Shown here in pieces: positions 1 to 64,000 of a stretch of DNA of 64,000 nt. The notes below the pieces were generated by a model. The model had not been told where the DNA came from. It saw only the letters and a program-made list of their open reading frames with translations, and did not search any database. Source of the stretch: Curtobacterium sp. MCSS17_008 (GTDB lineage: Bacteria > Actinomycetota > Actinomycetes > Actinomycetales > Microbacteriaceae). Every line of letters begins with the position of its first letter. Positions within the stretch are counted from its first letter, which is position 1. The translations under genes and the position numbers were made by a program. The stretch covers positions 1-64,000 of the forward strand of contig NZ_QKSM01000001.1 in NCBI RefSeq assembly GCF_003234185.1, written 5' to 3'.

Positions 1-82
1 AAGATATTTTTTTTTTCAAGAAAAAAACGGCATACCAGGTGGGCAGGGCCCTGGTGGGCTCGCAGATGTGTTTAAGAGGCAG
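1..82. other. Untrimmed sequencing adapter (artefact)
   Basis: Positions 17-40 match the Illumina P7 oligo at 19 of 24 bases. 41-48 is the index position. 49-63 matches the Nextera read-2 linker at 11 of 15. 64-82 matches the 19-bp Tn5 mosaic end AGATGTGTATAAGAGACAG at 17 of 19. The poly-T at 7-16 is what a poly-A run-off past the adapter looks like when reverse-complemented. A C10 run follows at 83-92. The chromosome therefore starts at about 83-93, and this is a contig end. No gene should be called here. Confidence 0.93.
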
Positions 83-103
83 CCCCCCCCCCGCGGGCTC
101 GCC

Positions 104-141
104 GACGGATCATCCGTCCTGTCGGCTCGCGTGCTTACAAT
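104..141 (+). promoter_or_regulatory. Putative erpA promoter region with inverted repeat
   Basis: A perfect 7-bp inverted repeat with a 1-nt centre (GACGGAT c ATCCGTC, 104-118) lies upstream of a -10-like TACAAT at 136-141. This is 45 nt before the erpA start. No good -35 box is visible. The repeat sits where a -35-binding regulator would act. The regulator is unknown. Confidence 0.35.
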
Positions 142-186
142 CGTCGGAGGCGCGGTGACCGACACCGCCCGGAGGGAGACGCGCGG

Positions 187-561
187 ATGAGCGACACCAT
201 CATCGACAACGCACCGGCGACGGACGCACGCGCGCACGGCGTCGCGCTCAGCGACGCAGCGGCCGCGAAGGTGGCGAGCCTCCTCGAGCAGGAGGGCCGC
301 GACGACCTCCGTCTGCGCCTCGCGGTCCAGCCCGGCGGCTGCTCGGGTCTGATCTACCAGCTGTACTTCGACGAGCGCCTGCTCGACGGCGACGCCACGG
401 CCGAGTTCGGCAGCGGGGTCGAGGTCGTCGTCGACAAGATGAGCGTCCCCTACCTCGACGGCGCGACCATCGACTTCGAGGACACCATCCAGAAGCAGGG
501 CTTCACCATCGACAACCCCAACGCGCAGGGCAGCTGCGCGTGCGGCGACAGCTTCCACTGA
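187..561 (+). CDS. erpA: HesB/IscA/ErpA family iron-sulfur cluster insertion protein
   Basis: A 124-aa A-type Fe-S carrier that would hold or transfer Fe-S clusters to apo-enzymes in the cytosol. The three conserved family cysteines are present: Cys52 in GGCSG, and Cys117 and Cys119 in the C-terminal SCACG motif. Length is normal for the family. The ATG is preceded by a GGAGGGAG ribosome site about 8 nt upstream. A HesB gene just upstream of ctaC is a recurrent actinobacterial arrangement, which fits a link to respiratory-chain maturation, although a strong hairpin separates it from ctaC here. The choice of erpA over another A-type name is by context. Confidence 0.9.
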   Translation: MSDTIIDNAPATDARAHGVALSDAAAAKVASLLEQEGRDDLRLRLAVQPGGCSGLIYQLYFDERLLDGDATAEFGSGVEVVVDKMSVPYLDGATIDFEDTIQKQGFTIDNPNAQGSCACGDSFH

Positions 562-600
562 CGCCCCGGCGGTCACCTGGCCGCCGACCGGACCGACACG

Positions 601-637
601 CGAGCGGGGAGCGACCGATCTGGTCGCTCCCCGCTCG
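601..637. terminator. Strong hairpin terminator after erpA
   Basis: A perfect 16-bp stem (601-616 with 622-637) with a 5-nt loop starts about 40 nt after the erpA stop. No T-tract follows, as is usual for high-G+C actinobacterial terminators. Confidence 0.8.
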
Positions 638-838
638 TCGTCCGTGGCGGGGTGCACGCCCGTCGCGACCGGGGGAAAGCGGCCTCGAGTGCCCGCCGAT
701 CGAACCCCGCACCGTGTCGTGTGTGCGCGCGACGTCACCAGCTGCGAGTAAGCTAGGAGTGTTCCAACCAAGCTGGGAGCCAGCATCGTGCGGCCTTGGT
801 GTCGCCGGCTCCCGTGGCATGTCTTCCGAGAGGTAACA

Positions 839-1741
839 GTGCGTTCGAATCGCCGTATACGTTGGGCGGCCGTCCCGGTGGCCGTCGGTCTGGTCATCGC
901 ACTGGCTGGCTGCACGCAGCAGCAGATGAACGGGTGGCTCCCGGGCACCGAGGAGACGAAGGACGTCACGAACCACACGAGCCGCATCGTCGGCCTGTGG
1001 ACCACCAGCTGGGTCGTGCTCCTGGCGGTCGGTCTCATCGTGTGGGGCCTCGTGATCTGGGCCGCGATCGTCTACCGCCGCCGCAAGGGCCAGACGGGCC
1101 TGCCGGTGCAGATGCGGTACAACATGCCGCTCGAGATCTTCTACACGATCGTGCCGCTCATCCTGGTGCTCGGCTTCTTCGCCTTCACCGCGAAGGACCA
1201 GTCGGCGATCGAGAAGCCGTTCGACGACCCGGACGCGACGATCCACGTGTACGGCAAGCGCTGGGCGTGGGACTTCAACTACATCGACAAGGACAATCCG
1301 CAGGACAGCGTCTACTACCAGGGCATCCAGGCCCAGGAAGAAGAGGACGGCACGGGCGCCATCGACGAGTCGCAGCTGCCCACGCTGTACCTGCCGGTCG
1401 GCAAGAAGGTCGAGATCGAGCTCTCCTCGCGCGACGTCGACCACTCCTTCTGGGTCATCGACTTCCTCTACAAGAAGGACATGCTCCCGGGCAAGACCAA
1501 CTACGAGTACTTCATCCCGCAGAAGGAGGGCACGTACCAGGGCAAGTGCGCCGAACTCTGCGGTGAGTACCACTCCCTGATGCTCTTCCAGGTCAAGGTC
1601 GTGTCCGAGACGGAGTACGAGCAGTACCTCGACACGCTGCGCGAGCAGGGCAAGGTCGGCCTCCTCGGCAACGAGTACGACACCAACACGAACGAACCGA
1701 ACAACGAGGCGCCGGTCGAGGCGTCGAGCGAGAACAAGTAG
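839..1741 (+). CDS. ctaC: Cytochrome c oxidase (aa3) subunit II, lipoprotein
   Basis: Subunit II of the terminal oxidase accepts electrons from cytochrome c at the CuA centre on the outer face of the membrane. The 300-aa product has a signal peptide with lipobox LAGC (lipidated Cys25), two membrane helices at about 52-77 and 98-117, the conserved [10 protein letters not shown] stretch at about 139-148, and a complete CuA set: His202, Cys237, Glu239, Cys241, His245, Met248. The GTG at 839 is chosen because GAGAGG lies 5-10 nt upstream and it places the signal peptide correctly. An upstream in-frame ATG at 788 would add 17 residues with no ribosome site. It is first in ctaC-ctaD-ctaF, 11 nt before ctaD. 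Confidence 0.95.
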
Positions 1742-1752
1742 GGGCTCGTCAG

Positions 1753-3489
1753 ATGACAACGTCACTCGTCGGCCAGCCGACAGCGCCGACGACGCCGGAC
1801 TTCCAGGCGTCGAAGGTCGGTCGGAAGGGCAACATCATCGTCCGGTGGATCACCTCCACCGACCACAAGACCATCGGGTTCATGTACCTGATCGCCTCGT
1901 TCATCTTCTTCCTGCTCGCAGGTGTGATGGCGCTCGTGATCCGTGCCCAGCTCTTCGAGCCCGGCCTGCAGGTGGTCGCGACGAAGGAGCAGTACAACCA
2001 GCTCTTCACGATGCACGGCACGATCATGCTGCTGATGTTCGCGACGCCGCTCTTCTCGGGCTTCGCGAACGCGATCATGCCGCTGCAGATCGGTGCGCCG
2101 GACGTCGCCTTCCCGCGTCTCAACGGCTTCGCCTTCTGGCTCTACCTGTTCGGCTCGCTCATCGCGGTCGGCGGCTTCCTCACCCCGCAGGGTGCGGCCT
2201 CGTTCGGTTGGTTCGCCTACGCGCCTCTCAGTGACACGACGTTCACACCGGGCCTCGGTGGGACGCTCTGGGTCTTCGGCCTCGGCATGACCGGCTTCTC
2301 GACGATCCTCGGCGCGGTGAACTTCATCACGACGATCATCACGATGCGTGCACCGGGCATGACCATGTTCCGCATGTCGATCTTCACGTGGAACACCCTC
2401 GTGACGTCGCTCCTCGTGCTCATGGCCTTCCCGGTCCTCGCCGCCGCGCTGTTCGGTCTCGGTCTCGACCGCGTGTTCGACGCGCAGATCTACAACCCGG
2501 CCAACGGCGGTGCCCTGCTCTGGCAGCACCTCTTCTGGTTCTTCGGGCACCCCGAGGTGTACATCATCGCGCTGCCGTTCTTCGGCATCGTCTCCGAGGT
2601 CTTCCCGGTGTTCAGCCGCAAGCCGATCTTCGGGTACAAGACCCTCGTCTACGCGACCATCTCCATCGCGGCCCTCTCGGTCACCGTGTGGGCGCACCAC
2701 ATGTACGTGACCGGTGGCGTCCTGCTCCCGTGGTTCTCGCTCATGACGATGCTCATCGCGGTCCCGACCGGCGTGAAGATCTTCAACTGGGTCGGCACGA
2801 TGTGGCGCGGTTCGGTCACCTTCGAGACCCCGCTGCTCTGGGCGCTCGGCTTCCTCATCACCTTCACCTTCGGTGGTCTCACCGGTGTGATCCTGGCGTC
2901 GCCGCCGCTCGACTTCCACGTGTCCGACTCGTACTTCGTCGTGGCGCACTTCCACTACGTGGTCTTCGGCACCGTCGTGTTCGCGATGTTCTCCGGCTTC
3001 TACTTCTGGTGGCCGAAGTGGACGGGCAAGATGCTCAACGAGCGCCTCGGCAAGATCCACTTCTGGCTGCTGTTCATCGGCTTCCACACGACGTTCCTCA
3101 TCCAGCACTGGCTGGGCGTCATCGGTATGCCGCGTCGCTACGCGACCTACCTGCCGAACGACGGCTTCACCTGGATGAACCAGCTGTCGACGGTCGGCTC
3201 GATGATCCTCGCGATCTCGTTCCTGCCCTTCATCTTCAACGTCTACGTGACGGCGCGGAACGCTCCGAAGGTCGCCGTGAACGACCCGTGGGGCTACGGC
3301 CGCTCGCTCGAGTGGGCGACCAGCTGCCCGCCGCCGCGGCACAACTTCACGTCGATCCCGCGGATCCGTTCCGAGTCCCCGGCGTTCGACCTGAACCACC
3401 CGGAGGCCGGTGTGCCGATCGGTGTGGGTCCTGCGAAGGACGCTCCGGATGCTCCGACCTACGACGCCGCGAAGGGCGAGGTGAAGTAA
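1753..3489 (+). CDS. ctaD: Cytochrome c oxidase subunit I
   Basis: Catalytic subunit of the aa3 oxidase (578 aa, about 12 helices), which reduces O2 to water and pumps protons. Visible ligands are His88 (heme a, HGTIM), His266 with Tyr270 in FFGHPEVY (CuB and the cross-linked tyrosine), His315/His316 (CuB), and His399/His401 in AHFHYVV (heme a3 and heme a). The hydrophilic C-terminal tail after about residue 520 is typical of actinobacterial CtaD. It follows ctaC by 11 nt and precedes ctaF by 4 nt, so the three are almost certainly one transcript. Confidence 0.97.
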
Positions 3490-3493
3490 GGCG

Positions 3494-3910
3494 ATGCGCG
3501 CCAACGTCAACCTGTTCTGGATCCTCTTCGGGTTCTTCATCCTCGCGGACGCCGCGTACACCATCTGGGCCCTCATCTACTACGGACGTCCCGAGTGGGT
3601 CGGCACCGTGGCGATCGGTCTCACCGGGATCATGTCCGCGTTCATCGCGTTCTACCTCGGCAAGGTCATGTCCTCGCAGGGTGGTGTCCTCCCCGAGGAC
3701 CGCGCCGACGCGAACATCGAGGACGGCGACGCCGAGCTCGGGCACTTCAGCCCGTGGTCGTGGTGGCCGATCCTGCTCGCGGCCTCGACGGGTATCTGCT
3801 TCCTCGGTCTCGCGGCCGGCCTCTGGATCGTCCCGATCGGGCTCGCGCTCGTGACGGTCACCCTCGTGGGCTGGGTCTACGAGTACTACCGCGGGAACTT
3901 CGGGCACTGA
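3494..3910 (+). CDS. ctaF: Cytochrome c oxidase subunit IV (actinobacterial type)
   Basis: A 138-aa membrane protein with four predicted hydrophobic segments (about 8-28, 35-56, 91-107, 109-128). It belongs to the short fourth oxidase subunit found only in actinobacteria, and includes the family's PEDRADANIEDGDAELGHFSP stretch followed by paired tryptophans. It begins 4 nt after the ctaD stop and is the last gene of the oxidase operon, closed by a hairpin at 3938-3967. Its role is structural or in assembly within the aa3 complex. No redox ligands are expected or seen. Confidence 0.9.
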   Translation: MRANVNLFWILFGFFILADAAYTIWALIYYGRPEWVGTVAIGLTGIMSAFIAFYLGKVMSSQGGVLPEDRADANIEDGDAELGHFSPWSWWPILLAASTGICFLGLAAGLWIVPIGLALVTVTLVGWVYEYYRGNFGH

Positions 3911-3937
3911 TCCGTCCGTCGCGACGCACCTGACACC

Positions 3938-3967
3938 TCGGGCGGCACCACATCCGGTGCCGCCCGA
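3938..3967. terminator. Hairpin terminator after ctaF
   Basis: A perfect 12-bp stem (3938-3949 with 3956-3967) and a 6-nt loop, about 28 nt after the ctaF stop. Between it and the next gene at 4112 I see only a ribosome site and no other recognisable element. Confidence 0.75.
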
Positions 3968-4111
3968 AGTGCGTCCGGGGCGGCACGCATCCGCACCGAC
4001 CTCCCGGCCCCGCTCGGCCGACAGCGCCGGCGAACCGACCGGGAATCAACCGGCCCGCACGTGGCTTGACCCGTGCGGACCCCGCAACCTCAGCGAAAGG
4101 ACTCACCTCCG

Positions 4112-5485
4112 GTGACCGACAAGCGCACCCTCATCATCTTCGGCGCGACGGGCGACCTCGCCTCCCGCCTGCTGCTCCCGGGGCTCGGCACGTTCCTGCA
4201 GAGCGGACGAGCGGTCCCCGTCCAGCTGATCGGCACGGGCCGGAGCGCCCGGAGCGCGGAACAGTGGAAGGACGTGGTCACGAAGTCGTTCGCGTCGCAG
4301 GACGTCGCGGGCCCGGAGGTCGACGCGACCCTCGAGTCGACCACGTTCATCCAGGGCGACCCGACCGACCCCGAGCACCTCAAAGCGCTGCTCGACGCGG
4401 CCGAGGCGGAGCCGATCCTGTACTTCGCGCTCCCGCCGCAGATCGCCTCGGACATCTGCGAGGCACTGCAGGGCGTCGAGCTCCCCGAGGGCACGACCCT
4501 GGCGTTCGAGAAGCCGTTCGGCACCGACGTCGCCAGCGCCGAGGCACTCAACAAGACGGTGCTCGAGCTCGTCCCCGAGGAGCGCGTCCACCGCACCGAC
4601 CACTTCCTCGGTCGCACCACGGTCCTCAACATCATCGGTCTGCGCTTCGCCAACCGCCTGTTCGAGCCCATCTGGAACGCGGACAACATCGAGAAGGTCG
4701 ACGTCTTCTACGACGAGACCCTCGGTCTCGAGAACCGCGCGCAGTACTACGACGAGGCGGGCGCCCTGGTCGACATGATCCAGTCGCACCTGCTCCAGAT
4801 CCTCGGTCTCGTCACGATGGACGCCCCGGCCGCGATCGACTCGGTGGAGTTCCGCTCGTCGCTCGCCCGCGTCCTCCGCTCGACCCGTCTCAAGGGCGAC
4901 GACCCGAAGGTGGCCTCCCGCCGTGCGGTCTACACGGCGGGCACGATCGACGGCAAGGAGCTGCCCTCGTACCAGGACGAGGACGGCGTCGACCGGTCGC
5001 GCGGCACCGAGACCCTGGCCGAGATCGAGGTCGAGGTGGACACGGCCCGTTGGAAGGGCGTGCCCTTCACCCTCCGCTCCGGCAAGGCGCTCGGCGCCAG
5101 CCGCAAGGAGGTCCTCATCACCTTCAAGCCCGTGCCCCGTCTGCCCTCCGGGCTGTCCGGCCGCCCGAAGGCGGACACGCTGCGCATCGTCCTCAATCCG
5201 GACGAGATCGAGCTGAGCGTGTCGGCCAACGGCGGCGGCAACCCCTTCGAGATGGGCCAGGTCACGCTGTCGTCGTCGTTCGACGGCGGCGAGCTCACCC
5301 CCTACGGCGAGGTCCTCAACGGGATCTTCCACGACGACCCGCTGCTCTCGATCCGCGGTGACGTCGCGGAGCGCTGCTGGGAGATCGTCGAGCCGGTCGT
5401 GGACGCCTGGAAGTCGGGCGAGGTCCCGCTCGAGGAGTACCGCGCGGGCTCGCGCGGTCCGGCGGACTGGGAGTCGTCGTCCTGA
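4112..5485 (+). CDS. Glucose-6-phosphate dehydrogenase family protein, variant active-site motif
   Basis: A 457-aa member of the G6PDH family (hexose-6-phosphate to lactone, reducing NADP). The nucleotide loop GATGDLA is at 11-17 and EKPFG at 133-137. The active-site region reads RTDHFLGRT at about 161-169, where canonical enzymes have RIDHYLGKE: the phosphate-binding Lys is Arg168 and the next Glu is Thr169. A downstream His (226, SHLLQI) fits the catalytic base. No opcA, pgl, tal or tkt lies nearby, so this is not the usual actinobacterial pentose-phosphate cluster. It may be a divergent paralogue with another sugar phosphate or cofactor. The GTG at 4112 follows AAAGGA by 10 nt. An upstream in-frame ATG at 4073 is less likely. 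Confidence 0.8.
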   Translation: MTDKRTLIIFGATGDLASRLLLPGLGTFLQSGRAVPVQLIGTGRSARSAEQWKDVVTKSFASQDVAGPEVDATLESTTFIQGDPTDPEHLKALLDAAEAEPILYFALPPQIASDICEALQGVELPEGTTLAFEKPFGTDVASAEALNKTVLELVPEERVHRTDHFLGRTTVLNIIGLRFANRLFEPIWNADNIEKVDVFYDETLGLENRAQYYDEAGALVDMIQSHLLQILGLVTMDAPAAIDSVEFRSSLARVLRSTRLKGDDPKVASRRAVYTAGTIDGKELPSYQDEDGVDRSRGTETLAEIEVEVDTARWKGVPFTLRSGKALGASRKEVLITFKPVPRLPSGLSGRPKADTLRIVLNPDEIELSVSANGGGNPFEMGQVTLSSSFDGGELTPYGEVLNGIFHDDPLLSIRGDVAERCWEIVEPVVDAWKSGEVPLEEYRAGSRGPADWESSS

Positions 5486-5500
5486 GGGACGTCACGCCCT

Positions 5501-5548
5501 GACGGACGGGAGGCGCGGTGCCGGTCGGCACCGCGCCTCCCGTCCGTC
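5501..5548. terminator. 22-bp hairpin (bidirectional terminator; dispersed repeat copy)
   Basis: A perfect 22-bp stem (5501-5522 with 5527-5548) and GGTC loop lies between two convergent gene ends (5485 plus, 5562 minus). The arm contains GGACGGGAGGCGCGGTGCC, the best copy of a short repeat also seen at about 26043, 27916, 46834, 57163 and inside dnaG at 58663. Confidence 0.85.
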
Positions 5549-5561
5549 GACCGGTGGCCGC

Positions 5562-7445
5562 TCAGGTCACCGGACCCGCGCCCGCGTCCCTGGCCGCCGA
5601 CCGTGTCCCACCGTCGTGCCCGGCGACCCGCGTGTGGTGGCCGGCGGCGGTGCCGCGCGCGCGGGCGATCGCGTCGGCGGCCGACACCAGGGTGAGGTGG
5701 GACAGCACCTGCGGGGTGTTGCCGATGTGGTGGCCGCTCGCGACGTCGACCTCCTCGGAGAGCATGCCGACGTCGTTCGCGTAGCCGACGAGCACGTCCA
5801 TCAGCCGTTCGGCGTCCTCGATGCGTCCGGAGCCGGCGTACTGCTCCACCAGCCAGAACGAGCACGCGAGGAACGGGTGCTCGCTGCCGGAGAGTCCGTC
5901 GAACCCCGAGGTCGTGCGGTACCGCAGGACGAGGCCGTGGTCACCGACCCGCAGGTCCTGCTCGATCGCCGCGACGGTCCCCGTCATGCGCGGGTCGTCC
6001 GCTGCGAGGTAGCCGATCTGCGGCAGGACCAGCAGGCTCGCGTCCACCTCGTCGGTGTCGTAGTGCTGCCGGTAGCTGCCGCGCTCGGCGTTCCAGCCGT
6101 GTTCCTCGATCTCTGCTCGGACGTCGTCGCGGAGCGCCCGCCAGCGGTCGACGGGTCCCTCGAGGCCGAAGTCCTCCACGGCGGCGACACCGCGGTCGAA
6201 CGCCGCCCAGATCATCGCTCGCGAGTGGGTGAAGTGCCGCCGGGGACCGCGCATCTCCCAGATGCCGTTGTCCGGCTCCTGCCAGTGCTCCTCCACGTAC
6301 CGGAGCAGGGCGCGCTGCAGCGCCCACGAGTCGGCGTTCTCCTCGACGCCGAGTTCGCGGGCGTCGTGGAGCGCTGCGAGCACCTCGCCGAACACGTCGC
6401 CCTGGTACTGCGTCGAGGCACCGTTGCCCACGCGGACGGGTGTCGAGCCCAGGTACCCCGGCAGCTCGTCGATCGTCCGCTCCGGCAACTCGCGTTCGCC
6501 GGCGACGCCGTACATGATCTGGACGTCCGCGGGATCACCGGCGACCGCCCGCAGGAGCCACCGTCGCCATGCTGCTGCCTCCTCGCGGTAGCCGTGCGCG
6601 ATGAGCTCGGCGAGCGCGAGCGACGCGTCGCGCAGCCACACGAAGCGGTAGTCCCAGTTGCGTTCGCCCCCGGGGTCCTCCGGGAGGCTCGTGGTCGCGG
6701 CCGCCACGACGCCGCCGGTCGCGCCGTGCGTCATGGCCCGCAGGAGCAGCAGGGATCGTCGACTCGCCTCGGCGTACGGGCCCTCGGTGTGCGCCGTCGA
6801 CATCCAGTCCAGCCACCACCGCTCGGTGCGGTCCAGCGCCGCGTCGACGTCGAGGGGCTCCGGAGGTTCCCGGTGCGAGGGGTACCAGGTGAGGACGGTG
6901 TCCACGACGTCGCCCTCCTCGACGGTCACGGTGGCGGTGTGGCGGTGACCGTCGGCGCGGAACCGCACCCCGCGGACGATGACGGAGCCCGGACCGGCGG
7001 TCGCGAGCAGGGCCGGGGCCTCGTCGCCGCCGACCTGTCGGACCCAGGGGAGTGCGCGGGCGTAGTCGAACCGGATCCGGAGCGTCTGCTCGACCTGCAC
7101 CGACCCCTGCAGGCCCCGGACGCGCCGGACGATCGTCGCGTGGTGCGGGTCGACCGGCATGAAGTCGGTGACCTCGACGGTCCCGGTGGCGGTGACCCAC
7201 ACGGTCGAGAGGACGAGCGTGTCGCGGCGGTGTCGCCAGGTGCTCGTCGCCTCCGGGTCGGTCGGGCGGAGCGACCAGTGACCGTGTTCCTCGGTGCCGA
7301 GCAGGGACGCGAAGGCGGACGGGCTGTCGAAGCGGGGGAGGCACGCCCAGTCGATGGTGCCGTCACGTCCGACGAGGGCGGCGGTGTGCGTGTCACCGAC
7401 GAGGGCGTGGTCCTCGATGCGGTTCGGCGGGGTTCCGGTGCTCAT
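5562..7445 (-). CDS. Glycoside hydrolase family 15 protein (glucoamylase/trehalase-like)
   Basis: A 627-aa cytosolic protein without signal peptide. The N-terminal beta-sandwich (about 10-220) begins with IEDHALVGDTHTAALV, and an (alpha/alpha)6 barrel follows. Family signatures are NWDYRFVWLRD at about 263-273, GNGASTQYQGD at about 340-350, DNGIWEMRG at about 392-400 with probable catalytic Glu397, and HPFLACSFWLVE near 523-534. In actinobacteria many such proteins are alpha,alpha-trehalases; others hydrolyse alpha-glucans. Substrate cannot be fixed from sequence. ATG 7445 (MSTGTPP) is preferred over an in-frame TTG four codons upstream. It converges on the G6PDH-like gene and follows the App1-like gene on the same strand with about 105 nt between. 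Confidence 0.88.
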   Translation of the reverse strand: MSTGTPPNRIEDHALVGDTHTAALVGRDGTIDWACLPRFDSPSAFASLLGTEEHGHWSLRPTDPEATSTWRHRRDTLVLSTVWVTATGTVEVTDFMPVDPHHATIVRRVRGLQGSVQVEQTLRIRFDYARALPWVRQVGGDEAPALLATAGPGSVIVRGVRFRADGHRHTATVTVEEGDVVDTVLTWYPSHREPPEPLDVDAALDRTERWWLDWMSTAHTEGPYAEASRRSLLLLRAMTHGATGGVVAAATTSLPEDPGGERNWDYRFVWLRDASLALAELIAHGYREEAAAWRRWLLRAVAGDPADVQIMYGVAGERELPERTIDELPGYLGSTPVRVGNGASTQYQGDVFGEVLAALHDARELGVEENADSWALQRALLRYVEEHWQEPDNGIWEMRGPRRHFTHSRAMIWAAFDRGVAAVEDFGLEGPVDRWRALRDDVRAEIEEHGWNAERGSYRQHYDTDEVDASLLVLPQIGYLAADDPRMTGTVAAIEQDLRVGDHGLVLRYRTTSGFDGLSGSEHPFLACSFWLVEQYAGSGRIEDAERLMDVLVGYANDVGMLSEEVDVASGHHIGNTPQVLSHLTLVSAADAIARARGTAAGHHTRVAGHDGGTRSAARDAGAGPVT

Positions 7446-7550
7446 GGGCCGATCCAACCACCGTGGTCGGAGGGCGCCGCCCGGGATGAGGATCCGCTCA
7501 GTGGTCCCGGAGGACGCACCGACCGTGTCCGGTCCGCCGACGGTCGAGCC

Positions 7551-8615
7551 CTACAGCGGTGCCGACGGGTCGGCGTCGGTGATGCCCACCCGCGCGAGCT
7601 CCGTCCACAGCCCGGCACCGTCCGGCGCGTACACCCAGGGCGCCGCCGAGTCCCGCGAGCGTTCCTGCGCGCGCGAGCGCCCACCGGCCAGCACGGCCTC
7701 GCTCGTCGACAGCTGACGGATCGCGACGGCGGCGACGTTCTCGGGGTGCTCCTTGGCGAAGTCGCCGTAGAGCGTCTCGTCGTGCTGGCCGTCGTCACCG
7801 ACCAGGAGCCACCGCACGTCGGGGAAGTCCTCGGCCAGTCGCCGCAGGCTCTGCTGCTTGTGCAGCTGCCCGCTCCGGAAGAACCGGTCGTGCGTGGGAC
7901 CCCAGTCCGTGAGCAGCATGGTGCCGGACGGGTACATGTTGCGCGTCAGGAACCGCTGCAGCGTGGGCGCGACGTTCCACGCGCCGGTCGACAGGTAGAC
8001 CGTCGGTGCTCCGGGGTGCTGGGCCAGCACACGTTCGTACAGCACCGACATCCCCGGCACGGGGCGCCGCGCGTGCTCCGTGAGGACGAACGAGTTCCAG
8101 GCGGCGAGCATCGGCCGGGGGAGCGAGGTCACCATGACCGTGTCGTCGACGTCGGAGACCAGCCCGAAGCGCGTGTCGGGGTCCACGATGAAGACGTCCG
8201 CCTCGACGTCCCGCATCCCACCAGCCGAAAGGCGCACGGTCTGCCACCCCGGTTCGAGGTCGATCGGGACCTTCGCGTCGACCACGCCACCGCGGTCGGA
8301 CTGCACCACGTGGGTGGTGCCGCCGGCCGTCACGGTCACCTCGGCGTCGTCGACCGCGACGCTCGTGAAGCTCCGCCACCCCCGGACGCCGTAGTAGGAG
8401 GCATCGGACGCCAGCCCCCGTCGGGTGAGCAGCACGCGGCAGAGCACGCGGATCCAGCCGGGAGCACCGTAGCCCGTGTACGGGACGACGGTCGGGACGA
8501 GCCCGCGGCGCCGGGCTCGGTGCTCACGGAACTCCTGCACGGCGTCCTCGATGCGAGCGGCCCGGTGCAGGATCGGCTCGGCCAACGACGGCTCGTGGGG
8601 CGTCGAGTCGGGCAT
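7551..8615 (-). CDS. App1-family (DUF2183) phosphatase-like protein
   Basis: A 354-aa protein of the App1/DUF2183 family, named after yeast phosphatidate phosphatase App1. The HAD-like acid motif VSDVDDTV is at 153-160 (DxDxT), followed by the family's STGAWN and GDDGQHDETLY motifs. A beta-rich N-terminal half precedes it. No signal peptide or membrane helix is apparent, so action would be cytosolic or peripheral. Bacterial substrates are not established. The start at 8615 follows AAGGA by 8 nt. It is read divergently from the TetR gene at 8768 across a 152-bp shared promoter region, which may put it under TetR control. Confidence 0.85.
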   Translation of the reverse strand: MPDSTPHEPSLAEPILHRAARIEDAVQEFREHRARRRGLVPTVVPYTGYGAPGWIRVLCRVLLTRRGLASDASYYGVRGWRSFTSVAVDDAEVTVTAGGTTHVVQSDRGGVVDAKVPIDLEPGWQTVRLSAGGMRDVEADVFIVDPDTRFGLVSDVDDTVMVTSLPRPMLAAWNSFVLTEHARRPVPGMSVLYERVLAQHPGAPTVYLSTGAWNVAPTLQRFLTRNMYPSGTMLLTDWGPTHDRFFRSGQLHKQQSLRRLAEDFPDVRWLLVGDDGQHDETLYGDFAKEHPENVAAVAIRQLSTSEAVLAGGRSRAQERSRDSAAPWVYAPDGAGLWTELARVGITDADPSAPL

Positions 8616-8709
8616 GGCCCTCATCCTTCCACGGGAACGCTCCGGGCGGCGTCCGGCGCACCCGTGCACCTGGTGAGTCGCAGCGATGTTCCAGCCGGTC
8701 TCTGCGAGA

Positions 8710-8723
8710 GTTGCTCCCGCAAC
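8710..8723. promoter_or_regulatory. Inverted repeat in divergent App1/TetR promoter region
   Basis: GTTGC TCCC GCAAC, a 5-bp inverted repeat with a 4-nt spacer, lies between the divergent genes at 8615 and 8768. This is where an autoregulating TetR operator would be expected. It is short, and TetR sites are usually longer, so this is only a candidate. Confidence 0.3.
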
Positions 8724-8767
8724 ATCCCACATGACCGCGCTCCGCCGGGAGCGCAAGAGGAGAACAC

Positions 8768-9415
8768 GTGCTCGTCACCGAGGTACCGAACGCACTGCCG
8801 GGGGGATCATCACTGCTCAGGAACGAGCCGGTCCAAGCCCGCAGTTCGGCGCGCCTCGCGGGACTCCTGGACGCCGCGGCCGCGGTGATCGACGAGATCG
8901 GGTTCGAGCGTCTGACCACCGCCATGGTGGCCGAGCGGGCGGGGGCGTCCATCGGCACGGTCTACCGGTACTTCCCGGACCGCATCGCGGTGGTCGAGGC
9001 CCTCGCGATCCGCAGCACGCAGCGGCTGGCTGAGCGCTTCCTCACGGCGATCGACGAGAGCGACGCCGCCACGTGGCAGGACGCCTGCGACGCACTCATC
9101 GACGCGACCGTCGAGATGTACCGGACCGAGCCGGGCTTCCGGGCCATCCGCTTCGGTGACGCCGCCGACACCGGCACGCGCGACGCCGAGGACCGCATGG
9201 CGGCACTCGGGGCAGCCGTGTCGCAGGTGCTGCACGACCGGTTCGGCTTCCCGACCACCGAGCGCGTCCAGCGCACCTGGGTCGTCCTCGCCGAGTCGGC
9301 CCACGCCGTCATCGCTCGCGCGACGCGCGACCGATCTGCTCCCGACGTCGCGCTCATCGAGGAGTACCGCACGATGAGCCGCGCCCATCTCGAAGCGGTG
9401 GTCGCCGCCTCCTGA
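8768..9415 (+). CDS. TetR/AcrR family transcriptional regulator
   Basis: A 215-aa repressor-type protein. The N-terminal TetR helix-turn-helix spans about residues 28-75, ending in the recognition-helix signature IGTVYRYFPDR. The C-terminal ligand domain is of the form common in actinobacteria (mostly helical, ending SRAHLEAVVAAS). The GTG start is set by AAGAGGAG 6 nt upstream. Its divergent neighbour is the App1-like phosphatase gene, a plausible target, and autoregulation is likely. A strong hairpin at 9474-9510 separates it from the opu operon. The inducer is unknown. Confidence 0.9.
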   Translation: MLVTEVPNALPGGSSLLRNEPVQARSSARLAGLLDAAAAVIDEIGFERLTTAMVAERAGASIGTVYRYFPDRIAVVEALAIRSTQRLAERFLTAIDESDAATWQDACDALIDATVEMYRTEPGFRAIRFGDAADTGTRDAEDRMAALGAAVSQVLHDRFGFPTTERVQRTWVVLAESAHAVIARATRDRSAPDVALIEEYRTMSRAHLEAVVAAS

Positions 9416-9473
9416 TCGACGGCCGGCAGCGGTCGCAGCGCCGACGCGCCCGGCTGACTGTCGGACCGACCCC

Positions 9474-9510
9474 ACGACGCCCGCGTTCCGAACAGGAACG
9501 CGGGCGTCGT
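9474..9510. terminator. Hairpin terminator after TetR gene
   Basis: A perfect 16-bp stem (9474-9489 with 9495-9510) and a 5-nt loop, about 60 nt after the TetR stop. It insulates the following ABC transporter operon, for which a weak -10 (TACGCT, 9610-9615) is visible. Confidence 0.82.
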
Positions 9511-9653
9511 GCGTCGCGCACCCACGTGCTCCAGGGGCGGTGGGTGTCGGATCGGCTGTCCGCGGACCGTCATGCGCCGTCACGCGCAACGACATCCGTT
9601 CTGCGCGGGTACGCTCGCACGGAGTCGGGCTACCTCCGAACAGAAGGGCACCC

Positions 9654-10568
9654 ATGATCGAGTTCCGCTCGGTGCGCAAGACGTACCCGGACGGCACCAC
9701 GGCGGTCGACGAGTTCAGCCTCGTCATCCCGTCGCGGACCACGACGGTGTTCGTCGGGTCGAGCGGGTGCGGCAAGACCACCCTGCTGCGCATGATCAAC
9801 CGGATGGTCGACCCGTCCTCCGGTGCGGTCGAGATCGACGGCGAGGACGTCGCGGGTGTGGACCCCGTGCAGCTCCGCCGCCGCATCGGCTACGTCATGC
9901 AGAGCGCAGGGCTGCTGCCGCACCGGAGGGTCGCCGAGAACATCGCGACCGTGCCGCTCCTGACCGGGGTGTCCAAGGGCGAGGCCCGCGCGCGGGCCCT
10001 CGAGCTCATGGACACGGTGGGTCTCGACCGTGCGCTGGCGGACCGCTACCCGTCCCAGCTCTCCGGCGGACAGCAGCAGCGCGTGGGCGTCGCCCGCGGG
10101 CTCGCGGTGGACCCGAACATCCTGCTCATGGACGAGCCGTTCGGTGCGGTCGACCCGCTCGTGCGCGCCGATCTGCAGGACGAGCTCATCCGCCTGCAGC
10201 GCGAGCTCGGCAAGACCGTCGTCTTCGTGACCCACGACATCGACGAGGCCTTCAAGCTCGGCGACCAGGTCGTCATCCTCAAGAAGGGCGGCGAGATCGC
10301 CCAGCTCGGCACGCCCGCCGAGATCCTGGCGGAGCCGGCCGACGACTTCGTCGCGAACTTCATCGGTGCCGGACGGGGCCGTCGTGCCCTGCGGGTCGAG
10401 CAGACCCCGACCGGGCCGATCGTCGTGGACGGTGAGGGCCGCGCAGCCGGCGTGCTCACCGGTCCGGTGCAGGTGGTCGACGCCGCAGCCGCGGTGCCGC
10501 AGGTGACCGAGGCCGGGGCGCGTGACACCGCCACGGGTGCTCCGGCGCAGGGTGGGAGCACCACGTGA
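9654..10568 (+). CDS. opuCA: Glycine betaine/proline/choline-type ABC transporter, ATP-binding subunit
   Basis: A 304-aa ATPase of the OpuA/OpuC/ProV group. Walker A GSSGCGKTT is at 35-43, signature LSGGQQQR at about 141-148 and Walker B ILLMDEPFGAVDP at about 160-172. The region after about residue 240 is short and low-complexity and does not hold the CBS pair that senses ionic strength in OpuA. Control here may therefore be at expression level. The ATG at 9654 follows AGAAGGG. The stop overlaps the next start by 4 nt (GTGA). The substrate is assigned by family only; the group also imports osmoprotectants such as carnitine or ectoine. Confidence 0.87.
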   Translation: MIEFRSVRKTYPDGTTAVDEFSLVIPSRTTTVFVGSSGCGKTTLLRMINRMVDPSSGAVEIDGEDVAGVDPVQLRRRIGYVMQSAGLLPHRRVAENIATVPLLTGVSKGEARARALELMDTVGLDRALADRYPSQLSGGQQQRVGVARGLAVDPNILLMDEPFGAVDPLVRADLQDELIRLQRELGKTVVFVTHDIDEAFKLGDQVVILKKGGEIAQLGTPAEILAEPADDFVANFIGAGRGRRALRVEQTPTGPIVVDGEGRAAGVLTGPVQVVDAAAAVPQVTEAGARDTATGAPAQGGSTT

Positions 10569-11281
10569 ACTGGGTGCTGTCCAACCTCGACACGATCGGG
10601 GAGGACACGGTCTCCCACCTCGCGATCGCGATCCCGCCGATCATCATCAGCTTCGTGCTGTCCATCCCGATCGGTTGGCTCGTCGTCAAGCTCCAGCGAC
10701 CCGGTGCCGGTCGGTTCGGCGCCGGAGTCGGGACGGGCATCGTGACCGTCGCCGGGCTGCTCTACGCGATCCCGTCGTTGTCGCTCTTCATCGCCCTGCC
10801 CGGCATCATCGGCACGGGGCTGCAGGACCCGGTCAACGTGGTCATCGGCCTGACGCTGTACGGGCTCGCGCTGATGGTGCGGTCGACCGTCGACGGGCTC
10901 TCCTCGGTCGATGCCGCGACCACGTCGGCTGCGTCGGCGATGGGCTACTCGCCCGCGCAGCGGTTCTTCCGCGTCGAGCTGCCGCTCGCCGGCCCGGTGC
11001 TGCTCGCGGGGCTGCGGGTCGTCACGGTGTCCACCATCTCGCTGACGACCGTCGGCGCCGTGCTCGGCATCCAGAGCCTCGGCTCGCTCTTCACCGACGG
11101 GATCGCGCGCGGCATCCAGGAGGAGATCGTCTCCGGCATCGTCGTCGTCCTGCTGTTGGCCTTCGCCCTCGACGGGCTGCTGGTGCTGGTCGGCCGACTC
11201 GTCATGCCGTGGACCCGGCGGAGCCGGACCGCCCGACGGCGCACCCGCAGGGTGCTGCAGACAGCGGAGGTCGGCTCGTGA
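10565..11281 (+). CDS. opuCB: Osmoprotectant ABC transporter permease
   Basis: A 238-aa inner-membrane permease with about six helices. The cytoplasmic coupling (EAA) loop, which docks to the ATPase, lies near SAASAMGYSPAQRFFRVELPL. The start is a GTG overlapping the opuCA stop by 4 nt, and the end overlaps the next permease gene by 4 nt, so translation of the operon is coupled. It pairs with the second permease to form the heterodimeric channel typical of OpuC-type systems. Confidence 0.87.
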   Translation: MNWVLSNLDTIGEDTVSHLAIAIPPIIISFVLSIPIGWLVVKLQRPGAGRFGAGVGTGIVTVAGLLYAIPSLSLFIALPGIIGTGLQDPVNVVIGLTLYGLALMVRSTVDGLSSVDAATTSAASAMGYSPAQRFFRVELPLAGPVLLAGLRVVTVSTISLTTVGAVLGIQSLGSLFTDGIARGIQEEIVSGIVVVLLLAFALDGLLVLVGRLVMPWTRRSRTARRRTRRVLQTAEVGS

Positions 11282-12006
11282 TCATCGGTCAGGCGATCGC
11301 GTGGGTGTTCGACCCCGCCAACCACACGGGCTCCAACGCCATCCCCGGTCGGCTCTGGGAGCACGTCTGGATCACGCTCCTGGCGGTGCTCCTCGCGTCG
11401 GTCCTCGCCGTCCCGGTCGGCTACGCGATCGGACACACCGGCCGCGCACGCGGGTTCGCCATCGCACTGTCCGGCGGGATCCGCGCGCTGCCGACGCTCG
11501 GCGTGCTGACGCTCTTCGGACTCCTCGCCGGCGTCGGACTGCAGGCACCGCTGCTCGCGCTCGTGATCCTGGCGATCCCCTCGGTGCTGGCCGGCGCCTA
11601 CGCCGGCATCGAGTCGGTCGACCCCGGTACCGTCGACGCGGCCCGCGCCCAGGGCATGACCGGCTGGCAGGTCCTGTGGAAGGTGGAGGTGCCGCTCGGG
11701 CTCCCGCTGCTCGTCGGTGGCGTCCGCTCCGCGGTGCTGCAGGTCGTCGCGACCGCCACGTTGGCCGCGTACGTCGGATCCGGGGGACTCGGCGGGTACG
11801 TCTTCCTCGGCCTGAAGACCCAGGACTACGCCGAGATGCTCGGTGCCTCCGTGCTCGTGATCGCCCTCGCGATCGCGTTCGAGATCGTGTTCGCCGCGCT
11901 GCAGCGTGCCGTGGTGCCCAGGGGCATCGCCGGCCCGTCGGCCCGGCCGCGCCAGGGATCGCGCGAGCGAACCCGCAACCCCATCCCGGAAGGAAACCCA
12001 TCGTGA
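11278..12006 (+). CDS. opuCD: Osmoprotectant ABC transporter permease (second subunit)
   Basis: A 242-aa membrane protein, second permease of the importer. Helices begin at about residue 25 (LWEHVWITLLAVLLASVLAV). The EAA-type coupling loop is near DAARAQGMTGWQVLWKVEVP. GTG 11278 overlaps the previous stop in a GTGA and its own TGA overlaps the next GTG at 12003. Residues after about 215 form a polar tail (arginine- and serine-rich) without a clear domain. Paralogy with the preceding gene is expected for this family. Confidence 0.87.
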   Translation: MIIGQAIAWVFDPANHTGSNAIPGRLWEHVWITLLAVLLASVLAVPVGYAIGHTGRARGFAIALSGGIRALPTLGVLTLFGLLAGVGLQAPLLALVILAIPSVLAGAYAGIESVDPGTVDAARAQGMTGWQVLWKVEVPLGLPLLVGGVRSAVLQVVATATLAAYVGSGGLGGYVFLGLKTQDYAEMLGASVLVIALAIAFEIVFAALQRAVVPRGIAGPSARPRQGSRERTRNPIPEGNPS

Positions 12007-12923
12007 CCACAGCAAGGATCCGCGTCGGCCTCGCCGCCGCGACGGCACTCGGCGTCGCAGCAGCCCTCACCGGCTGTGCGTCCGGCGACCCGCTCAGCAG
12101 CGACCCCAGCGCCTCCTCCGACTCGGGGACGATCGTCGTCGGCTCGCAGCAGTACTACTCGAACGAGATCATCGCCGAGCTCTACGCGCAGATCCTCGAG
12201 GAGGACGGCTTCACCGTCGAGCGCAACTTCAACATCGGGCAGCGCGAGGTCTACATCCCGCAGCTCGAGAAGGGTGCGATCGACGTCATGCCGGAGTACA
12301 GCGGCAACCTGCTGCAGTACTTCGACAAGGACTCGGAGGCGAAGACGGCCGACGAGATCGACGAGGGCCTCGAGGCGGCCCTGCCGAAGGGTCTGCGTGT
12401 CCTCGACGAGGCCGAGGCGACGGACCAGGACAGCTACACCGTCACGAAGCAGTTCTCCGAGGAGTACGACGTCACGAGCCTGGCCGACCTGGAGAACGTC
12501 GACGAGAAGCTGACCGTCGGCGCGAACTCCGAGTTCCAGACCCGTCCGTACGGCCCCGAGGGCCTGCAGTCCGTCTACGGCGTCGACGTCGACTTCAAGT
12601 CGATCGAGGACTCCGGTGGTGCCCTCACCGTGAAGGCCCTGAAGGACGACACGGTCCAGCTCGCGAACATCTACACCTCCGACCCGAGCATCAAGGCGAA
12701 CGACTTCGTCTCGCTCGAGGACCCGGAGAACCTCATCCTCCCGCAGAACGTCATCCCGGTGGTGTCGGACAAGGTGGACGAGAAGGCCGCGGACGCGATC
12801 GACCAGGTGAACGAGAAGCTCACCCCGGAGGCGCTGATCGACCTCAACACGAAGAGCACGGTCGACAAGGAGAAGGCCTCGCAGATCGCGAAGGAGTTCC
12901 TGCAGGACCAGGGGCTGCTGTAG
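12003..12923 (+). CDS. opuCC: Osmoprotectant ABC transporter substrate-binding lipoprotein
   Basis: A 306-aa extracellular binding protein. The signal peptide ends in lipobox LTGC (lipidated Cys25), a Ser-rich linker follows, then an OpuAC-type domain beginning GTIVVGSQQYYSNEIIAELY. It captures the substrate and delivers it to the two permeases. GTG 12003 has AAGGAAA upstream and overlaps the preceding stop. As the last gene of the four-gene operon it is followed by a strong UUCG-loop hairpin. Aromatic residues needed for a betaine-binding cage are present (several Tyr), but I cannot assign them individually. Confidence 0.88.
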   Translation: MTTARIRVGLAAATALGVAAALTGCASGDPLSSDPSASSDSGTIVVGSQQYYSNEIIAELYAQILEEDGFTVERNFNIGQREVYIPQLEKGAIDVMPEYSGNLLQYFDKDSEAKTADEIDEGLEAALPKGLRVLDEAEATDQDSYTVTKQFSEEYDVTSLADLENVDEKLTVGANSEFQTRPYGPEGLQSVYGVDVDFKSIEDSGGALTVKALKDDTVQLANIYTSDPSIKANDFVSLEDPENLILPQNVIPVVSDKVDEKAADAIDQVNEKLTPEALIDLNTKSTVDKEKASQIAKEFLQDQGLL

Positions 12924-12955
12924 CCGGTCGGCGCTCCGGCGCCGCCGCGGATCGA

Positions 12956-12991
12956 ACGACAGGTGTCGGGCTTCGGCCCGGCACCTGTCGT
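12956..12991. terminator. Hairpin terminator with UUCG tetraloop after opu operon
   Basis: A stem of about 16 bp (12956-12971 with 12976-12991, one G-U pair) is capped by TTCG. It lies 33 nt after the opuCC stop. The rest of 12924-13182 holds the cyd promoter region and no gene. Confidence 0.85.
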
Positions 12992-13063
12992 CGTTCGTGG
13001 GAGAGGAGTGCGCGCAGGCACCAGAGCACGTGTGTTCCGCACGGGTGTGCCGATCACGGGGTG

Positions 13064-13124
13064 TGCACATTCGTGCAGCAGCGCGCTCTACAACTTGTCG
13101 AGGCAGGTGACCGGCCGGTAGCGT
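13064..13124 (+). promoter_or_regulatory. Putative cydABDC promoter with upstream inverted repeat
   Basis: TTGTCG (13095-13100) and TAGCGT (13119-13124), 18 nt apart, form a plausible promoter. TGCAC ATTC GTGCA (13064-13077) is an inverted repeat just upstream, a candidate operator. It does not match the Rex or Crp consensus I know. It would yield a 5' leader of about 50 nt before the 14-codon leader ORF at 13183. Confidence 0.45.
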
Positions 13125-13182
13125 GGAGGTGTCCCGACGGGGTGACACACACCAGTCCCACTTCCCAGAGGAAGCAACTCTC

Positions 13183-13227
13183 GTGCACGAACAGCGCGCG
13201 GCGAACCGGCTCGGACACGCCGCATGA
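13183..13227 (+). CDS. Putative 14-aa leader ORF translationally coupled to cydA
   Basis: A GTG start, 8 nt after the best ribosome site in the region (AGAGGAAG, 13167-13174), opens the frame MHEQRAANRLGHAA. Its TGA stop (13225-13227) overlaps the ATG of cydA (13224-13226) in an ATGA. cydA itself has no recognisable Shine-Dalgarno sequence, and the leader ribosome site is out of frame with cydA. Ribosomes would therefore reach cydA by termination-reinitiation. It has two histidines and three arginines and no homology I recognise. It may be a coupling device rather than a functional peptide. Confidence 0.55.
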   Translation: MHEQRAANRLGHAA

Positions 13228-14636
13228 ACGACATCCTCGATCCGCTCATCCTGTCGCGGTGGCAGTTCGGTCTCACGACGATCTACCACTTCCTCTTCGT
13301 CCCGCTGACGATCGGCATGGCCGTCGTCGTCGCGGTGTTCCAGACGGCCTGGGTCCGCACGGGGCGAGCGCACTACCTGCAGCTGACCCGGTTCTTCGGG
13401 CGCATCTTCCTCATCAACTTCGCGATGGGGGTCGTCACCGGCATCGTGCAGGAGTTCCAGTTCGGCATGAACTGGTCGAACTACTCCCGCTTCGTCGGTG
13501 ACGTGTTCGGCGCTCCGCTCGCGCTCGAGGGCATCCTGGCGTTCTTCTTCGAGGCGGCGTTCATCGGCGTCTGGATCTTCGGGTGGGACCGGCTGCCGAA
13601 GGCGGTGCACCTGGCGAGCATCTGGTGCGTGAGCGTCGGCACCATGCTGTCGGCCTACTTCATCCTCGCGGCCAACGCCTTCATGCAGCACCCGGTCGGT
13701 TTCGCGATCAACGAGACCAAGGGCCGCGCGGAGCTCACCGACATCTGGGCGGTGCTGACGAACAAGGTCGCCCTGGCCGCGTTCCCGCACACGCTGTTCG
13801 GCGCGTTCATGGTGGCGGCCTCGGTCATCGTCGCGGTCGCCGCGTACCACCTGGCCCGGAACCAGAACCTCGAGACGATGATGCCGGCGCTCAAGTTCGG
13901 CATGTGGACGATGCTCGCGTCGGGCGCGCTGACGGTGCTCTCGGGCGACCAGCTCGGCCTGACGATGGTCGACACCCAGCCGATGAAGATGGCCGCGGCC
14001 GAGGCGCTCTACAACACCTCGACGGGCAGGGACGCGTCGTTCTCGATCTTCACGCTCGGCACCCCGGACGGGGTCCACGAGCTGTTCTCCATCCGCATCC
14101 CGTACCTGCTCTCGTTCCTGTCGACGCACACGTTCAACGGGACGGTCGAGGGCATCAACGACCTGCAGGCGCAGTACGCACAGGTGTACGGCCCAGGTGA
14201 CTACAAGCCGATCATCTGGGTGACCTACTGGTCGTTCCGCTGGATGATCGCCCTCGGCGTCGGCGCGGTGCTCGTGTCCCTCGTCGGTCTGTGGCTGACC
14301 CGCAAGGGCCGCTTCCCGACGCAGCGGTGGGTGTGGCGCGTGGCGACGTGGTCGGTGCCCCTGCCGATGGCCGCGATGATCATGGGTTGGATCTTCACGG
14401 AGATGGGCCGGCAGCCGTGGCTCGTCTTCGGACTGCTCCGTACGGCCGACGGTGTCTCGCCGAACGTCACCGGGCTCGAGGTCCTCATCTCGCTGGTCGT
14501 GTTCACGCTCATCTACGGCGCACTCGCGGTCGTCGAGTTCAAGCTCATCAAGAAGGTCGCCCAGGAGGGTCCCGCCGCACCTGCGCAGGTCGACGAGGCC
14601 TCGGGCGAGGTCAAGCACGAAGTGACGGTGTACTAG
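13224..14636 (+). CDS. cydA: Cytochrome bd ubiquinol/menaquinol oxidase subunit I
   Basis: A 470-aa heme-bearing subunit of the high-affinity bd oxidase, which reduces O2 with quinol and without proton pumping. The N-terminal RWQFGLTTIYHFLFVPLTIG carries His22 (b595 ligand). Glu102 and Glu110 lie in LEGILAFFFEAAF. His189 (FPHT) is the b558 ligand candidate. The quinol-site GRQPW motif is near 394-398. Overall length indicates the short Q-loop class. No Shine-Dalgarno precedes the ATG, which overlaps the stop of the 13183 leader ORF. It heads cydA-cydB-cydD-cydC. Confidence 0.96.
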   Translation: MNDILDPLILSRWQFGLTTIYHFLFVPLTIGMAVVVAVFQTAWVRTGRAHYLQLTRFFGRIFLINFAMGVVTGIVQEFQFGMNWSNYSRFVGDVFGAPLALEGILAFFFEAAFIGVWIFGWDRLPKAVHLASIWCVSVGTMLSAYFILAANAFMQHPVGFAINETKGRAELTDIWAVLTNKVALAAFPHTLFGAFMVAASVIVAVAAYHLARNQNLETMMPALKFGMWTMLASGALTVLSGDQLGLTMVDTQPMKMAAAEALYNTSTGRDASFSIFTLGTPDGVHELFSIRIPYLLSFLSTHTFNGTVEGINDLQAQYAQVYGPGDYKPIIWVTYWSFRWMIALGVGAVLVSLVGLWLTRKGRFPTQRWVWRVATWSVPLPMAAMIMGWIFTEMGRQPWLVFGLLRTADGVSPNVTGLEVLISLVVFTLIYGALAVVEFKLIKKVAQEGPAAPAQVDEASGEVKHEVTVY

Positions 14637-14652
14637 AAGTGGACGCTGCCTG

Positions 14653-15657
14653 ATGGATCTCCCTGTTCTGTGGTTCGCGATCGTCGGACTGTTCTTCGTC
14701 GGGTACTTCGTGCTCGACGGGTTCGACTTCGGCGTCGGCATGTCCCTGCCGTTCCTCGGCAAGGACGACACCGACCGCCGTGTCCTGATCAACACGATCG
14801 GCCCGGTGTGGGACCTCAACGAGACGTGGGTGATCGTCGCCGGCGCCTGCCTGTTCGCGGCCTTCCCGGAGTGGTACGCCACGATGTTCTCGGGCTTCTA
14901 CCTGGCGCTGCTGCTCATCCTCGCGGCGCTCATCGCCCGCGGCGTGTCCTTCGAGTACCGGCACCAGGGCAAGCACCCGGAGTGGAAGCGCCGGTTCGAC
15001 CTCATGATCGTCGTCGGCAGCGCCGTGCCGTCGTTCCTGTGGGGTGTGGCGTTCGGCAACGTCGTCCGGGGCATCCCGATGGACGCCGACCACAACTACA
15101 CCGGCACCCTGTTCGACCTGCTCAACCCGTTCGCCCTGCTGACCGGGCTCGCGACCCTCGTGGTGTTCTTCACGCACGGCGTCGTGTTCGTCGCGCTGAA
15201 GACCGAGGGTGAGATCCGCGAGCGAGCCAAGCGGCTCGCGACCCGCGCGGGTGTGCTGACGATCGTCGTCGGCGCCGCGTTCCTGGTCGCGATGGCGTTC
15301 GTCCGGGCCACCCCGGCGTCCCTGGTGCTGTCGGTCGTGGCCGCGTTGGCGCTCGTCCTGGCGGTGCTCTGCAACGCGTGGGGCAAGGAGGGTCGGGCGT
15401 TCACGCTCATGGCCGTCACGATCGCGGCGGTGGTGCTGGCGATGTTCACGGCGATCTTCCCGGACGTGATGCCCGCCTCGAACGACCCGGCAAACAGCCT
15501 GACCGTGGTCAACGCCTCGAGCGGCGCCTACACGCTGACGGTGATGAGCTGGGTGGCGCTGATCTTCGTGCCGCTCGTGCTCGCCTACCAGGCCTGGACG
15601 TACTGGGTGTTCCGCAAACGCGTCTCGCGGGCACACATCACCCAGGCCGCACACTAG
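14653..15657 (+). CDS. cydB: Cytochrome bd oxidase subunit II
   Basis: A 334-aa integral membrane protein with about nine helices, starting MDLPVLWFAIVGLFFVGYFV and carrying the conserved LDGFDFGVGM near 23-32 and the GPVWDLNETWVI motif near 53-64. It is the structural partner of CydA and pseudo-symmetric to it. It starts 16 nt after the cydA stop with a weak AAGTGGA ribosome site and is followed by cydD after 10 nt. Its C-terminus is basic. Confidence 0.95.
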   Translation: MDLPVLWFAIVGLFFVGYFVLDGFDFGVGMSLPFLGKDDTDRRVLINTIGPVWDLNETWVIVAGACLFAAFPEWYATMFSGFYLALLLILAALIARGVSFEYRHQGKHPEWKRRFDLMIVVGSAVPSFLWGVAFGNVVRGIPMDADHNYTGTLFDLLNPFALLTGLATLVVFFTHGVVFVALKTEGEIRERAKRLATRAGVLTIVVGAAFLVAMAFVRATPASLVLSVVAALALVLAVLCNAWGKEGRAFTLMAVTIAAVVLAMFTAIFPDVMPASNDPANSLTVVNASSGAYTLTVMSWVALIFVPLVLAYQAWTYWVFRKRVSRAHITQAAH

Positions 15658-15667
15658 GCGGCCCGGG

Positions 15668-17350
15668 GTGAAGCCGCTCGACCCGCGTCTGCTCCGCCTC
15701 TCCCGCGCCGCGCGCGGTTCCGTCGTCGCGTCCGCTGCGACGGGACTCGTGCGCACGCTCGCGACGATCGGTATCGCGTGGGGGATCGCCGCCGCGGTCA
15801 CCCTCGGCGTCGACGCCGTCCCGGACGGCCGGGTGCCGGCGGCCCTCACACCGACGCTCGCGCTCCTCGCCGCTGCGTTCGTGGTCCGAGCGGTCGCCGC
15901 GTGGGCGACCGACGACCTGGCGGCGCGGGCCGGGGCGACCGTCAAGAGCGAGCTGCGGACCACGGTGCTCGCGCGGGCGGCGGACCGCGGGCCGTCCTGG
16001 CTCGCCGAGCGGTCGTCCGCCGGCTTCGCGACGACCCTCGGCCCGGGTCTCGACGCCCTCGACGCCTACTTCGGCCGGTACGTGCCGCAGCTCGCGCTCA
16101 CGGCCGTCGCGACGCCGGTGCTGCTCGTCGCCATCGCGTACGCCGACCTGACCAGCGCGCTGGTCATCCTGTTCGCCATGCCGGTCATCCCGGTGTTCAT
16201 GGTGCTCATCGGCCTCGCGACCCAGGCCCTCCAGCGGAAGCAGTCGGACGCGCTCGCACGGCTCGGTGGCGCGTTCACCGAGGCGGTCGAGGGCCTGTCC
16301 ACCCTGAAGGCGTTCGGTCGTGCCCGGCGCCAGGTCGGTCGCATCGGCACGGTGACCGACGAGTACCGGCGCGGCACCATCGGGGTCCTGCGCCTGTCGT
16401 TCGTGAGCGGCTTCGCCCTCGAGCTCGCGGCGAGCCTGTCCGTCGCACTCGTCGCCGTGTCGATCGGCGTGCGACTCGTCGACGGCTCGCTCGGCCTCGG
16501 CGTCGCGATGTTCGTCCTCGTCCTGGCACCGGAGGCGTTCGCGCCCGTCCGCCAGGTCGGCGCCGACTTCCACGCCGCGCAGGACGGCGTCGAGGCCTCG
16601 GCCGCGGTCCTCGACGTCCTCGACGACCGCGCGCCCGGGTCGCTTGACCGCGACCCCCGACGCGACCCCGCAGGCGAGGCCGCCGCGGTCACCACCGCTC
16701 CGGCGGACCTGGTCGTCGAGGGACTCGTCGTCCGCCGACCGGACGTCGTGATCGGTCCGTTCGACCTCCGCGCCGCGCCGGGCACCGTCGTCGCGCTCGC
16801 CGGACCGAGCGGGTCCGGCAAGTCGAGTCTGATCGCCGCGATCCGCGGCGTCCTGCCCCACGACGGCACCGTCACGGTCCCCGGGCCGGCCGGGACGACC
16901 CGTGAGGAGCGCGTCACGTGGGCCGACCAGCGGCCGCGCCTGGTGCGCGGCACGGTCGCCGAGAACGTGGCCCTCACCACCGAACCCGACGAGGGCGACG
17001 TCCGCCGCGCCCTGGCCGAGGCCGGTCTGCCGGTCGAGCCGAGCCTCCCGATCGGGTCCGGCGGGAGCGGTCTGTCCGGCGGCCAGGCGCAGCGTGTGTC
17101 GGTCGCACGGGCCCTCTACCGCGCCCGACGGGCGCGGACCCCGCTCGTGCTGCTCGACGAGCCGACGTCCGCGCTCGACGCGGACGCGGAGCAGATCGTC
17201 GTGCGCGCCGTGCGGGCGCTCGCCGCGGACGGGGCGGTGGTCGTGGTCGCGAGCCACCGGCCAGCGGTGCTCGCCGCGGCCGACGTCCGCTTCGACGTGC
17301 AGCCGGGTGGTTCCGTCGCCGTGACCGACCCGCAGGGGGCACGGGCATGA
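15668..17350 (+). CDS. cydD: Thiol reductant ABC exporter subunit CydD
   Basis: A 560-aa half-transporter: six membrane helices in about 1-310, then an ATPase domain with Walker A GPSGSGKSS (about 379-387), signature LSGGQAQRVS and Walker B LVLLDEPTSALD. With CydC it forms the heterodimer required for bd oxidase assembly, reported in other bacteria to export glutathione/cysteine and/or handle heme. The start is a GTG with a poor ribosome site 10 nt after cydB, suggesting coupling. The stop overlaps the cydC ATG by 4 nt. Confidence 0.93.
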   Translation: MKPLDPRLLRLSRAARGSVVASAATGLVRTLATIGIAWGIAAAVTLGVDAVPDGRVPAALTPTLALLAAAFVVRAVAAWATDDLAARAGATVKSELRTTVLARAADRGPSWLAERSSAGFATTLGPGLDALDAYFGRYVPQLALTAVATPVLLVAIAYADLTSALVILFAMPVIPVFMVLIGLATQALQRKQSDALARLGGAFTEAVEGLSTLKAFGRARRQVGRIGTVTDEYRRGTIGVLRLSFVSGFALELAASLSVALVAVSIGVRLVDGSLGLGVAMFVLVLAPEAFAPVRQVGADFHAAQDGVEASAAVLDVLDDRAPGSLDRDPRRDPAGEAAAVTTAPADLVVEGLVVRRPDVVIGPFDLRAAPGTVVALAGPSGSGKSSLIAAIRGVLPHDGTVTVPGPAGTTREERVTWADQRPRLVRGTVAENVALTTEPDEGDVRRALAEAGLPVEPSLPIGSGGSGLSGGQAQRVSVARALYRARRARTPLVLLDEPTSALDADAEQIVVRAVRALAADGAVVVVASHRPAVLAAADVRFDVQPGGSVAVTDPQGARA

Positions 17351-19035
17351 GCCGGGAGGCACGACCGTCGTCCGTCCTCCGGCTCGCGATGCCGCACGGG
17401 GCCGGGTGGGCGAAGGCGGTGGCCGCCGGCACGCTCAGTGCCGTCTGCGCCGTGGCGCTCCTCGCCGCGAGCGGGTACCTCATCACCCGGGCCGCCGAGC
17501 AGCCGCCGATCCTGTACCTGACGCTCGTCATGGTCGGGGTGCGCGCCTTCGCCCTCGGACGCGCGGCCCTGCGCTACGTCGACCGGCTCGCCGGGCACGA
17601 CGCGTCCTTCCGGCAGCTCGCCGTGGTGCGGACCGAGATGTACCGGCGGCTCGCATCGGTGGCGCCGGCCGGGCTGGGCTCGACCGGACGCGGCGACCTG
17701 CTCACACGGCTCGTCACCGACACCGACCGGCTGCAGGACCTGCCCATCCGGGTCGTCGGGCCGCTCGTGTCCGCCGGGACCGTCGCCGTGCTCTCTGTCG
17801 TCGCGGTGGCGGTCGTGTGGTTGCCCGCGGCACTCGTGCTCGTCGTCGCCCTCGCCGTGGCGGCGCTGCTCGGGACCGTCACGACCCTGTCCGTCGCCCG
17901 GCGCTCGGACCGCGAGACCGCGGCCGAGCGCGGGCGCGTCGCCGACCTCGTGCTCGACACCGTCCGGACGCTCGACGTCTTCGTCGCGTACGGCACGCTG
18001 TCCGACCGCCTCGCGACCATCGCCGCCCTCGACGACCGCGTCACCCGCGCCGTCCGTCGCCGTGCCACCGTCGAGTCGCTCGTCGGGGCCCTCGTCGGCC
18101 TGGTCGGTGGGGGAGCCGTCGTCGGGGTGCTCGCGGTCGGGGCGCCGGCGGTCGTGACCGGGGCGCTCGACGGGCCGCTGTGGGCGCTCGTGGTCTTCGT
18201 GCCGCTCGCGCTCTTCGAGGTCGTCGCCGGGGTCCCGCTCGCGGTCCTCACCCTGCGCCGGGTGCGTGCGGCCGCGGAGCGCGTGGAGCGGGTGGTCCCC
18301 GCCGTCGCGCCGTCCGGGATCGTGCCCGAGCCCGAGCAGCCGGCCGATCCCGTCGACCTCGTCGTCGACGGTCCGGTCACCGTCTCGCTCCGCGACCTGA
18401 CCGTGCGGTGGCCGGGAGCGTCGGCGCCGGCGGTCGACCGGGTGTCGCTCGACCTGCTCCCCGGCGAGGTCGTCGTGCTCGAGGGGCCGAGCGGTGCCGG
18501 CAAGTCGACCCTCGTGGACGCCCTGGTGCGGTTCGTCGACCACGAGGGCTCCTACACGCTCGACGGGGTGGAGGCGCGCACGATCCACCCGGACGCGGTC
18601 CGCGCCCGGGTCGGGCTCGTCGAGCAGGACCCGTTCGTGTTCGACCGGTCCGTGCGCCAGAACCTGCTCTTCGCCCGGGACACCGCCTCGGACGAGGAGC
18701 TCACCGACGTGCTCGATCGCGTCGGTCTCGGGGCGTGGGTCGAGCGCCGTGGGGGGCTCGACGCCCCCGTGGGGGAACGCGGCGTGCTGTTGTCCGGTGG
18801 GCAGGCGCACCGTCTCGCCCTCGCCCGCGCCCTCCTGCACGCGTTCCCCGTGCTCGTGCTCGACGAGCCCACCGCCGACGTCGATCCCGACCTGGGTGAC
18901 GCCGTGCTGCGCGACCTCGTCGGGGCAGCGCGTCAGGTCGGGCGCACCGTCCTCGTCGTGTCGCACGTGCCGGTGCCGGCGGACCTCGTCGACCGCACGG
19001 TCCGGATGCGGGACGGACGGCTCGTGACGGCCTGA
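17347..19035 (+). CDS. cydC: Thiol reductant ABC exporter subunit CydC
   Basis: A 562-aa half-transporter. The membrane domain begins with the CydC-typical GYLITRAAEQPPILYLTLVM (about 39-58). The ATPase domain shows Walker A GPSGAGKST, signature LSGGQAHRLALARAL and Walker B VLVLDEPTADVDP. ATG 17347 overlaps the cydD stop (ATGA). It is last in the bd operon and is followed by an imperfect nested hairpin. Carrying both CydD and CydC beside cydAB is the common actinobacterial arrangement. Confidence 0.93.
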   Translation: MSREARPSSVLRLAMPHGAGWAKAVAAGTLSAVCAVALLAASGYLITRAAEQPPILYLTLVMVGVRAFALGRAALRYVDRLAGHDASFRQLAVVRTEMYRRLASVAPAGLGSTGRGDLLTRLVTDTDRLQDLPIRVVGPLVSAGTVAVLSVVAVAVVWLPAALVLVVALAVAALLGTVTTLSVARRSDRETAAERGRVADLVLDTVRTLDVFVAYGTLSDRLATIAALDDRVTRAVRRRATVESLVGALVGLVGGGAVVGVLAVGAPAVVTGALDGPLWALVVFVPLALFEVVAGVPLAVLTLRRVRAAAERVERVVPAVAPSGIVPEPEQPADPVDLVVDGPVTVSLRDLTVRWPGASAPAVDRVSLDLLPGEVVVLEGPSGAGKSTLVDALVRFVDHEGSYTLDGVEARTIHPDAVRARVGLVEQDPFVFDRSVRQNLLFARDTASDEELTDVLDRVGLGAWVERRGGLDAPVGERGVLLSGGQAHRLALARALLHAFPVLVLDEPTADVDPDLGDAVLRDLVGAARQVGRTVLVVSHVPVPADLVDRTVRMRDGRLVTA

Positions 19036-19042
19036 TCCGGGG

Positions 19043-19086
19043 CCGACGCCACCGCACCACGCGGCGGCGGTGCGGTCCGCCGTCGG
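19043..19086. terminator. Nested hairpin after cydC
   Basis: CCGACG (19043-19048) pairs with CGTCGG (19081-19086), and inside it ACCGCACC (19051-19058) pairs with GGTGCGGT (19069-19076). The stem is interrupted but GC-rich, 8 nt after the cydC stop. Confidence 0.6.
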
Positions 19087-19125
19087 GGCCGGGACGGGCC
19101 TCCAGGCCTTGTACCCTTGGTGATC

Positions 19126-21687
19126 GTGACCACCGAGCACCCCACCGAGCACGCAGCCGTTGACGCCGACGCCTACGACTTCCGCCGCATCCAGGAGAAG
19201 TGGCAGCCCCGCTGGGAGGAACTCGGGCTCTTCACGACGGACCTCGACGACAACCGTCCGCGCAAGTACATCCTCGAGATGTTCCCCTACCCGTCCGGCG
19301 ACCTGCACATGGGGCACGCCGAGAACTGGGCGCTCGGCGACTTCGTGGCGCGGTACTGGCGGCAGCAGGGCTTCAACGTCCTGCACCCCATCGGGTGGGA
19401 CTCCTTCGGCCTGCCGGCCGAGAACGCGGCGATCAAGCGCGGGGTCGACCCCCGGGAGTGGACGTACGCGAACATCGAGCAGCAGAAGGCCTCGTTCAAG
19501 CGGTACGCGCCGTCCTTCGACTGGACGACCGAGATCCACACCTCGGACCCCGAGTACTACAAGTGGAACCAGTGGCTGTTCCTCAAGATGTACGAGAAGG
19601 GCCTGGCGTACCGGAAGGACAGCTGGGTCAACTGGGACCCGGTGGACCAGACCGTGCTCGCGAACGAGCAGGTGCTGCCCGACGGCACGTCCGACCGCTC
19701 CGGTGCGGTCGTCGTCAAGAAGAAGCTGACGCAGTGGTACTTCGCGATCACGAAGTACGCCGACCGCCTGCTCGACGACCTCAACCAGCTCGAGGGTCGG
19801 TGGCCGGCGAAGGTCATCGCGCAGCAGCGCAACTGGATCGGCCGCTCGGTCGGCGCCGACGTCGACTTCGTCATCGAGGGCCGCGACGAGCCGGTCACCG
19901 TGTTCACGACGCGACCGGACACCATCCACGGCGTGACGTTCCTGGTCGTCGCACCCGACTCCGACCTGGCGGCCGAGCTGGTGGAGTCGACTGACGAGTC
20001 CGTCCGTTCGGCCTTCGCCGACTACCTGACCGCGACGCAGAAGACCTCGGAGATCGACCGCCAGAACGCCGACCGCCCGAAGACCGGCGTCCCGCTCGGC
20101 CGCTCCGCGATCCACCCGCTGACGGGGGAGCGCCTGCCGATCTGGGCCGCCGACTACGTGCTCGCCGACTACGGCCACGGCGCGGTCATGGCCGTGCCGG
20201 CGCACGACCAGCGCGACCTCGACTTCGCCCGTGCGTTCGACCTGCCGGTGAAGGTCGTCGTCGACACGAACCAACCCGTGACCGGCGCGATCCCGGTCAT
20301 CCCCGAGGGCGCGACCCTCGAGGACCTGCCCGCGCTCGACCCGGTGTCGACCGGTGAGGCCCTGACCGGCCAGGGCCGGATGATCAACTCGGGTCCGCTC
20401 GACGGCATGTCGAAGCAGCACGCGATCACGGCGGCGATCTCGCTGCTCGAGGAGCGTGGCACGGGCCGGGCGGCGAAGACCTACCGCCTGCGCGACTGGC
20501 TCATCTCGCGCCAGCGCTTCTGGGGCACCCCGATCCCGATCATCCACGGCGAGGACGGCACCGAGTACCCGGTGCCCGAGGACCAGTTGCCGATCACCCT
20601 GCCGTCGACCGAGGGACTCGACCTCAAGCCGAAGGGGACCTCGCCCCTCGGCGGCGCGACGGACTGGGTGAACGTGCCGAACCCCGTCGACGGCTCGCCC
20701 GCGATGCGCGACACCGACACGATGGACACGTTCGTCGACTCGTCGTGGTACTTCCTGCGCTTCCTGTCCGCTAACGACGACACGCAGGCGTTCGACCCGG
20801 GGACCGCGCGCAAGTGGGCACCGGTCGACCAGTACATCGGCGGCATCGAGCACGCCATCCTGCACCTGCTCTACGCCCGTTTCGTCACGAAGGTCCTGTT
20901 CGACCTCGGCTACCTCGACTTCACCGAGCCGTTCTCGGCGCTGCTCAACCAGGGCATGGTGCTGTCCGGCGGCTCGAAGATGTCGAAGTCGAAGGGCGGC
21001 GTCTCGCTCGGCGACGAGCTCGACGCGAACGGCGTCGACGCGATCCGTCTCGTGATGGGCTTCGCCGGTCCGCCGGAGGACGACATCAACTGGGAGGACG
21101 TGTCGCCGTCGGCGTCGGCGCGCTTCCTGGCCCGTGCCTACCGTCTGGCGCTCGACGTGACGAGCCCGAAGGACGCCGTGTGGGCCGACGGTGACCGGGC
21201 GCTGCGTCAGGTGACGCACCGGTTCCTCGCCGACGCTCCGGGGCTCATGGAGGCGTTCAAGTTCAACGTCGTCATCGCGCGGCTCATGGACCTGGTGAAC
21301 GTCACGCGCAAGGCCATCGACAACGGTCCCGGCGCGGGCGACCCAGCCGTGCGCGAGGCGGTCGAGACCGTCGCGCTCGGCCTGAGCGTCTTCGCCCCGT
21401 ACACCGGCGAGGAGATGTGGGAGAAGCTGGGCCACGAGGCGACCGTCGCGACGCACGGGTGGCGCAAGGCCGATCCGACGCTGCTCGTCCAGGACACGCT
21501 GACGGCGGTCGTGCAGGTGAACGGCAAGGTCCGTGACTCCTTCGAGGTCTCGAAGTCGATCGAGGCGGACGAGCTCGAGCAACTCGCGCGGTCCTCGGCG
21601 AACGTGCAGCGCTACATCGGTGACCGCGAGATCGTGAAGGTGATCGTCCGGGCGCCGAAGCTCGTGAACATCGCGATCAAGGGCTGA
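19126..21687 (+). CDS. leuS: Leucyl-tRNA synthetase
   Basis: A class I synthetase charging tRNA-Leu, 853 aa. The HIGH-type motif is PSGDLHMGH (near 56-64). The editing domain (about 220-420) includes the conserved [14 protein letters not shown] appears as [11 protein letters not shown] near residue 620, and the C-terminal anticodon-binding domain is intact. The start is ambiguous among TTG 19117, GTG 19120 and GTG 19126. I prefer 19126 because a -10-like TACCCT (19112-19117) sits 8 nt upstream with no Shine-Dalgarno, as for a leaderless mRNA. A strong hairpin closes the gene. Confidence 0.95.
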
Positions 21688-21709
21688 GGAGACTCCTCCT
21701 CAGCCGACC

Positions 21710-21747
21710 GGCCCGGCGGGCTCCTCCACAGGAGGAGTCGCCGGGCC
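21710..21747. terminator. Hairpin terminator after leuS
   Basis: GGCCCGGCG (21710-21718) plus CTCCTCC (21721-21727) pair with GGAGGAG (21731-21737) plus CGCCGGGCC (21739-21747), with a 3-nt loop and a small internal bulge. TTCGTC follows. Confidence 0.82.
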
Positions 21748-21782
21748 TTCGTCGTCCGCGGGCACGACCTACCGTTCCGGCC

Positions 21783-22625
21783 ATGTCCCACGTCGAACCA
21801 CCGGTCGTCACCTCCTCGTCGTCACCCGGTCCGTCCCGGTCGGACCGGTCGTCCCCGTCGCCGGAGCCCGACCCCCGGTGGTCGCGCTGGGCGCTGACAC
21901 CGCGGGCGGCCGTGGTGCTCGCCGCGGTGGTCGTCACGGTCGCACTCGTGGTCGTCGCCGTCGGCACACTCGGCGCTCGGTCCTCCGGCGGCGTGACGGT
22001 GACGAGCGGGCCGTCGGTCGCCGGGACGCCCGGTGCCGCGGCGACCGGGCCGGCTGCGGGCAGGTCCCGGGACGGTGCCGACGGACGCGCCGCGTCGGAC
22101 GGGCCGGGCGCGTCGGCCTCGGCCTCGTCGTCGCCGTCGGTGGTCGCGGTGTACGTGCTCGGGGCCGTCGCGCGGGCCGGCGTGGTCGACGTGCCGGACG
22201 GCACCCGGGTCGACGCGGTGCTGGAGCGTGCCGGGGGAGCGACGGCGGACGCCGACCTCGCGCGGTTGAACCTCGCGCGTCCCGTCGTGGACGGGGAACG
22301 GCTCTACGTGCCGCGCGTCGACGAGCCGGAGGTGCCCGAGGCGCTCGGCCCGGACGTCGGTGGCGCGACCGGGAGCGGGTCGCCGGCCGGATCCGGAACC
22401 GGGTCTCCTGCTGCGGGCGCGGACAGCGCCGACTCCGTCGTCGATCTGAACGCAGCCGACCAGGTGACGCTCGAGACGCTGCCCGGGATCGGACCCGCAC
22501 TGGCGGCCCGCATCCTGGCGTGGCGGGAGGAGCACGGGGGCTTCTCGTCGGTCGAGGACCTGCTCGAGGTCAGCGGCATCGGGGACGGGCGGTTCGCCGA
22601 GCTGCGCGACCGGGTCCGGGTCTGA
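21783..22625 (+). CDS. comEA: ComEA-like DNA-binding competence protein
   Basis: A 280-aa protein with an N-terminal cytoplasmic Ser/Pro-rich region, one membrane helix at about 42-62, a Gly/Ser/Ala-rich linker, an SLBB-like domain (VVAVYVLGAVARAGVVDVPD, about 120-175) and a C-terminal double helix-hairpin-helix (VVDLNAADQVTLETLPGIGP to the end). It would bind incoming dsDNA outside the membrane and pass it to ComEC. The ATG has a TACCGT -10 box (21770-21775) 7 nt upstream and no Shine-Dalgarno, predicting a leaderless mRNA. comEC starts 4 nt after its stop. Confidence 0.9.
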   Translation: MSHVEPPVVTSSSSPGPSRSDRSSPSPEPDPRWSRWALTPRAAVVLAAVVVTVALVVVAVGTLGARSSGGVTVTSGPSVAGTPGAAATGPAAGRSRDGADGRAASDGPGASASASSSPSVVAVYVLGAVARAGVVDVPDGTRVDAVLERAGGATADADLARLNLARPVVDGERLYVPRVDEPEVPEALGPDVGGATGSGSPAGSGTGSPAAGADSADSVVDLNAADQVTLETLPGIGPALAARILAWREEHGGFSSVEDLLEVSGIGDGRFAELRDRVRV

Positions 22626-22629
22626 CGCC

Positions 22630-25600
22630 GTGGGACTGCAGCCGAGCACGGCGGACCTGCGCCTGGCCGGTCCCGTCGCCGTGGCGTGGGTCGAGGCCGT
22701 CCTGCTCGTGGGTGCACCCGACGCCGCGTGGTGGTGCGCCGCGAGCACCGCGGTCGCGGGTGTCGTGGCCGTCGTCCTGCTCGCGGTGCGGCCGCGCCGC
22801 GCGCCGACGGCGCTGCCTGCGGTGCTCGGCTCCCTGGTGGTGGTCGCCGCGTGCTGCACCCTGGTCGCGCTCTCGGTCGGCGTGCGTGCACCCGTTCGGG
22901 CACCCGAGGGGCTCGACGACCGGGTCGGTCGGACGGTCGCGGTCGAGGTCGTGCTCACCCGGGACCTGACCGTCACCGACCGGTCGACCACCGGCACGCT
23001 GCGCCGACTGGACGGTCACGGCGGACTCCGGGTTCCGGTGCGGGTCGTGCCCGCCACGTCCGGGACGCCGCCGTGGTCCGCCGCGGCGGGCACGCTGCTC
23101 GTCGGTCGCGCCACGGTCGAGACGGACGGCGACGGCTCCCCGACCGCTGCCGTGGTGTTCCTCCGCGGCACCCCGACGTCCGAAGCGCCGACCGGGCTGC
23201 TCGCCGCGACGGACCGGGTCCGCCGCGCCTTCGTCGCGGTCACCGACGACCTGCCGGAACCGGGCGGGGCGCTCCTGCGCGGGCTCGCGATCGGGGACCG
23301 CAGCGGGCTCGACCCGGCGACCGAGGCAGCGATGGAGACGACCGGGCTGACCCACCTGACCGCCGTGTCCGGGTCGAACTGTGCGGTCGTCGTCGCCCTG
23401 GTGGTGGCGGTCGGGCGGGCGCTCGGGCTGTCCCGGCTGCTCCGCGCGATCGGGGCCGTCGGGTTCCTCGTCACCTTCGTGGTGCTCGTGCGCCCGGACC
23501 CCTCGATCGTCCGTGCCGCCGTCATGGCGGTGGTCGTCCTGCTCGTCCGACTGTCCGGTCGGCCCCTGCGCGGGGTCCCGCTCCTGGCGCTCACGGTGCT
23601 CGGCATGCTGACCGCAGTCCCCTGGTACGCGCGGGCGCCCGCGTTCGCGCTGTCCGTGCTCGCGACGGGGGGCATCCTCGTCCTGGCCCCGAGGGCCACC
23701 GAGCTCCTCGGGCGACGGCTGTGGACGCCCGTCGCGGCCGCCGTGGCCGTCCCGGTCGCAGCGCAGCTCGCCTGCTGGCCCGTCACGGTCGTCCTCGCCC
23801 CGACCCTGCCGACCTACGCGGTCCCGGCGAACCTGCTCACCGAGCCGCTCGCCCCGGTCGTCACCGTCACCGGTCTCGCCGCGTGCCTGCTCGCGCCGGT
23901 GTGGCCGTGGGGAGCATCGGTCGTGGCCCACGTCGCCTGGGTGCCGGCCGCGGCGATCGGAGTCGTCGCGCACGGCGTGGCCGCGCTGCCGGCGGCTTCC
24001 CTCGACTGGCCCGCCGGTGCCGTCGGTGCCGCGGCGGCCGCGGTCGTGAGCGGCACCGTGGCCGCGGCGGTGCTCGCGCGCGGGACCGCTCGCCGGCGGT
24101 GGCTCGCCGCGTCGGGTGCGGTCGTCGTGCTCGGGCTCGGTGTCGTCGCCGTCCCACGGCTCGTCGTCCGGAGCACGGTACCGGACGCATGGTCGGTCGC
24201 TGCGTGCGACGTCGGTCAGGGCGACGCGGTCCTCGTCCGCGACGGCTCGGGTCCGGTCGCGTTGATCGACACCGGGGACGACGAGGAACTGCTCCTGCGG
24301 TGCCTCGACCTGCTCGACGTTGCTCGGATCGACCTGCTCGTGCTCACGCACTTCGACCGCGACCACGTCGGCGCGGTGGACGCGGTGGCGGACCGCGCCG
24401 CACGGGCGCTCGTCGGCCCCGCCGGCCGGCCCGAGGACGACCGCGTGGTCGAGGTGCTCGAGCGGGCGGGCGTCGAGGTCCACACCGCCGACGACGGGAC
24501 CTCCGGCACGCTCGGGTCCCTGCGCTGGCGCGTGGTGTGGCCGCTCGCCGGTTCGTCGGCCTCGGGGAACGACGCGAGCGTGGTGCTCGAGACCACGGCG
24601 GACCCGTCCTGCGGCGCGTGCGTGTCCGGGGTGTTCCTCGGCGACCTCGGGGAGCGTGCGCAGCGCCACCTGCGCCCGCTCGTCGAGGCACACCCTGAGG
24701 TGGTCAAGGTCGCGCACCACGGCTCCGCCGACCAGGACCCGGCGCTCTACCGGCAGCTCGGCGCACCGGTCGGGCTCATCGGGGTCGGCGCCGGCAACAC
24801 CTACGGCCACCCCACGCGGTCTGCACTCGAGATGCTGCACGCGGCCGGCACGACGGCGTTCCGGACGGACACGCAGGGCACGATCGTCGTGTCGAGGGAA
24901 CGCGGGGGAGCGCTGCACGTGTGGACCGAGCGCGCGACGGCGGGACCGTCGGCGCTGGCCCGTAGGATCGGACCAGGCCCGGACCCGCTCGCCCCGGCGC
25001 CGACGGAAGGAACGCATGCCCGCCAAGAAGCCCACGCGCGCCGCCGCCAAGATCGACCAGGTGCCGTGGTCCGGCGTCCGGCCCGCACCGGTCGTGCTCA
25101 TCACCGGCCCAGAGTCGTTCCTGGCGGACCGGGCGAGCAGCGTCCTCCGCGACCTGCTCGTGGGCGAGGACCCGGCGCTCGAGGTGCACGACCTCGAAGC
25201 CGACCAGTACGCGCCCGGGCTCCTCGCGACGCTCGCGAGCCCGTCGCTGTTCGGCGAGCCGCGGCTGGTCCGTGTCACGAACGTCGAGAAGTGCACGGAC
25301 GCCTTCATCACCGAGACCATCACCTACCTGCAGGCACCGGCGGACGACGTCACGCTCGTGCTGCGGCACGGCGGCGGTGTCCGGGGCAAGAAGCTCCTCG
25401 ACACGATCCGGAGCGGGGTCGGCGGCGGCGTCGAGGTGCAGTGCGACGAGCTCAAGCGCGACACCGACAAGATCGACTTCGTGAACGCCGAGTTCCGGGC
25501 GGCCAGGCGGAAGATCGCACCGTCGGCGGTCCGGACGCTCGTCGCGGCGTTCTCCGACGACCTGGCCGAGCTCGCCGCCGCGTGCCGACAGCTGCTCGCG

Positions 25601-26253
25601 GACGAGGCCGAGGAGATCACCGACCGCGTCGTCGACAAGTACCACGGCGGGCGCGTCGAGACGAACGCGTTCAAGGTCGCCGACATCGCGCTCGCGGGAC
25701 GGTCGGCGCCGGCGATCGTCGAGCTCCGCCACGCGCTGGCGACCGGCGAGGCCCCGGTGCCGATCGTCGCAGCGTTCGCGAGCAAGATCCGCACGATGGC
25801 GAAGGTGAGTGCCTTCCGCGGCCCGAGCGGGCAGGCGGCGTCGGCGCTGGGCATGGCACCGTGGCAGGTGCAGCGGGCGCAGCGCGACGTCGCGGGCTGG
25901 AGCGAAGCCGGACTCGCCAACGCGATCACGAGCATCGCTGCGGCGGACACCGCGGTGAAGGGCGGCTCGCGCGACGCGCACTACGCGCTCGAGGTGATGG
26001 TCAGGACCATCGCCCGACGCGGCGAGGACCGCTGACGCGGGTCGCGCCTCCCGTCCGTACCCGCTGTGCACTCGGCCGCGCTGCGCGCTGCGCACTCGGC
26101 CGCCGGCCGCCCTGCGGCCAACAGCGCACCCCACGAACGACGAGAGCCCCGCACCAACGGTGCGGGGCTCTCGTCAGTGGTCAGCGACTCAGAGCGCGGA
26201 GACCTTCTTGGCGATGGCCGACTTGCGGTTCGCCGCCTGGTTCTTGTGGATGA
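22630..26253 (+). CDS. comEC: ComEC/Rec2 DNA channel; reading frame stays open through holA
   Basis: Membrane channel for DNA uptake. Residues 1-110 form the N-terminal helices and an OB-like region. The Competence domain runs about 200-490 with many helices and [15 protein letters not shown]. The metallo-beta-lactamase-like domain (about 515-770) has [13 protein letters not shown], a nuclease-type metal motif. Recognisable homology ends near residue 769 (about 24936), a normal ComEC size. The frame has no stop there: it continues 438 more codons, out of frame with holA, ending inside antisense rpsT at 26253. The tail is Arg-rich and looks like shifted holA. Either a native stop has been lost or an indel is present. 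The functional protein is probably about 770 aa plus whatever tail is made. GTG start, coupled to comEA. Confidence 0.75.
25016..26035 (+). CDS. holA: DNA polymerase III subunit delta
   Basis: A 339-aa clamp-loader subunit that opens the beta clamp. The N-terminal domain starts [25 protein letters not shown]. The family's [14 protein letters not shown] and the C-terminal collar region ([19 protein letters not shown]) are recognisable. No P-loop is expected. The ATG at 25016 has GGAAGGAA 5 nt upstream, and a -10-like TAGGAT lies at 24963-24968. It is located directly after comEC, the usual order comEA-comEC-holA-rpsT. The comEC frame overlaps the whole gene. Confidence 0.92.
   Translation: MPAKKPTRAAAKIDQVPWSGVRPAPVVLITGPESFLADRASSVLRDLLVGEDPALEVHDLEADQYAPGLLATLASPSLFGEPRLVRVTNVEKCTDAFITETITYLQAPADDVTLVLRHGGGVRGKKLLDTIRSGVGGGVEVQCDELKRDTDKIDFVNAEFRAARRKIAPSAVRTLVAAFSDDLAELAAACRQLLADEAEEITDRVVDKYHGGRVETNAFKVADIALAGRSAPAIVELRHALATGEAPVPIVAAFASKIRTMAKVSAFRGPSGQAASALGMAPWQVQRAQRDVAGWSEAGLANAITSIAAADTAVKGGSRDAHYALEVMVRTIARRGEDR
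26140..26174. terminator. Bidirectional hairpin terminator between holA and rpsT
   Basis: A perfect 16-bp stem (26140-26155 with 26159-26174) with a 3-nt AAC loop serves the convergent holA (ends 26035) and rpsT (ends 26189). Upstream, 26043-26057 carries a half copy of the GGACGGGAGGCGCG repeat, and 26064-26105 holds a short direct repeat around TGCACTCGGCCGC. Confidence 0.87.
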
Positions 26254-26449
26254 CGCCCTTGCTCACGGCCTTGTCGAGCTTCTTCGACGCGAGGGCCAGC
26301 GCCGCGGTGGCCTTGTCCTTGTCGCCGGCGGCAACGGCCTCGTTCGTGTGACGGATGACCGTCTTGAGCTCCGAGCGGTAGGCCTTGTTGCGCTCCTGGG
26401 CCTTGAGGTTGGTCTTGATGCGCTTCATCTGCGACTTGATGTTCGCCAT
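26189..26449 (-). CDS. rpsT: 30S ribosomal protein S20
   Basis: An 86-aa basic protein of the small subunit that binds 16S rRNA near its 5' end. It starts [20 protein letters not shown] and ends in the family's [17 protein letters not shown]. The length is standard. AAGGAGC lies 8 nt before the ATG. It is transcribed alone from a well-formed promoter about 110 nt upstream, through a leader with two hairpins that could mediate the S20 autoregulation known in other bacteria. Confidence 0.97.
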
Positions 26450-26480
26450 GCGTGTTGCTCCTTGTTCGTCGTCTACGGGT

Positions 26481-26588
26481 GGTCGCGACCTCTGGGTAGA
26501 GGGGCCCTCGGTCGCATCGCGTTCCACCCGTGGGCGGGGAACGCGGAAGCCAGCCACCAACATTACCAGCACGAGCCCGCACCGACAA
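26481..26588 (-). promoter_or_regulatory. rpsT promoter and structured 5' leader
   Basis: On the minus strand, TTGTCG (26588-26583) and TAATGT (26565-26560) are separated by 17 nt, the best sigma70-type promoter in the window. The transcribed leader (about 100 nt) contains an 8-bp hairpin (26518-26525 with 26538-26545), a 5-bp hairpin (26489-26493 with 26498-26502) and the palindrome GGTCGCGACC (26481-26490). Confidence 0.6.
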
Positions 26589-26686
26589 CGCACCGACGCG
26601 CCGCCGCACGTGCCGCGCGATCGGGGCCGGTGGGGTGGTTCGGCCCCGCAACCACGCCGCAACACGGAACGGCTACGGTGACCTCC

Positions 26687-27853
26687 GTGCCCTCCCTCGC
26701 GCCACGAATCGACACCGTCCCCGCATCCGGCATCCGCCGTGTGTTCGAGCAGGCCGCCCTGCTGCGGGCAGACGGCACCGACGTCGCGATGCTCGTCATC
26801 GGCGAGCCGGACGTCCCCGTCGCACCGCACATCGGCGAGGCCGCCCGCCGGGCGTGGAGCGAGGACCGCACCGACTACACGCCGAACGGCGGGATCGCGC
26901 CGCTCCGGACGGCGATCCGCGACAAGCTCCTCCGCGAGAACCGCATCGACGTCGACCTCGAGCAGGTCTGGCTCACGATCGGTGCGACGCAGGCGCTGTT
27001 CCAGGCGATGAACCTCGTGCTCGGTCCCGGTGACGAGGTCCTGGTGCCCGATCCCGGCTACACGACCTTCACGATGAACGCGCACATCATCGGGGCGTCC
27101 CCGGTGCCGTACCGGCTCGAGCCGCAGCACGGCTTCGAGCCGGACCTCGAGGCGCTCGAGGCGAGCATCACCGAGCACACCCGTGCGATCGTGGTGAACT
27201 CCCCGTCGAACCCGCTCGGTTCGGTGTTCGGTGAGGACACCCTCCGTGCACTCCTCGCGTTGGCGAAGCGGCACGACCTCTGGGTCATCAGCGACGAGGT
27301 CTACGAGTACTTCACGTACGGCACCCGGCACGTGAGCATCGCCTCGCTCGACGAGGACGACCGGGTCTTCACCGCGTTCTCGTTGAGCAAGACGTACGCG
27401 ATGACGGGCGTCCGTGTCGGCTACCTCGTGACGCCGAAGGGCCTCGGGCCGACGATGCGCACCGTGCAGGAGGCGATGATCAGCTGTGTCGCCGAACCCG
27501 ACCAGTGGGCGGCCCTCGCGGCGATCGTCGGCGACCACCAGGCGGTGCAGGACGCCCGGGAGCACTACCGCGCGAACCTCGCGGTCGCGAAGGGGGTCCT
27601 CGACGCCGCGGGCATCCGCTACCTCGACCCGCGCGGCGCCTTCTACCTGTGGGTGGACGTGTCGCACGCCACGCAGGGCGACGTCGCCGGGTGGGCGCTC
27701 GCCCTCCTGCACCGCGAGCACGTCGCCGTCGCGCCCGGCAGCGCGTTCGGCCGATCGGGAGAGGGGTGGATCCGCGTCTGCCTCGCCGCCACCCCGGACG
27801 ACCTGCGCCGCGGTCTGGGCGCGCTGCCCGCACCCGTGACCGTGACCGTCTGA
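26687..27853 (+). CDS. Class I/II pyridoxal phosphate aminotransferase
   Basis: A 388-aa fold-type I aminotransferase of the AspC/AAT-like group. PLP lysine is Lys235 in [15 protein letters not shown]. The NSPSNPLG motif has Asn175, Asp203 of SDEVYE contacts the pyridine nitrogen, and the carboxylate-binding Arg near the C-terminus is in GWIRVCLA. It transfers an amino group between an amino acid and a 2-oxoacid; the exact pair cannot be told. GTG 26687 is preferred: TACGGT (26674-26679) sits 7 nt upstream without a Shine-Dalgarno. An in-frame GTG at 26678 is the alternative. It is divergent from rpsT. Confidence 0.87.
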
Positions 27854-27915
27854 CGCAGCGGGCCCACGCCGCCGGTTCCGGGCCGACGCGGCGACGGCGC
27901 GCCGGCCGTGCCGAT

Positions 27916-27956
27916 GGGGGAGGCGCGGTGCCGGTGCAGCCCGCGCCTGCCGTCCG
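27916..27956. repeat. Imperfect copy of GGAGGCGCGG repeat
   Basis: GGGGGAGGCGCGGTGCCGGT is followed by a degenerate inverted arm (CCCGCGCCTGCCGTCCG). It lies in the 214-nt gap before lepA and could act as a terminator for the aminotransferase gene. Confidence 0.5.
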
Positions 27957-28067
27957 CCCTGCACAGGGGGTCACGGCCGGTGCCGTCTCCACAGGGCGGC
28001 GCGCGGTGCGCGCCGCCCATGCGCGGGCGTGGGACAATCGTTCGACCGTCCCGACCCCTGAGGAACC

Positions 28068-29915
28068 GTGAGCCCACAAGCATCCGCGCCGCTCGAGCCC
28101 GCCGCGACCCCGGCCGAGGCGATCCGCAACTTCTGCATCATCGCGCACATCGACCACGGCAAGTCCACGCTGGCCGACCGCATGCTGCAGATCACCGGCA
28201 TCGTCGAGGAGCGGGCGATGCGTGCGCAGTACCTCGACCGCATGGACATCGAGCGCGAGCGTGGCATCACGATCAAGTCCCAGGCGGTGCGCATGCCGTG
28301 GGAGCTCGAGGGTGAGACCTTCGCGCTCAACATGATCGACACCCCCGGGCACGTCGACTTCTCGTACGAGGTCTCCCGGTCCCTCGCCGCGTGCGAGGGC
28401 GCGATCCTGCTCGTGGACGCGGCACAGGGCATCGAGGCGCAGACGCTCGCGAACCTCTACCTGGCGCTCGAGAACGACCTCGAGATCATCCCGGTCCTCA
28501 ACAAGATCGACCTGCCCGCGGCCGAGCCGGAGAAGTACGCGGCCGAGCTCGCGCAGCTCATCGGCGGATCACCCGACGACGTGCTCCGGGTGTCCGGCAA
28601 GACGGGCGTCGGTGTCCCGGAGCTCCTCGACCGCGTGGTCCGGACCGTGCCCGCACCGGTCGGCCGGGTCGACGCCGAGCCCCGCGCGATGATCTTCGAC
28701 TCGGTGTACGACAGCTACCGCGGCGTCGTGACCTACGTGCGGATGGTGGACGGCACCATCAAGCCGCGCGATAAGGTCCAGATGATGTCGACGAAGACGA
28801 CGCACGAGATCCTCGAGATCGGGGTGTCGTCGCCGGAGCCGAAGCCCACGAAGGGCCTCAGCGTCGGCGAGGTCGGGTACCTCATCACCGGCGTGAAGGA
28901 CGTCCGGCAGTCGAAGGTCGGCGACACGGTCACGAACGCGCAGAAGCCCGCGACCGACGCCCTCCCCGGCTACACGGACCCCAAGCCCATGGTGTTCTCG
29001 GGCCTGTACCCGATCGACGGCTCCGACTACCCCGACCTGCGCGAGGCGCTCGACAAGCTCAAGCTGTCGGACGCGGCGCTCGTGTACGAGCCCGAGACCT
29101 CCGTCGCACTCGGCTTCGGCTTCCGGTGCGGCTTCCTCGGCCTGCTGCACCTCGAGATCATCACGGAGCGGCTCTCGCGTGAGTTCGGTCTCGACCTCAT
29201 CACGACCGCGCCGAGCGTCGTCTACGACGTCACGACCGAGGACAACGCCACCGTGCAGGTGACGAACCCGTCCGAGTTCCCGACCGGACGCATCGTCGAG
29301 GTCCGTGAGCCGATGGTCCGCGCGGCCATCCTCGCGCCGAAGGACTACGTCGGCGCGATCATGGAGCTCTGCCAGTCACGTCGCGGGTCGCTCCTCGGGA
29401 TGGAGTACCTGGGTGAGGACCGCGTCGAGCTGCGGTACCAGATTCCGCTCGGCGAGATCGTCTTCGACTTCTTCGACCAGCTGAAGAGCAAGACGCAGGG
29501 GTACGCGAGCCTCGACTACGAGCCGATGGGCGACCAGGCGGCCGACCTGGTGAAGGTCGACATCCTGCTGCAGGGGGACCAGGTCGACGCGTTCAGTGCG
29601 ATCGTGCACCGCGACAAGGCCTACGCCTACGGCACGATGATGGCGGAGCGGCTGCGCAAGCTCATCCCGCGCCAGCAGTTCGAGGTCCCGATCCAGGCAG
29701 CGATCGGCGCCCGCATCATCGCGCGCGAGAACATCCGCGCGATGCGCAAGGACGTCCTCGCGAAGTGCTACGGCGGTGACATCACCCGCAAGCGCAAGCT
29801 CCTCGAGAAGCAGAAGGAGGGCAAGAAGCGCATGAAGATGGTGGGTCGGGTCGAGGTCCCGCAGGAGGCCTTCATCGCGGCGCTCTCGGGTGACGTCGAG
29901 GAGAAGAAGAAGTAG
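28068..29915 (+). CDS. lepA: Elongation factor 4 (LepA)
   Basis: A 615-aa translational GTPase that remodels ribosomes and promotes 30S assembly or back-translocation. G1 AHIDHGKST is at 26-34, then the switch region [11 protein letters not shown]3 DTPGHVD, and G4 NKIDLP. The unique C-terminal domain with Lys/Arg-rich [16 protein letters not shown] is intact. The GTG start follows GAGGAA. A GACAAT -10-like hexamer is at 28033-28038. It is a single gene closed by an 11-bp hairpin. Confidence 0.96.
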
Positions 29916-29918
29916 CAG

Positions 29919-29945
29919 CAGCGCCCCGCACCGAGCGGGGCGCTG
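29919..29945. terminator. Hairpin terminator after lepA
   Basis: An 11-bp perfect stem (29919-29929 with 29935-29945) with a 5-nt loop, 3 nt after the lepA stop. Confidence 0.82.
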
Positions 29946-30006
29946 TCGTCGGTCCGCCGGCGGTGCTCGGCACGGCGCGGCCGGCGCCGCCGGTACGATG
30001 GGCCGC

Positions 30007-30654
30007 ATGAGTTCCCGCGGCACGTACCGGACCGCCCTGACCTACGGCGCCGTCGGTGCGACCCAGGCGGCGGACCTCATGACCTACCCGCCCGAGGGCT
30101 TCAGCCCGGCGGAGTCGCGTGCGCGCATCGGCCACGGCGACCAACGGTTCGAGACCGCGGTCACGCAGGCCCTCACCTGGCAGATCCAGGAGCGCAGCGG
30201 CATCCGCGTCCGCGTCGAGGACCAGCCCGACGACGACGAGGTCCGGTACAACCCGGTGACGTTCGACGAGCACGGCGTGCCGATCGCTCCCGCGTCGATC
30301 GGGACGCCGCGCGTCGAGAAGTTCGCTGCCGACGGCACGCCGCTGCTCACCGCGGGCACCACGGCGACGCTCGAGATGCACGCCTTCGGGCAGACGGTGC
30401 ACGCCCCGGTCCGCGTGGTGTCGATCATCGACGAGACCGATCGCAAGGGCTTCGCGTACGGCACGCTCGAGGGACACCCGCTCTCGGGTGAGGAGTCGTT
30501 CGTGGTCGAGCGCACGAGCGACGGCTCGGTGTGGCTGCAGGTGCGCCAGTTCTCGCAGCCGGCGAGCCGGAAGTGGGCGTTCGTGGCGCCGCTCCTCCGG
30601 CGCCAGCAGCGCGTGATGGCGGCGAGGTACCTGACGGCGCTACGCGGCGACTGA
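30007..30654 (+). CDS. DUF1990 family protein
   Basis: A 215-aa soluble protein of the DUF1990 family, whose biochemical role is unknown. Recognisable features are the N-terminal LTYGAVGATQ, the central VRVEDQPDDDEVRYNPVTFD region, and the C-terminal GFAYGTLEGHPLSGEESFVV, typical of this START-like family. ATG 30007 is chosen since TACGAT (29994-29999) lies 7 nt upstream and there is no ribosome site. An in-frame ATG at 29998 overlaps that hexamer. It stands alone between lepA and a convergent HAD gene. Confidence 0.83.
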   Translation: MSSRGTYRTALTYGAVGATQAADLMTYPPEGFSPAESRARIGHGDQRFETAVTQALTWQIQERSGIRVRVEDQPDDDEVRYNPVTFDEHGVPIAPASIGTPRVEKFAADGTPLLTAGTTATLEMHAFGQTVHAPVRVVSIIDETDRKGFAYGTLEGHPLSGEESFVVERTSDGSVWLQVRQFSQPASRKWAFVAPLLRRQQRVMAARYLTALRGD

Positions 30655-30707
30655 CCGAGGAACGGCCCGACGTCGTCGGCCTGCTCGGCGCAGCGGCGTC
30701 GGCCTGC

Positions 30708-31400
30708 TCAGCGCAGGGGCGCCAGCCCGGCGATCGCCTCCTCGAGCAGCCCGGCGTCCTGAACGCAGTCGCGGGCCACGGCGACCGCCCCCGTCGCCCG
30801 CAGCGCGTCGACGTCGTAGACGCCCGTCGCCACGGCCACGAACGGGATGCCCACGGCACCGGCCGCCGCACCGTCGCGAGGGGTGTCGCCGAGGACGACG
30901 GCCCGCGTCCCCGTCAGCGCGGCCGCAGCGCGCGAGGTGACGCCGGTGCGCTCGACCTCCTCGTCGCCGAAGTACGAGTGCTCCCAGTCGAACGCGTCGA
31001 CGTCGAACCCCGCGCCGGCGAGCTTGACCCGTGCGCGGTGCGCGGAGTTCCCGGTGAGCAGGGCGTTCCGCCAGCCGAGCTCGGCGAACCGTCGGACGAG
31101 CGCGATCGCACCCGGGGCCGGGGACCGCCGTTCCCCGCGGCCGTACCGTTCGTCGGTGAGGTCGCGCAGGTGCCGGCTCACGGTGGGGATGAGGGCGTCG
31201 TCGAGGTCGTGCGCCCGCACGTGCTCGGCGATGAGTCCGGCGTCGGTCCGGCCGTGCTGGTGCCCGACCTTCAGCACGAGGTCGCGCCCGACGGCGCGTT
31301 CGAGCGCCAGGTGGTAGAGGTTGCCCGGCGACGCGGCGTTCAGGACGAGGGTGCCGTCGATGTCCCACAGCACCGTGGTGGGGACGGTGTGGTGCTCCAT
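30708..31400 (-). CDS. HAD-superfamily hydrolase (phosphoglycolate phosphatase-like)
   Basis: A 230-aa HAD phosphatase. Motif I is WDIDGTLV (Asp13 nucleophile, Asp15), motif II LLTGNS, motif III Lys/Arg in the cap-core junction and motif IV VLGDTPRDGAAA. A helical C1 cap occupies about 25-95. It is a cytosolic hydrolase for a small phosphorylated metabolite; substrate unassigned. ATG 31400 is chosen from family length. CATGAT lies 6 nt upstream on this strand, which would fit a leaderless start, while a GGAGGG abuts the ATG directly. It is divergent from hemW with only 28 nt between starts. Confidence 0.85.
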   Translation of the reverse strand: MEHHTVPTTVLWDIDGTLVLNAASPGNLYHLALERAVGRDLVLKVGHQHGRTDAGLIAEHVRAHDLDDALIPTVSRHLRDLTDERYGRGERRSPAPGAIALVRRFAELGWRNALLTGNSAHRARVKLAGAGFDVDAFDWEHSYFGDEEVERTGVTSRAAAALTGTRAVVLGDTPRDGAAAGAVGIPFVAVATGVYDVDALRATGAVAVARDCVQDAGLLEEAIAGLAPLR

Positions 31401-31428
31401 CCCTCCATCATGGCCGAGAATGGAGTCC

Positions 31429-32646
31429 ATGCCGAGTGCTCTCCCGCTCGCCGACCCCGCGCCCGCGGACGGCCTCATCACCCCCGGTCCCGGCGCGGGG
31501 GCCGTCCCGTTCGGGGTGTACGTCCACGTGCCGTTCTGCCGGGTGCGCTGCGGCTACTGCGACTTCAACACGTACACGGCGTCGGAACTGCGCGGCGTGC
31601 GCCGTGACGACTACGCCGGGCACGCCGTGCAGGAGATCCGCTGGGCGGCCGAGGTGCTCGACCGCTCCGGGGTGCCGCGCCGTCCCGTCTCCACGGTGTT
31701 CTTCGGCGGGGGCACGCCGACCATGCTGCCGGCGGACGACCTCGTGATGATCCTCCGCGCGATCGACGACACCTGGGGGCTCCTCCCCGGCGCCGAGGTC
31801 ACGACCGAGGCGAACCCGGACTCCGTCGACGCCGAGTCCATCGCCACCCTGCGGCGGGGTGGCTTCACGCGCATGAGCTACGGCATGCAGTCGGCGGTGC
31901 CGCACGTCCTCGCCACCCTCGACCGCACGCACGACCCAGAGCGCGTGCCGATGGTGGTCGACCTCGCGAAGCAGCAGGGCCTCGACGTGAGCCTCGACCT
32001 CATCTACTCGACGCCGGGGGAGTCCCTCGACGACTGGCGCACCTCGCTCGAGGCGGCCCTGGCGTGCGAGCCGGACCACGTGTCGGCGTACTCGCTCATC
32101 GTGGAGGAGGGCACGGCGATGGGTCGGATGGTCGCCCGCGGCGAGCTCCCGGCCCCGGACGACGACCTCGCGGCGGACATGTACGAGCTCGCCGACCGGA
32201 CCCTCGCGGACGCCGGGTACTCCTGGTACGAGGTCTCGAACTGGGCGCGCGGCGACGAGCACGCGAGCCGCCACAACCTGTCCTACTGGAAGGGACACGA
32301 CTGGTGGGGGGTCGGCCCCGGCGCGCACTCCGCGGTCGCCGGCACCCGCTGGTGGAACGTGAAGCACCCGGCCGCGTACGCGAACCGGGTGCTGTCCGGG
32401 GGGTCACCGGCCGCCGGGCGCGAGACCCTCGACGCCGACACCCGGTACGTCGAGCGCGTGCTGCTCGCGGCGCGGGTCCGCGGCGAGCTCGCCACCTCGG
32501 AGCTCGGCCAGGAGGCCCGTGGCCGCGTCGCCGGCCTCATCGCACGCGGGCTCGTGGACGGCTCGGCCGCGGTGCGGGGCCGGATCGACCTGACCCTGCA
32601 GGGTCGGCTGCTCGCGGACGCGGTCGTCCGCGAGCTGCTCGACTGA
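31429..32646 (+). CDS. hemW: Radical SAM heme chaperone HemW
   Basis: A 405-aa radical SAM protein resembling coproporphyrinogen III oxidase but of the HemW group. The cluster motif is FCRVRCGYCDFNTY with Cys37, Cys41, Cys44, and FFGGGTPTML follows. It would bind and transfer heme to respiratory proteins. The HemN-specific residues are not evident and the protein is short, favouring HemW. Of two in-frame ATGs (31420, 31429) the second has GAGAAT (31416-31421) 7 nt upstream, matching the leaderless pattern. Nearby bd and aa3 oxidases are potential heme recipients. Confidence 0.9.
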   Translation: MPSALPLADPAPADGLITPGPGAGAVPFGVYVHVPFCRVRCGYCDFNTYTASELRGVRRDDYAGHAVQEIRWAAEVLDRSGVPRRPVSTVFFGGGTPTMLPADDLVMILRAIDDTWGLLPGAEVTTEANPDSVDAESIATLRRGGFTRMSYGMQSAVPHVLATLDRTHDPERVPMVVDLAKQQGLDVSLDLIYSTPGESLDDWRTSLEAALACEPDHVSAYSLIVEEGTAMGRMVARGELPAPDDDLAADMYELADRTLADAGYSWYEVSNWARGDEHASRHNLSYWKGHDWWGVGPGAHSAVAGTRWWNVKHPAAYANRVLSGGSPAAGRETLDADTRYVERVLLAARVRGELATSELGQEARGRVAGLIARGLVDGSAAVRGRIDLTLQGRLLADAVVRELLD

Positions 32647-32647
32647 C

Positions 32648-33091
32648 CTACTGCTTGATGAACTCGATCGTGAGCGGGTAGCGGTAGAAGTCGCCGCGGT
32701 TCGCCGCGACGGCCGCGATGATCGAGAACACGATCACGAGCACGCCGATGATCGGCAGCAGCACGAAGCCGATCAGGACGATGCAGAGCAGGCCGGCGAC
32801 CAGGTACGCGATGGCCATCGTGATGTGGAAGTTCAGCGCCTGGCGCGTGTGCTCCTTGATGAACTGGCCGCGGTCGCGCAGCACGAGGTAGGCGATGACC
32901 GGCACGACGAGGCTGAAGAAGATGCCGCCGACGTGGGTCAGGGTGGCCCAGAGGCGCTGGTCCTCCGGGGACATCGGCCGGGGCGGCGTGTAGCCGGCCG
33001 GGTACTGCGGTCCCTGCGGGTTCTGGGGTCCCCCCGGCTGCTGGCCGTAGGGGCCGTCCTGCGGGCCGCCTGGTTGCTGTCCGTAGCTCAT
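32648..33091 (-). CDS. DUF4870 domain membrane protein
   Basis: A 147-aa protein with an N-terminal Gly/Pro/Gln-rich tail (two GQQPGGPQ repeats in about 1-40), then a DUF4870 domain with about three hydrophobic helices (near 56-72, 90-110, 112-130) and the family's HTRQALNFHI. The function of DUF4870 is unknown. The ATG at 33091 has a minus-strand TACGCT (33103-33098) 6 nt upstream and no Shine-Dalgarno. It converges with hemW, with a single base between the two stop codons. Confidence 0.85.
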   Translation of the reverse strand: MSYGQQPGGPQDGPYGQQPGGPQNPQGPQYPAGYTPPRPMSPEDQRLWATLTHVGGIFFSLVVPVIAYLVLRDRGQFIKEHTRQALNFHITMAIAYLVAGLLCIVLIGFVLLPIIGVLVIVFSIIAAVAANRGDFYRYPLTIEFIKQ

Positions 33092-33146
33092 GCGGTGAGC
33101 GTACCGGGACGGGCAGCCGCGGTGCCGGACGGTCGGCGGTCGGGCG

Positions 33147-33178
33147 TAGGATCAGCAGTCGACACGTCCGAGTGCCAG
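33147..33178 (+). promoter_or_regulatory. CIRCE-like HrcA operator with -10 box
   Basis: TCAGCAGTC (33152-33160), nine bases, then GAGTGCCAG (33170-33178). This matches the CIRCE consensus TTAGCACTC-N9-GAGTGCTAA at 7 of 9 in each arm with the exact spacer. TAGGAT (33147-33152) is a -10 box touching the left arm. HrcA bound here would block transcription of hrcA-dnaJ. Confidence 0.75.
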
Positions 33179-33199
33179 CATCGAACGGAAGGGGTCCGG

Positions 33200-34222
33200 A
33201 TGGTCAGCGAACGCTCACTCGAGGTCCTCAAGGCGATCGTGCGGGACTACGTCGCATCGCGTGAGCCCGTCGGCTCGAAGACGATCGTCGAGCGCCACGC
33301 CTTCGGGGTGAGCGCCGCCACGATCCGCAACGACATGGCGCAGCTCGAGGACGAGCAGCTCATCGCGGCACCGCACACGTCGTCCGGCCGGGTGCCCACC
33401 GACAAGGGCTACCGCGTCTTCGTCGACCACCTCTCCGCCGCCCGGCCGCTGTCGAGCGCCCAGCGGCACGCGATCGAGACGTTCCTCGGCACGCCGAACG
33501 ACCTGGACGAGGTCCTCGGTCGTACGGTGCGCCTGCTCAGCCAGCTCACGAACCAGGTCGCCCTCGTGCAGTACCCCTCGATGGTGCGCGCCCGCGTGCA
33601 GCACGTCGAGCTCGTCCGGCTCGGCGACACGCGGCTCATGGTGGTCCTCATCACCGACACCGCCCGGGTCGAGCAGCGTGTGGTCGAGACGGACGTCCCC
33701 CTCGACGAGACCGCCCTGTCCGAACTCCGGACCGTCGTCAACGGCGCCTCCGTCGGTCTCCTGTTGCAGGACGTGCCGCGCGCCCTGCGGGAGGTCCCGC
33801 AGCAGCTCCGCCCGGACGCCCAGACGCTCGGCGGGGTGGTCGTCGCGACGCTCATCGAGCAGGTCGCGGCCAACCGGCAGGACCGCCTGGTGATGGCCGG
33901 TGCGGCGAACCTCGCCAAGAGCGAGCGGGACTTCTCCGGCGGGTTGTTCACGGTGCTCGAGGCCATCGAGGAACAGGTGACCCTGCTCCGGCTGTTCGGC
34001 GAGATGCAGGTGGACGACGTCGCCGTGGCGGCACGGATCGGCGTCGAGAACGCCGAGTACGGCCTCGACGCGACGAGCATCGTCGCCGGAGGCTACCTCG
34101 CCGGCGGGGGAGCGGTCGCCCGCCTGGGCGTCCTCGGCCCCACGCGCATGGACTACGGCACGAACATGGCGGCGGTCCGCGCCGTCGCACGGTACCTGTC
34201 CAAGCTGCTGGGCGAACATTGA
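33200..34222 (+). CDS. hrcA: Heat-inducible transcription repressor HrcA
   Basis: A 340-aa repressor of class I heat-shock genes. The winged-helix N-terminus has SERSLEVLKAIVRDYV and the DNA-recognition VSAATIRNDMAQLE. SSGRVPTDKGYRVFVDHL and a GAF-like dimerisation/inserted domain follow, ending in the conserved GPTRMDYGTNMAAVRAVA. The ATG is preceded by GGAAGGGG. The CIRCE-like operator 22-48 nt upstream indicates autoregulation. dnaJ follows after 111 nt. Confidence 0.96.
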   Translation: MVSERSLEVLKAIVRDYVASREPVGSKTIVERHAFGVSAATIRNDMAQLEDEQLIAAPHTSSGRVPTDKGYRVFVDHLSAARPLSSAQRHAIETFLGTPNDLDEVLGRTVRLLSQLTNQVALVQYPSMVRARVQHVELVRLGDTRLMVVLITDTARVEQRVVETDVPLDETALSELRTVVNGASVGLLLQDVPRALREVPQQLRPDAQTLGGVVVATLIEQVAANRQDRLVMAGAANLAKSERDFSGGLFTVLEAIEEQVTLLRLFGEMQVDDVAVAARIGVENAEYGLDATSIVAGGYLAGGGAVARLGVLGPTRMDYGTNMAAVRAVARYLSKLLGEH

Positions 34223-34333
34223 CCGGTCGCCGCGTCCGACGCGCGGTGCCCTGCGGACGTGGTCCGCGCCTCCAGACCGAACCGCGGCGACCGCCGCGAC
34301 CCACCGACCGAACCGAAACCGACTGAGGGATAC

Positions 34334-35449
34334 GTGGCAGACCACTACGACGTCCTCGGCGTCCAGCCGGACGCCTCCGATGCCGACATCAAGAAGGCCT
34401 ACCGACGCCTGGCGCGCGAGTTGCACCCGGACGTCAACCCGAGCCCGGACGCAGCCGAGCGCTTCAAGGACGTGACGCACGCCTACGACGTGCTGAGCGA
34501 CCCCGAGCAGCGTCGTCGCTACGACGCGGGACCGCAGGCCGACAGCCCCTTCGGCGGTGGCGCCGGCGGCTTCAGCGACATCTTCGACGCCTTCTTCGGC
34601 GGCGGCGGTGGCGGGGCAGGACGCGGCAACGGTCCCCGGAGCCGCGCCGAGCGCGGCCAGGACGCCCTGCTCCGCATCGAGGTCGACCTGGACGAGGTCG
34701 TCTTCGGTACCCACAAGGACGTCGAGGTCGACACCGCCGTGGTCTGCGAGACCTGCAACGGGTCCTGCTGCGCACCCGGCACCAGCCCGCGCACGTGCGA
34801 CATCTGCGGCGGCTCCGGCCACATCCAGCGCCAGGTGCGCTCGCTGCTCGGCAACGTCGTGACCAGCGCTCCGTGCGGTACCTGCCGCGGCTACGGCACC
34901 GTCATCCCGAACCCGTGCCCGACCTGCCAGGGGCAGGGTCGCGTCCGTGCCCGACGCACGATCCCGGTCGACGTCCCCGCGGGCGTCGAGACGGGGCTGC
35001 GCCTGCAGATGCCCGGGCAGGGCGAGGTCGGTCCGGCCGGTGGCCCCTCGGGCGACCTGTACCTCGAGGTCAAGGTGCGCCACCACGACGTGTACAGCCG
35101 CGACGGCGACGACCTGCTCGCGACGCTCGAGGTCCAGATGACCGACGCGATCCTCGGCACGCAGACGACCATCGACGGGCTCGACGGGCCGGTCGAGCTC
35201 GAGATCCGGCCCGGCGTGCAGAGTGCCGACGTCCTGGTGATCAAGGACCGCGGCGTGACCAAGCTGCGCGGGGCCGGACGTGGTGACCTGCGCGTCGGCG
35301 TGCAGGTCGTGACCCCGACCAAGCTCTCGCACAAGGAGCGTCAGCTCGTCGAGCAGCTCGCGAAGTCGCACAAGGCCGGGAAGCCGCAGCTCGCGCGGTT
35401 CCAGCAGGGCATGTTCGGCAAGCTCCGCGACCGGTTCTTCAACTTCTGA
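34334..35449 (+). CDS. dnaJ: Chaperone DnaJ
   Basis: A 371-aa class I J-protein, co-chaperone of DnaK. The J domain is 1-70 with HPD at 31-33. A Gly/Phe-rich stretch (about 73-105) follows, then a zinc-binding domain with four CxxCxGx(G) repeats. The first reads CETCNGSCC, so its last Gly is Cys; the other three are regular (CDICGGSG, CGTCRGYG, CPTCQGQG). The C-terminal substrate domains are complete. The GTG start follows GAGGGA. It is the second gene after hrcA, the usual actinobacterial dnaJ2 position. Its TGA shares the A with the rsmE ATG. Confidence 0.94.
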   Translation: MADHYDVLGVQPDASDADIKKAYRRLARELHPDVNPSPDAAERFKDVTHAYDVLSDPEQRRRYDAGPQADSPFGGGAGGFSDIFDAFFGGGGGGAGRGNGPRSRAERGQDALLRIEVDLDEVVFGTHKDVEVDTAVVCETCNGSCCAPGTSPRTCDICGGSGHIQRQVRSLLGNVVTSAPCGTCRGYGTVIPNPCPTCQGQGRVRARRTIPVDVPAGVETGLRLQMPGQGEVGPAGGPSGDLYLEVKVRHHDVYSRDGDDLLATLEVQMTDAILGTQTTIDGLDGPVELEIRPGVQSADVLVIKDRGVTKLRGAGRGDLRVGVQVVTPTKLSHKERQLVEQLAKSHKAGKPQLARFQQGMFGKLRDRFFNF

Positions 35450-36210
35450 TGGCGTCGCTCTACCTCGTCGGTCCCGGCGCCCTCGACGGCGTCGGGGTCG
35501 GCGACCCGGTGTCGCTCGACGGTGCCGAGGGGCGGCACGCGGTGTCGGTCGCGCGGGTCCGGGCGGGCGAGACGCTGCGCATCTCCGACGGTCGCGGGAC
35601 GGTCGTCACGGGCCCGGTCGCGTCGACCGGCAAGGACGCGCTGACGCTGACGGTCGACGACGTCGCCGTCGAGGCGGAGCCGCGTCCGGCGCTCGTGCTC
35701 GTGCAGGCGCTGGCGAAGGGCGGGCGCGACGAGATGGCCGTGCAGGCGGCGACCGAGATCGGTGTCGACCGCATCGTCCCGTGGTCGGCCGCACGCAGCG
35801 TGTCCCGCTGGGAGGGCGCGAAGGTCGACAAGGGCCGCGCCAGGTGGAGCGCGATCGCGCACGAGGCGGCGAAGCAGGCCGTCCGGTCGCGGGTCCCGTC
35901 GGTGGACGCGCCGGTCACGACGGCGCAGCTCGCGGCGGACGGTGGCCCGGCGAGTGGCTGGGAGGCGCGGCGGGCGCTGGTCGTGCTCGACCCGGTGGGC
36001 GCGGTGCGGCTCTCGGCGTGGGAGCCGCCGGCGGACGTCGACGAGATCGTCCTCGTGGTCGGGCCGGAGGGCGGCATCGACGGGGCGGAGTTCGACCGGC
36101 TCGAGGCCGCGGGCGCGGTCCGCGTCCGGCTCGGCGACACCGTGCTCCGCACGTCGACCGCGGGACCGGCGGCGCTCGCCGTCCTGCAGACGCGGCTCGG
36201 TCGCTGGTAG
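35449..36210 (+). CDS. rsmE: 16S rRNA (uracil-1498-N3)-methyltransferase RsmE
   Basis: A 253-aa SPOUT-class methyltransferase that uses SAM to modify U1498 of 16S rRNA. The N-terminal PUA-like domain carries LDGAEGRHAVSVARVRAGE. The C-terminal knot contains VLVQALAKGGRDEMAVQAATEIG, LVVGPEGGIDGAEF and the LGDTVLRTSTAGPAAL loop that binds SAM. It overlaps the dnaJ stop by one base (TGATG), so translation is coupled. rsmE after dnaJ is conserved synteny in many bacteria. Confidence 0.95.
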   Translation: MASLYLVGPGALDGVGVGDPVSLDGAEGRHAVSVARVRAGETLRISDGRGTVVTGPVASTGKDALTLTVDDVAVEAEPRPALVLVQALAKGGRDEMAVQAATEIGVDRIVPWSAARSVSRWEGAKVDKGRARWSAIAHEAAKQAVRSRVPSVDAPVTTAQLAADGGPASGWEARRALVVLDPVGAVRLSAWEPPADVDEIVLVVGPEGGIDGAEFDRLEAAGAVRVRLGDTVLRTSTAGPAALAVLQTRLGRW

Positions 36211-36316
36211 TGCCCGGACGCGTGGACACGACGCGGGTGGACACGGTGCGCGGTGCGGTTCCGCTGCGGGCGGACCACACCGGTGCTGCGTCGGTGCCGG
36301 GTCCTACGATGGACGC

Positions 36317-36673
36317 ATGAGCAGCAACGAGCCGAGCGTCTTCTCGAAGATCATCGCCCGTGAGGTCCCCGCGACCGTCGTCGCCGAGGACGACCGGGTG
36401 ATCGCCATCGAGGACATCGCCCCCAAGGCCCCGGTGCACGTGCTCGTGATCCCCAAGACCGAGCAGTACCGGGACGTCACCGAGCTCGCCGCCGGCGACC
36501 CCGACCTGCTCGCCCACGTGGTCGCCACCGCCCGTCGCATCGCCGACGAGCGGGCCGACGGCCAGTTCCGACTCGTCTTCAACACCGGCGAAGCCGCCGG
36601 TCAGACCGTGTTCCACGTGCACGCGCACGTCCTCGCAGGTGAACTGCACGAAGGGAATCTCCTTGCCGGCTGA
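36317..36673 (+). CDS. HIT-family nucleotide hydrolase/transferase
   Basis: A 118-aa Hint-like protein. The histidine triad HVHAH is at His100-His102-His104, with SVFSKIIAREVPA at the N-terminus. It would hydrolyse adenosine 5'-phosphoramidates or related nucleotides. The ATG has TACGAT (36305-36310) 6 nt upstream and no Shine-Dalgarno, so a new leaderless transcript probably begins here after the rsmE gene. The preceding 106 nt contain two short direct repeats of GTGGACACG. The 3' end overlaps the likely phoH start. Confidence 0.92.
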   Translation: MSSNEPSVFSKIIAREVPATVVAEDDRVIAIEDIAPKAPVHVLVIPKTEQYRDVTELAAGDPDLLAHVVATARRIADERADGQFRLVFNTGEAAGQTVFHVHAHVLAGELHEGNLLAG

Positions 36674-37808
36674 CGAACCAGTCCACTCCGACCCCTCCCG
36701 TCCCACCGCGCGGCCTGTGTCCGACCCGACGGACGTCACCGTCGACATCCAGGTCGACGGCATCGCGATGGTCCAGCTCCTGGGCCCGCAGGACCGCCTG
36801 CTCAAGACGGTCGAACGCCAGTACCCGAGCGTCCGGGTGCTCGTCCGGGGCAACGAGGTGTCCCTGACGGGTGCGGAGCGCGACGTCGCCAGGGCCCACG
36901 CGCTCGTCGACGAGCTCGTCGGCATGGTCAAGCGCGGGCAGGACATCGGCCAGGCGGACATCCCGACTTCGGCGCGGATCCTCGACGAGGACCGCCGGCC
37001 GTCGGACACGTTCGGGACCCCGATCGTGTCGAGCCGCGGCAAGTCGGTGCGCCCGAAGACCGACGGCCAGCGTGCCTACGTCGACGCCATCGACCAGCAC
37101 ACCATCACGTTCGGGATCGGTCCGGCCGGCACCGGCAAGACCTACCTCGCGATGGCGAAGGCCGTCCAGGCGCTGCAGCGGCGCGAGGTCACCCGCATCA
37201 TCCTGACCCGGCCCGCGGTCGAGGCCGGCGAACGCCTCGGGTTCCTGCCCGGCACGCTCACCGACAAGATCGACCCGTACCTGCGGCCGCTGTACGACGC
37301 GCTCAACGAGATGATGGACCCCGAGCTCGTCCCGAAGCTGCTCGCGGCCGGCACGGTCGAGGTCGCGCCGCTGGCGTACATGCGTGGCCGGACGCTCAAC
37401 GACTCGTTCGTGATCCTCGACGAGGCGCAGAACACCACGCCCGAGCAGATGAAGATGTTCCTGACGCGTCTCGGCTTCGGCTCGAAGATGGTCGTGACGG
37501 GTGACATCACCCAGGTCGACCTGCCCGGGAACCTGTCCGGCCTCCGGCTGGTGACGCGGATCCTCGGCGACGTCGAGGACATCCACTTCGCTCGGCTCGG
37601 CAGCGAGGACGTCGTCCGCCACACGCTGGTCGGACGGATCGTCGACGCGTACACCGTCTACGACGAGGAGCGACTGGCCGAGCAGGCCGGGCACCGCCCC
37701 GCCGGCAACCCCGCGGGGGCGAACCGCGCCGAGCGCCGTGGTCGTCCACCGCAGGACCGCCGGCAGTCCCCGTACCCCCAGAACGACGCCCGAGGAGGCA
37801 ACCGGTGA
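36663..37808 (+). CDS. phoH: PhoH-family ATPase
   Basis: An ATPase of the PhoH/YbeZ type, about 381 aa. An N-terminal KH-like region contains MVQLLGPQDRLLKTVERQ. The P-loop is GPAGTGKT (about 153-160), Walker B is FVILDEAQNTT, and MVVTGDITQVDLP is the sensor motif. It acts with YbeY and Era in rRNA maturation. The start is uncertain: TTG 36663 has AAGGGAA 5-6 nt upstream and overlaps the HIT stop; GTG 36639 has no ribosome site. The C-terminal tail after about 345 is Arg/Pro-rich. The stop overlaps the ybeY GTG. Confidence 0.93.
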   Translation: MPADEPVHSDPSRPTARPVSDPTDVTVDIQVDGIAMVQLLGPQDRLLKTVERQYPSVRVLVRGNEVSLTGAERDVARAHALVDELVGMVKRGQDIGQADIPTSARILDEDRRPSDTFGTPIVSSRGKSVRPKTDGQRAYVDAIDQHTITFGIGPAGTGKTYLAMAKAVQALQRREVTRIILTRPAVEAGERLGFLPGTLTDKIDPYLRPLYDALNEMMDPELVPKLLAAGTVEVAPLAYMRGRTLNDSFVILDEAQNTTPEQMKMFLTRLGFGSKMVVTGDITQVDLPGNLSGLRLVTRILGDVEDIHFARLGSEDVVRHTLVGRIVDAYTVYDEERLAEQAGHRPAGNPAGANRAERRGRPPQDRRQSPYPQNDARGGNR

Positions 37809-38266
37809 GCATCGAGCTCAACAACGAGTCCGGTGTCGAGGTCGACGAGCAGGCCGTCCAGCAGCTCGCCGCCTTCGCGCTCGACGCGCTGCACGTCCAC
37901 GCGGACGCGGAGCTCGCGATCGTGCTGGTCGACGAGGGCGCCATGGAGCAGCTCCACGTCCGGTGGATGGACGAGCCGGGCCCGACCGACGTCCTGAGCT
38001 TCCCGATGGACGAACTCCGACCGGGTACCGAGGACGAGCCGACGCCGGCCGGGCTGCTCGGCGACATCGTCGTGTGCCCGCAGGTTGCCGCCGAACAGGC
38101 GAAGACGGCCGGGCACACCACCACGGACGAGATGCTCCTGCTCACCTGCCACGGCATCCTGCACCTGCTCGGGTTCGACCACGCCGAACCGGAGGAGAAG
38201 GCCGAGATGTTCGGGCTGCAGGGGGAGATCCTCTCCGCCTTCGCCGCGCAGCGACGCGGGCGGTGA
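37805..38266 (+). CDS. ybeY: Endoribonuclease YbeY (rRNA maturation factor)
   Basis: A 153-aa metal-dependent RNase acting at the 3' end of 16S rRNA and in 70S quality control. The zinc motif HGILHLLGFDH (HxxxHxxxxxH) lies near 118-128, and DVLSFPMDE in the N-terminal half is typical. The GTG start overlaps the phoH stop by 4 nt. corC-like and era genes follow almost without gaps, giving phoH-ybeY-corC-era as one operon. Confidence 0.95.
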   Translation: MSIELNNESGVEVDEQAVQQLAAFALDALHVHADAELAIVLVDEGAMEQLHVRWMDEPGPTDVLSFPMDELRPGTEDEPTPAGLLGDIVVCPQVAAEQAKTAGHTTTDEMLLLTCHGILHLLGFDHAEPEEKAEMFGLQGEILSAFAAQRRGR

Positions 38267-38270
38267 GCTG

Positions 38271-39593
38271 ATGGTGCTCGTCGCCGTCCTGCTCGTGGCG
38301 GCGTTCGTGCTCGTGCTCCTCGGCGGGCTGCTCGCCGCCTCGGACGCCGCCCTGACCGTGCTGTCCCGCGCCGACCTCGACGAGATCGCCCGGGGCAGCG
38401 CGCGGCGACGCGCGATCGAGGCAGTGGCCGACGACGTCGGCGCGCACGTCAACGCCCTCAACTTCTTCCGCGTGCTCGCCGAGACGGCCGCCGCGGTGCT
38501 CGTCACGATCGCGCTCGTCACGGTGTTCGACACCTGGTGGGTGGCGCTCGTCGTGTCCGCGGCGATCATGACCGCGGTGTCGTTCGTGCTCGTCGGCTCC
38601 AGCCCGCGCAGCGTCGGTCGTGCCCACGCCGAGCGTCTCATCGGCGCCACCGGCGGGCTCGTCCGCGCGGTCCGCATCGTCCTCGGTCCGCTCGCCGGGC
38701 TCCTCGTCGCGATCGGCGACCGTGTGACGCCGGGCCGCGGCCGCAGCGCCTCGACGGTGTCGAGCGAGGAGCAGCTGCTGTCGCTCGTCGACGAGGCGAC
38801 GGAGAGCAACGTGCTCGAGCAGGACGACCGCGAGCTCATCCACTCGGTCTTCGAGTTCAGCGACACCCTGGTGCGCGAAGTCATGGTGCCCCGCACCGAC
38901 ATGCTCACCGTCGACGGCGAAGCGACACTGGCGGCAGGGATGGAGCGGTTCCTGGTCGCCGGCGTCTCCCGCATGCCCGTCACGGGCAAGGACAGCGACG
39001 ACGTGCTCGGCGTGCTCTACCTGCGGGACGTCTCGCGCGCGCTCTACGAACAGCCCGGCAGTGCGCAGGAGCCGGTCACGACGTTGCTCCGGCCGGCCGA
39101 GTTCGTGCCTGAGTCCAAGCACGCCGACGACACGCTGCGCCACATGCAGGTCGCCAAGAACCACCTGGTGCTCGTGGTCGACGAGTACGGCGGCGTCGCC
39201 GGTCTGGTCACCATGGAGGACCTCATCGAGGAGCTCGTCGGCGACATCTCCGACGAGTACGACCGCACCGTCGTCGACCGGACCGAGGTCTCGCCGGGCG
39301 TGTGGCGCATCTCCGCACGACTGCCGATCGACGAGCTCGGCGACCTGTTCGGCATCGAGCTCGAGGACGACGACGTCGACACCGCCGGCGGCCTGCTGAC
39401 GAAGGAGCTCGGCCGGCTCCCGGTGCGCGGCGAGCAGGTCACCGTGTCCGGGCTGGAACTGACGGCCGACCGCGTCGAGGGCAAGCGCCGCCACCTGATC
39501 ACCGTCCTGGCCGAGCGGAGCGCCGCCCTGCAGGACGCCGAGGACGCCCTCGGCGAGACGACACCGAGCACGACGGGAACACCGAACGCATGA
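38271..39593 (+). CDS. Hemolysin C/CorC-family membrane protein with CBS domains
   Basis: A 440-aa protein: an N-terminal DUF21/CNNM domain with about three helices (1-150, starting MVLVAVLLVAAFVLVLLGG), two CBS domains (about 195-320, containing VREVMVPRTDM and VLVVDEYGGVAGLVTMEDLIEE) and a C-terminal CorC_HlyC domain. Family members are linked to magnesium or cobalt efflux and to membrane functions; true hemolysin activity is not implied. The start is 4 nt after the ybeY stop. The end overlaps the era ATG. Confidence 0.92.
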   Translation: MVLVAVLLVAAFVLVLLGGLLAASDAALTVLSRADLDEIARGSARRRAIEAVADDVGAHVNALNFFRVLAETAAAVLVTIALVTVFDTWWVALVVSAAIMTAVSFVLVGSSPRSVGRAHAERLIGATGGLVRAVRIVLGPLAGLLVAIGDRVTPGRGRSASTVSSEEQLLSLVDEATESNVLEQDDRELIHSVFEFSDTLVREVMVPRTDMLTVDGEATLAAGMERFLVAGVSRMPVTGKDSDDVLGVLYLRDVSRALYEQPGSAQEPVTTLLRPAEFVPESKHADDTLRHMQVAKNHLVLVVDEYGGVAGLVTMEDLIEELVGDISDEYDRTVVDRTEVSPGVWRISARLPIDELGDLFGIELEDDDVDTAGGLLTKELGRLPVRGEQVTVSGLELTADRVEGKRRHLITVLAERSAALQDAEDALGETTPSTTGTPNA

Positions 39594-40543
39594 CCGAGCA
39601 CGACACCGACCAGACCCCTGACGCACCGGGCCCCACAGGAGGTCCGTACCGCGCCGGTTTCGTCTCCTTCGTCGGCCGTCCGAACGTCGGCAAGTCGACC
39701 CTGACCAACGCCCTCGTCGGCGAGAAGGTGGCGATCACCTCCTCGAAGCCGCAGACCACGCGTCGGGCGATCCGCGGCGTCGTCCACCGCCCCGACGGGC
39801 AGGTCATCATCGTGGACACCCCGGGTGTCCACCGTCCGCGCACCCTGCTCGGCGAGCGGCTCAACGACCTCGTGCAGTCCACGCTGGGGGACGTCGACGT
39901 GATCGGCTTCTGCGTGCCGGCGAACGAGCCGATCGGTCCCGGCGACAGGTTCATCAACGAGTCGCTCGACCAGTACCCGCGGGCCAGGAAGGTCGCGATC
40001 GTCACGAAGATCGACCGGACCCCGAAGGACCGGGTCGGCGAGCAGCTCCTCGCGGTGTCGCAGCTGCGCGACTGGGACGCGATCGTGCCGACGTCCGGCA
40101 CGAAGGGCCTGCAGCTCGAGGCACTGCTCGGCGAGATCACGAAGCTCCTGCCCGAGTCGCCGCAGCTGTACGACGCCGACACGGTGACCGAGGAGACGGA
40201 CGAGGACCGCATCGCCGAACTCATCCGCGAAGCGGCGCTCGAGGGCGTGCGCGACGAGCTGCCGCACTCGCTCGCGGTGGTCGTCGAGGACGTCGTCGAG
40301 CCCGACGACGAGGACGACCCCGACGGGCCCCTGCGCATCTTCGCCAACCTGTTCGTCGAGCGCGACAGCCAGAAGGCGATCGTGATCGGGCGCGGGGGTG
40401 AACGACTCAAGGACGTCGGTTCGCGGGCGCGTGCGGAGATCGAGTCCCTGCTCGGCGGTCGCCACGTCTACCTGAACATCCGGGTCAAGGTGGCCAAGGA
40501 GTGGCAGCGCGACCCGAAGCAGCTCGGTCGCCTCGGGTTCTGA
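39590..40543 (+). CDS. era: GTPase Era
   Basis: A 317-aa ribosome-assembly GTPase. G1 is GRPNVGKST (29-37), the switch includes QTTRRAIRG, G3 is DTPGVHRP and G4 in the TKIDR form. The C-terminal KH domain includes IVIGRGGERLKDVGSRAR and binds the 3' end of 16S rRNA. An extra acidic insert (EDVVEPDDEDDPDGP) precedes the KH domain. The ATG overlaps the preceding stop in an ATGA. It is the last gene of the rRNA-maturation operon. Confidence 0.96.
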   Translation: MTEHDTDQTPDAPGPTGGPYRAGFVSFVGRPNVGKSTLTNALVGEKVAITSSKPQTTRRAIRGVVHRPDGQVIIVDTPGVHRPRTLLGERLNDLVQSTLGDVDVIGFCVPANEPIGPGDRFINESLDQYPRARKVAIVTKIDRTPKDRVGEQLLAVSQLRDWDAIVPTSGTKGLQLEALLGEITKLLPESPQLYDADTVTEETDEDRIAELIREAALEGVRDELPHSLAVVVEDVVEPDDEDDPDGPLRIFANLFVERDSQKAIVIGRGGERLKDVGSRARAEIESLLGGRHVYLNIRVKVAKEWQRDPKQLGRLGF

Positions 40544-40599
40544 CGGGCGTCATCCCCGCGACGGACGCGCGGCGGCCGCGCTGGTCGTACCGTGGGGTG

Positions 40600-41835
40600 G
40601 TGTTCCGTCCCATGCTGCGCGCGCAGATCGTCACCGACGTCACGGCTGCCGTGCTGCTCGGTGGCCTCCTGGTGCTGCTGCGCGTGGCGGTCGACGACTC
40701 GCTGCTGTGGCTCGTCACCGTGATCGGGCTCAGCGCTGCACTCGCGATCCGGCGGCTCTCGCCCGGACTGGCCCTCGCCCTCTCGTGGGTGATCGCCGTC
40801 TTCCAGATGGTGACGTGGCAGACCCCGGACACGTCGAACGTCCTGCTGGCGGGCGTGCTCTTCACGACGAGCGCCTACGGCAGTCGGCGGGTGCGCATCG
40901 CGGGGCTCGTGTCGGCCATCGGCGGCTCGGCGGTCGCCGCGGGGTACCTCGGCCTGTACGACTACCAACGCCGCGTCGACGTGGTCGGTGCATCGGCGTT
41001 GCAGGGACAGACGCTGCAGACGATGGCGGGGTCCTTCGCGGCCGTCCTGCTCCTGTTGCTCCTCCCGTGGCTCGCGGGACTCGTCCGCCGGGCCCGACGC
41101 TCCGCGAGCATGAGCCGTGAGGCCCAGCTGGTCGCGGAGCGCGACGCGGCCCGCGCCGACCGCGCGGTCGCCGTCGAGCAGGAGCGCGTCCGCATCGCCC
41201 GGGACATGCACGACATCGTCGCGCACTCGCTCGCGGTCGTGATCGCCCAGGCCGACGGCGCCCGCTACGCCGCGAAGGCCGACCCGGCGGTGGCCGACCA
41301 GGCGCTCGCCACGATCTCGAGCACCGCCCGCAGCGCCCTCGGCGACGTCCGCGAGCTCCTCGGCGCCCTGCGGCACGAGCAGGGGACCGCACCGACGCCC
41401 GAGGCGGCCGACCTCGAAGAGCTCGTCGCCGACATGCGGGAGGTCGGGCTCGACGTCCGTGTGGACCGCGAGGGCGACCCGTCCGGACTGCCGACCACCA
41501 CGCAGCTCGCCGTCTACCGGATCGTGCAGGAGAGCCTGACGAACGCGTGGAAGCACGGTGAGTCCGGCACCCCGGTGCACGCGTCGCTGACCTACCGCCC
41601 GGACACGGTCGAGATCACGGTCGTCAACCGGCGCGCGGACGACGGGACACGGGGGCCGGGCACCGGTCACGGTCTCGTGGGCATGCGTGAGCGCGTCACG
41701 ATGACCGGGGGGTCGATGACGGCGGGACCGCGCGGGGACGACTTCGCGGTCGCCGTGCGGATGCCGGCGGTCGCCGCGAGCGGCCAGTTCCCCCGAGGCC
41801 GCATCACCCAGATGGAGCAGGAGCGCACCCGATGA
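40600..41835 (+). CDS. Two-component sensor histidine kinase (HisKA_3 type)
   Basis: A 411-aa membrane kinase with about six hydrophobic segments between residues 10 and 165, then a NarX/DesK-type dimerisation domain with phospho-accepting His204 in RIARDMHDIVAHSL and an ATP-binding domain with TNAWKHG and GHGLVGMRERV. Few extracytoplasmic residues are present, so it likely senses a membrane or intramembrane signal. GTG 40600 has TACCGT (40588-40593) 6 nt upstream and no Shine-Dalgarno. It overlaps its response regulator gene by 4 nt. The adjacent ABC/FtsX exporter is the probable target. Confidence 0.9.
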   Translation: MFRPMLRAQIVTDVTAAVLLGGLLVLLRVAVDDSLLWLVTVIGLSAALAIRRLSPGLALALSWVIAVFQMVTWQTPDTSNVLLAGVLFTTSAYGSRRVRIAGLVSAIGGSAVAAGYLGLYDYQRRVDVVGASALQGQTLQTMAGSFAAVLLLLLLPWLAGLVRRARRSASMSREAQLVAERDAARADRAVAVEQERVRIARDMHDIVAHSLAVVIAQADGARYAAKADPAVADQALATISSTARSALGDVRELLGALRHEQGTAPTPEAADLEELVADMREVGLDVRVDREGDPSGLPTTTQLAVYRIVQESLTNAWKHGESGTPVHASLTYRPDTVEITVVNRRADDGTRGPGTGHGLVGMRERVTMTGGSMTAGPRGDDFAVAVRMPAVAASGQFPRGRITQMEQERTR

Positions 41836-42521
41836 CCACCACCCAGCCGACCGGCAGCCCGATCCGGGTCGCCCTGGTCGACGACCAGGCGCTGTTCCGG
41901 ACCGGCATCCGCATGCTCATCGACTCACAGCCCGACCTGCAGTTCGTCGGCGAGGCGGGCGACGGGGCCGAGGGCGCCGAACTCGTGCGACGCACCCGGG
42001 CCGACGTGGTGCTCATGGACGTCCGGATGCCGGTGATGGACGGGATCACCGCGACCGCCAGGATCGTCGAGCAGGGCGGCGCGGACGCGGCGAAGGTCCT
42101 CGTGCTCACCACCTTCGACTTCGACGAGGCCGCGGCGAAGGCGATCCGAGCGGGCGCGAGCGGCTTCGTGCTCAAGGACGCCGACCCGGAGTTCCTGCTC
42201 GCCGCCGTCCGGACGGTGCACGCCGGCACCGCCGTCTTCGCCGCCTCGGCCACCCGCGAGCTGCTGCGCCGGTACGACGACGGCGCCGCACAGGCCGCCG
42301 CGGTGCCGCCGGCGTTCGCCGAGCTGACCCCGCGTGAGCGGGAGATCTTCGACCTGGCCGCCCGCGGGTACAGCAACAGCGAGATCGCGCAGCACGAGTA
42401 CGTCAGCGAGGCGACCGTGAAGACGCACATCTCACGGGTGCTCACCAAGCTCGACCTCCGCGACCGGGTCCGCCTCGTCGTGTTCGCCCACGAGCACGGG
42501 CTCGTCCAGAAGGCCGACTGA
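41832..42521 (+). CDS. Response regulator, NarL/LuxR family
   Basis: A 229-aa regulator: a receiver domain with acidic Asp17/Asp18, phosphorylation site Asp63 in VLMDVRMPVMDG, then switch residues (LTTFDFD and the Lys of FVLKDAD), and a LuxR-type helix-turn-helix (LTPREREIFDLAARGYSNSEIA...SEATVKTHISRVL). It is the partner of the kinase at 40600. Palindromes in the 180-bp gap downstream, ahead of the ABC genes, are candidate binding sites. Confidence 0.93.
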   Translation: MTTTQPTGSPIRVALVDDQALFRTGIRMLIDSQPDLQFVGEAGDGAEGAELVRRTRADVVLMDVRMPVMDGITATARIVEQGGADAAKVLVLTTFDFDEAAAKAIRAGASGFVLKDADPEFLLAAVRTVHAGTAVFAASATRELLRRYDDGAAQAAAVPPAFAELTPREREIFDLAARGYSNSEIAQHEYVSEATVKTHISRVLTKLDLRDRVRLVVFAHEHGLVQKAD

Positions 42522-42538
42522 CCCCCATCGCCGCGGTT

Positions 42539-42615
42539 CCTGCGGGCCGTCCCCGGGCCATCCGCAGGGACGCCGTTTTTGCGGGCTGACCCCGGGTCAT
42601 CCGACAGGATGACCC
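42539..42615. promoter_or_regulatory. Overlapping palindromes between response regulator and ABC exporter genes
   Basis: Two related segments (42541-42568 and 42580-42608) share the pattern TGCGGG..ACCCCGGGTCATCCg and are offset by about 39 bp. The first is bounded by CCTGCGG/CCGCAGG (42539-42545, 42562-42568) and is followed by T5 at 42576-42580, so it may also end the two-component transcript. The second contains TGACCC-C-GGGTCA (42587-42599) and overlaps a perfect 9-bp hairpin (42594-42602 with 42607-42615). These are candidate response-regulator sites. Confidence 0.5.
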
Positions 42616-42701
42616 CTGCACAGGAGACCGAGCCAGGCGGACCATCCACACGAGCCGCGCGACCGACGCGAGGCGCGCCTCCCGGCCGTCAGGGTGGACA
42701 C

Positions 42702-43454
42702 ATGACCACCAACCAGACCCCGATCATCCGGCTCGACCACGTCTCGAAGCACTACGGCGACGCGGCCCGTCGTGTCACCGCCCTCGACGACGTCAGCGTC
42801 GACATCGGGGCGGGGGAGTTCACCGCCGTGATGGGTCCGTCCGGATCGGGCAAGTCGACGCTCATGCACGTCGCCGCCGGGCTCGACGCGGTCAGCTCCG
42901 GCCGGATCAGCATCGACGGCGTCGAGGTGACCGCGCTCGGGGACCGCGAGCTCACCGAACTCCGCCGTCGCCGGCTCGGGTTCGTCTTCCAGTCGTTCAA
43001 CCTGGTGCCGACGCTCGACGTCCGCGAGAACATCCGGCTGCCGTTCCTCCTCGGTGGCAAGCAGCCCACCAGCGACGAGTCCGAGTGGATCGACCGGCTC
43101 GTCGGAATGCTCGGGCTCGGCGACCGGCTGGCACACCGACCGCACCAGCTCTCGGGCGGGCAGCAGCAGCGGGTCGCGATCGCCCGGGCCCTCGCCTCGC
43201 GTCCCGCGGTCGTCGTCGCCGACGAGCCGACCGGTGCGCTCGACTCCCGCACCGGCCGCGACGTCCTCGCGATCCTGCGCGGCGCCGTGCAGGAGTGGGG
43301 GCAGAGCGTCGTGATGGTGACGCACGACCCGACGGCCGCGGCGAACGCGGACCGCATCCTGTTCCTCGCCGACGGTCGGATCGTCGACGACCGTCCGGCG
43401 ATGATCGCAGCCGACATCTCGGCGACGATGCTGGGGATGGAGGCGGCAGCGTGA
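42702..43454 (+). CDS. ABC transporter ATP-binding protein (MacB/LolD-like)
   Basis: A 250-aa ATPase of the group that works with FtsX-type permeases. Walker A GPSGSGKST is near 45-53, Q-loop VFQSFNLVPTLDV, signature LSGGQQQRVAIARAL, Walker B VVVADEPTGALDS. It energises the permease encoded next (4-nt GTGA overlap). Such pairs move antibiotics, peptides or lipids or perform mechanotransmission, and are often controlled by an adjacent two-component system as here. ATG 42702 follows AGGGTGG. Confidence 0.92.
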   Translation: MTTNQTPIIRLDHVSKHYGDAARRVTALDDVSVDIGAGEFTAVMGPSGSGKSTLMHVAAGLDAVSSGRISIDGVEVTALGDRELTELRRRRLGFVFQSFNLVPTLDVRENIRLPFLLGGKQPTSDESEWIDRLVGMLGLGDRLAHRPHQLSGGQQQRVAIARALASRPAVVVADEPTGALDSRTGRDVLAILRGAVQEWGQSVVMVTHDPTAAANADRILFLADGRIVDDRPAMIAADISATMLGMEAAA

Positions 43455-44851
43455 ACGGCCTGCGTGCCTTCGCCCCGACCGTGCTCGTCGCCGCCCTCGG
43501 CACCACGTTCGGTTCGGCGCTCGTCATCGCTCCCGGCATCGTGGCCGAGGCCCTCGGCGCCGCCGGGCTCGACGACCTCGCGCCGATCAAGGCGATCCTC
43601 TCCGTGCTCGGCTGGCTGTTCCTCGGCATCGCGCTCTACGTGGGCGCGATCGTCACGGCCAACACCTGCGCCACCCTCATCGCCGGACAGACCCGGATCA
43701 TCGCCCTGCAGCGCTTGATCGGGGCCACGGGCGCCACCCTCCGGTCGAGGATCACCCGCACCGGTCTGCTCGTCGGGCTCGTGGGCGGCGTGCTCGGCAC
43801 GATCGCCGGGACGGCGCTGTCCGCGCTGTTCATCGCGGTGCTGCGGAGCACCGGGTTCCTGCCCGACACCTCGTACACGCTCGTGCCGTGGGAGCTCGTC
43901 CTGCCGCTCGTCGCCGTCGTCGTCGCGACGTGGGGCGCGTTCGCGGCCGGGTCACGCCGCGTCCTCACGGTCACGCCGCTCGAGGCGCTGTCGTCGACGG
44001 TCGAGCCGAGCCACGACGACCTCCGCTCCGGCCGGGGCCGTCGCGTCTGGGCGCTCGTGCTCATGGGCGCGGGCGCGCTGCTCATGCTGCTCGGCCTCGT
44101 GCTCAGCCCGGCCTCGCCGGTGGCGGTGCTGCCCGCTGCCCTCGGGGGGTTCGTCTCCTTCGCCGGCGTCGCCGTCGGAGCGACCATCGTGATGCCCCCG
44201 GTGCTGCAGCTCATCGGTCGTCTCGGTGCACGGGACCCGGTGGTGCTCCTCGCCGGACGGAACGCGATGCGGGCGCCGGGTCGGTCCTCGCGAGCGACGA
44301 TCGGTCTCGTCATCGGCGTGACGCTCCTCGTCACCTTCGCGGTGGCGCTCGGCATCATGCAGCACGTGCTCGAGACGCAGCTCACCGCGATGGGCGACGG
44401 CTCGATGACCCCGGACATGATCGAGGCGCAGCGCGACTTCTTCGTGCAGGTCAACGCCGTCATCAGCGTCATCGTCGGGTTCTCCGCCGTGATCGCGGCC
44501 GTCGGCGTGGTCAACGCCCTCGCCCTCGGAGTGCTCCAGCGGCGGCGCGAACTCGGACTCCTGCGGGTGCTCGGCCTGACCGGGGCCCAGGTCCGTCGGA
44601 TGATCGTGACCGAGGCCGTGCAGATGGTCGTCGCGGCCGTCGTGACCGGGCTGGTCCTCGGCACGGTCTACGGCTGGGTCGGCGGGCAGACCATGCTCGG
44701 GTCGCTCGGCACCGTCGTGACGCCCGTGCTGCCGTTGTCGACCGTCGGCATCGTGGTCGTCGGGGCCCTCGTGCTCGCGGTCGTGGCCACGGTGGCTCCG
44801 GTCCGACGTGCGATGCGGGTGCCCCCGACCGAGGCGCTCGCCGTCGACTGA
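43451..44851 (+). CDS. FtsX-like ABC transporter permease
   Basis: A 466-aa membrane protein with about eight to ten hydrophobic segments, forming two FtsX-like cores in tandem: one near residues 60-130 (ALQRLIGATGATLRSRITRT), the other near 345-460 (RRRELGLLRVLGLTGAQVRRM). The large extracellular domain of MacB is absent; only short loops connect helices. It ends in APVRRAMRVPPTEALAVD, typical of the family. It is coupled to the ATPase gene. Substrate unknown; a role in envelope stress or resistance is inferred from the two-component neighbour. Confidence 0.88.
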   Translation: MNGLRAFAPTVLVAALGTTFGSALVIAPGIVAEALGAAGLDDLAPIKAILSVLGWLFLGIALYVGAIVTANTCATLIAGQTRIIALQRLIGATGATLRSRITRTGLLVGLVGGVLGTIAGTALSALFIAVLRSTGFLPDTSYTLVPWELVLPLVAVVVATWGAFAAGSRRVLTVTPLEALSSTVEPSHDDLRSGRGRRVWALVLMGAGALLMLLGLVLSPASPVAVLPAALGGFVSFAGVAVGATIVMPPVLQLIGRLGARDPVVLLAGRNAMRAPGRSSRATIGLVIGVTLLVTFAVALGIMQHVLETQLTAMGDGSMTPDMIEAQRDFFVQVNAVISVIVGFSAVIAAVGVVNALALGVLQRRRELGLLRVLGLTGAQVRRMIVTEAVQMVVAAVVTGLVLGTVYGWVGGQTMLGSLGTVVTPVLPLSTVGIVVVGALVLAVVATVAPVRRAMRVPPTEALAVD

Positions 44852-44888
44852 CCGCCTCCCGACAGGATGGGCGCCGAGCGTCATCTGC

Positions 44889-44919
44889 TTGCACGACGCT
44901 GGTGTACCAGTGCTACGGT
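44889..44919 (+). promoter_or_regulatory. Putative leu operon promoter
   Basis: TTGCAC (44889-44894) and TACGGT (44914-44919), 19 nt apart. The -10 box ends 7 nt before the leader-peptide ATG at 44927, so the leader peptide would be translated from the very 5' end of the mRNA. Confidence 0.5.
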
Positions 44920-44926
44920 GGCAGCG

Positions 44927-44955
44927 ATGTACTCGGCGCTCCTCCTCCTTCGCTG

Positions 44956-44971
<16 letters not shown>
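44927..44971 (+). CDS. leuL: leuA leader peptide (14 aa, four consecutive Leu)
   Basis: ATG TAC TCG GCG followed by CTC CTC CTC CTT encodes MYSALLLLRCRDEA and then a stop. A run of leucine codons in a tiny ORF just before a leucine-biosynthesis gene is the hallmark of leader-peptide attenuation. It has no Shine-Dalgarno and probably starts a leaderless mRNA. The last codons overlap the 5' arm of the downstream hairpin. No function is expected for the peptide itself: ribosome progress through the Leu codons is the signal. Confidence 0.8.
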
Positions 44972-46819
<1,848 letters not shown>

Positions 46820-46833
46820 GAGCCGACCGTCGT

Positions 46834-46876
46834 ACGGGAGGCGCGGCGCGGGTCCGACCCGCACCGCGCCTCCCGT
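46834..46876. terminator. Hairpin terminator after leuA (dispersed repeat copy)
   Basis: ACGGGAGGCGCGG (46834-46846) pairs with CCGCGCCTCCCGT (46864-46876). An inner GCGGGT/ACCCGC stem and a single mismatch make it about 19 bp. It lies 14 nt after the leuA stop. The sequence belongs to the GGACGGGAGGCGCGG family. Confidence 0.8.
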
Positions 46877-46947
46877 CCGTGCGTGCGTTCCGCGCGCCCG
46901 TCGTCCCGTCGGCCGGGTCGCGCGACGCGCCGATCGCGTCCGCGGCG

Positions 46948-47485
46948 GTCGCGTGACGCGCCGCTCACGTGCGCTGAGGTCGCACGACGCGCCGTCGGGA
47001 CACCGCGAGAGCGACCGTTCGTGCGACCGGAACGACCGGCGCGCGGCGTGTTGTGCGCACTCGTGGCGCGCCCCGTCCGTCTTGCCTTGGTCGCGCGACT
47101 TGCCGCTCATGTCCGTTGAGGTTGCGCGACGCGCCGTCGGGGCACCGCGAGAGCGATCGTTCGTGCGACCGGAACGGTCGGCGCGCGGCGTGTCGTGCGC
47201 CCGTGTGGCGTGCACCGTCCGGCTTGCCTTGGTCGCGCGACTTGCCGCTCATGTCCGCTGGGGTCGCGCGACGTGCCGTCGGGGCACCGCGAGAGCGATC
47301 GTTCGTGCGACTGGAACGGTCGGCGCGCGGCGTGTTGTGGGCCCGTGTGGCGTGCACCGTCCGGCTTGCCTTGGTCGCGCGACTTGCCGCTCATGTCCGC
47401 TGGGGTCGCGCGACGTGCCGTCGGGGCACGGCGAGAGCGACCGTCCGTGCGACCGGAAGGATCGACACGCGGCGTGTCGTGCGCC
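46948..47485. repeat. 142-bp tandem repeat array, about 3.8 copies
   Basis: Copies begin at 46948, 47090, 47232 and 47374, exactly 142 bp apart. Copies 2-4 are closely similar; copy 1 is divergent and copy 4 is cut off near 47485. Each unit holds two 10-bp palindromes of the form GTCGCGCGAC whose starts are 31 bp apart (for example 47232 and 47263), followed by TTGCCGCTC and GTGCCGTCG respectively, and later a CGAGAGCGATCGTTCGTGCGAC segment. Since 142 is not a multiple of 3 and frames differ between copies, it is not coding. It fills most of the 794-nt gap between leuA and recO, with no gene. Confidence 0.93.
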
Positions 47486-47613
47486 TCCGCACCGGCTGGT
47501 ACCTCCAGCCCGGGCGCCGGGCGCCGGGCACCGGGCCGGGGCGGACGAGCCCGTCCGGCCGACAGGACCGCCGCTCGACGGGCGGTGTCGGCGGAGCGGG
47601 GGATACTGAGGGC

Positions 47614-48447
47614 ATGCCGCTGTACCGGGACGAGTGCGTCGTGTTGCGCACCCACAAGCTCGGCGAGGCGGACCGCATCGTCACGATGCTCTCCCGGCAG
47701 CACGGCAAGATCCGGGCGGTCGCCAAGGGGGTCCGGCGCACGGCCTCGAAGTTCGGGTCGCGGCTGGAGCCCTTCATGGTCGTCGACGCCCAGTTCTACG
47801 AGGGCCGGTCGCTCGACATCGTCACGCAGGCCGAGAGCCTCGGGTCGTACGGCGCCCAGATCGTCACCGACTACGGGGCGTACACGGCGGCGAGTGCGAT
47901 GGTCGAGACCGCCGACCGCCTGAGCGAGGCCGACGCCGGGCTCCAGCAGTACCTGCTGCTCGTCGGCGCCCTGCGCTCGCTGTCCCGGCGTGAGCACGTC
48001 GTCAGCGCCACCCTCGACTCGTACCTGCTCCGGGCGATGAGCATCGCGGGCTGGGCGCCGTCGTTCGGCGACTGCGCGGTGACGGGTGAGCCCGGCCCGC
48101 ACACCGCCTTCGTCGTGCAGCTCGGCGGGGTGGTGACCGACCGGGCGGCCCCTCCCGGCACGCCGCGGCTCGACACCGACACGCTCGGGCTGCTCGGCGC
48201 GCTCCTCGCGGGCGACTGGGCGACGGTCGACGCCTCGGACGAGCGGACGCGGTCGCGCGCGTCCGGCGTGGTGGCGGCGTACGCCCAGTGGCACCTGGAA
48301 CGATCGCTCCGGTCACTGCCGCACGTCGACCGCAGCGAACACCCCGCGCCGGTCGCCCCGGCCCCGGGAGGGGTGCCGGCAGCCGTGGCCGCCACCCCGG
48401 CACCCGCGGTGCCCGTCCCGTCCGACCACGAAGGAACCCCTGCATGA
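47614..48447 (+). CDS. recO: DNA repair protein RecO
   Basis: A 277-aa recombination mediator that loads RecA through the RecFOR pathway. The N-terminal OB fold begins [24 protein letters not shown], and the central [20 protein letters not shown] is typical. The C-terminal zinc site usual in Gram-positive RecO is degenerate: [13 protein letters not shown] keeps one Cys of the first pair, and [12 protein letters not shown] has neither of the second. A Pro/Ala-rich tail ends the protein. ATG 47614 has GATACT (47602-47607) 6 nt upstream and no Shine-Dalgarno. The stop overlaps the uppS ATG. Confidence 0.92.
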
Positions 48448-49241
48448 GCCCACGCCGGTCCGCCGAGTCCGAGGCGCTGAAGCCCGTCGACTGGACGGGG
48501 GAGCAGCCGCCCGCGATCCCGGCGCAGTTCGTGCCGGAGCACGTCGCGATCGTGATGGACGGCAACGGCCGGTGGGCGAACCAGCGCGGTCTCACCCGGG
48601 TCGAGGGGCACAAGGCCGGCGAGGCCTCGCTGCTCGACGTCGTCGCGGGCGCGATCCAGATCGGCGTCAAGCACGTCTCGGCGTACGCGTTCTCGACCGA
48701 GAACTGGAAGCGCTCCCCGGACGAGGTCCGCTTCCTGATGGGTTTCAACCGCGAGGTCATCCACCGGCGTCGGGACCAGCTCCACGAGTGGGGTGTGCGG
48801 GTGCGGTGGGCCGGTCGACGGCCGAAGCTCTGGCGGAGCGTGATCGACGAGCTGCAGACCGCGGAGCGGATGACCGCGGACAACGACGTCTGCACGCTGA
48901 CGATGTGCGTGAACTACGGCGGGCGGAACGAGATCGTCGACGCCGTGCGCGGGATGGCCGAGGACGTCGCGGCCGGTCGCCTGAGGCCGAGCCAGGTGAC
49001 GGAGAAGGCCCTCGCGAAGCGGCTCTACGTGCCCGAGCTGCCCGACGTCGACCTGTTCCTCCGCAGTTCTGGGGAGCAGCGGACGTCGAACTTCATGCTG
49101 TGGCAGTCGGCGTACGCCGAGATGGTGTTCCTCGACCGGCTCTGGCCGGACTTCCGGCGCACCGACCTGTGGGCGGCGATCGAGGAGTACGCGCGCCGCG
49201 ACCGACGCTACGGCGGGGCGGTGGACGCGCCGACCGCCTGA
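48444..49241 (+). CDS. uppS: Isoprenyl diphosphate synthase (undecaprenyl/decaprenyl type)
   Basis: A 265-aa cis-prenyltransferase that adds isopentenyl units to make the polyprenyl diphosphate lipid carrier for cell-wall synthesis. The diphosphate-binding motif [12 protein letters not shown] (catalytic Asp39), [12 protein letters not shown], and the C-terminal [20 protein letters not shown] and ELxF-type region are all present. The ATG overlaps the recO stop and has AAGGAA upstream. recO-uppS coupling is common in actinobacteria. Product chain length cannot be read from sequence. Confidence 0.95.
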
Positions 49242-49301
49242 GGCGAGGGGGCGTACCGGGCGGCCGGCGCGCCTCCAGACCGGCTCGTCAGCACCGACCC
49301 G

Positions 49302-50213
49302 TCAGCCGAGCAGGTGGGAGACCCCTCGCACCGCGTCGAGCGCTGCACGCACGCTCGGTACCCGGTCCGCTCCACGGGCGACGACCACCTCGACCCGCCG
49401 TGCGAGCGCATCGTCGGCGGGCGTCACCACGACCCCGGGCGGGATGACGGTGGCGGTGAGCGCGAGCCGGGGGAGCAGTGCGACACCGAGGCCGGCGGCC
49501 ACGAGCCCGACGACCGCCGCGGCGTTGTCCGTCTCGAGCACGATCTCGGGCGTGAACCCGGAGGCCGCGCACGACGCGAGGAGGTGCCCCCGGCAGCGCG
49601 GACACCCGCCGATCCACCGCGCCTCGCGGAAGGCGGCGAGGTCGGCCACGCCACCGGGGAGCTCCGGTCGCGACGCCGTCACGAGCGCCAGCGGATCGCG
49701 TCCCAGCACCCGGATCGACAGGGTCTGGTCGGCCGCCGAGTCGTCCTGCGTGAAGGCGTGCGAGAACGTCAGCGCCACGTCGGCCTCACCGCGGCGGACG
49801 AGGTCGATCGCCTCGGGTGGTTCGGCCTCGACGTAGGAGGTCACGACGCCCGGACTGCTCTCCGCCATCGCGGCGAGCACCGGTGGGACGAGCGTCGACG
49901 ACGCACTCGGGAACCCCGCGAGGCGCACCCGTCCGCGGGCGAGGCCGCCCACGGCGTCGAGGTCCTCACGCGCGGCGGCGAGGGCGGCCTCGACGTGCAG
50001 GGCGTGGTCCGCGAGCACCCGTCCCGACTCCGTCAGCGTCGCACCGCGGCCGCCGCGGAGCACCAGGTCGTGCCCGAGCCGCTGCTCCGCCCGCGCCAGC
50101 AGCTGGCTGACGGCGGGCTGGCTGTACCCGAGCGCCGCGGCCGCACGGCTGATCGACCCGCCGTCCCGGACGGCGAGCAGGACCCGGAGCAGCTGCGGTT
50201 CGATCGTCTCCAC
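49302..50213 (-). CDS. LysR-family transcriptional regulator
   Basis: A 303-aa regulator. An N-terminal winged helix-turn-helix (about 5-65, with GSISRAAAALGYSQPAVSQLLARAEQRLG) is followed by a linker helix and a periplasmic-binding-like effector domain. It carries an unusual CPRCRGHLLASC cluster (three Cys in 12 residues) near 205, which might sense a redox or metal signal. GTG start; minus-strand TAACAT (50225-50220) is 6 nt upstream. It is divergent from the class V aminotransferase at 50284, its likely target. Confidence 0.88.
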   Translation of the reverse strand: METIEPQLLRVLLAVRDGGSISRAAAALGYSQPAVSQLLARAEQRLGHDLVLRGGRGATLTESGRVLADHALHVEAALAAAREDLDAVGGLARGRVRLAGFPSASSTLVPPVLAAMAESSPGVVTSYVEAEPPEAIDLVRRGEADVALTFSHAFTQDDSAADQTLSIRVLGRDPLALVTASRPELPGGVADLAAFREARWIGGCPRCRGHLLASCAASGFTPEIVLETDNAAAVVGLVAAGLGVALLPRLALTATVIPPGVVVTPADDALARRVEVVVARGADRVPSVRAALDAVRGVSHLLG

Positions 50214-50283
50214 AACGCGATGTTATGGGACCGAGAAGAAGTCTGGCCTGGTGTGATGCCCGCTGGCAGCCGACGCTGGGGGC
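50214..50283. promoter_or_regulatory. Divergent promoter region, LysR / class V aminotransferase
   Basis: Seventy bases separate the two starts. Minus-strand TAACAT (50225-50220) and plus-strand GACGCT (50272-50277) lie 6 nt from their start codons. Both genes therefore appear leaderless, and a LysR dimer bound in between could affect both. No clear T-N11-A palindrome stands out. Confidence 0.4.
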
Positions 50284-51333
50284 ATGGACTCCTTCGTCGA
50301 CGGCTCGGGCTACCTCGCGGCGTGCACCGCCGGCCTCCCCACGCAGCGCACGCTCGCGGCGCAGCGTGCAGACCTCGACGCGTGGTCGCGTGCCGAGAGC
50401 TCACCGGCGACGTACGGCGCCCTGGTCGAGGAGGGGCGGTCCCTGTTCGCCGGGATCGTCGACGTCGATCCCGCGCGGGTGGCCACCGGGTCGCAGACCT
50501 CGGCGATGGTGGCGGTCGTCGCCGCCTCGCTCCCGGACGGCGCCGAGGTCGTCGTGCCGGACGGCGACTTCAGCTCGGTCGTCTTCCCCTTCCTCGCCCA
50601 GGCCCACCGGGGCGTCACCGTGCGGAGCGTCCCGCTCGACCGCTTGGCCGACGCGGTCCGCCCCGGCACCGCGCTCGTCGCCTGGTCGGCGGTGCAGTCC
50701 GCGACGGGCGTGGTCACCGACCCCTCGGACGTCCTCGACGCGGCCCGCGCGGTCGGCGCCGCCACCCTCTGCGACCTCACCCAGGCGGCGGGCGTGCTCC
50801 CGGTGTCCGCGGCACCCTTCGACGTGACCGTCACCCACGCGTACAAGTGGCTGTGCGCTCCACGCGGGGTCGCCTTCGCGACCTTCTCCGACGCGGCGCT
50901 CGAGCGGCTCCGCCCCGTGCAGGCGGGCTGGTACGCGGGCGAGAACGTCTGGTCCTCCTGCTACGGCCCCGACATGCGGCTCGCCGCCGACGCCCGACGC
51001 TTCGACGTCTCCCCGGCCTGGCAGGCGTGGCCCGGGGCGGTCGCCGCACTGCGACACGTGGCGTCCGTCGATGCGGGGTCGGCCTGGAGGCACGCCACCC
51101 GACTCACGGACCGGCTCGCCGATGCGCTCGGTACAGCGCGGAGCGGGCAGGCGATCACGACCTTCCCGGACCCGGACGGTGCCGCGCTGCGCGCGCTCTC
51201 GGCAGCCGGGGTGACGGCGAGCGGTCGTGCCGGCCGGCTGCGGCTGGCGTTCCACCTCTGGAACGAGGACGCCGACGTGGACCGGGTGGTCGAGGTACTG
51301 GGGGACACGACCGCGTTCCGACCGGTGGACTGA
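50284..51333 (+). CDS. Class V aminotransferase-like PLP enzyme
   Basis: A 349-aa fold-type I PLP enzyme of the class V group (kynureninase, cysteine desulfurase, isopenicillin-epimerase-like). PLP lysine is Lys188 in [15 protein letters not shown]. Asp164 and Gln167 in CDLTQAAG contact the cofactor. [12 protein letters not shown] at about 69-80 forms the phosphate loop. Reaction unknown: no kynurenine-pathway or Fe-S genes adjoin. It is shorter than kynureninases (about 400). Divergent from the LysR gene, which suggests substrate-induced control. Confidence 0.85.
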
Positions 51334-51445
51334 TCCGGCGTTCACAGGTCCGGACACCCGTGCCGACCGCGTCGGGCGGGCCGGTACGCTTGCCCGGTAC
51401 CGTTCCCGCACCGGGCACCCAGTCCGGCGACCACAGGAGTCCCCC

Positions 51446-52831
51446 TTGGCACAGTCCTCCCGTCTCGACAGCGTCATCGCCCTGGCCAAGGGCCGTGGCT
51501 TCGTCTTCCAGTCGGGGGAGATCTACGGTGGATCCCGCTCCGCCTGGGACTACGGGCCCCTGGGCGTCGAGCTCAAGGAGAACATCAAGCGCCAGTGGTG
51601 GCAGCGGTTCGTCCGTGGCCGCGGCGACATGGTCGGCCTCGACTCCGCCGTCATCCTGCCGCGCAAGGTGTGGGAGGCCTCCGGGCACGTCGCGACCTTC
51701 ACCGACCCGCTCGTCGAGTGCCTCCACTGCCACCACCGCTTCCGTGCCGACCACCTGGAGGAGGCGTTCGAGGCGAAGAAGGGCCGGAAGCCCGAGGGTG
51801 GGCTGACCGAGGTCCCGTGCCCGAACTGCGGTACCCGCGGTGAGTGGACCGAGCCCCGTGAGTTCTCCGGCATGCTCAAGACCTACCTCGGCCCGGTCGA
51901 GTCCGAAGAGGGCCTGAACTTCCTCCGCCCCGAGACGGCGCAGGGCATCTTCGTCGACTTCGCGCAGGTCGTGACGACGAGCCGCATGAAGCCCCCGTTC
52001 GGCATCGGTCAGGTCGGCAAGGCGTTCCGCAACGAGATCACGCCCGGCAACTTCATCTTCCGGACCCGCGAGTTCGAGCAGATGGAGATCGAGTACTTCG
52101 TGCCGCCGGCGGACGTCGACGAGCACTACGAGCGGTGGATCGCCGACTCGGTCGCGTTCTTCACCGACCTCGGCATCGACCCGGAGAACCTGCGCCGTTT
52201 CGACGTGCCCGACGGCGAGCGCGCGCACTACTCCGACGCCACGGCCGACATCGAGTACCGCTTCGGCTTCGCCGGCTCCGAGTGGGGCGAGCTCATGGGC
52301 GTCGCGAACCGCACCGACTTCGACCTGTCGAACCACATCGAGGCGTCCGGCAAGGACCTGCGGTTCTTCGACCAGGCCGCCAACGAGAAGTACGTGCCGT
52401 ACGTCATCGAGCCGTCGTTCGGTCTCACCCGGGCGCTCATGGCGTTCCTGCTCGACGCGTACCACGAGGACGAGGCACCGAACGCGAAGGGCGGCGTCGA
52501 CAAGCGCACGGTCCTGCGCCTCGACCCGCGTCTGGCGCCCGTCAAGGCCGCGGTGCTGCCGCTGTCCCGCAACGAGCAGCTGTCGCCCGTCGCCCGCGGC
52601 CTCGCCGACGACCTGCGGAAGTACTGGAACGTGGACTTCGACGACGCCGGTGCGATCGGGCGCCGCTACCGTCGCCACGACGAGATCGGCACCCCGTTCT
52701 GCATCACGGTCGACTTCGACACCCTCGACGACAAGGCCGTGACGGTGCGCGAGCGCGACACCATGTCGCAGGAGCGCGTCTCGCTCGACCAGCTGCAGGG
52801 CTACCTGGCACAGCGGCTGCTCGGCGCCTAG
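51446..52831 (+). CDS. glyS: Glycyl-tRNA synthetase (alpha2 type)
   Basis: A 461-aa class II synthetase charging tRNA-Gly. Motif 1 region [20 protein letters not shown], a zinc-like insertion with CLHCHHRF and [10 protein letters not shown] (CxxC pairs), motif 2 [19 protein letters not shown], motif 3 [11 protein letters not shown], and the C-terminal anticodon domain are all present. TTG 51446 is the start, with CAGGAG 6 nt upstream and the usual N-terminus. A 7-bp hairpin (51392-51398 with 51410-51416) lies upstream; I see no T-box. Its name is given as glyS in most actinobacteria (glyQS type elsewhere). Confidence 0.95.
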
Positions 52832-52858
52832 CGCGCCCGCCGCTCGGCCAGAAGCGCC

Positions 52859-52918
52859 GAACACCGGTGTCCCCGGAAGACACCGGTGTTCACGGGAGAC
52901 ACCCGCGTATCCGGGTGT
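52859..52918. terminator. Double hairpin after glyS with ACACCGGTG repeats
   Basis: A 13-bp perfect stem (52859-52871 with 52879-52891, 7-nt loop) is followed by a 7-bp stem (52899-52905 with 52912-52918). ACACCGGTG recurs a third time at about 52930. A terminator for glyS is likely. Confidence 0.78.
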
Positions 52919-53021
52919 TCGACACGTGGACACCGGTGCCTTCGTCACCTGTCCCACCGCGGGGCCGCGCAGCTGCGGCGCGGCGTGGAATAGGGTCGGC
53001 GCGGTCCGGCTTCCACCCGAC

Positions 53022-53756
53022 ATGAACGATTCCGTGAAGGTCGATGTCTGGTCGGACATCGCGTGTCCCTGGTGCTACATCGGCAAGCGGAAGTTCGAGG
53101 CCGGCGTCGCCGCCTTCGCGGCGTCCCCCGAGGCGCAGCCGGTGGAGGTCGAGTACCACTCCTTCGAGCTGAGCCCGGACACCCCCGTCGACTTCGAGGG
53201 CACCGAGGCCGAGTTCCTCTCGCAGCACAAGGGACTGCCCGTGCAGCAAGCCCAGCAGATGATCGACCTGGTCGCCGGCATCGCCGCGACCGTGGGCCTG
53301 CGCTACGACTACGACGCCCTGCGTCACACGAACACCGTCAAGGCGCACCAGGTCATCCACCTCGCCAAGCAGCACGGCAAGCAGCTCGAGATGGTCGAGC
53401 GGCTGTTCACCGCCTACTTCGAGCGTGGGGAGCACGTCGGGCAGGACGAGTCGCTGGCGGACCTCGGCGCGTCGGTCGGGTTGGACCGCGACGAAGTCCT
53501 CGCGACGCTGCGCGACGACGCGCAGCTCGCCGCCGTCCGTGCCGACCAGGCGCAGGCGCAGGCGTTCGGTGTCAACGGGGTGCCGTTCTTCGTCATCGAC
53601 GGCAAGTACGGCGTCTCCGGTGCGCAGGACCCGACGGCCTTCGAGCAGGTGCTCCGCCAGGTCGTCGCGCTGCGCGACACCACTCCCGAGGAGCTCGCGG
53701 AACGGCAGCAGCGCGCCGCGGACGACGCGGCAGCGGACGCGGAGGCGACCCGGTGA
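53022..53756 (+). CDS. DsbA-family (FrnE-like) dithiol oxidoreductase
   Basis: A 244-aa thioredoxin-fold protein of the FrnE/2-hydroxychromene-isomerase-like DsbA subgroup. The active site CPWC is Cys15-Cys18, the cis-Pro loop is GVNGVPFFVI, and a helical insertion occupies about 70-165. No signal peptide, so it is cytosolic, unlike classical DsbA. It may act in thiol or oxidative stress repair. A -10-like TAGGGT lies at 52991-52996, giving a short leader. The last bases overlap a 55-codon ORF containing a CxxxxC pair. Confidence 0.88.
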   Translation: MNDSVKVDVWSDIACPWCYIGKRKFEAGVAAFAASPEAQPVEVEYHSFELSPDTPVDFEGTEAEFLSQHKGLPVQQAQQMIDLVAGIAATVGLRYDYDALRHTNTVKAHQVIHLAKQHGKQLEMVERLFTAYFERGEHVGQDESLADLGASVGLDRDEVLATLRDDAQLAAVRADQAQAQAFGVNGVPFFVIDGKYGVSGAQDPTAFEQVLRQVVALRDTTPEELAERQQRAADDAAADAEATR

Positions 53757-53920
53757 CGGGCGCGACGACCGGACCGGTCGACCCGGGCCTCCAGGCCGAC
53801 GGTCGGGAGGCGCGCCCCGCCCTCCTGACGCTCGTCACGCCCGGTGCGGCGCCCGTCTGCGAGGGCGACAGCTGCTTCGTCCCGGGTGCCGAGGGGGACT
53901 GGAGCGAGGTCCCCGACTGA
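53753..53920 (+). CDS. Small 55-aa protein with CxxxxC motif, coupled to FrnE-like gene
   Basis: Begins at a GTG overlapping the preceding stop (GTGA), so it is read by coupled translation. The 55-residue product is acidic at its C-terminus and contains LLTLVTPGAAPVCEGDSCFV, with two cysteines four residues apart. It could be a redox partner or substrate of the CPWC protein upstream. The first half is encoded over a GGTCGGGAGGCGCG repeat-like stretch (53801-53816). I do not recognise a named family. It converges with ybaK. Confidence 0.6.
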   Translation: MTGATTGPVDPGLQADGREARPALLTLVTPGAAPVCEGDSCFVPGAEGDWSEVPD

Positions 53921-53931
53921 GGGCGTCCGTC

Positions 53932-54414
53932 CTAGCGGACGGGCTCCTCGTCGGTGATGTCCGCGACGGTCGCGTCGTACGCCGCCACGAGCGCGTCACC
54001 GTCGACGAAGGCGCTCGCGCCGTGGCGACCCGCACCGAGTGCGATGCGGCGGCCGAGCACCCGCTCGTCGGCGTAGACCGGCAGGCCGCCGGTCGCACCG
54101 ATCGGGGTGATGGTGCCACGCTCGTAGCCCGAGGCCTCGAGTGCGGTGGCGGCGTCGGGCATCGAGAGCTTGTTCACGCCGACGACGGTGCGGAGCTTCT
54201 TCCAGGCGATGCTGCGGCCGCCCGGCACGAGCGCGAGCAGGAACCCGCCGTCGTGCCGCTTCACGACGAGGGTCTTCACGATGTCGGCGGGCTCGATGCC
54301 GAGCAGGCTGGCGGCGCCCTCGAGCGAGTCGGCGGCGGGACGCTCGACGACGTCCACCGAGAGCCCTCGCGCGGCGGCGTCGGCGTCGAACCGGGCGATG
54401 GCGGAGTCGGTCAT
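53932..54414 (-). CDS. YbaK/EbsC-family aminoacyl-tRNA deacylase
   Basis: A 160-aa trans-editing protein of the YbaK/ProX type that hydrolyses mischarged tRNAs such as Cys- or Ala-tRNA-Pro. ADIVKTLVVKRHDGGFLLALVPG and the GGRSIAWKKLRTVVGVNKLSM stretch with catalytic Lys, then ATGGLPVYADERVL, follow the family. The ATG has minus-strand TAGCGT (54427-54422) 7 nt upstream and no Shine-Dalgarno, another leaderless candidate. It is divergent from dusB. Confidence 0.9.
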   Translation of the reverse strand: MTDSAIARFDADAAARGLSVDVVERPAADSLEGAASLLGIEPADIVKTLVVKRHDGGFLLALVPGGRSIAWKKLRTVVGVNKLSMPDAATALEASGYERGTITPIGATGGLPVYADERVLGRRIALGAGRHGASAFVDGDALVAAYDATVADITDEEPVR

Positions 54415-54461
54415 GTGGAGAACGCTACCGGCGCGGACACGCGTGGGAGAATGAAGGACGT

Positions 54462-55634
54462 ATGACGATCACCGACGCGCCCAGCACGGCGCCCCGCACA
54501 GCGAAGCCCCTGCGCATCGGCCCCATCGAGGTCGAAGCGCCGGTCGTGCTCGCACCGATGGCGGGCATCACGAACATGGCCTACCGCCGGCTCTGCCGCG
54601 AGTACGGCGCCGGTCTCTACGTCTGCGAGATGATCACCTCGCGCGCGCTGGTCGAACGCACGCCGGTGTCGATGCAGCTCATCCAGCACCACGAGTCGGA
54701 GACGCCGCGGTCCATCCAGCTGTACGGCGTCGAGCCGAACACCGTGGCCGAGGCCGCGACGATCCTGGTGGGCGAGGACCGCGCCGACCACATCGACCTC
54801 AACTTCGGGTGCCCGGTGCCGAAGGTCACGCGGAAGGGCGGGGGAGCGGCCCTGCCGTGGAAGCTCGACCTGTTCCAGGACCTCGTCACGAAGACGGTCA
54901 AGGCCGCGGGTGACGTCCCGGTCACGGTGAAGATGCGCAAGGGGATCGACGCCGACCACCTGACCTACCTCGATGCGGCGCGGATCGCCCGCGATGCCGG
55001 TGTCGCCGCGATCTCGCTGCACGCCCGCACCGCGAACGAGCACTACTCGGGGCACGCGGACTGGTCCGCGATCGCCACGCTGAAGGAAGCGATCACGGAC
55101 ATCCCGGTCCTCGGCAACGGCGACATCTGGTCCGCTGCCGACGCCCTCCGCATGGTCGACGAGACCGGCTGCGACGGCGTCGTGGTCGGCCGCGGGTGTC
55201 TCGGGCGGCCCTGGCTGTTCGGCGACCTCGCGGCGGCGTTCCGGGGTGAGGACGTCCGGGCGATGCCGTCCCTGGGCGACGTCGCGACCGCGTTCCGTCG
55301 GCACGCCGAGCTGCTCGTCGAGTTCTTCGGGTCCGAGGACCACGGGTGCCGCGACGCCCGGAAGCACGTGTCCTGGTACTTCAAGGGGTACCCGATCGGC
55401 GGCGACGTCCGCTCGGCGCTCTCGATGGCCTCGAGCCTGCAGGAGATCGACGACCTGCTCGGACAGCTCGACTGGTCGGCTCCGTACCCGGGTGCCGACG
55501 TCGAGGGACCGCGTGGCCGCGCCGGACACCCGAAGCGGACGGCGCTGCCGGACCGCTGGCTCGAGTCGCGCGACGTCGACGCCGAGTTCCGCAAGGTCCT
55601 CGCCGCCGCCGAGCTGCACCACAGCGGCGGATGA
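54462..55634 (+). CDS. dusB: tRNA-dihydrouridine synthase
   Basis: A 390-aa FMN enzyme reducing uridines to dihydrouridine in tRNA. The FMN barrel starts APVVLAPMAGITNMAYRRL, catalytic Cys117 lies in LNFGCPVPKVTRKGGG, and SLHARTANEHYSGHADW and GNGDIW are FMN/substrate motifs. The C-terminal tRNA-binding domain is intact. The ATG has AAGGA 4-8 nt upstream. The stop overlaps the dgt ATG. dusB versus another Dus paralogue name is by actinobacterial convention. Confidence 0.92.
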   Translation: MTITDAPSTAPRTAKPLRIGPIEVEAPVVLAPMAGITNMAYRRLCREYGAGLYVCEMITSRALVERTPVSMQLIQHHESETPRSIQLYGVEPNTVAEAATILVGEDRADHIDLNFGCPVPKVTRKGGGAALPWKLDLFQDLVTKTVKAAGDVPVTVKMRKGIDADHLTYLDAARIARDAGVAAISLHARTANEHYSGHADWSAIATLKEAITDIPVLGNGDIWSAADALRMVDETGCDGVVVGRGCLGRPWLFGDLAAAFRGEDVRAMPSLGDVATAFRRHAELLVEFFGSEDHGCRDARKHVSWYFKGYPIGGDVRSALSMASSLQEIDDLLGQLDWSAPYPGADVEGPRGRAGHPKRTALPDRWLESRDVDAEFRKVLAAAELHHSGG

Positions 55635-56920
55635 GCGCCACCGCCTCGTACGGGCCAGCCGACGCGGAGCGCTGGCTGCCCGAGACCCACGGCAACCGCC
55701 GCTCCGACTTCGCCCGTGACCGTGCTCGTCTGCTGCACTCGAGCGCGCTCCGACGCCTCGCTGCGAAGACCCAGGTGCTCAGCCCGACCACCGGACTCGA
55801 CTTCGCCCGCAACCGCCTGACGCACTCGCTCGAGGTCGCGCAGGTCGGGCGTGAGCTCGCCGACTCGCTGGGGCTCGACCCGGACGTCGTGGACACCGCC
55901 TGCCTGGCGCACGACATCGGGCACCCGCCGTTCGGCCACAACGGCGAGACCGCCGTGAACGCCTGGGCGGTCGACATCGGCGGCTTCGAGGGGAACGCGC
56001 AGACGTTGCGACTGCTCACCCGGCTCGAGCCGAAGGTCTACGGCGACGGACCGGACGACGACCGGCCGTACGGGCTCAACCTGACCCGGGCGTCGCTCGA
56101 CGCGAGCTGCAAGTACCCGTGGCCGGCGGCGCAGGGCGTGGCCGAGGCGTCCTCGGGGCGGACGAAGTTCGGGTTCTACGACGACGACCACGACGCGTTC
56201 GCGTGGCTCCGCAAGGGCGCTCCGCGTCGGCAGCGGTGCATCGAGGCGCAGGTCATGGACCTGTCGGACGACATCGCGTACTCGGTGCACGACTTCGAGG
56301 ACGCGGTCGTGGCGGGCTTCATCGACGTCGCGGCGCTCGGCGACCGGGTGGGCGAGAACGACATCGTGACCGCCATGCACGCCTGGGTCGGGTCCGACCT
56401 CAGCCGAGACGAACTGCTCGAGGCGTTCGACCGACTGCGGTCGATGCCGCTCTGGATGACGTCGTACGACGGGTCCCGCCGGGACATGGCGCGGCTCAAG
56501 AACCTGACGTCGCAGCTGATCGGCCGGTTCGCGCGCACGGCGACCGCGGCGACGCGGGAGTCCTACGCGTCCGGCTCCCTGGTGCGGTTCGCGGCGTCGG
56601 TCGTCACGCCGCCGGAGATCATCGGCGAGATCGCGGTGCTCAAGGGGATCGTCGCGGCGTTCGTGATGACCCACGGCGACCGACAGCCGGTGTACGAGGA
56701 CCAGCGTCGGGTGCTCACCGAGCTCCTCGACGCGCTGGCGGCGACGGGCAGCGCGGACCTCGAGCCGGGGTTCGCGGCGGACTGGCGTGCGGCGCCGGAC
56801 GACACCGGGCGACTGCGCGCGGTGGTGGACCAGGTCGCGAGCCTGACCGACCAGGGCGCGCTCGCGTGGCACAAGCGGCTGGTCGTCGGCGACCGTGAGA
56901 CGACGCACATCCCGGTCTGA
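55631..56920 (+). CDS. dgt: Deoxyguanosinetriphosphate triphosphohydrolase-like HD protein
   Basis: A 429-aa HD-domain enzyme hydrolysing dNTPs to nucleoside and triphosphate. Key motifs are RNRLTHSLEVAQVGRELA and CLAHDIGHPPFGHNGE (metal His/Asp pairs), followed by GNAQTLRLLTRLE and a C-terminal antiviral-type domain. The ATG overlaps the dusB stop, and dusB-dgt-dnaG is conserved actinobacterial synteny. Lowering dNTP pools can limit phage or tune replication; which applies here is not known. A 386-nt repeat-rich gap follows. Confidence 0.92.
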   Translation: MSATASYGPADAERWLPETHGNRRSDFARDRARLLHSSALRRLAAKTQVLSPTTGLDFARNRLTHSLEVAQVGRELADSLGLDPDVVDTACLAHDIGHPPFGHNGETAVNAWAVDIGGFEGNAQTLRLLTRLEPKVYGDGPDDDRPYGLNLTRASLDASCKYPWPAAQGVAEASSGRTKFGFYDDDHDAFAWLRKGAPRRQRCIEAQVMDLSDDIAYSVHDFEDAVVAGFIDVAALGDRVGENDIVTAMHAWVGSDLSRDELLEAFDRLRSMPLWMTSYDGSRRDMARLKNLTSQLIGRFARTATAATRESYASGSLVRFAASVVTPPEIIGEIAVLKGIVAAFVMTHGDRQPVYEDQRRVLTELLDALAATGSADLEPGFAADWRAAPDDTGRLRAVVDQVASLTDQGALAWHKRLVVGDRETTHIPV

Positions 56921-56964
56921 GGACACCCGCGAGCGCCGGCCCGGCAGGACGTCACGATGCGGCC

Positions 56965-57054
56965 GAGACGCCGCCGTACCGCTGAGACGCCGCCGTCCCG
57001 CTGAGACGCCGCCGTGCGGCCCCGACACCCGGGGGACCGCCGAGACGCCGCCGT
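56965..57054. repeat. 19-bp tandem repeat GAGACGCCGCCGT
   Basis: GAGACGCCGCCGT starts at 56965, 56984 and 57003 (19-bp period, spacer CCGCT-like), with a fourth copy at 57042, a decayed one near 57060 and inverted forms (CCGTCTCGGC) near 57079. Noncoding, between dgt and dnaG. Confidence 0.8.
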
Positions 57055-57162
57055 GCGGGCGGGACGCCGCCGGATCTCGGGCCGTCTCGGCGACGTGCGG
57101 GCGTCTCGCCACGACGCCGGCGTCTCGACGCCACCAGGTGCGAGCGGCGGCCGCCCGCCCGA

Positions 57163-57182
57163 CCCGCACCGCGCCTCCCGTC
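57163..57182. repeat. Half copy of GGACGGGAGGCGCGG repeat
   Basis: CCCGCACCGCGCCTCCCGTC is one arm only of the hairpin family best preserved at 5501-5548. No matching second arm is present. Confidence 0.6.
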
Positions 57183-57196
57183 TGGGGGATCGACCC

Positions 57197-57286
57197 GATC
57201 ATTCCGTCCGGCCCGATCATTCCGTCCGGCCCGATCATTCCGTCCGGCCCGTCCACAGCCGCCGCGATCGTCCGCCGCGATCGTCC
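57197..57286. repeat. Two short perfect tandem repeats upstream of dnaG
   Basis: GATCATTCCGTCCGGCCC is repeated three times without mismatch (57197-57214, 57215-57232, 57233-57250). GCCGCGATCGTCC is repeated twice without mismatch (57261-57273, 57274-57286). They end 9 nt before the dnaG -10 box, so they occupy the upstream promoter region and may be regulator sites. Confidence 0.85.
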
Positions 57287-57306
57287 ACACGAACTAGGAT
57301 CGAGGG

Positions 57307-59232
57307 GTGGCTGGCAGGATCGCGCGGAACGACATCGACGAGGTCCGCTCGCGTGTCAACATCGCCGACGTCGTCGGCGACCACGTGACGCTGAAGTCGG
57401 CGGGTGTCGGCTCGCTCAAGGGTCTCTGTCCCTTCCACGACGAGCGTTCCCCGTCCTTCCACGTGCGCCCGCAGGTGGGGCGGTACCACTGCTTCGGGTG
57501 CGGTGAGGACGGCGACGTCTTCGAGTTCATCATCAAGATGGACCACACCACGTTCCAGGAAGCGGTCGAGCGGATGGCCGCGAAGATCGGCTTCACGCTC
57601 CACTACGAAGAGGGTGACGGCCCGCGCACCGACTACAACCAGCGCGCACGGCTGATCGCCGCGAACGAGGCGGCGCTCGAGTTCTTCCAGTCACAGCTCA
57701 CCTCCGCGGCCGCCGAGCCGGCCCGGCGGTTCCTCGGGGAGCGCGGGTTCGACCCGGCGGCGGCGCAGCACTTCGGCGTCGGGTTCGCTCCGCAGTCGTA
57801 CGACGCCACGCGTGAGCACCTGCGCAGCCGCGGCTTCTCGATGGACGAGATCCTCGCCGCGGGCCTCGCCGGGCAGGGCGACCGCTCGCCCTACGACCGG
57901 TTCCGCGGGCGGCTCATGTGGCCGATCCGCGACGTCACCGGCGCGACGATCGGCTTCGGCGCCCGGCGCCTGCTCGACGACGACAAGGGCCCGAAGTACC
58001 TCAACACCCCCGAGACGCCGATCTACCACAAGAGCCAGGTGCTCTACGGGCTGGACCTGGCGCGACGGGACATCTCCAAGGGCAAGCAGGTCGTCATCGT
58101 CGAGGGCTACACGGACGTCATGGCGTGCCACCTCGCCGGTGTGACGACCGCCGTCGCGACGTGTGGGACGTCGTTCGGCGTCGACCACATCAAGGTCCTC
58201 CGCCCGATGCTCGGCGACGTCAGCGGTGCCGACCCGAACGCGAACGGCGAGGTCGTCTTCACCTTCGACCCGGACGAGGCCGGTCAGCGCGCTGCTTCCC
58301 GGGCGTTCGCCGAGGAGCAGCGCTTCGCTGCGCAGACGTTCGTCGCGGTGGCGCCCGGTGGGCTCGATCCGTGCGACCTGCGCCTCGCGCGCGGCGACGA
58401 CGCGATCCGCCGACTGGTCGGTGCGAAGCGTCCGATGTTCGAGTTCATGATCCGGCGGACCCTCGACGGCCACGACCTCGAGACGGTCGAGGGACGCGTG
58501 AGCGCCCTGCGGGCGGCCGCACCCGTCCTCGCGGGCATCCGTGACCGGTCACTGACACAGGGCTACGTCCGCGAGCTCGCCGGGTGGCTCGGCATGGACA
58601 TCCCCGAGGTGCGGCGTGCCGTCGACTCGGCCCGACAGCGTGCGACAGCCGCCCGGAACGACCGGACGGGAGGCACGGTGCCGGTCGGTCAGGCGGGCCC
58701 CGGCGGCGAGCTGGTCGCCCCGCCCGAGGAACCCGTGGCCGGGTTGCGCCTGCTGCCGAACGACCCGATCACCCGGATGGAGCGCGACGCCGTGATGGCG
58801 ATGGTGCAGCAGCCGGCGTACGTCGGGGCGCCGCTCATCTGGCTCGCTGCCGGTGCCACGTTCTCGGCGCCGATGCTGTCGGTCGTGCGGGACGCCGTCG
58901 TCGCCAACGTCGAGTCCATCGGCGCGGGGGACTGGCTCGACCGGTTGCTGCAGGACGTCCCGGCGCCGTTCCGTGCGCTCGTGCAGGAGCTCGCGCTCGC
59001 GCCGATCCCCGCCCGGACGGACGAGGACCTCGCGCTCTACGCCCGCAGCATCGTCGTGGCGCTGGTCGAGCGGGACCTGCTCGCACGCAAGGCCTCGTTG
59101 CTCGGGCAGCTGCAGCGGGCGGACCCGCACGAGCAGTCCGACCGGCGCGCGGAGATCCAGCGCCAGCTCGTCGACATCGACGCGCAGCGGATGCGGCTCC
59201 GCGCCGACGCCGAGGCCGCTGCGCAGGGCTGA
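57307..59232 (+). CDS. dnaG: DNA primase
   Basis: A 641-aa RNA-primer synthase for replication. The zinc ribbon is Cys41-Pro-Phe-His44 and Cys62-Phe-Gly-Cys65. The TOPRIM core has VVIVEGYTDVMA and FTFDPDEAGQRAA. A linker near 440-490 leads to the DnaB-interacting C-terminal domain. GTG 57307 has TAGGAT (57295-57300) 6 nt upstream and no Shine-Dalgarno. Residues about 453-462 (RTGGTVPVGQ) are encoded by a 26-nt stretch (58663-58688) identical but for one base to part of the terminator repeat at 5503, implying a repeat inserted in the linker. Confidence 0.95.
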   Translation: MAGRIARNDIDEVRSRVNIADVVGDHVTLKSAGVGSLKGLCPFHDERSPSFHVRPQVGRYHCFGCGEDGDVFEFIIKMDHTTFQEAVERMAAKIGFTLHYEEGDGPRTDYNQRARLIAANEAALEFFQSQLTSAAAEPARRFLGERGFDPAAAQHFGVGFAPQSYDATREHLRSRGFSMDEILAAGLAGQGDRSPYDRFRGRLMWPIRDVTGATIGFGARRLLDDDKGPKYLNTPETPIYHKSQVLYGLDLARRDISKGKQVVIVEGYTDVMACHLAGVTTAVATCGTSFGVDHIKVLRPMLGDVSGADPNANGEVVFTFDPDEAGQRAASRAFAEEQRFAAQTFVAVAPGGLDPCDLRLARGDDAIRRLVGAKRPMFEFMIRRTLDGHDLETVEGRVSALRAAAPVLAGIRDRSLTQGYVRELAGWLGMDIPEVRRAVDSARQRATAARNDRTGGTVPVGQAGPGGELVAPPEEPVAGLRLLPNDPITRMERDAVMAMVQQPAYVGAPLIWLAAGATFSAPMLSVVRDAVVANVESIGAGDWLDRLLQDVPAPFRALVQELALAPIPARTDEDLALYARSIVVALVERDLLARKASLLGQLQRADPHEQSDRRAEIQRQLVDIDAQRMRLRADAEAAAQG

Positions 59233-59278
59233 GTCCCTCCGGCCGGCCGTCGACCCGGAGCAGGCCCTCCCGCGGCCG

Positions 59279-59443
59279 TTCCGGTCCTTCCGGTCCTTCC
59301 GGTCGCTCTGGCGTTGCGGCCCTTCCGGGTGTCGCGGCCCTTCCGGTCGCTGCGGTCGTTCCGGTCGCACGACTTGCCGCGCGCGGTCGACCTGGTCGCG
59401 GGACTTGCCGTAGCGACCGGAACTGAGCGGCATGTCGTGCGAC
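59279..59443. repeat. Repeat-rich intergenic region: TTCCGGTCC runs and GTCGCRCGAC palindromes
   Basis: TTCCGGTCC occurs three times in tandem (59279-59305, last base varied), with further CCTTCCGG units to about 59345. Then GTCGCACGAC (59364) and GTCGCGGGAC (59395) lie 31 bp apart, each followed by TTGCCG, and GTCGTGCGAC at 59434 is preceded by GAGCGGCAT, the same motif inverted. They share the motif and the 31-bp spacing of the array at 46948. The 556-nt gap 59233-59788 holds no gene I can support. Confidence 0.75.
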
Positions 59444-59646
59444 CACAACCCGAGCCCTGTCCCGCGTCGGCCGGCGACGTCGAGCGTGATGGATGTCGCC
59501 CGCTCGGCGAACCAAGAGCGAACCGGGTGCGAGCGCGATCGAGGCCCAGGACGGCGCGCGAGCGCCCCGGTTGCACGACGCAACTTTCCTGCGTGACACG
59601 CCGTGTGACCACGCGCGCATCATGCGCCAGGCGGCACGCTCGTGCA

Positions 59647-59660
59647 TTACAAGGGTGTAA
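59647..59660. promoter_or_regulatory. Candidate operator upstream of peptide ABC transporter
   Basis: TTACA AGGG TGTAA, a perfect 5-bp inverted repeat in an unusually AT-rich patch (59646-59665), lies about 130 nt before the substrate-binding gene. A palindromic TGGTACCA lies at about 59698-59705. Both could belong to the operon promoter. Confidence 0.4.
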
Positions 59661-59788
59661 ACAAATGTCCCTCGAATCGTGGAGTTCCGTGTCAGGGTGG
59701 TACCAATGAGCGTTCCCGGCGGGCTCCACAGTCGTTCCACCGCCCGCCGAGGACCCCTTGTGGACCATCACCAAGAGAGAGAGCGGAC

Positions 59789-61405
59789 ATGGCATCCGTG
59801 ACCAAGTGGGGCAAGCGCGGCATCGCGCTCGGCGCCGGCGCAGCAGCGACGGCGCTGGTGCTGACCGGCTGCGCGAGCAGCAGCGTCTCCGACACCGAAC
59901 TGAACGGCCTGAGCATCGGGACGACGGACAAGATCACGTCCCTCGACCCGGCCGGTTCCTACGACAACGGCTCCTTCGCCGTGCAGAACCAGGTGTTCCC
60001 GTTCCTCATGAACACCCCGGTCGGTAGCCCCGACGTCGAGCCGGACATCGCCGAGAGCGCGGAGTTCACGGACGACACCACCTACACGGTGAAGCTCAAG
60101 AGCGGGCTGACGTTCGCGAACGGGAACGAACTGACCTCGAGCGACGTGAAGTTCTCGTTCGAGCGCGAGCTGAAGATCAACAACGAGAACGGCCCGCAGT
60201 CCCTGCTCGCCAACCTCAAGAGCATCGACACCCCGGACGACACCACCGTCGTCTTCACCCTCGACCACGCCGACCAGACGTGGCCGCAGGTGCTCTCCAG
60301 CCCCGCCGGCCCGATCGTCGACGAAGAGGTCTTCTCGCCGGACGAGCTGACCAGCGCCGACGACATCGTGGAGGGCAAGGCGTTCGCCGGGCAGTACGAG
60401 ATCTCCTCGTACAAGGAGAACGACACGATCCAGTACACGGCGAACCCGGAGTACGACGGGCTCCTCGGCAAGGCGAAGACCGACGAGGTCACCGCCAGCT
60501 ACTACACCAAGGAGACCGACCTCAAGCTCGCCGTGGAGAAGGGCGACGTCGACGTGGCGTACCGCTCGCTGACGCCGACCGACATCGCGGACCTCCGCAA
60601 GGACGACTCGCTCACGGTCACCGACGGCCCCGGCGGGGAGATCCGCTACATGGTCTTCAACCTCAACACCCAGCCCTTCGGTGCCGACCAGTCCGACGCG
60701 GACGAGGCGAAGGCCCTCGCGGTGCGGCAGGCCGTGGCGGACGTCGTCGACCGTGCGGCGATCGCCGAGGAGGTCTACAACGACACCTACTCGCCCCTGT
60801 ACTCGATGGTGCCGGACGGTCTGACGGGTGCGGCGAAGCCGTTCGAGGAGCTCTACGGCGACGGCGACGGCGGCCCGGACGTCGACAAGGCCAAGGAGAC
60901 GCTCGAGGAGGCCGGTGTCACGGGCAAGGTGCAGATCGACCTGCAGTACTCGCCCGACCACTACGGCTCGACCTCCGACGACGAGTACGCGGCGATCAAG
61001 ACCCAGCTCGAGAACTCGGGCCTCTTCACCGTCAACCTGCAGTCGACCGTCTGGACGACGTACTCGCAGGAGCGCGTGAACGACGCGTACCCGGTCTACC
61101 AGCTCGGTTGGTTCCCGGACTTCTCGGACGCGGACAACTACCTGTCGCCGTTCTTCTCGAAGGACAACTTCGTGCAGAACCACTACGACGACGCCGAGAT
61201 CCAGGACCTCATCGCCCAGGAGCAGCAGGAGTCCGACCCGTCGAAGCGCGCGGACCTGATCGAGCAGGCGCAGGAGCGCGAGGCCACGCAGATCTCGACG
61301 CTGCCGCTCCTGCAGGGCAAGTCCGTCGCGGTCGCGTCGAAGGACGTCAAGGGCCTGACCCTCGACTCCTCGTACAAGTTCCGCTACGCCACCCTCTCCA
61401 AGTAA
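59789..61405 (+). CDS. Peptide (Dpp/Opp-type) ABC transporter substrate-binding lipoprotein
   Basis: A 538-aa SBP_bac_5 family protein. The signal peptide ends in lipobox LTGC (lipidated Cys28). Family stretches include ITSLDPAGSYDNGSFAVQNQVF, LKSGLTFANGNELTSSDVKFSF and the C-terminal YQLGWFPDFSDADNYLSPFF. It would bind oligopeptides or similar solutes outside the membrane. The start ATG 59789 follows GAGAGAGCGG. The gene is separated from its permeases by a hairpin, consistent with higher expression of the binding protein. Confidence 0.9.
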   Translation: MASVTKWGKRGIALGAGAAATALVLTGCASSSVSDTELNGLSIGTTDKITSLDPAGSYDNGSFAVQNQVFPFLMNTPVGSPDVEPDIAESAEFTDDTTYTVKLKSGLTFANGNELTSSDVKFSFERELKINNENGPQSLLANLKSIDTPDDTTVVFTLDHADQTWPQVLSSPAGPIVDEEVFSPDELTSADDIVEGKAFAGQYEISSYKENDTIQYTANPEYDGLLGKAKTDEVTASYYTKETDLKLAVEKGDVDVAYRSLTPTDIADLRKDDSLTVTDGPGGEIRYMVFNLNTQPFGADQSDADEAKALAVRQAVADVVDRAAIAEEVYNDTYSPLYSMVPDGLTGAAKPFEELYGDGDGGPDVDKAKETLEEAGVTGKVQIDLQYSPDHYGSTSDDEYAAIKTQLENSGLFTVNLQSTVWTTYSQERVNDAYPVYQLGWFPDFSDADNYLSPFFSKDNFVQNHYDDAEIQDLIAQEQQESDPSKRADLIEQAQEREATQISTLPLLQGKSVAVASKDVKGLTLDSSYKFRYATLSK

Positions 61406-61419
61406 CACCGGCGTCGGCC

Positions 61420-61452
61420 CACGGGGGCGTTCCCACGAGGAACGCCCCCGTG
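61420..61452 (+). terminator. Intra-operon hairpin between binding protein and permease
   Basis: A perfect 14-bp stem (61420-61433 with 61439-61452) and 5-nt loop, 15 nt after the binding-protein stop and 37 nt before the permease start. It probably stabilises the upstream mRNA end or partially terminates, setting a binding-protein excess. Confidence 0.75.
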
Positions 61453-61489
61453 GCCGCGTCCCGAACGGCACCGAAAGGCACGCGTCCCC

Positions 61490-62596
61490 GTGACCCTCAG
61501 CACCCCCGAGGCGACTTCGGAGCTGGCGACAGACCCCACCAAACCGCAGGCACAGCGACGTGCCCGCGGGCAGGGTGGCGGGCTCGGCCGGTACATCCTC
61601 GTCCGCTTCCTCCTCATCTTCCCGACCGTCTTCATCCTGGTGACGTTGGTCTTCTTCCTGATGCGCGTCATCGGGAACCCGATCACGGCGTCGGTCGGCG
61701 GTCGGCTCACGCCCGACCAGCTGCAGGAGCGTCTGCACGCGGCGGGGTACGACCGTCCGGTGTTCGTGCAGTACCTGGAGTACCTCGGCAACATCGTCCG
61801 CGGCGACTTCGGCACGACGTCGACGGACAACCGGCCGATCACCGAGATCATCGTCACCTACGGCGGTGCGACCGCCGAGCTCGTGTTCTACGCGCTGATC
61901 GTCGCCCTGCTGCTCGGCATCCCGCTCGGCATGTTCGCCGCCTACGTGCGCGACAAGTGGCCCGACGTGCTGTTCCGGGCGCTGGCGATCCTCACCTACG
62001 CGACGCCGGTGTTCTTCGGCGGCCTGCTGCTGAAGCTCGTCTTCTCGGTCTGGCTCGACTGGCTCCCGCTGGGCGACCGGGCGTCGACCCGGGTCTCGCT
62101 CATCCTCGACAACATCCCCGGCGCGTCGGGCATCTACATCATCGACGCGCTCCGCACGGGGAACGCGCAGATCATCGGCGACGTGTTGTCGCACGCGGTC
62201 CTGCCGGCCCTGACGCTCGGGCTGCTCACCGCCGGCATCTTCCTGCGCCTGGTGCGCGCCAACATGATCGGCTCGCTCGGCTCCGAGTACGTCGACGCGG
62301 CCCGCTCGCGCGGCGTCCGGGAGGCGCGGCTCGTCCGCACCCACGCGTTCCGTCCGGCCCTGGTCCCGATCATCACCGTGATGGGTCTGCAGATCGCCAT
62401 GCTGCTGGGCGGTTCGGTGCTCACCGAGACCACCTTCGGATGGCGGGGACTCGGCTTCGAGCTCAACCAGTACCTGTCCGCTCGCGACTTCGTCGCCGTC
62501 CAGGGCATCGTCGCGATGCTCGCGGTGATCGTCGCGGTGACGAACTTCGTCGTCGACGTCGTCGCGGCGCTCATCGACCCGAGAGTGAGGTTCTAG
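61490..62596 (+). CDS. Peptide ABC transporter permease (DppB-like)
   Basis: A 368-aa permease with a hydrophilic N-terminal extension (about 1-35, Thr/Pro/Gln/Arg-rich), then six helices. The family's VSVGGRLTPDQLQERLHAAGYDRPVFVQY loop follows helix 1 and the coupling loop is SLGSEYVDAARSRGVREARLV. It ends LIDPRVRF, typical of DppB. GTG 61490 has AAAGG about 11 nt upstream. It forms the channel with the next gene product. Confidence 0.9.
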   Translation: MTLSTPEATSELATDPTKPQAQRRARGQGGGLGRYILVRFLLIFPTVFILVTLVFFLMRVIGNPITASVGGRLTPDQLQERLHAAGYDRPVFVQYLEYLGNIVRGDFGTTSTDNRPITEIIVTYGGATAELVFYALIVALLLGIPLGMFAAYVRDKWPDVLFRALAILTYATPVFFGGLLLKLVFSVWLDWLPLGDRASTRVSLILDNIPGASGIYIIDALRTGNAQIIGDVLSHAVLPALTLGLLTAGIFLRLVRANMIGSLGSEYVDAARSRGVREARLVRTHAFRPALVPIITVMGLQIAMLLGGSVLTETTFGWRGLGFELNQYLSARDFVAVQGIVAMLAVIVAVTNFVVDVVAALIDPRVRF

Positions 62597-62598
62597 CG

Positions 62599-63593
62599 AT
62601 GGCCGACACCTCGCTCGTCGACCGCCACGAGCCGCTCTGGAAGCGGCTGCCCGTGGTGGTCCAGCTCCGCAAGAGCACCGGCTGGCAGCGCGGCATGCTC
62701 ATCACCGGTGTGGTCATCTGCGCGCTGTACCTCGTGATCGCGGTCGCCGCCCCGCTCATCGCGCCCTACGGGTTCGGTCAGCTCCAGGACGCCGACGGAC
62801 AGAGCTTCCCGCGCACCGGTGCCCCGAGCGCCGAGCACGTCTGGGGCACGACCGTCGGTGGCTTCGACGTGTTCAGCCGCGTCGTCTTCGGCGCCCGCAC
62901 CGCGGTCCTGGTCGTGATCGTCGCGGTCGTCGTCTCGATCACCATCGGGGTGGTCCTCGGCATGGTCTCCGGCTACATCGGCGGCTGGCTCGACCGGATC
63001 CTCGTCGTGGTCGCCGACGCGATCTACGCGTTCCCGTCGCTGCTCCTGGCGATCGTCGTGTCGATCGTCATCTCGGGCGGCAACTCGAGCTACGCCGGCG
63101 GCATCGTCGCAGCGGCCATCTCGATCACCGTGGTCTACGTCCCGCAGTACTTCCGCGTCGTCCGCGCCGAGGCCGTGCGCCTGAAGAACGAGGCGTTCGT
63201 CGAGTCCGCCCGGGTGATCGGCACGAACCCGTGGCGCATCATGACCCGTCACGTGCTCCGCAACTCGACCCGGTCGCTGCCGCTGATCCTGACGCTCAAC
63301 GCGAGCGACGCGATCCTGACGCTCGCCGGCCTCGGCTTCCTCGGCTTCGGCATCGGCCCGACGGCCGGTGCCGAGTGGGGGTACGACCTCAGCCGCGCGC
63401 TGTCCGACGTCGCGTCCGGCGTCTGGTGGACCGGTGTCTTCCCGGGCGTCGCGATCGTCGTGCTCGTGCTCGGCGTGACCTTCATCGGCGAGAGCCTCAA
63501 CGACATCTCCGACCCGCGTCTGCGCGCCCGTCGCCGGCTCTCACAGCTGGTGTCGACGAAGCGCCGGGCGAGCAACACGGAAGGGGCGGCCGC

Positions 63594-63597
<4 letters not shown>
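62599..63597 (+). CDS. Peptide ABC transporter permease (DppC-like)
   Basis: A 332-aa permease with an N-terminal OppC-type domain (LWKRLPVVVQLRKSTGWQRG) and six helices. The EAA coupling loop is KNEAFVESARVIGTNPWRIM, and the C-terminus has GESLNDISDPRLR. ATG 62599 is 2 nt after the dppB-like stop. Its own stop overlaps the ATPase ATG. It is the partner of the previous permease. Confidence 0.9.

Positions 63598-64000
<403 letters not shown>

Follow-up and report, generated by a model that had tools for sequence, protein, structure and literature searches.

The cydA locus and its leader ORF

The DNA analyzed here, the first 64,000 nucleotides of a contig of Curtobacterium sp. MCSS17_008 (the window), carries a cytochrome bd gene cluster, whose features are collected in Table 1. 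Among named genomes the CydA protein finds its best match in Curtobacterium caseinilyticum, with 99% identity over the full length. Upstream of cydA is a short ORF starting at GTG 13183, whose 14 codons encode VHEQRAANRLGHAA and whose stop codon, TGA 13225-13227, shares an ATGA with the cydA start codon, ATG 13224. The cydD and cydC genes likewise overlap by an ATGA (17347-17350).

Table 1. Features of the cydA upstream region and the adjacent genes
Feature	Position	Strand	Evidence
Inverted repeat TGCACATTCGTGCA, upstream of promoter, probable operator	13064-13077	+	In 62 of 63 aligned Curtobacterium cydA regions
Probable operator: inverted repeat CTCTACAACTTGTCGAG over the -35	13086-13102	+	In 60 of 63 aligned Curtobacterium cydA regions
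Probable promoter: TTGTCG 13095-13100, 18-nt spacer, TAGCGT 13119-13124	13095-13124	+	Alignment
Predicted 5' UTR of leader ORF	13131-13182	+	Position of the -10 and the leaderless clade (ATG 6 nt after -10)
SD AGAGGAAG of leader ORF	13167-13174	+	All 58 species have an SD 4-mer ahead of the leader GTG
Leader ORF, 14 codons + TGA	13183-13227	+	Same 41-nt offset and GTG in 58 of 58; codon-position test
Conserved RNA hairpin	13198-13223	+	Arms 13198-13203/13218-13223; inner pairs 13206-13207 with 13213-13214
ATGA stop-start overlap	13224-13227	+	Sequence here and 58 of 58 Curtobacterium leader loci
cydA	13224-14636	+	Pfam PF01654, E 1.4e-163
cydB	14653-15657	+	Pfam PF02322; directly after cydA in gene order

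The claims of the earlier note that a Shine-Dalgarno (SD) sequence serves a GTG frame ending in a TGA over the cydA ATG, and that cydA is without a ribosome site of its own, both agree with the sequence, in which SD-like 4-mers at good spacing occur only for GTG 13183. The SD duplex energy is -5.9 at this GTG versus -3.2 at the cydA ATG, the median for random window positions being -3.0 and the 25th percentile -5.3; hence the leader SD is good, not exceptional. As such energies, calculated with G-U pairs allowed, separate real from random sites poorly, counts of SD 4-mers were used instead. An in-frame upstream start for cydA was also sought, and the 26 codons back to the in-frame stop at 13143 contain neither ATG nor GTG nor TTG. 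There was likewise no hint of a frameshift that would fuse the leader to CydA.

Taken in one sequence alone this arrangement is weak evidence, because all three frames are open in the GC-rich leader stretch in 58 of 58 species, and the ATGA is automatic at this locus, being supplied by the second cydA codon, AAC. This codon is AAC or ACC in relatives, and the ATGA follows from any such A-initial codon. The case is accordingly judged on the comparison between species.

The promoter and its inverted repeats

The earlier note had placed an inverted repeat next to the promoter, and two are indeed present. A TA[CG]CGT, TAACGT or TACGGT hexamer occupies the expected -10 place in 58 of 58 leader loci, and a sigma-70 scan found no site at the cydA promoter. 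The upper palindrome (13064-13077) has 12 sites in the genome at up to one mismatch versus 0 for the reversed pattern, and its other exact sites are at glpF/dhaK-like and glpD-like/SorC-type regulator genes (glp and dha names were assigned by eye). In the form TGCAC[AG]TTCGTGCA it recurs at L213, L214, L215 and L219, where it lies before glpF-like/glpK-like and DhaK-like genes or separates a SorC-type sugar-binding regulator (PF04198) from a glpD-like FAD oxidoreductase (PF01266). On the basis of these sites cydABDC may be part of a glycerol regulon.

The lower palindrome YTCTACAANTTGTMGAR, at the -35 of cydA, recurs before DUF1775-CopC genes and between PepSY_TM and BLUF genes (L225 and L226), and its TTCTACANNNTGTAGAA type precedes cydA in Leifsonia, Agromyces, Cryobacterium and other Microbacteriaceae. 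Its genome count alone proves nothing, being 8 versus 6 for the reversed control pattern. A copper-linked control of cytochrome bd, a copper-free oxidase, could be taken from these neighborhoods as a lead. The BlaI/CopY-type regulator of this genome is not proposed as the cydA regulator since no such operator was found in its surroundings. Since the upper palindrome recurs at glycerol genes and the lower at members of copper-type gene families, the regulation of cydABDC is suggested to be at least partly transcriptional, which would leave less need for a regulatory leader. A terminal hairpin could form at the predicted mRNA 5' end, GTCCCGACGGGGTGAC (13131-13146), and a similar motif is present in Frigoribacterium-type genomes.

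Conservation of the leader within Curtobacterium

CydA matches were recovered in 63 of 66 Curtobacterium genomes, all but G024, G042 and G043; in G002 the sole cydA is a distant one, which has a purine stretch of its own resembling an SD and lacks a leader of this kind. The main cydA of 62 genomes is preceded by the leader in 58 and lacks it in four, which look leaderless. A second cydA, 78-79% identical, is present in four Curtobacterium genomes (L141, L142, L143 and L144); these copies lack this leader and lie downstream of a GGGACGAAGGTCCC palindrome, which we presume to be akin to a DosR box.

The 58 leaders, which amount to 36 distinct sequences, all start with GTG, lie with this start 41 nt from the cydA ATG and close with a TGA within the ATGA. 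Thus the layout that typifies RTGA-coupled small ORFs, namely the TGA of a short ORF overlapping an RTG start, is found at every one of these loci. An SD 4-mer precedes the leader GTG in all 58 and also precedes the cydA ATG in five, the latter being an AAGGA 8-9 nt before the ATG. The GTG itself underwent 0 changes, versus 3.0 per site for the rest of the leader, and the distance from the -10 to the GTG takes six lengths (56-61 nt) across these loci, as against the fixed offset from GTG to ATG.

Leader codons 2-13 accumulated 27, 48 and 39 parsimony changes on the cydA tree at codon positions 1, 2 and 3, respectively, versus 26, 2 and 66 by the same count for the 30 initial codons of cydA (the count covers 56 of the 58 leader rows, two with a partial cydA match being omitted). 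This difference indicates that selection does not act on the peptide as it would on an ordinary protein. Hence the second hallmark of RTGA-coupled small ORFs, a linkage that is kept as the peptide varies, is also seen here, both in the codon positions and in other genera (see below). The earlier note had proposed this very comparison as a check, and the conservation of SD, GTG and overlap along with a peptide that is free to change in relatives supports coupling.

Certain residues of the 58 leaders are near-invariant, namely R5, A6, A7, G11, A13 and A14, and these fall on the paired columns of RNA hairpins, in whose arms the third codon positions are nearly frozen. A conserved hairpin is likely to abut the cydA AUG, the last base of its 3' arm immediately preceding it. 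The two arms underwent 0.83 and 1.0 changes per site versus 5.43 in the loop; of the six outer pairs all are formed in 41 of the 58 species, five in 16 and three in one, and the inner CC/GG pairs are formed in 57-58 of 58. No compensatory changes were detected among the 58 species, as the pairs hardly vary and the arms are nearly invariant. A further small stem, in which the GUGC of the leader pairs with GCGC, is formed in 57-58 of 58 species and is as invariant as the hairpin, with a register that is not unique, given that a partner slid by 2 scores equally (0.99). The folding energy of the leader is only about 1 SD below that of shuffled sequences, and the fold of the window leaves the AUG of cydA mostly unpaired and has the leader GTG in a pair.

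Loss of the leader and start modes in other genera

The four Curtobacterium loci that lack the leader (G037, G012, G044 and G021) have both UTR and leader deleted, with only 6 nt from the -10 to the ATG, which is the layout of a leaderless mRNA. This clade is nested firmly in Curtobacterium, with support of 97/97 in the cydA tree and 100/100 in the cydABD tree. A different deletion is seen in the Microbacteriaceae bacterium PS02332 (L009), whose sequence reads SD-GTGCACGACATCC: a deletion of 41 nt between two ACGA repeats, as judged from its sisters, sets the leader SD and GTG directly on cydA. L009 is nested in Curtobacterium at 98/97 in the cydA tree; with cydA alone the AU test rejects neither a basal placement of L009 (p 0.083) nor a tree that unites every leader row in one clade (p 0.098). 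In a 4.4-kb tree of cydA, cydB and most of cydD, whose 32 rows comprise 24 of the 62 Curtobacterium loci, L009 and 7 outgroups, L009 is nested at 94/96 and the basal placement is rejected (AU p 0.018). The trees were built without G022 and G010, which have a partial cydA match, and G377, whose match is in two pieces. On these phylogenies the two lineages are derived ones, from which the leader has evidently been lost. Both losses leave another plausible start for cydA, as is expected if the job of the leader is ribosome delivery.

Beyond Curtobacterium, four of the seven genomes of the genus g5 (G307, G069, G213 and G377) carry an 8-codon ORF that is led by an SD and closes in ATGA, the start codons being ATG, GTG, ATG and TTG, respectively, all at one offset, with differing peptides; the other three look leaderless. 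A start codon that stays in place and varies only between ATG, GTG and TTG is a strong sign of use. We infer that the genus g35 is Frigoribacterium, as G456 and the named locus L041 read the same upstream of cydA. In 12 of the 16 genomes of this Frigoribacterium-type genus cydA is present, with one clear coupled leader (13 codons, in G357), one ambiguous case, seven direct SDs and three leaderless-looking loci; the ambiguous case, G099, combines a GGAG for cydA with a 13-codon leader that has a weaker SD.

A rough automatic classification of start modes in 103 loci outside the 62 main Curtobacterium loci yielded 78 direct, 12 other, five leaderless, five uORF, two without a start and one mixed (L050 and L074, on shorter contigs, were left out). 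On inspection by eye, three of those classed as other (G460, G388 and G414) seem leaderless; G151 fits a leaderless layout as well as a TTG ORF, and G099 was classed as direct owing to its GGAG.

A probable ribosome-delivery device and alternative explanations

The comparison between species shows the SD, start, spacing and overlap to be kept without protein-type conservation, and the apparent leader losses to coincide with another probable start for cydA. The leader is very probably a device for delivering ribosomes to cydA by termination-reinitiation, in which the act of translation would matter rather than the peptide. Ribosomes would bind the SD, initiate at the leader GTG and, while translating the leader, melt the hairpin whose 3' arm adjoins the cydA AUG; they would then terminate at the UGA overlapping this AUG and reinitiate there. 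What we infer here is translation of the leader, reinitiation by its ribosomes and a hairpin that shields the AUG from free ones. The earlier note had proposed a leader-peptide or reinitiation switch responsive to translation status: its coupling is borne out by the retention of SD, start, spacing and overlap and by the second genus, and its sensing of translation status is not.

If the leader instead encoded a regulatory peptide, with codon stalling or the nascent peptide altering cydA expression by attenuation or arrest, the near-invariant residues would find a ready explanation. These residues coincide with paired hairpin columns with nearly frozen third positions, the changes bear no coding signature and the leader peptides of other genera are quite different, which together make such a role highly improbable. 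A sensor based on His and Arg codons, as the earlier note had it, is contradicted by a His count that ranges from 0 to 3 per leader, with none in seven of 58, and by the position of the conserved Arg codon 5 in an RNA stem. Likewise, no conserved regulatory codons or arrest sequence were found in the 58 leaders, and no terminator-like site on the coding (+) strand between 12850 and 13300, as attenuation would entail. Alternatively, cydA might start by itself without an SD, through standby binding or a weak SD, with the leader ORF being a by-product of a UTR or RNA structure that is conserved. Frames that are open by default in GC-rich sequence, the conserved hairpin arms and the AAGGA before the ATG in five species would fit with this; the invariant GTG and fixed offset in Curtobacterium, the confinement of the g5 start codon, at a constant offset, to ATG, GTG and TTG, and the conversion of the leader start itself into the cydA start in L009 render it quite improbable.

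An RNA-binding factor or metabolite acting on the leader SD or hairpins could make the leader a regulated gate, which is compatible with ribosome delivery and adds a signal to it. The stem at the leader start and the hairpin before the AUG could serve such a gate, and iraD of Escherichia coli is reported to work in this way via CsrA (PMC5574718). This addition is unlikely: no Rfam family scores above its gathering score upstream of cydA, the only match being a sub-threshold sRNA one (16.8 bits versus 218), covariation is absent, other lineages do without the leader, and the promoter already has two operator-like palindromes, so that transcription may carry the regulation.

Relationship to known coupled ORFs

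The statement of the earlier note that such a switch is not known to be described holds for cydA as far as the open-licence literature is concerned, where a search for a leader ORF or coupling at cydA or cytochrome bd found nothing, and one for cytochrome bd of Curtobacterium nothing relevant. It does not hold for the principle, which has been published (PMC4633059, PMC11260477, PMC5574718). RTGA-coupled small ORFs are described in mycobacteria as a conserved class (Shell et al. 2015, PMC4633059), and these resemble the cydA leader in being short unannotated ORFs whose TGA overlaps a downstream RTG, and in conserving the linkage and not the peptide. The set featured there comes from leaderless transcripts, whereas the cydA leader has a predicted 5' UTR of ~52 nt and an SD, and the target here, unlike in the mycobacterial cases, is cydA in Microbacteriaceae (PMC4633059). 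In the uPPE2-PPE2 pair of Mycobacterium tuberculosis, an SD-less gene similarly follows an out-of-frame uORF with an AUGA overlap, and PPE2 expression is reported to need uPPE2 translation, mostly by termination-reinitiation; however, that uORF is gated by a B12 riboswitch, and no riboswitch was matched at the cydA leader (PMC11260477). The iraD leader ORF3 of E. coli, whose coupling is reported as demonstrated, is comparable in being a short ORF with its stop over a start and RNA structure near that start; it differs in that the iraD SD is hidden in structure and CsrA acts on the ORF, whereas cydA has no SD 4-mer in 53 of 58 species (PMC5574718).

Leader genes, including those of Actinobacteria, have been proposed to supply the following gene with ribosomes (Korolev et al. 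2016, PMC4833913), but that survey excluded overlaps and had its peak at a spacing of 10-11 bp, and its accessible part does not mention cyd. Across ATGA overlaps, a configuration also seen at the cydA leader, coupled translation was strict in 13 of 14 pairs tested by Huber et al. (2019, PMC6728339); that study deals with gene pairs, not a mini-ORF, and the downstream genes typically have a strong SD. Thus, the cydA leader is probably a further case of the RTGA-coupling principle known from mycobacteria and E. coli, and the natural series of start modes that it belongs to is unusually clear.

Implications for cydA in the Microbacteriaceae

In this group the annotated start sites of cydA without an SD are probably correct. 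Coupled mini-ORFs are usually argued from one or two genomes. Here a single orthologous gene within one genus occurs in the coupled, the direct-SD and the leaderless state, and the deletion joints can be identified; the cost and benefit of each of the three start modes are thus measurable on the same protein. More tentatively, it is possible that cydA in these Microbacteriaceae switches between a direct SD, a leaderless mRNA and a coupled leader on short time scales, in some steps by single small deletions that leave the protein intact, and that the coupled leader, together with the hairpin abutting the AUG, might make CydA synthesis wholly conditional on translation of the leader, a translational gate on cytochrome bd that would be missing in close relatives.

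Follow-up and report, generated by a model that had tools for sequence, protein, structure and literature searches.

A dispersed three-site REP-like repeat in Curtobacterium, amplified in tandem between leuA and recO

The 142 bp tandem array between leuA and recO of Curtobacterium sp. MCSS17_008 is a partly decayed unit of a repeat family dispersed through the genome, here amplified in tandem. The window analyzed is the whole 64,000 nt stretch of DNA in which the array lies. A first-pass annotation had placed the repeat in a single gap of this window, yet an intact 82 bp unit occupies a further slot within it (Table 1), and mapping placed about 30 elements in the genome. When up to one mismatch is allowed, the 17 bp core (GGTCGCRCGACNYGCCG / GGTCGCRCGACNNGCCG) was found at 157 places in the 3.25 Mb genome, against 20 for the reversed-pattern control, and the exact A-form of the core (GGTCGCACGACNYGCCG) has 74 copies, with none in the control. 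The core is present in 51 of 66 Curtobacterium genomes, at 1 to 74 copies in each genome that holds it. The rest of the bacterial family essentially lacks it, searches beyond the genus yielding no more than isolated matches, single or double. A paired-pattern scan of the genome collection returned Curtobacterium records only, and a search pattern independent of the core word, given below, yields the same genus-restricted picture. The sequence fetched for closer analysis consisted of stretches around matches together with fixed regions near recO. That the repeat is a dispersed REP-like family we hold with high confidence. Carriage of the array by plasmids was considered and set aside, the array having no plasmid match in PLSDB.

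At positions 46947–47485 TRF identified 3.8 copies of the 142 bp repeat with 90% matches, which bears out the exact period and the nearly four copies originally described. Profile matches identify the neighbours as leuA (45002–46819) upstream and recO (47614–48447) and uppS downstream, and the leuA-recO gap is non-coding by codon usage, again as first described. A scan of the gap for promoters and terminators found nothing. The GC-rich hairpin directly after leuA also heads the gap in relatives, with the element slot starting beyond it; it has no T-run and hence was not called a terminator. The genome is a 36-contig draft, which leaves room for an array created by assembly, or for a chance minisatellite. 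However, the array copies are 7 to 20 substitutions apart and are therefore real separate copies, not assembler duplications of one; the unit is dispersed genome-wide, and similar arrays are found in G023, putatively the PacBio-finished genome of Curtobacterium sp. MR_MD2014 (PMC4698388). We consider an artefact or chance origin barely credible. The authors of the MR_MD2014 genome report 13 ‘potential CRISPRs’ (PMC4698388), some of which may be arrays of this repeat.

Table 1. Positions of the array, its sites and associated features within the window
Feature	Position	Strand	Description
GC-rich hairpin GGGAGGCGCGG...CCGCGCCTCCC	46835..46877	+	Directly after leuA; sequence; kept in relatives
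Forward site, exact consensus GGTCGCGCGACGCGCCG	46916..46932	+	31 bp ahead of array
Array unit 1	46947..47088	+	Forward sites 46947, 46978; degenerate reverse sites 47012, 47044
Array unit 2	47089..47230	+	Forward sites 47089, 47120; reverse site 47186 (1 mismatch)
Reverse-oriented site of unit 2	47186..47202	-	
Array unit 3	47231..47372	+	Forward sites 47231, 47262, both exact; degenerate reverse site 47328
Array unit 4, truncated	47373..47490	+	Forward sites 47373, 47404, both exact; degenerate reverse site 47470
Intact dispersed element	59363..59444	+	Forward 59363, forward 59394, reverse 59428; next element slot; orthologous unit in three relatives

The layout of the array per 142 bp is forward-forward plus two degenerate reverse sites, and one or two such reverse-oriented sites, overlooked by the first-pass annotation, can be discerned in every unit. 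Each unit had been said to carry two 10 bp palindromes. This is correct for units 3 and 4, the only ones with two perfect GTCGCGCGAC palindromes, but not for unit 1, which has GTCGCGTGAC and GTCGCACGAC, or unit 2, which has GTCGCGCGAC and GTTGCGCGAC. GTCGCACGAC is the genome-wide consensus of the 10 bp part and is not a perfect palindrome; the functional-looking site is one of 17 bp or more (GGTCGCRCGACNYGCCG), not the 10 bp palindrome. Array units fold no better than shuffled sequences (z -0.89 and +1.01). Because intact reverse sites and folding excess have been lost, the array in the window probably represents a by-product left by decay rather than the working form of the family.

Almost all copies of the core belong to one asymmetric unit of 82 bp, Forward-31-Forward-34-Reverse. 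Nearly every cluster within this genome follows the offsets 0/31/65, or 0/34/65 as the reverse complement, some with extra 31 bp monomers. The two forward sites are 31 bp apart in the clade to which this genome belongs, and frequently 32 bp apart outside it, while the step from forward to reverse site is 34 bp. From fetched loci totalling about 870 kb, 114 distinct candidate triples were collected, and the reversed control gave 16 when searched by the same lax rule; nine of the 114 were discarded by eye, leaving 105. A permissive de novo triple finder gave 66 control matches in five reversed sequences, and a stricter rule was adopted instead. Single 17 bp sites are not stem-loops, whereas forward-reverse pairs form them, and intact dispersed units fold as single strands far better than shuffles do (z -3.6 to -5.5). 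The variable N position varies independently among the three copies of an element (pairing 18–23%).

The geometry recurs with the core words GTCGC, CGGGC, CGGTC, TGGTC and GTTCC, and relatives carry words other than that of this genome at the same slots. The family A core is near-palindromic; the family B core is not, and lacks the 10 bp palindrome altogether. The exact form of the family B word, GAGCGGGC, occurs in 19 of the 66 genomes and is not found in this one. The word-independent pattern CCGAG-word-ACGACNYGCCG-CGTGCG has matches in 34 genomes and none in the control. The words at the three sites often agree, yet they can differ inside one element (L145, L148, L163, L174). Taken with the independent variation at N, these mixed words favour three separate protein sites over an obligate stem.

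Absence of the unit from all close relatives, which the first-pass annotation had named as damaging to its proposal, is not what was found: family A or B elements lie in the same gap, several of them with period 142. Arrays of this period occur at leuA-recO in family B relatives (L045, L047, L048) as well as in C. luteum NS184, there in a different gap (L031). Close relatives differ in array length, with three versus four units in L047/L048 (G027/G028), and core copies near slot 2, the intact element of the window, number three versus one in G007/G008. The exact period, shared with family B arrays in the same gap, speaks for the original proposal of a dedicated chromosome-organising array at leuA-recO, in which sites 31 bp apart would face the same side of the helix. 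Yet the same sites occur singly throughout the genome, relatives space the forward pair by 31 or 32 bp, and the forward-reverse step is 34 bp. The leuA-recO gap is without such an array in many relatives, and the perfect palindromes, missing from family B, are a local variant. The same-face argument is therefore unsupported, and a dedicated phased array appears highly improbable. Fixed spacing and conserved sites leave standing the more general suggestion of protein binding, since the sites are probable recognition sites, but not that of a special array at this locus, where one member of a dispersed family has been amplified and has partly decayed. As a separate observation, the leuA-recO gap of G009 (L066) is filled by a different tandem repeat, in which a GATGCGTGTCCGGGGT unit recurs about ten times, together with a further long inverted repeat.

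The orthologous unit at slot 2 was compared with its counterparts in relatives by gapped alignment, in which sites differ by 4–14%, internal spacers by 23–29% and flanks by 43–55%, the low site divergence being partly ascertainment because sites were gathered by consensus. A second comparison of the flanks was ungapped, which inflated flank divergence. Over seven slots, spacer identity is 0.74 at orthologous slots versus 0.51 between slots of one genome, while site identity is about equal in the two comparisons (0.89 and 0.86). Since spacers are more alike at orthologous slots and sites are equally alike everywhere, the elements have descended vertically in place, with their sites held to consensus as the flanks diverged; the manner in which sites were gathered weakens the latter point.

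Twenty-seven elements of this genome have both neighbouring genes, and 18 of these are located between convergent genes (17 of 26 in a second count), nine between tandem genes, and none between divergent genes or inside genes. The convergent excess has a p of about 1e-7 against a regional base rate, the latter drawn from one region of 14 genomes. Among relatives 14 elements are convergent, 22 tandem and none divergent, many of the tandem cases being slots near recO. Orientation of the element relative to tandem genes is balanced at 5 versus 4. One gene flanked by adjacent elements (L071) matched nothing in NCBIfam.

With elements lying downstream of genes and dispersed units folding well as RNA, a 3'-UTR stem-loop, a terminator or a small RNA has to be considered. 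Against this, wobble pairs show no strand bias (G-U 144 versus A-C 126), orientation is unbiased with respect to the upstream gene, array units lack any folding excess, Rfam gave no match at gathering score, there is no T-run, and at leuA the elements come after a separate hairpin. An RNA feature thus seems very unlikely.

The reading we lean towards, with moderate confidence, sees in the array the local amplification of a REP/BIME-like element, non-coding and dispersed, whose sites are read by a sequence-specific factor at gene ends. The basic element is the 82 bp asymmetric triple, consisting of two forward 17 bp sites 31 (or 32) bp apart and a reverse site 34 bp further on, and a putative sequence-specific DNA-binding factor would recognise the sites. 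For the binding step considered by itself, we judge the case evenly balanced. Recognition is indirectly supported, from sequence comparison, by the fixed spacing, by orthologous sites lying nearer to consensus than spacers or flanks, and by fast-changing words within a constant layout; counting against it, the strong single-strand folding of dispersed elements suits a hairpin substrate too. At gene ends the element may act as a barrier to transcription read-through, or as a supercoil or gyrase site as in E. coli BIME-2. Arrays such as that at leuA-recO would grow through unequal recombination or slippage and not through transposition. A bolder version, which we regard as speculative and rather unlikely, is that an architectural protein family, or fast-diverging paralogues, reads the triples at convergent gene ends, the word being repeatedly replaced while the geometry stays fixed, and site and reader co-evolving genome-wide.

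The main rival to the binding-factor reading is a selfish miniature mobile hairpin, REPIN- or MITE-like. On this reading a putative transposase would copy the triple as a folded single strand of DNA; the element would lack any host function and would accumulate at gene ends, where insertions are least harmful. The strong single-strand hairpins, the several related families and the position of elements at gene ends are all in keeping with it, as is copy number, which at 0 to 74 per genome across the genus looks more like that of a mobile or selfish family than of a needed host function. A hint of replication-following orientation, as expected of lagging-strand transposition, was also seen in the closed genomes (G001, G018, G023, G026, G029, G032, G039, G044, G050, G060), where 32 of 46 forward-forward pairs run in the direction of the replication fork (32 versus 14, p 0.011), although this bias is nominal only and is gone once syntenic slots are merged (20 of 30; 20 versus 10, p 0.10). 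On the other side, the RAYT/Y1 transposase (Y1_Tnp, PF01797) was found in none of the 66 genomes, this one included, while control genomes were positive, and RAYT-driven spread is accordingly unlikely. Where slots are shared, the elements seem to be of long standing and passed down vertically, and core words may differ inside one element and so break the stem. A selfish hairpin is possible, and we hold it less probable than sites read by a binding factor.

REP, BIME and REPIN sequences of Enterobacteria, Pseudomonas and Stenotrophomonas are short, dispersed and extragenic, with tens to over a hundred copies (PMC2817692, PMC3116915). The Curtobacterium repeat is likewise short, dispersed, extragenic and high in copy number, and its clusters are also regularly spaced, in both orientations, and in some cases tandemly amplified. 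The two also share a fixed spacing of direct and inverted combinations, clusters of mixed families, tandem arrays and species-specific sequence (PMC2817692, PMC3116915). However, the Curtobacterium consensus GGTCGCRCGACNYGCCG is missing the GTAG-type head and the genus is missing a cognate RAYT (0 of 66), and because of these two differences the repeat is not filed as a member of REP/BIME. In addition, the REP module alternates whereas the Curtobacterium module runs forward-forward-reverse, and a REP unit is an imperfect palindrome able to form a stem-loop, where in Curtobacterium the single sites are not hairpins and the forward-reverse pairs are. The CGTC-tagged palindromic repeats reported in Proteobacteria, Chlorobi, Bacteroidetes, Spirochaetes and Thermotogae are similarly REP-like without a dedicated transposase (PMC3733652). 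Their single units are stem-loops, though, with the tag at the stem end, where the Curtobacterium repeat has its variable N. The gyrase-binding BIME-2 of E. coli also forms tandemly amplified repeat blocks at gene ends, but its sequence is unrelated to the Curtobacterium repeat, for which a gyrase or IHF role would be hypothetical.

RAYT transposases are the usual explanation for REP-like families. The genus-wide families described here, within Actinobacteria, combine a strict three-site geometry and high copy number with no RAYT in 66 genomes, so that such repeats either arise through some other machinery or are maintained by selection for a factor that binds them. Since the core word has been exchanged in nature at shared slots, the choice between selfish hairpin and host site is directly testable. 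A search of the open-licence literature found neither a description of repeats of this kind in Curtobacterium nor a paper on actinobacterial RAYTs.

Three other features of the window were noted. At 52861–52940, upstream of a gene at 53022, are ACACCGGTGT palindromes at 52862 and 52880 and a variant at 52928; they are unrelated in sequence to the repeat and are possibly operator sites. Three perfect 18 bp tandem copies of CCCGATCATTCCGTCCGG are located at 57194–57251, shortly ahead of a gene at 57307. Finally, the stretch at 59560–59740 (GTTGCACGACGCAAC ... CATTACAAGGGTGTAAACAAAT), upstream of a gene at 59789, is kept in the 13 relatives compared, unlike the element slot preceding it, and is probably a promoter or regulatory region.
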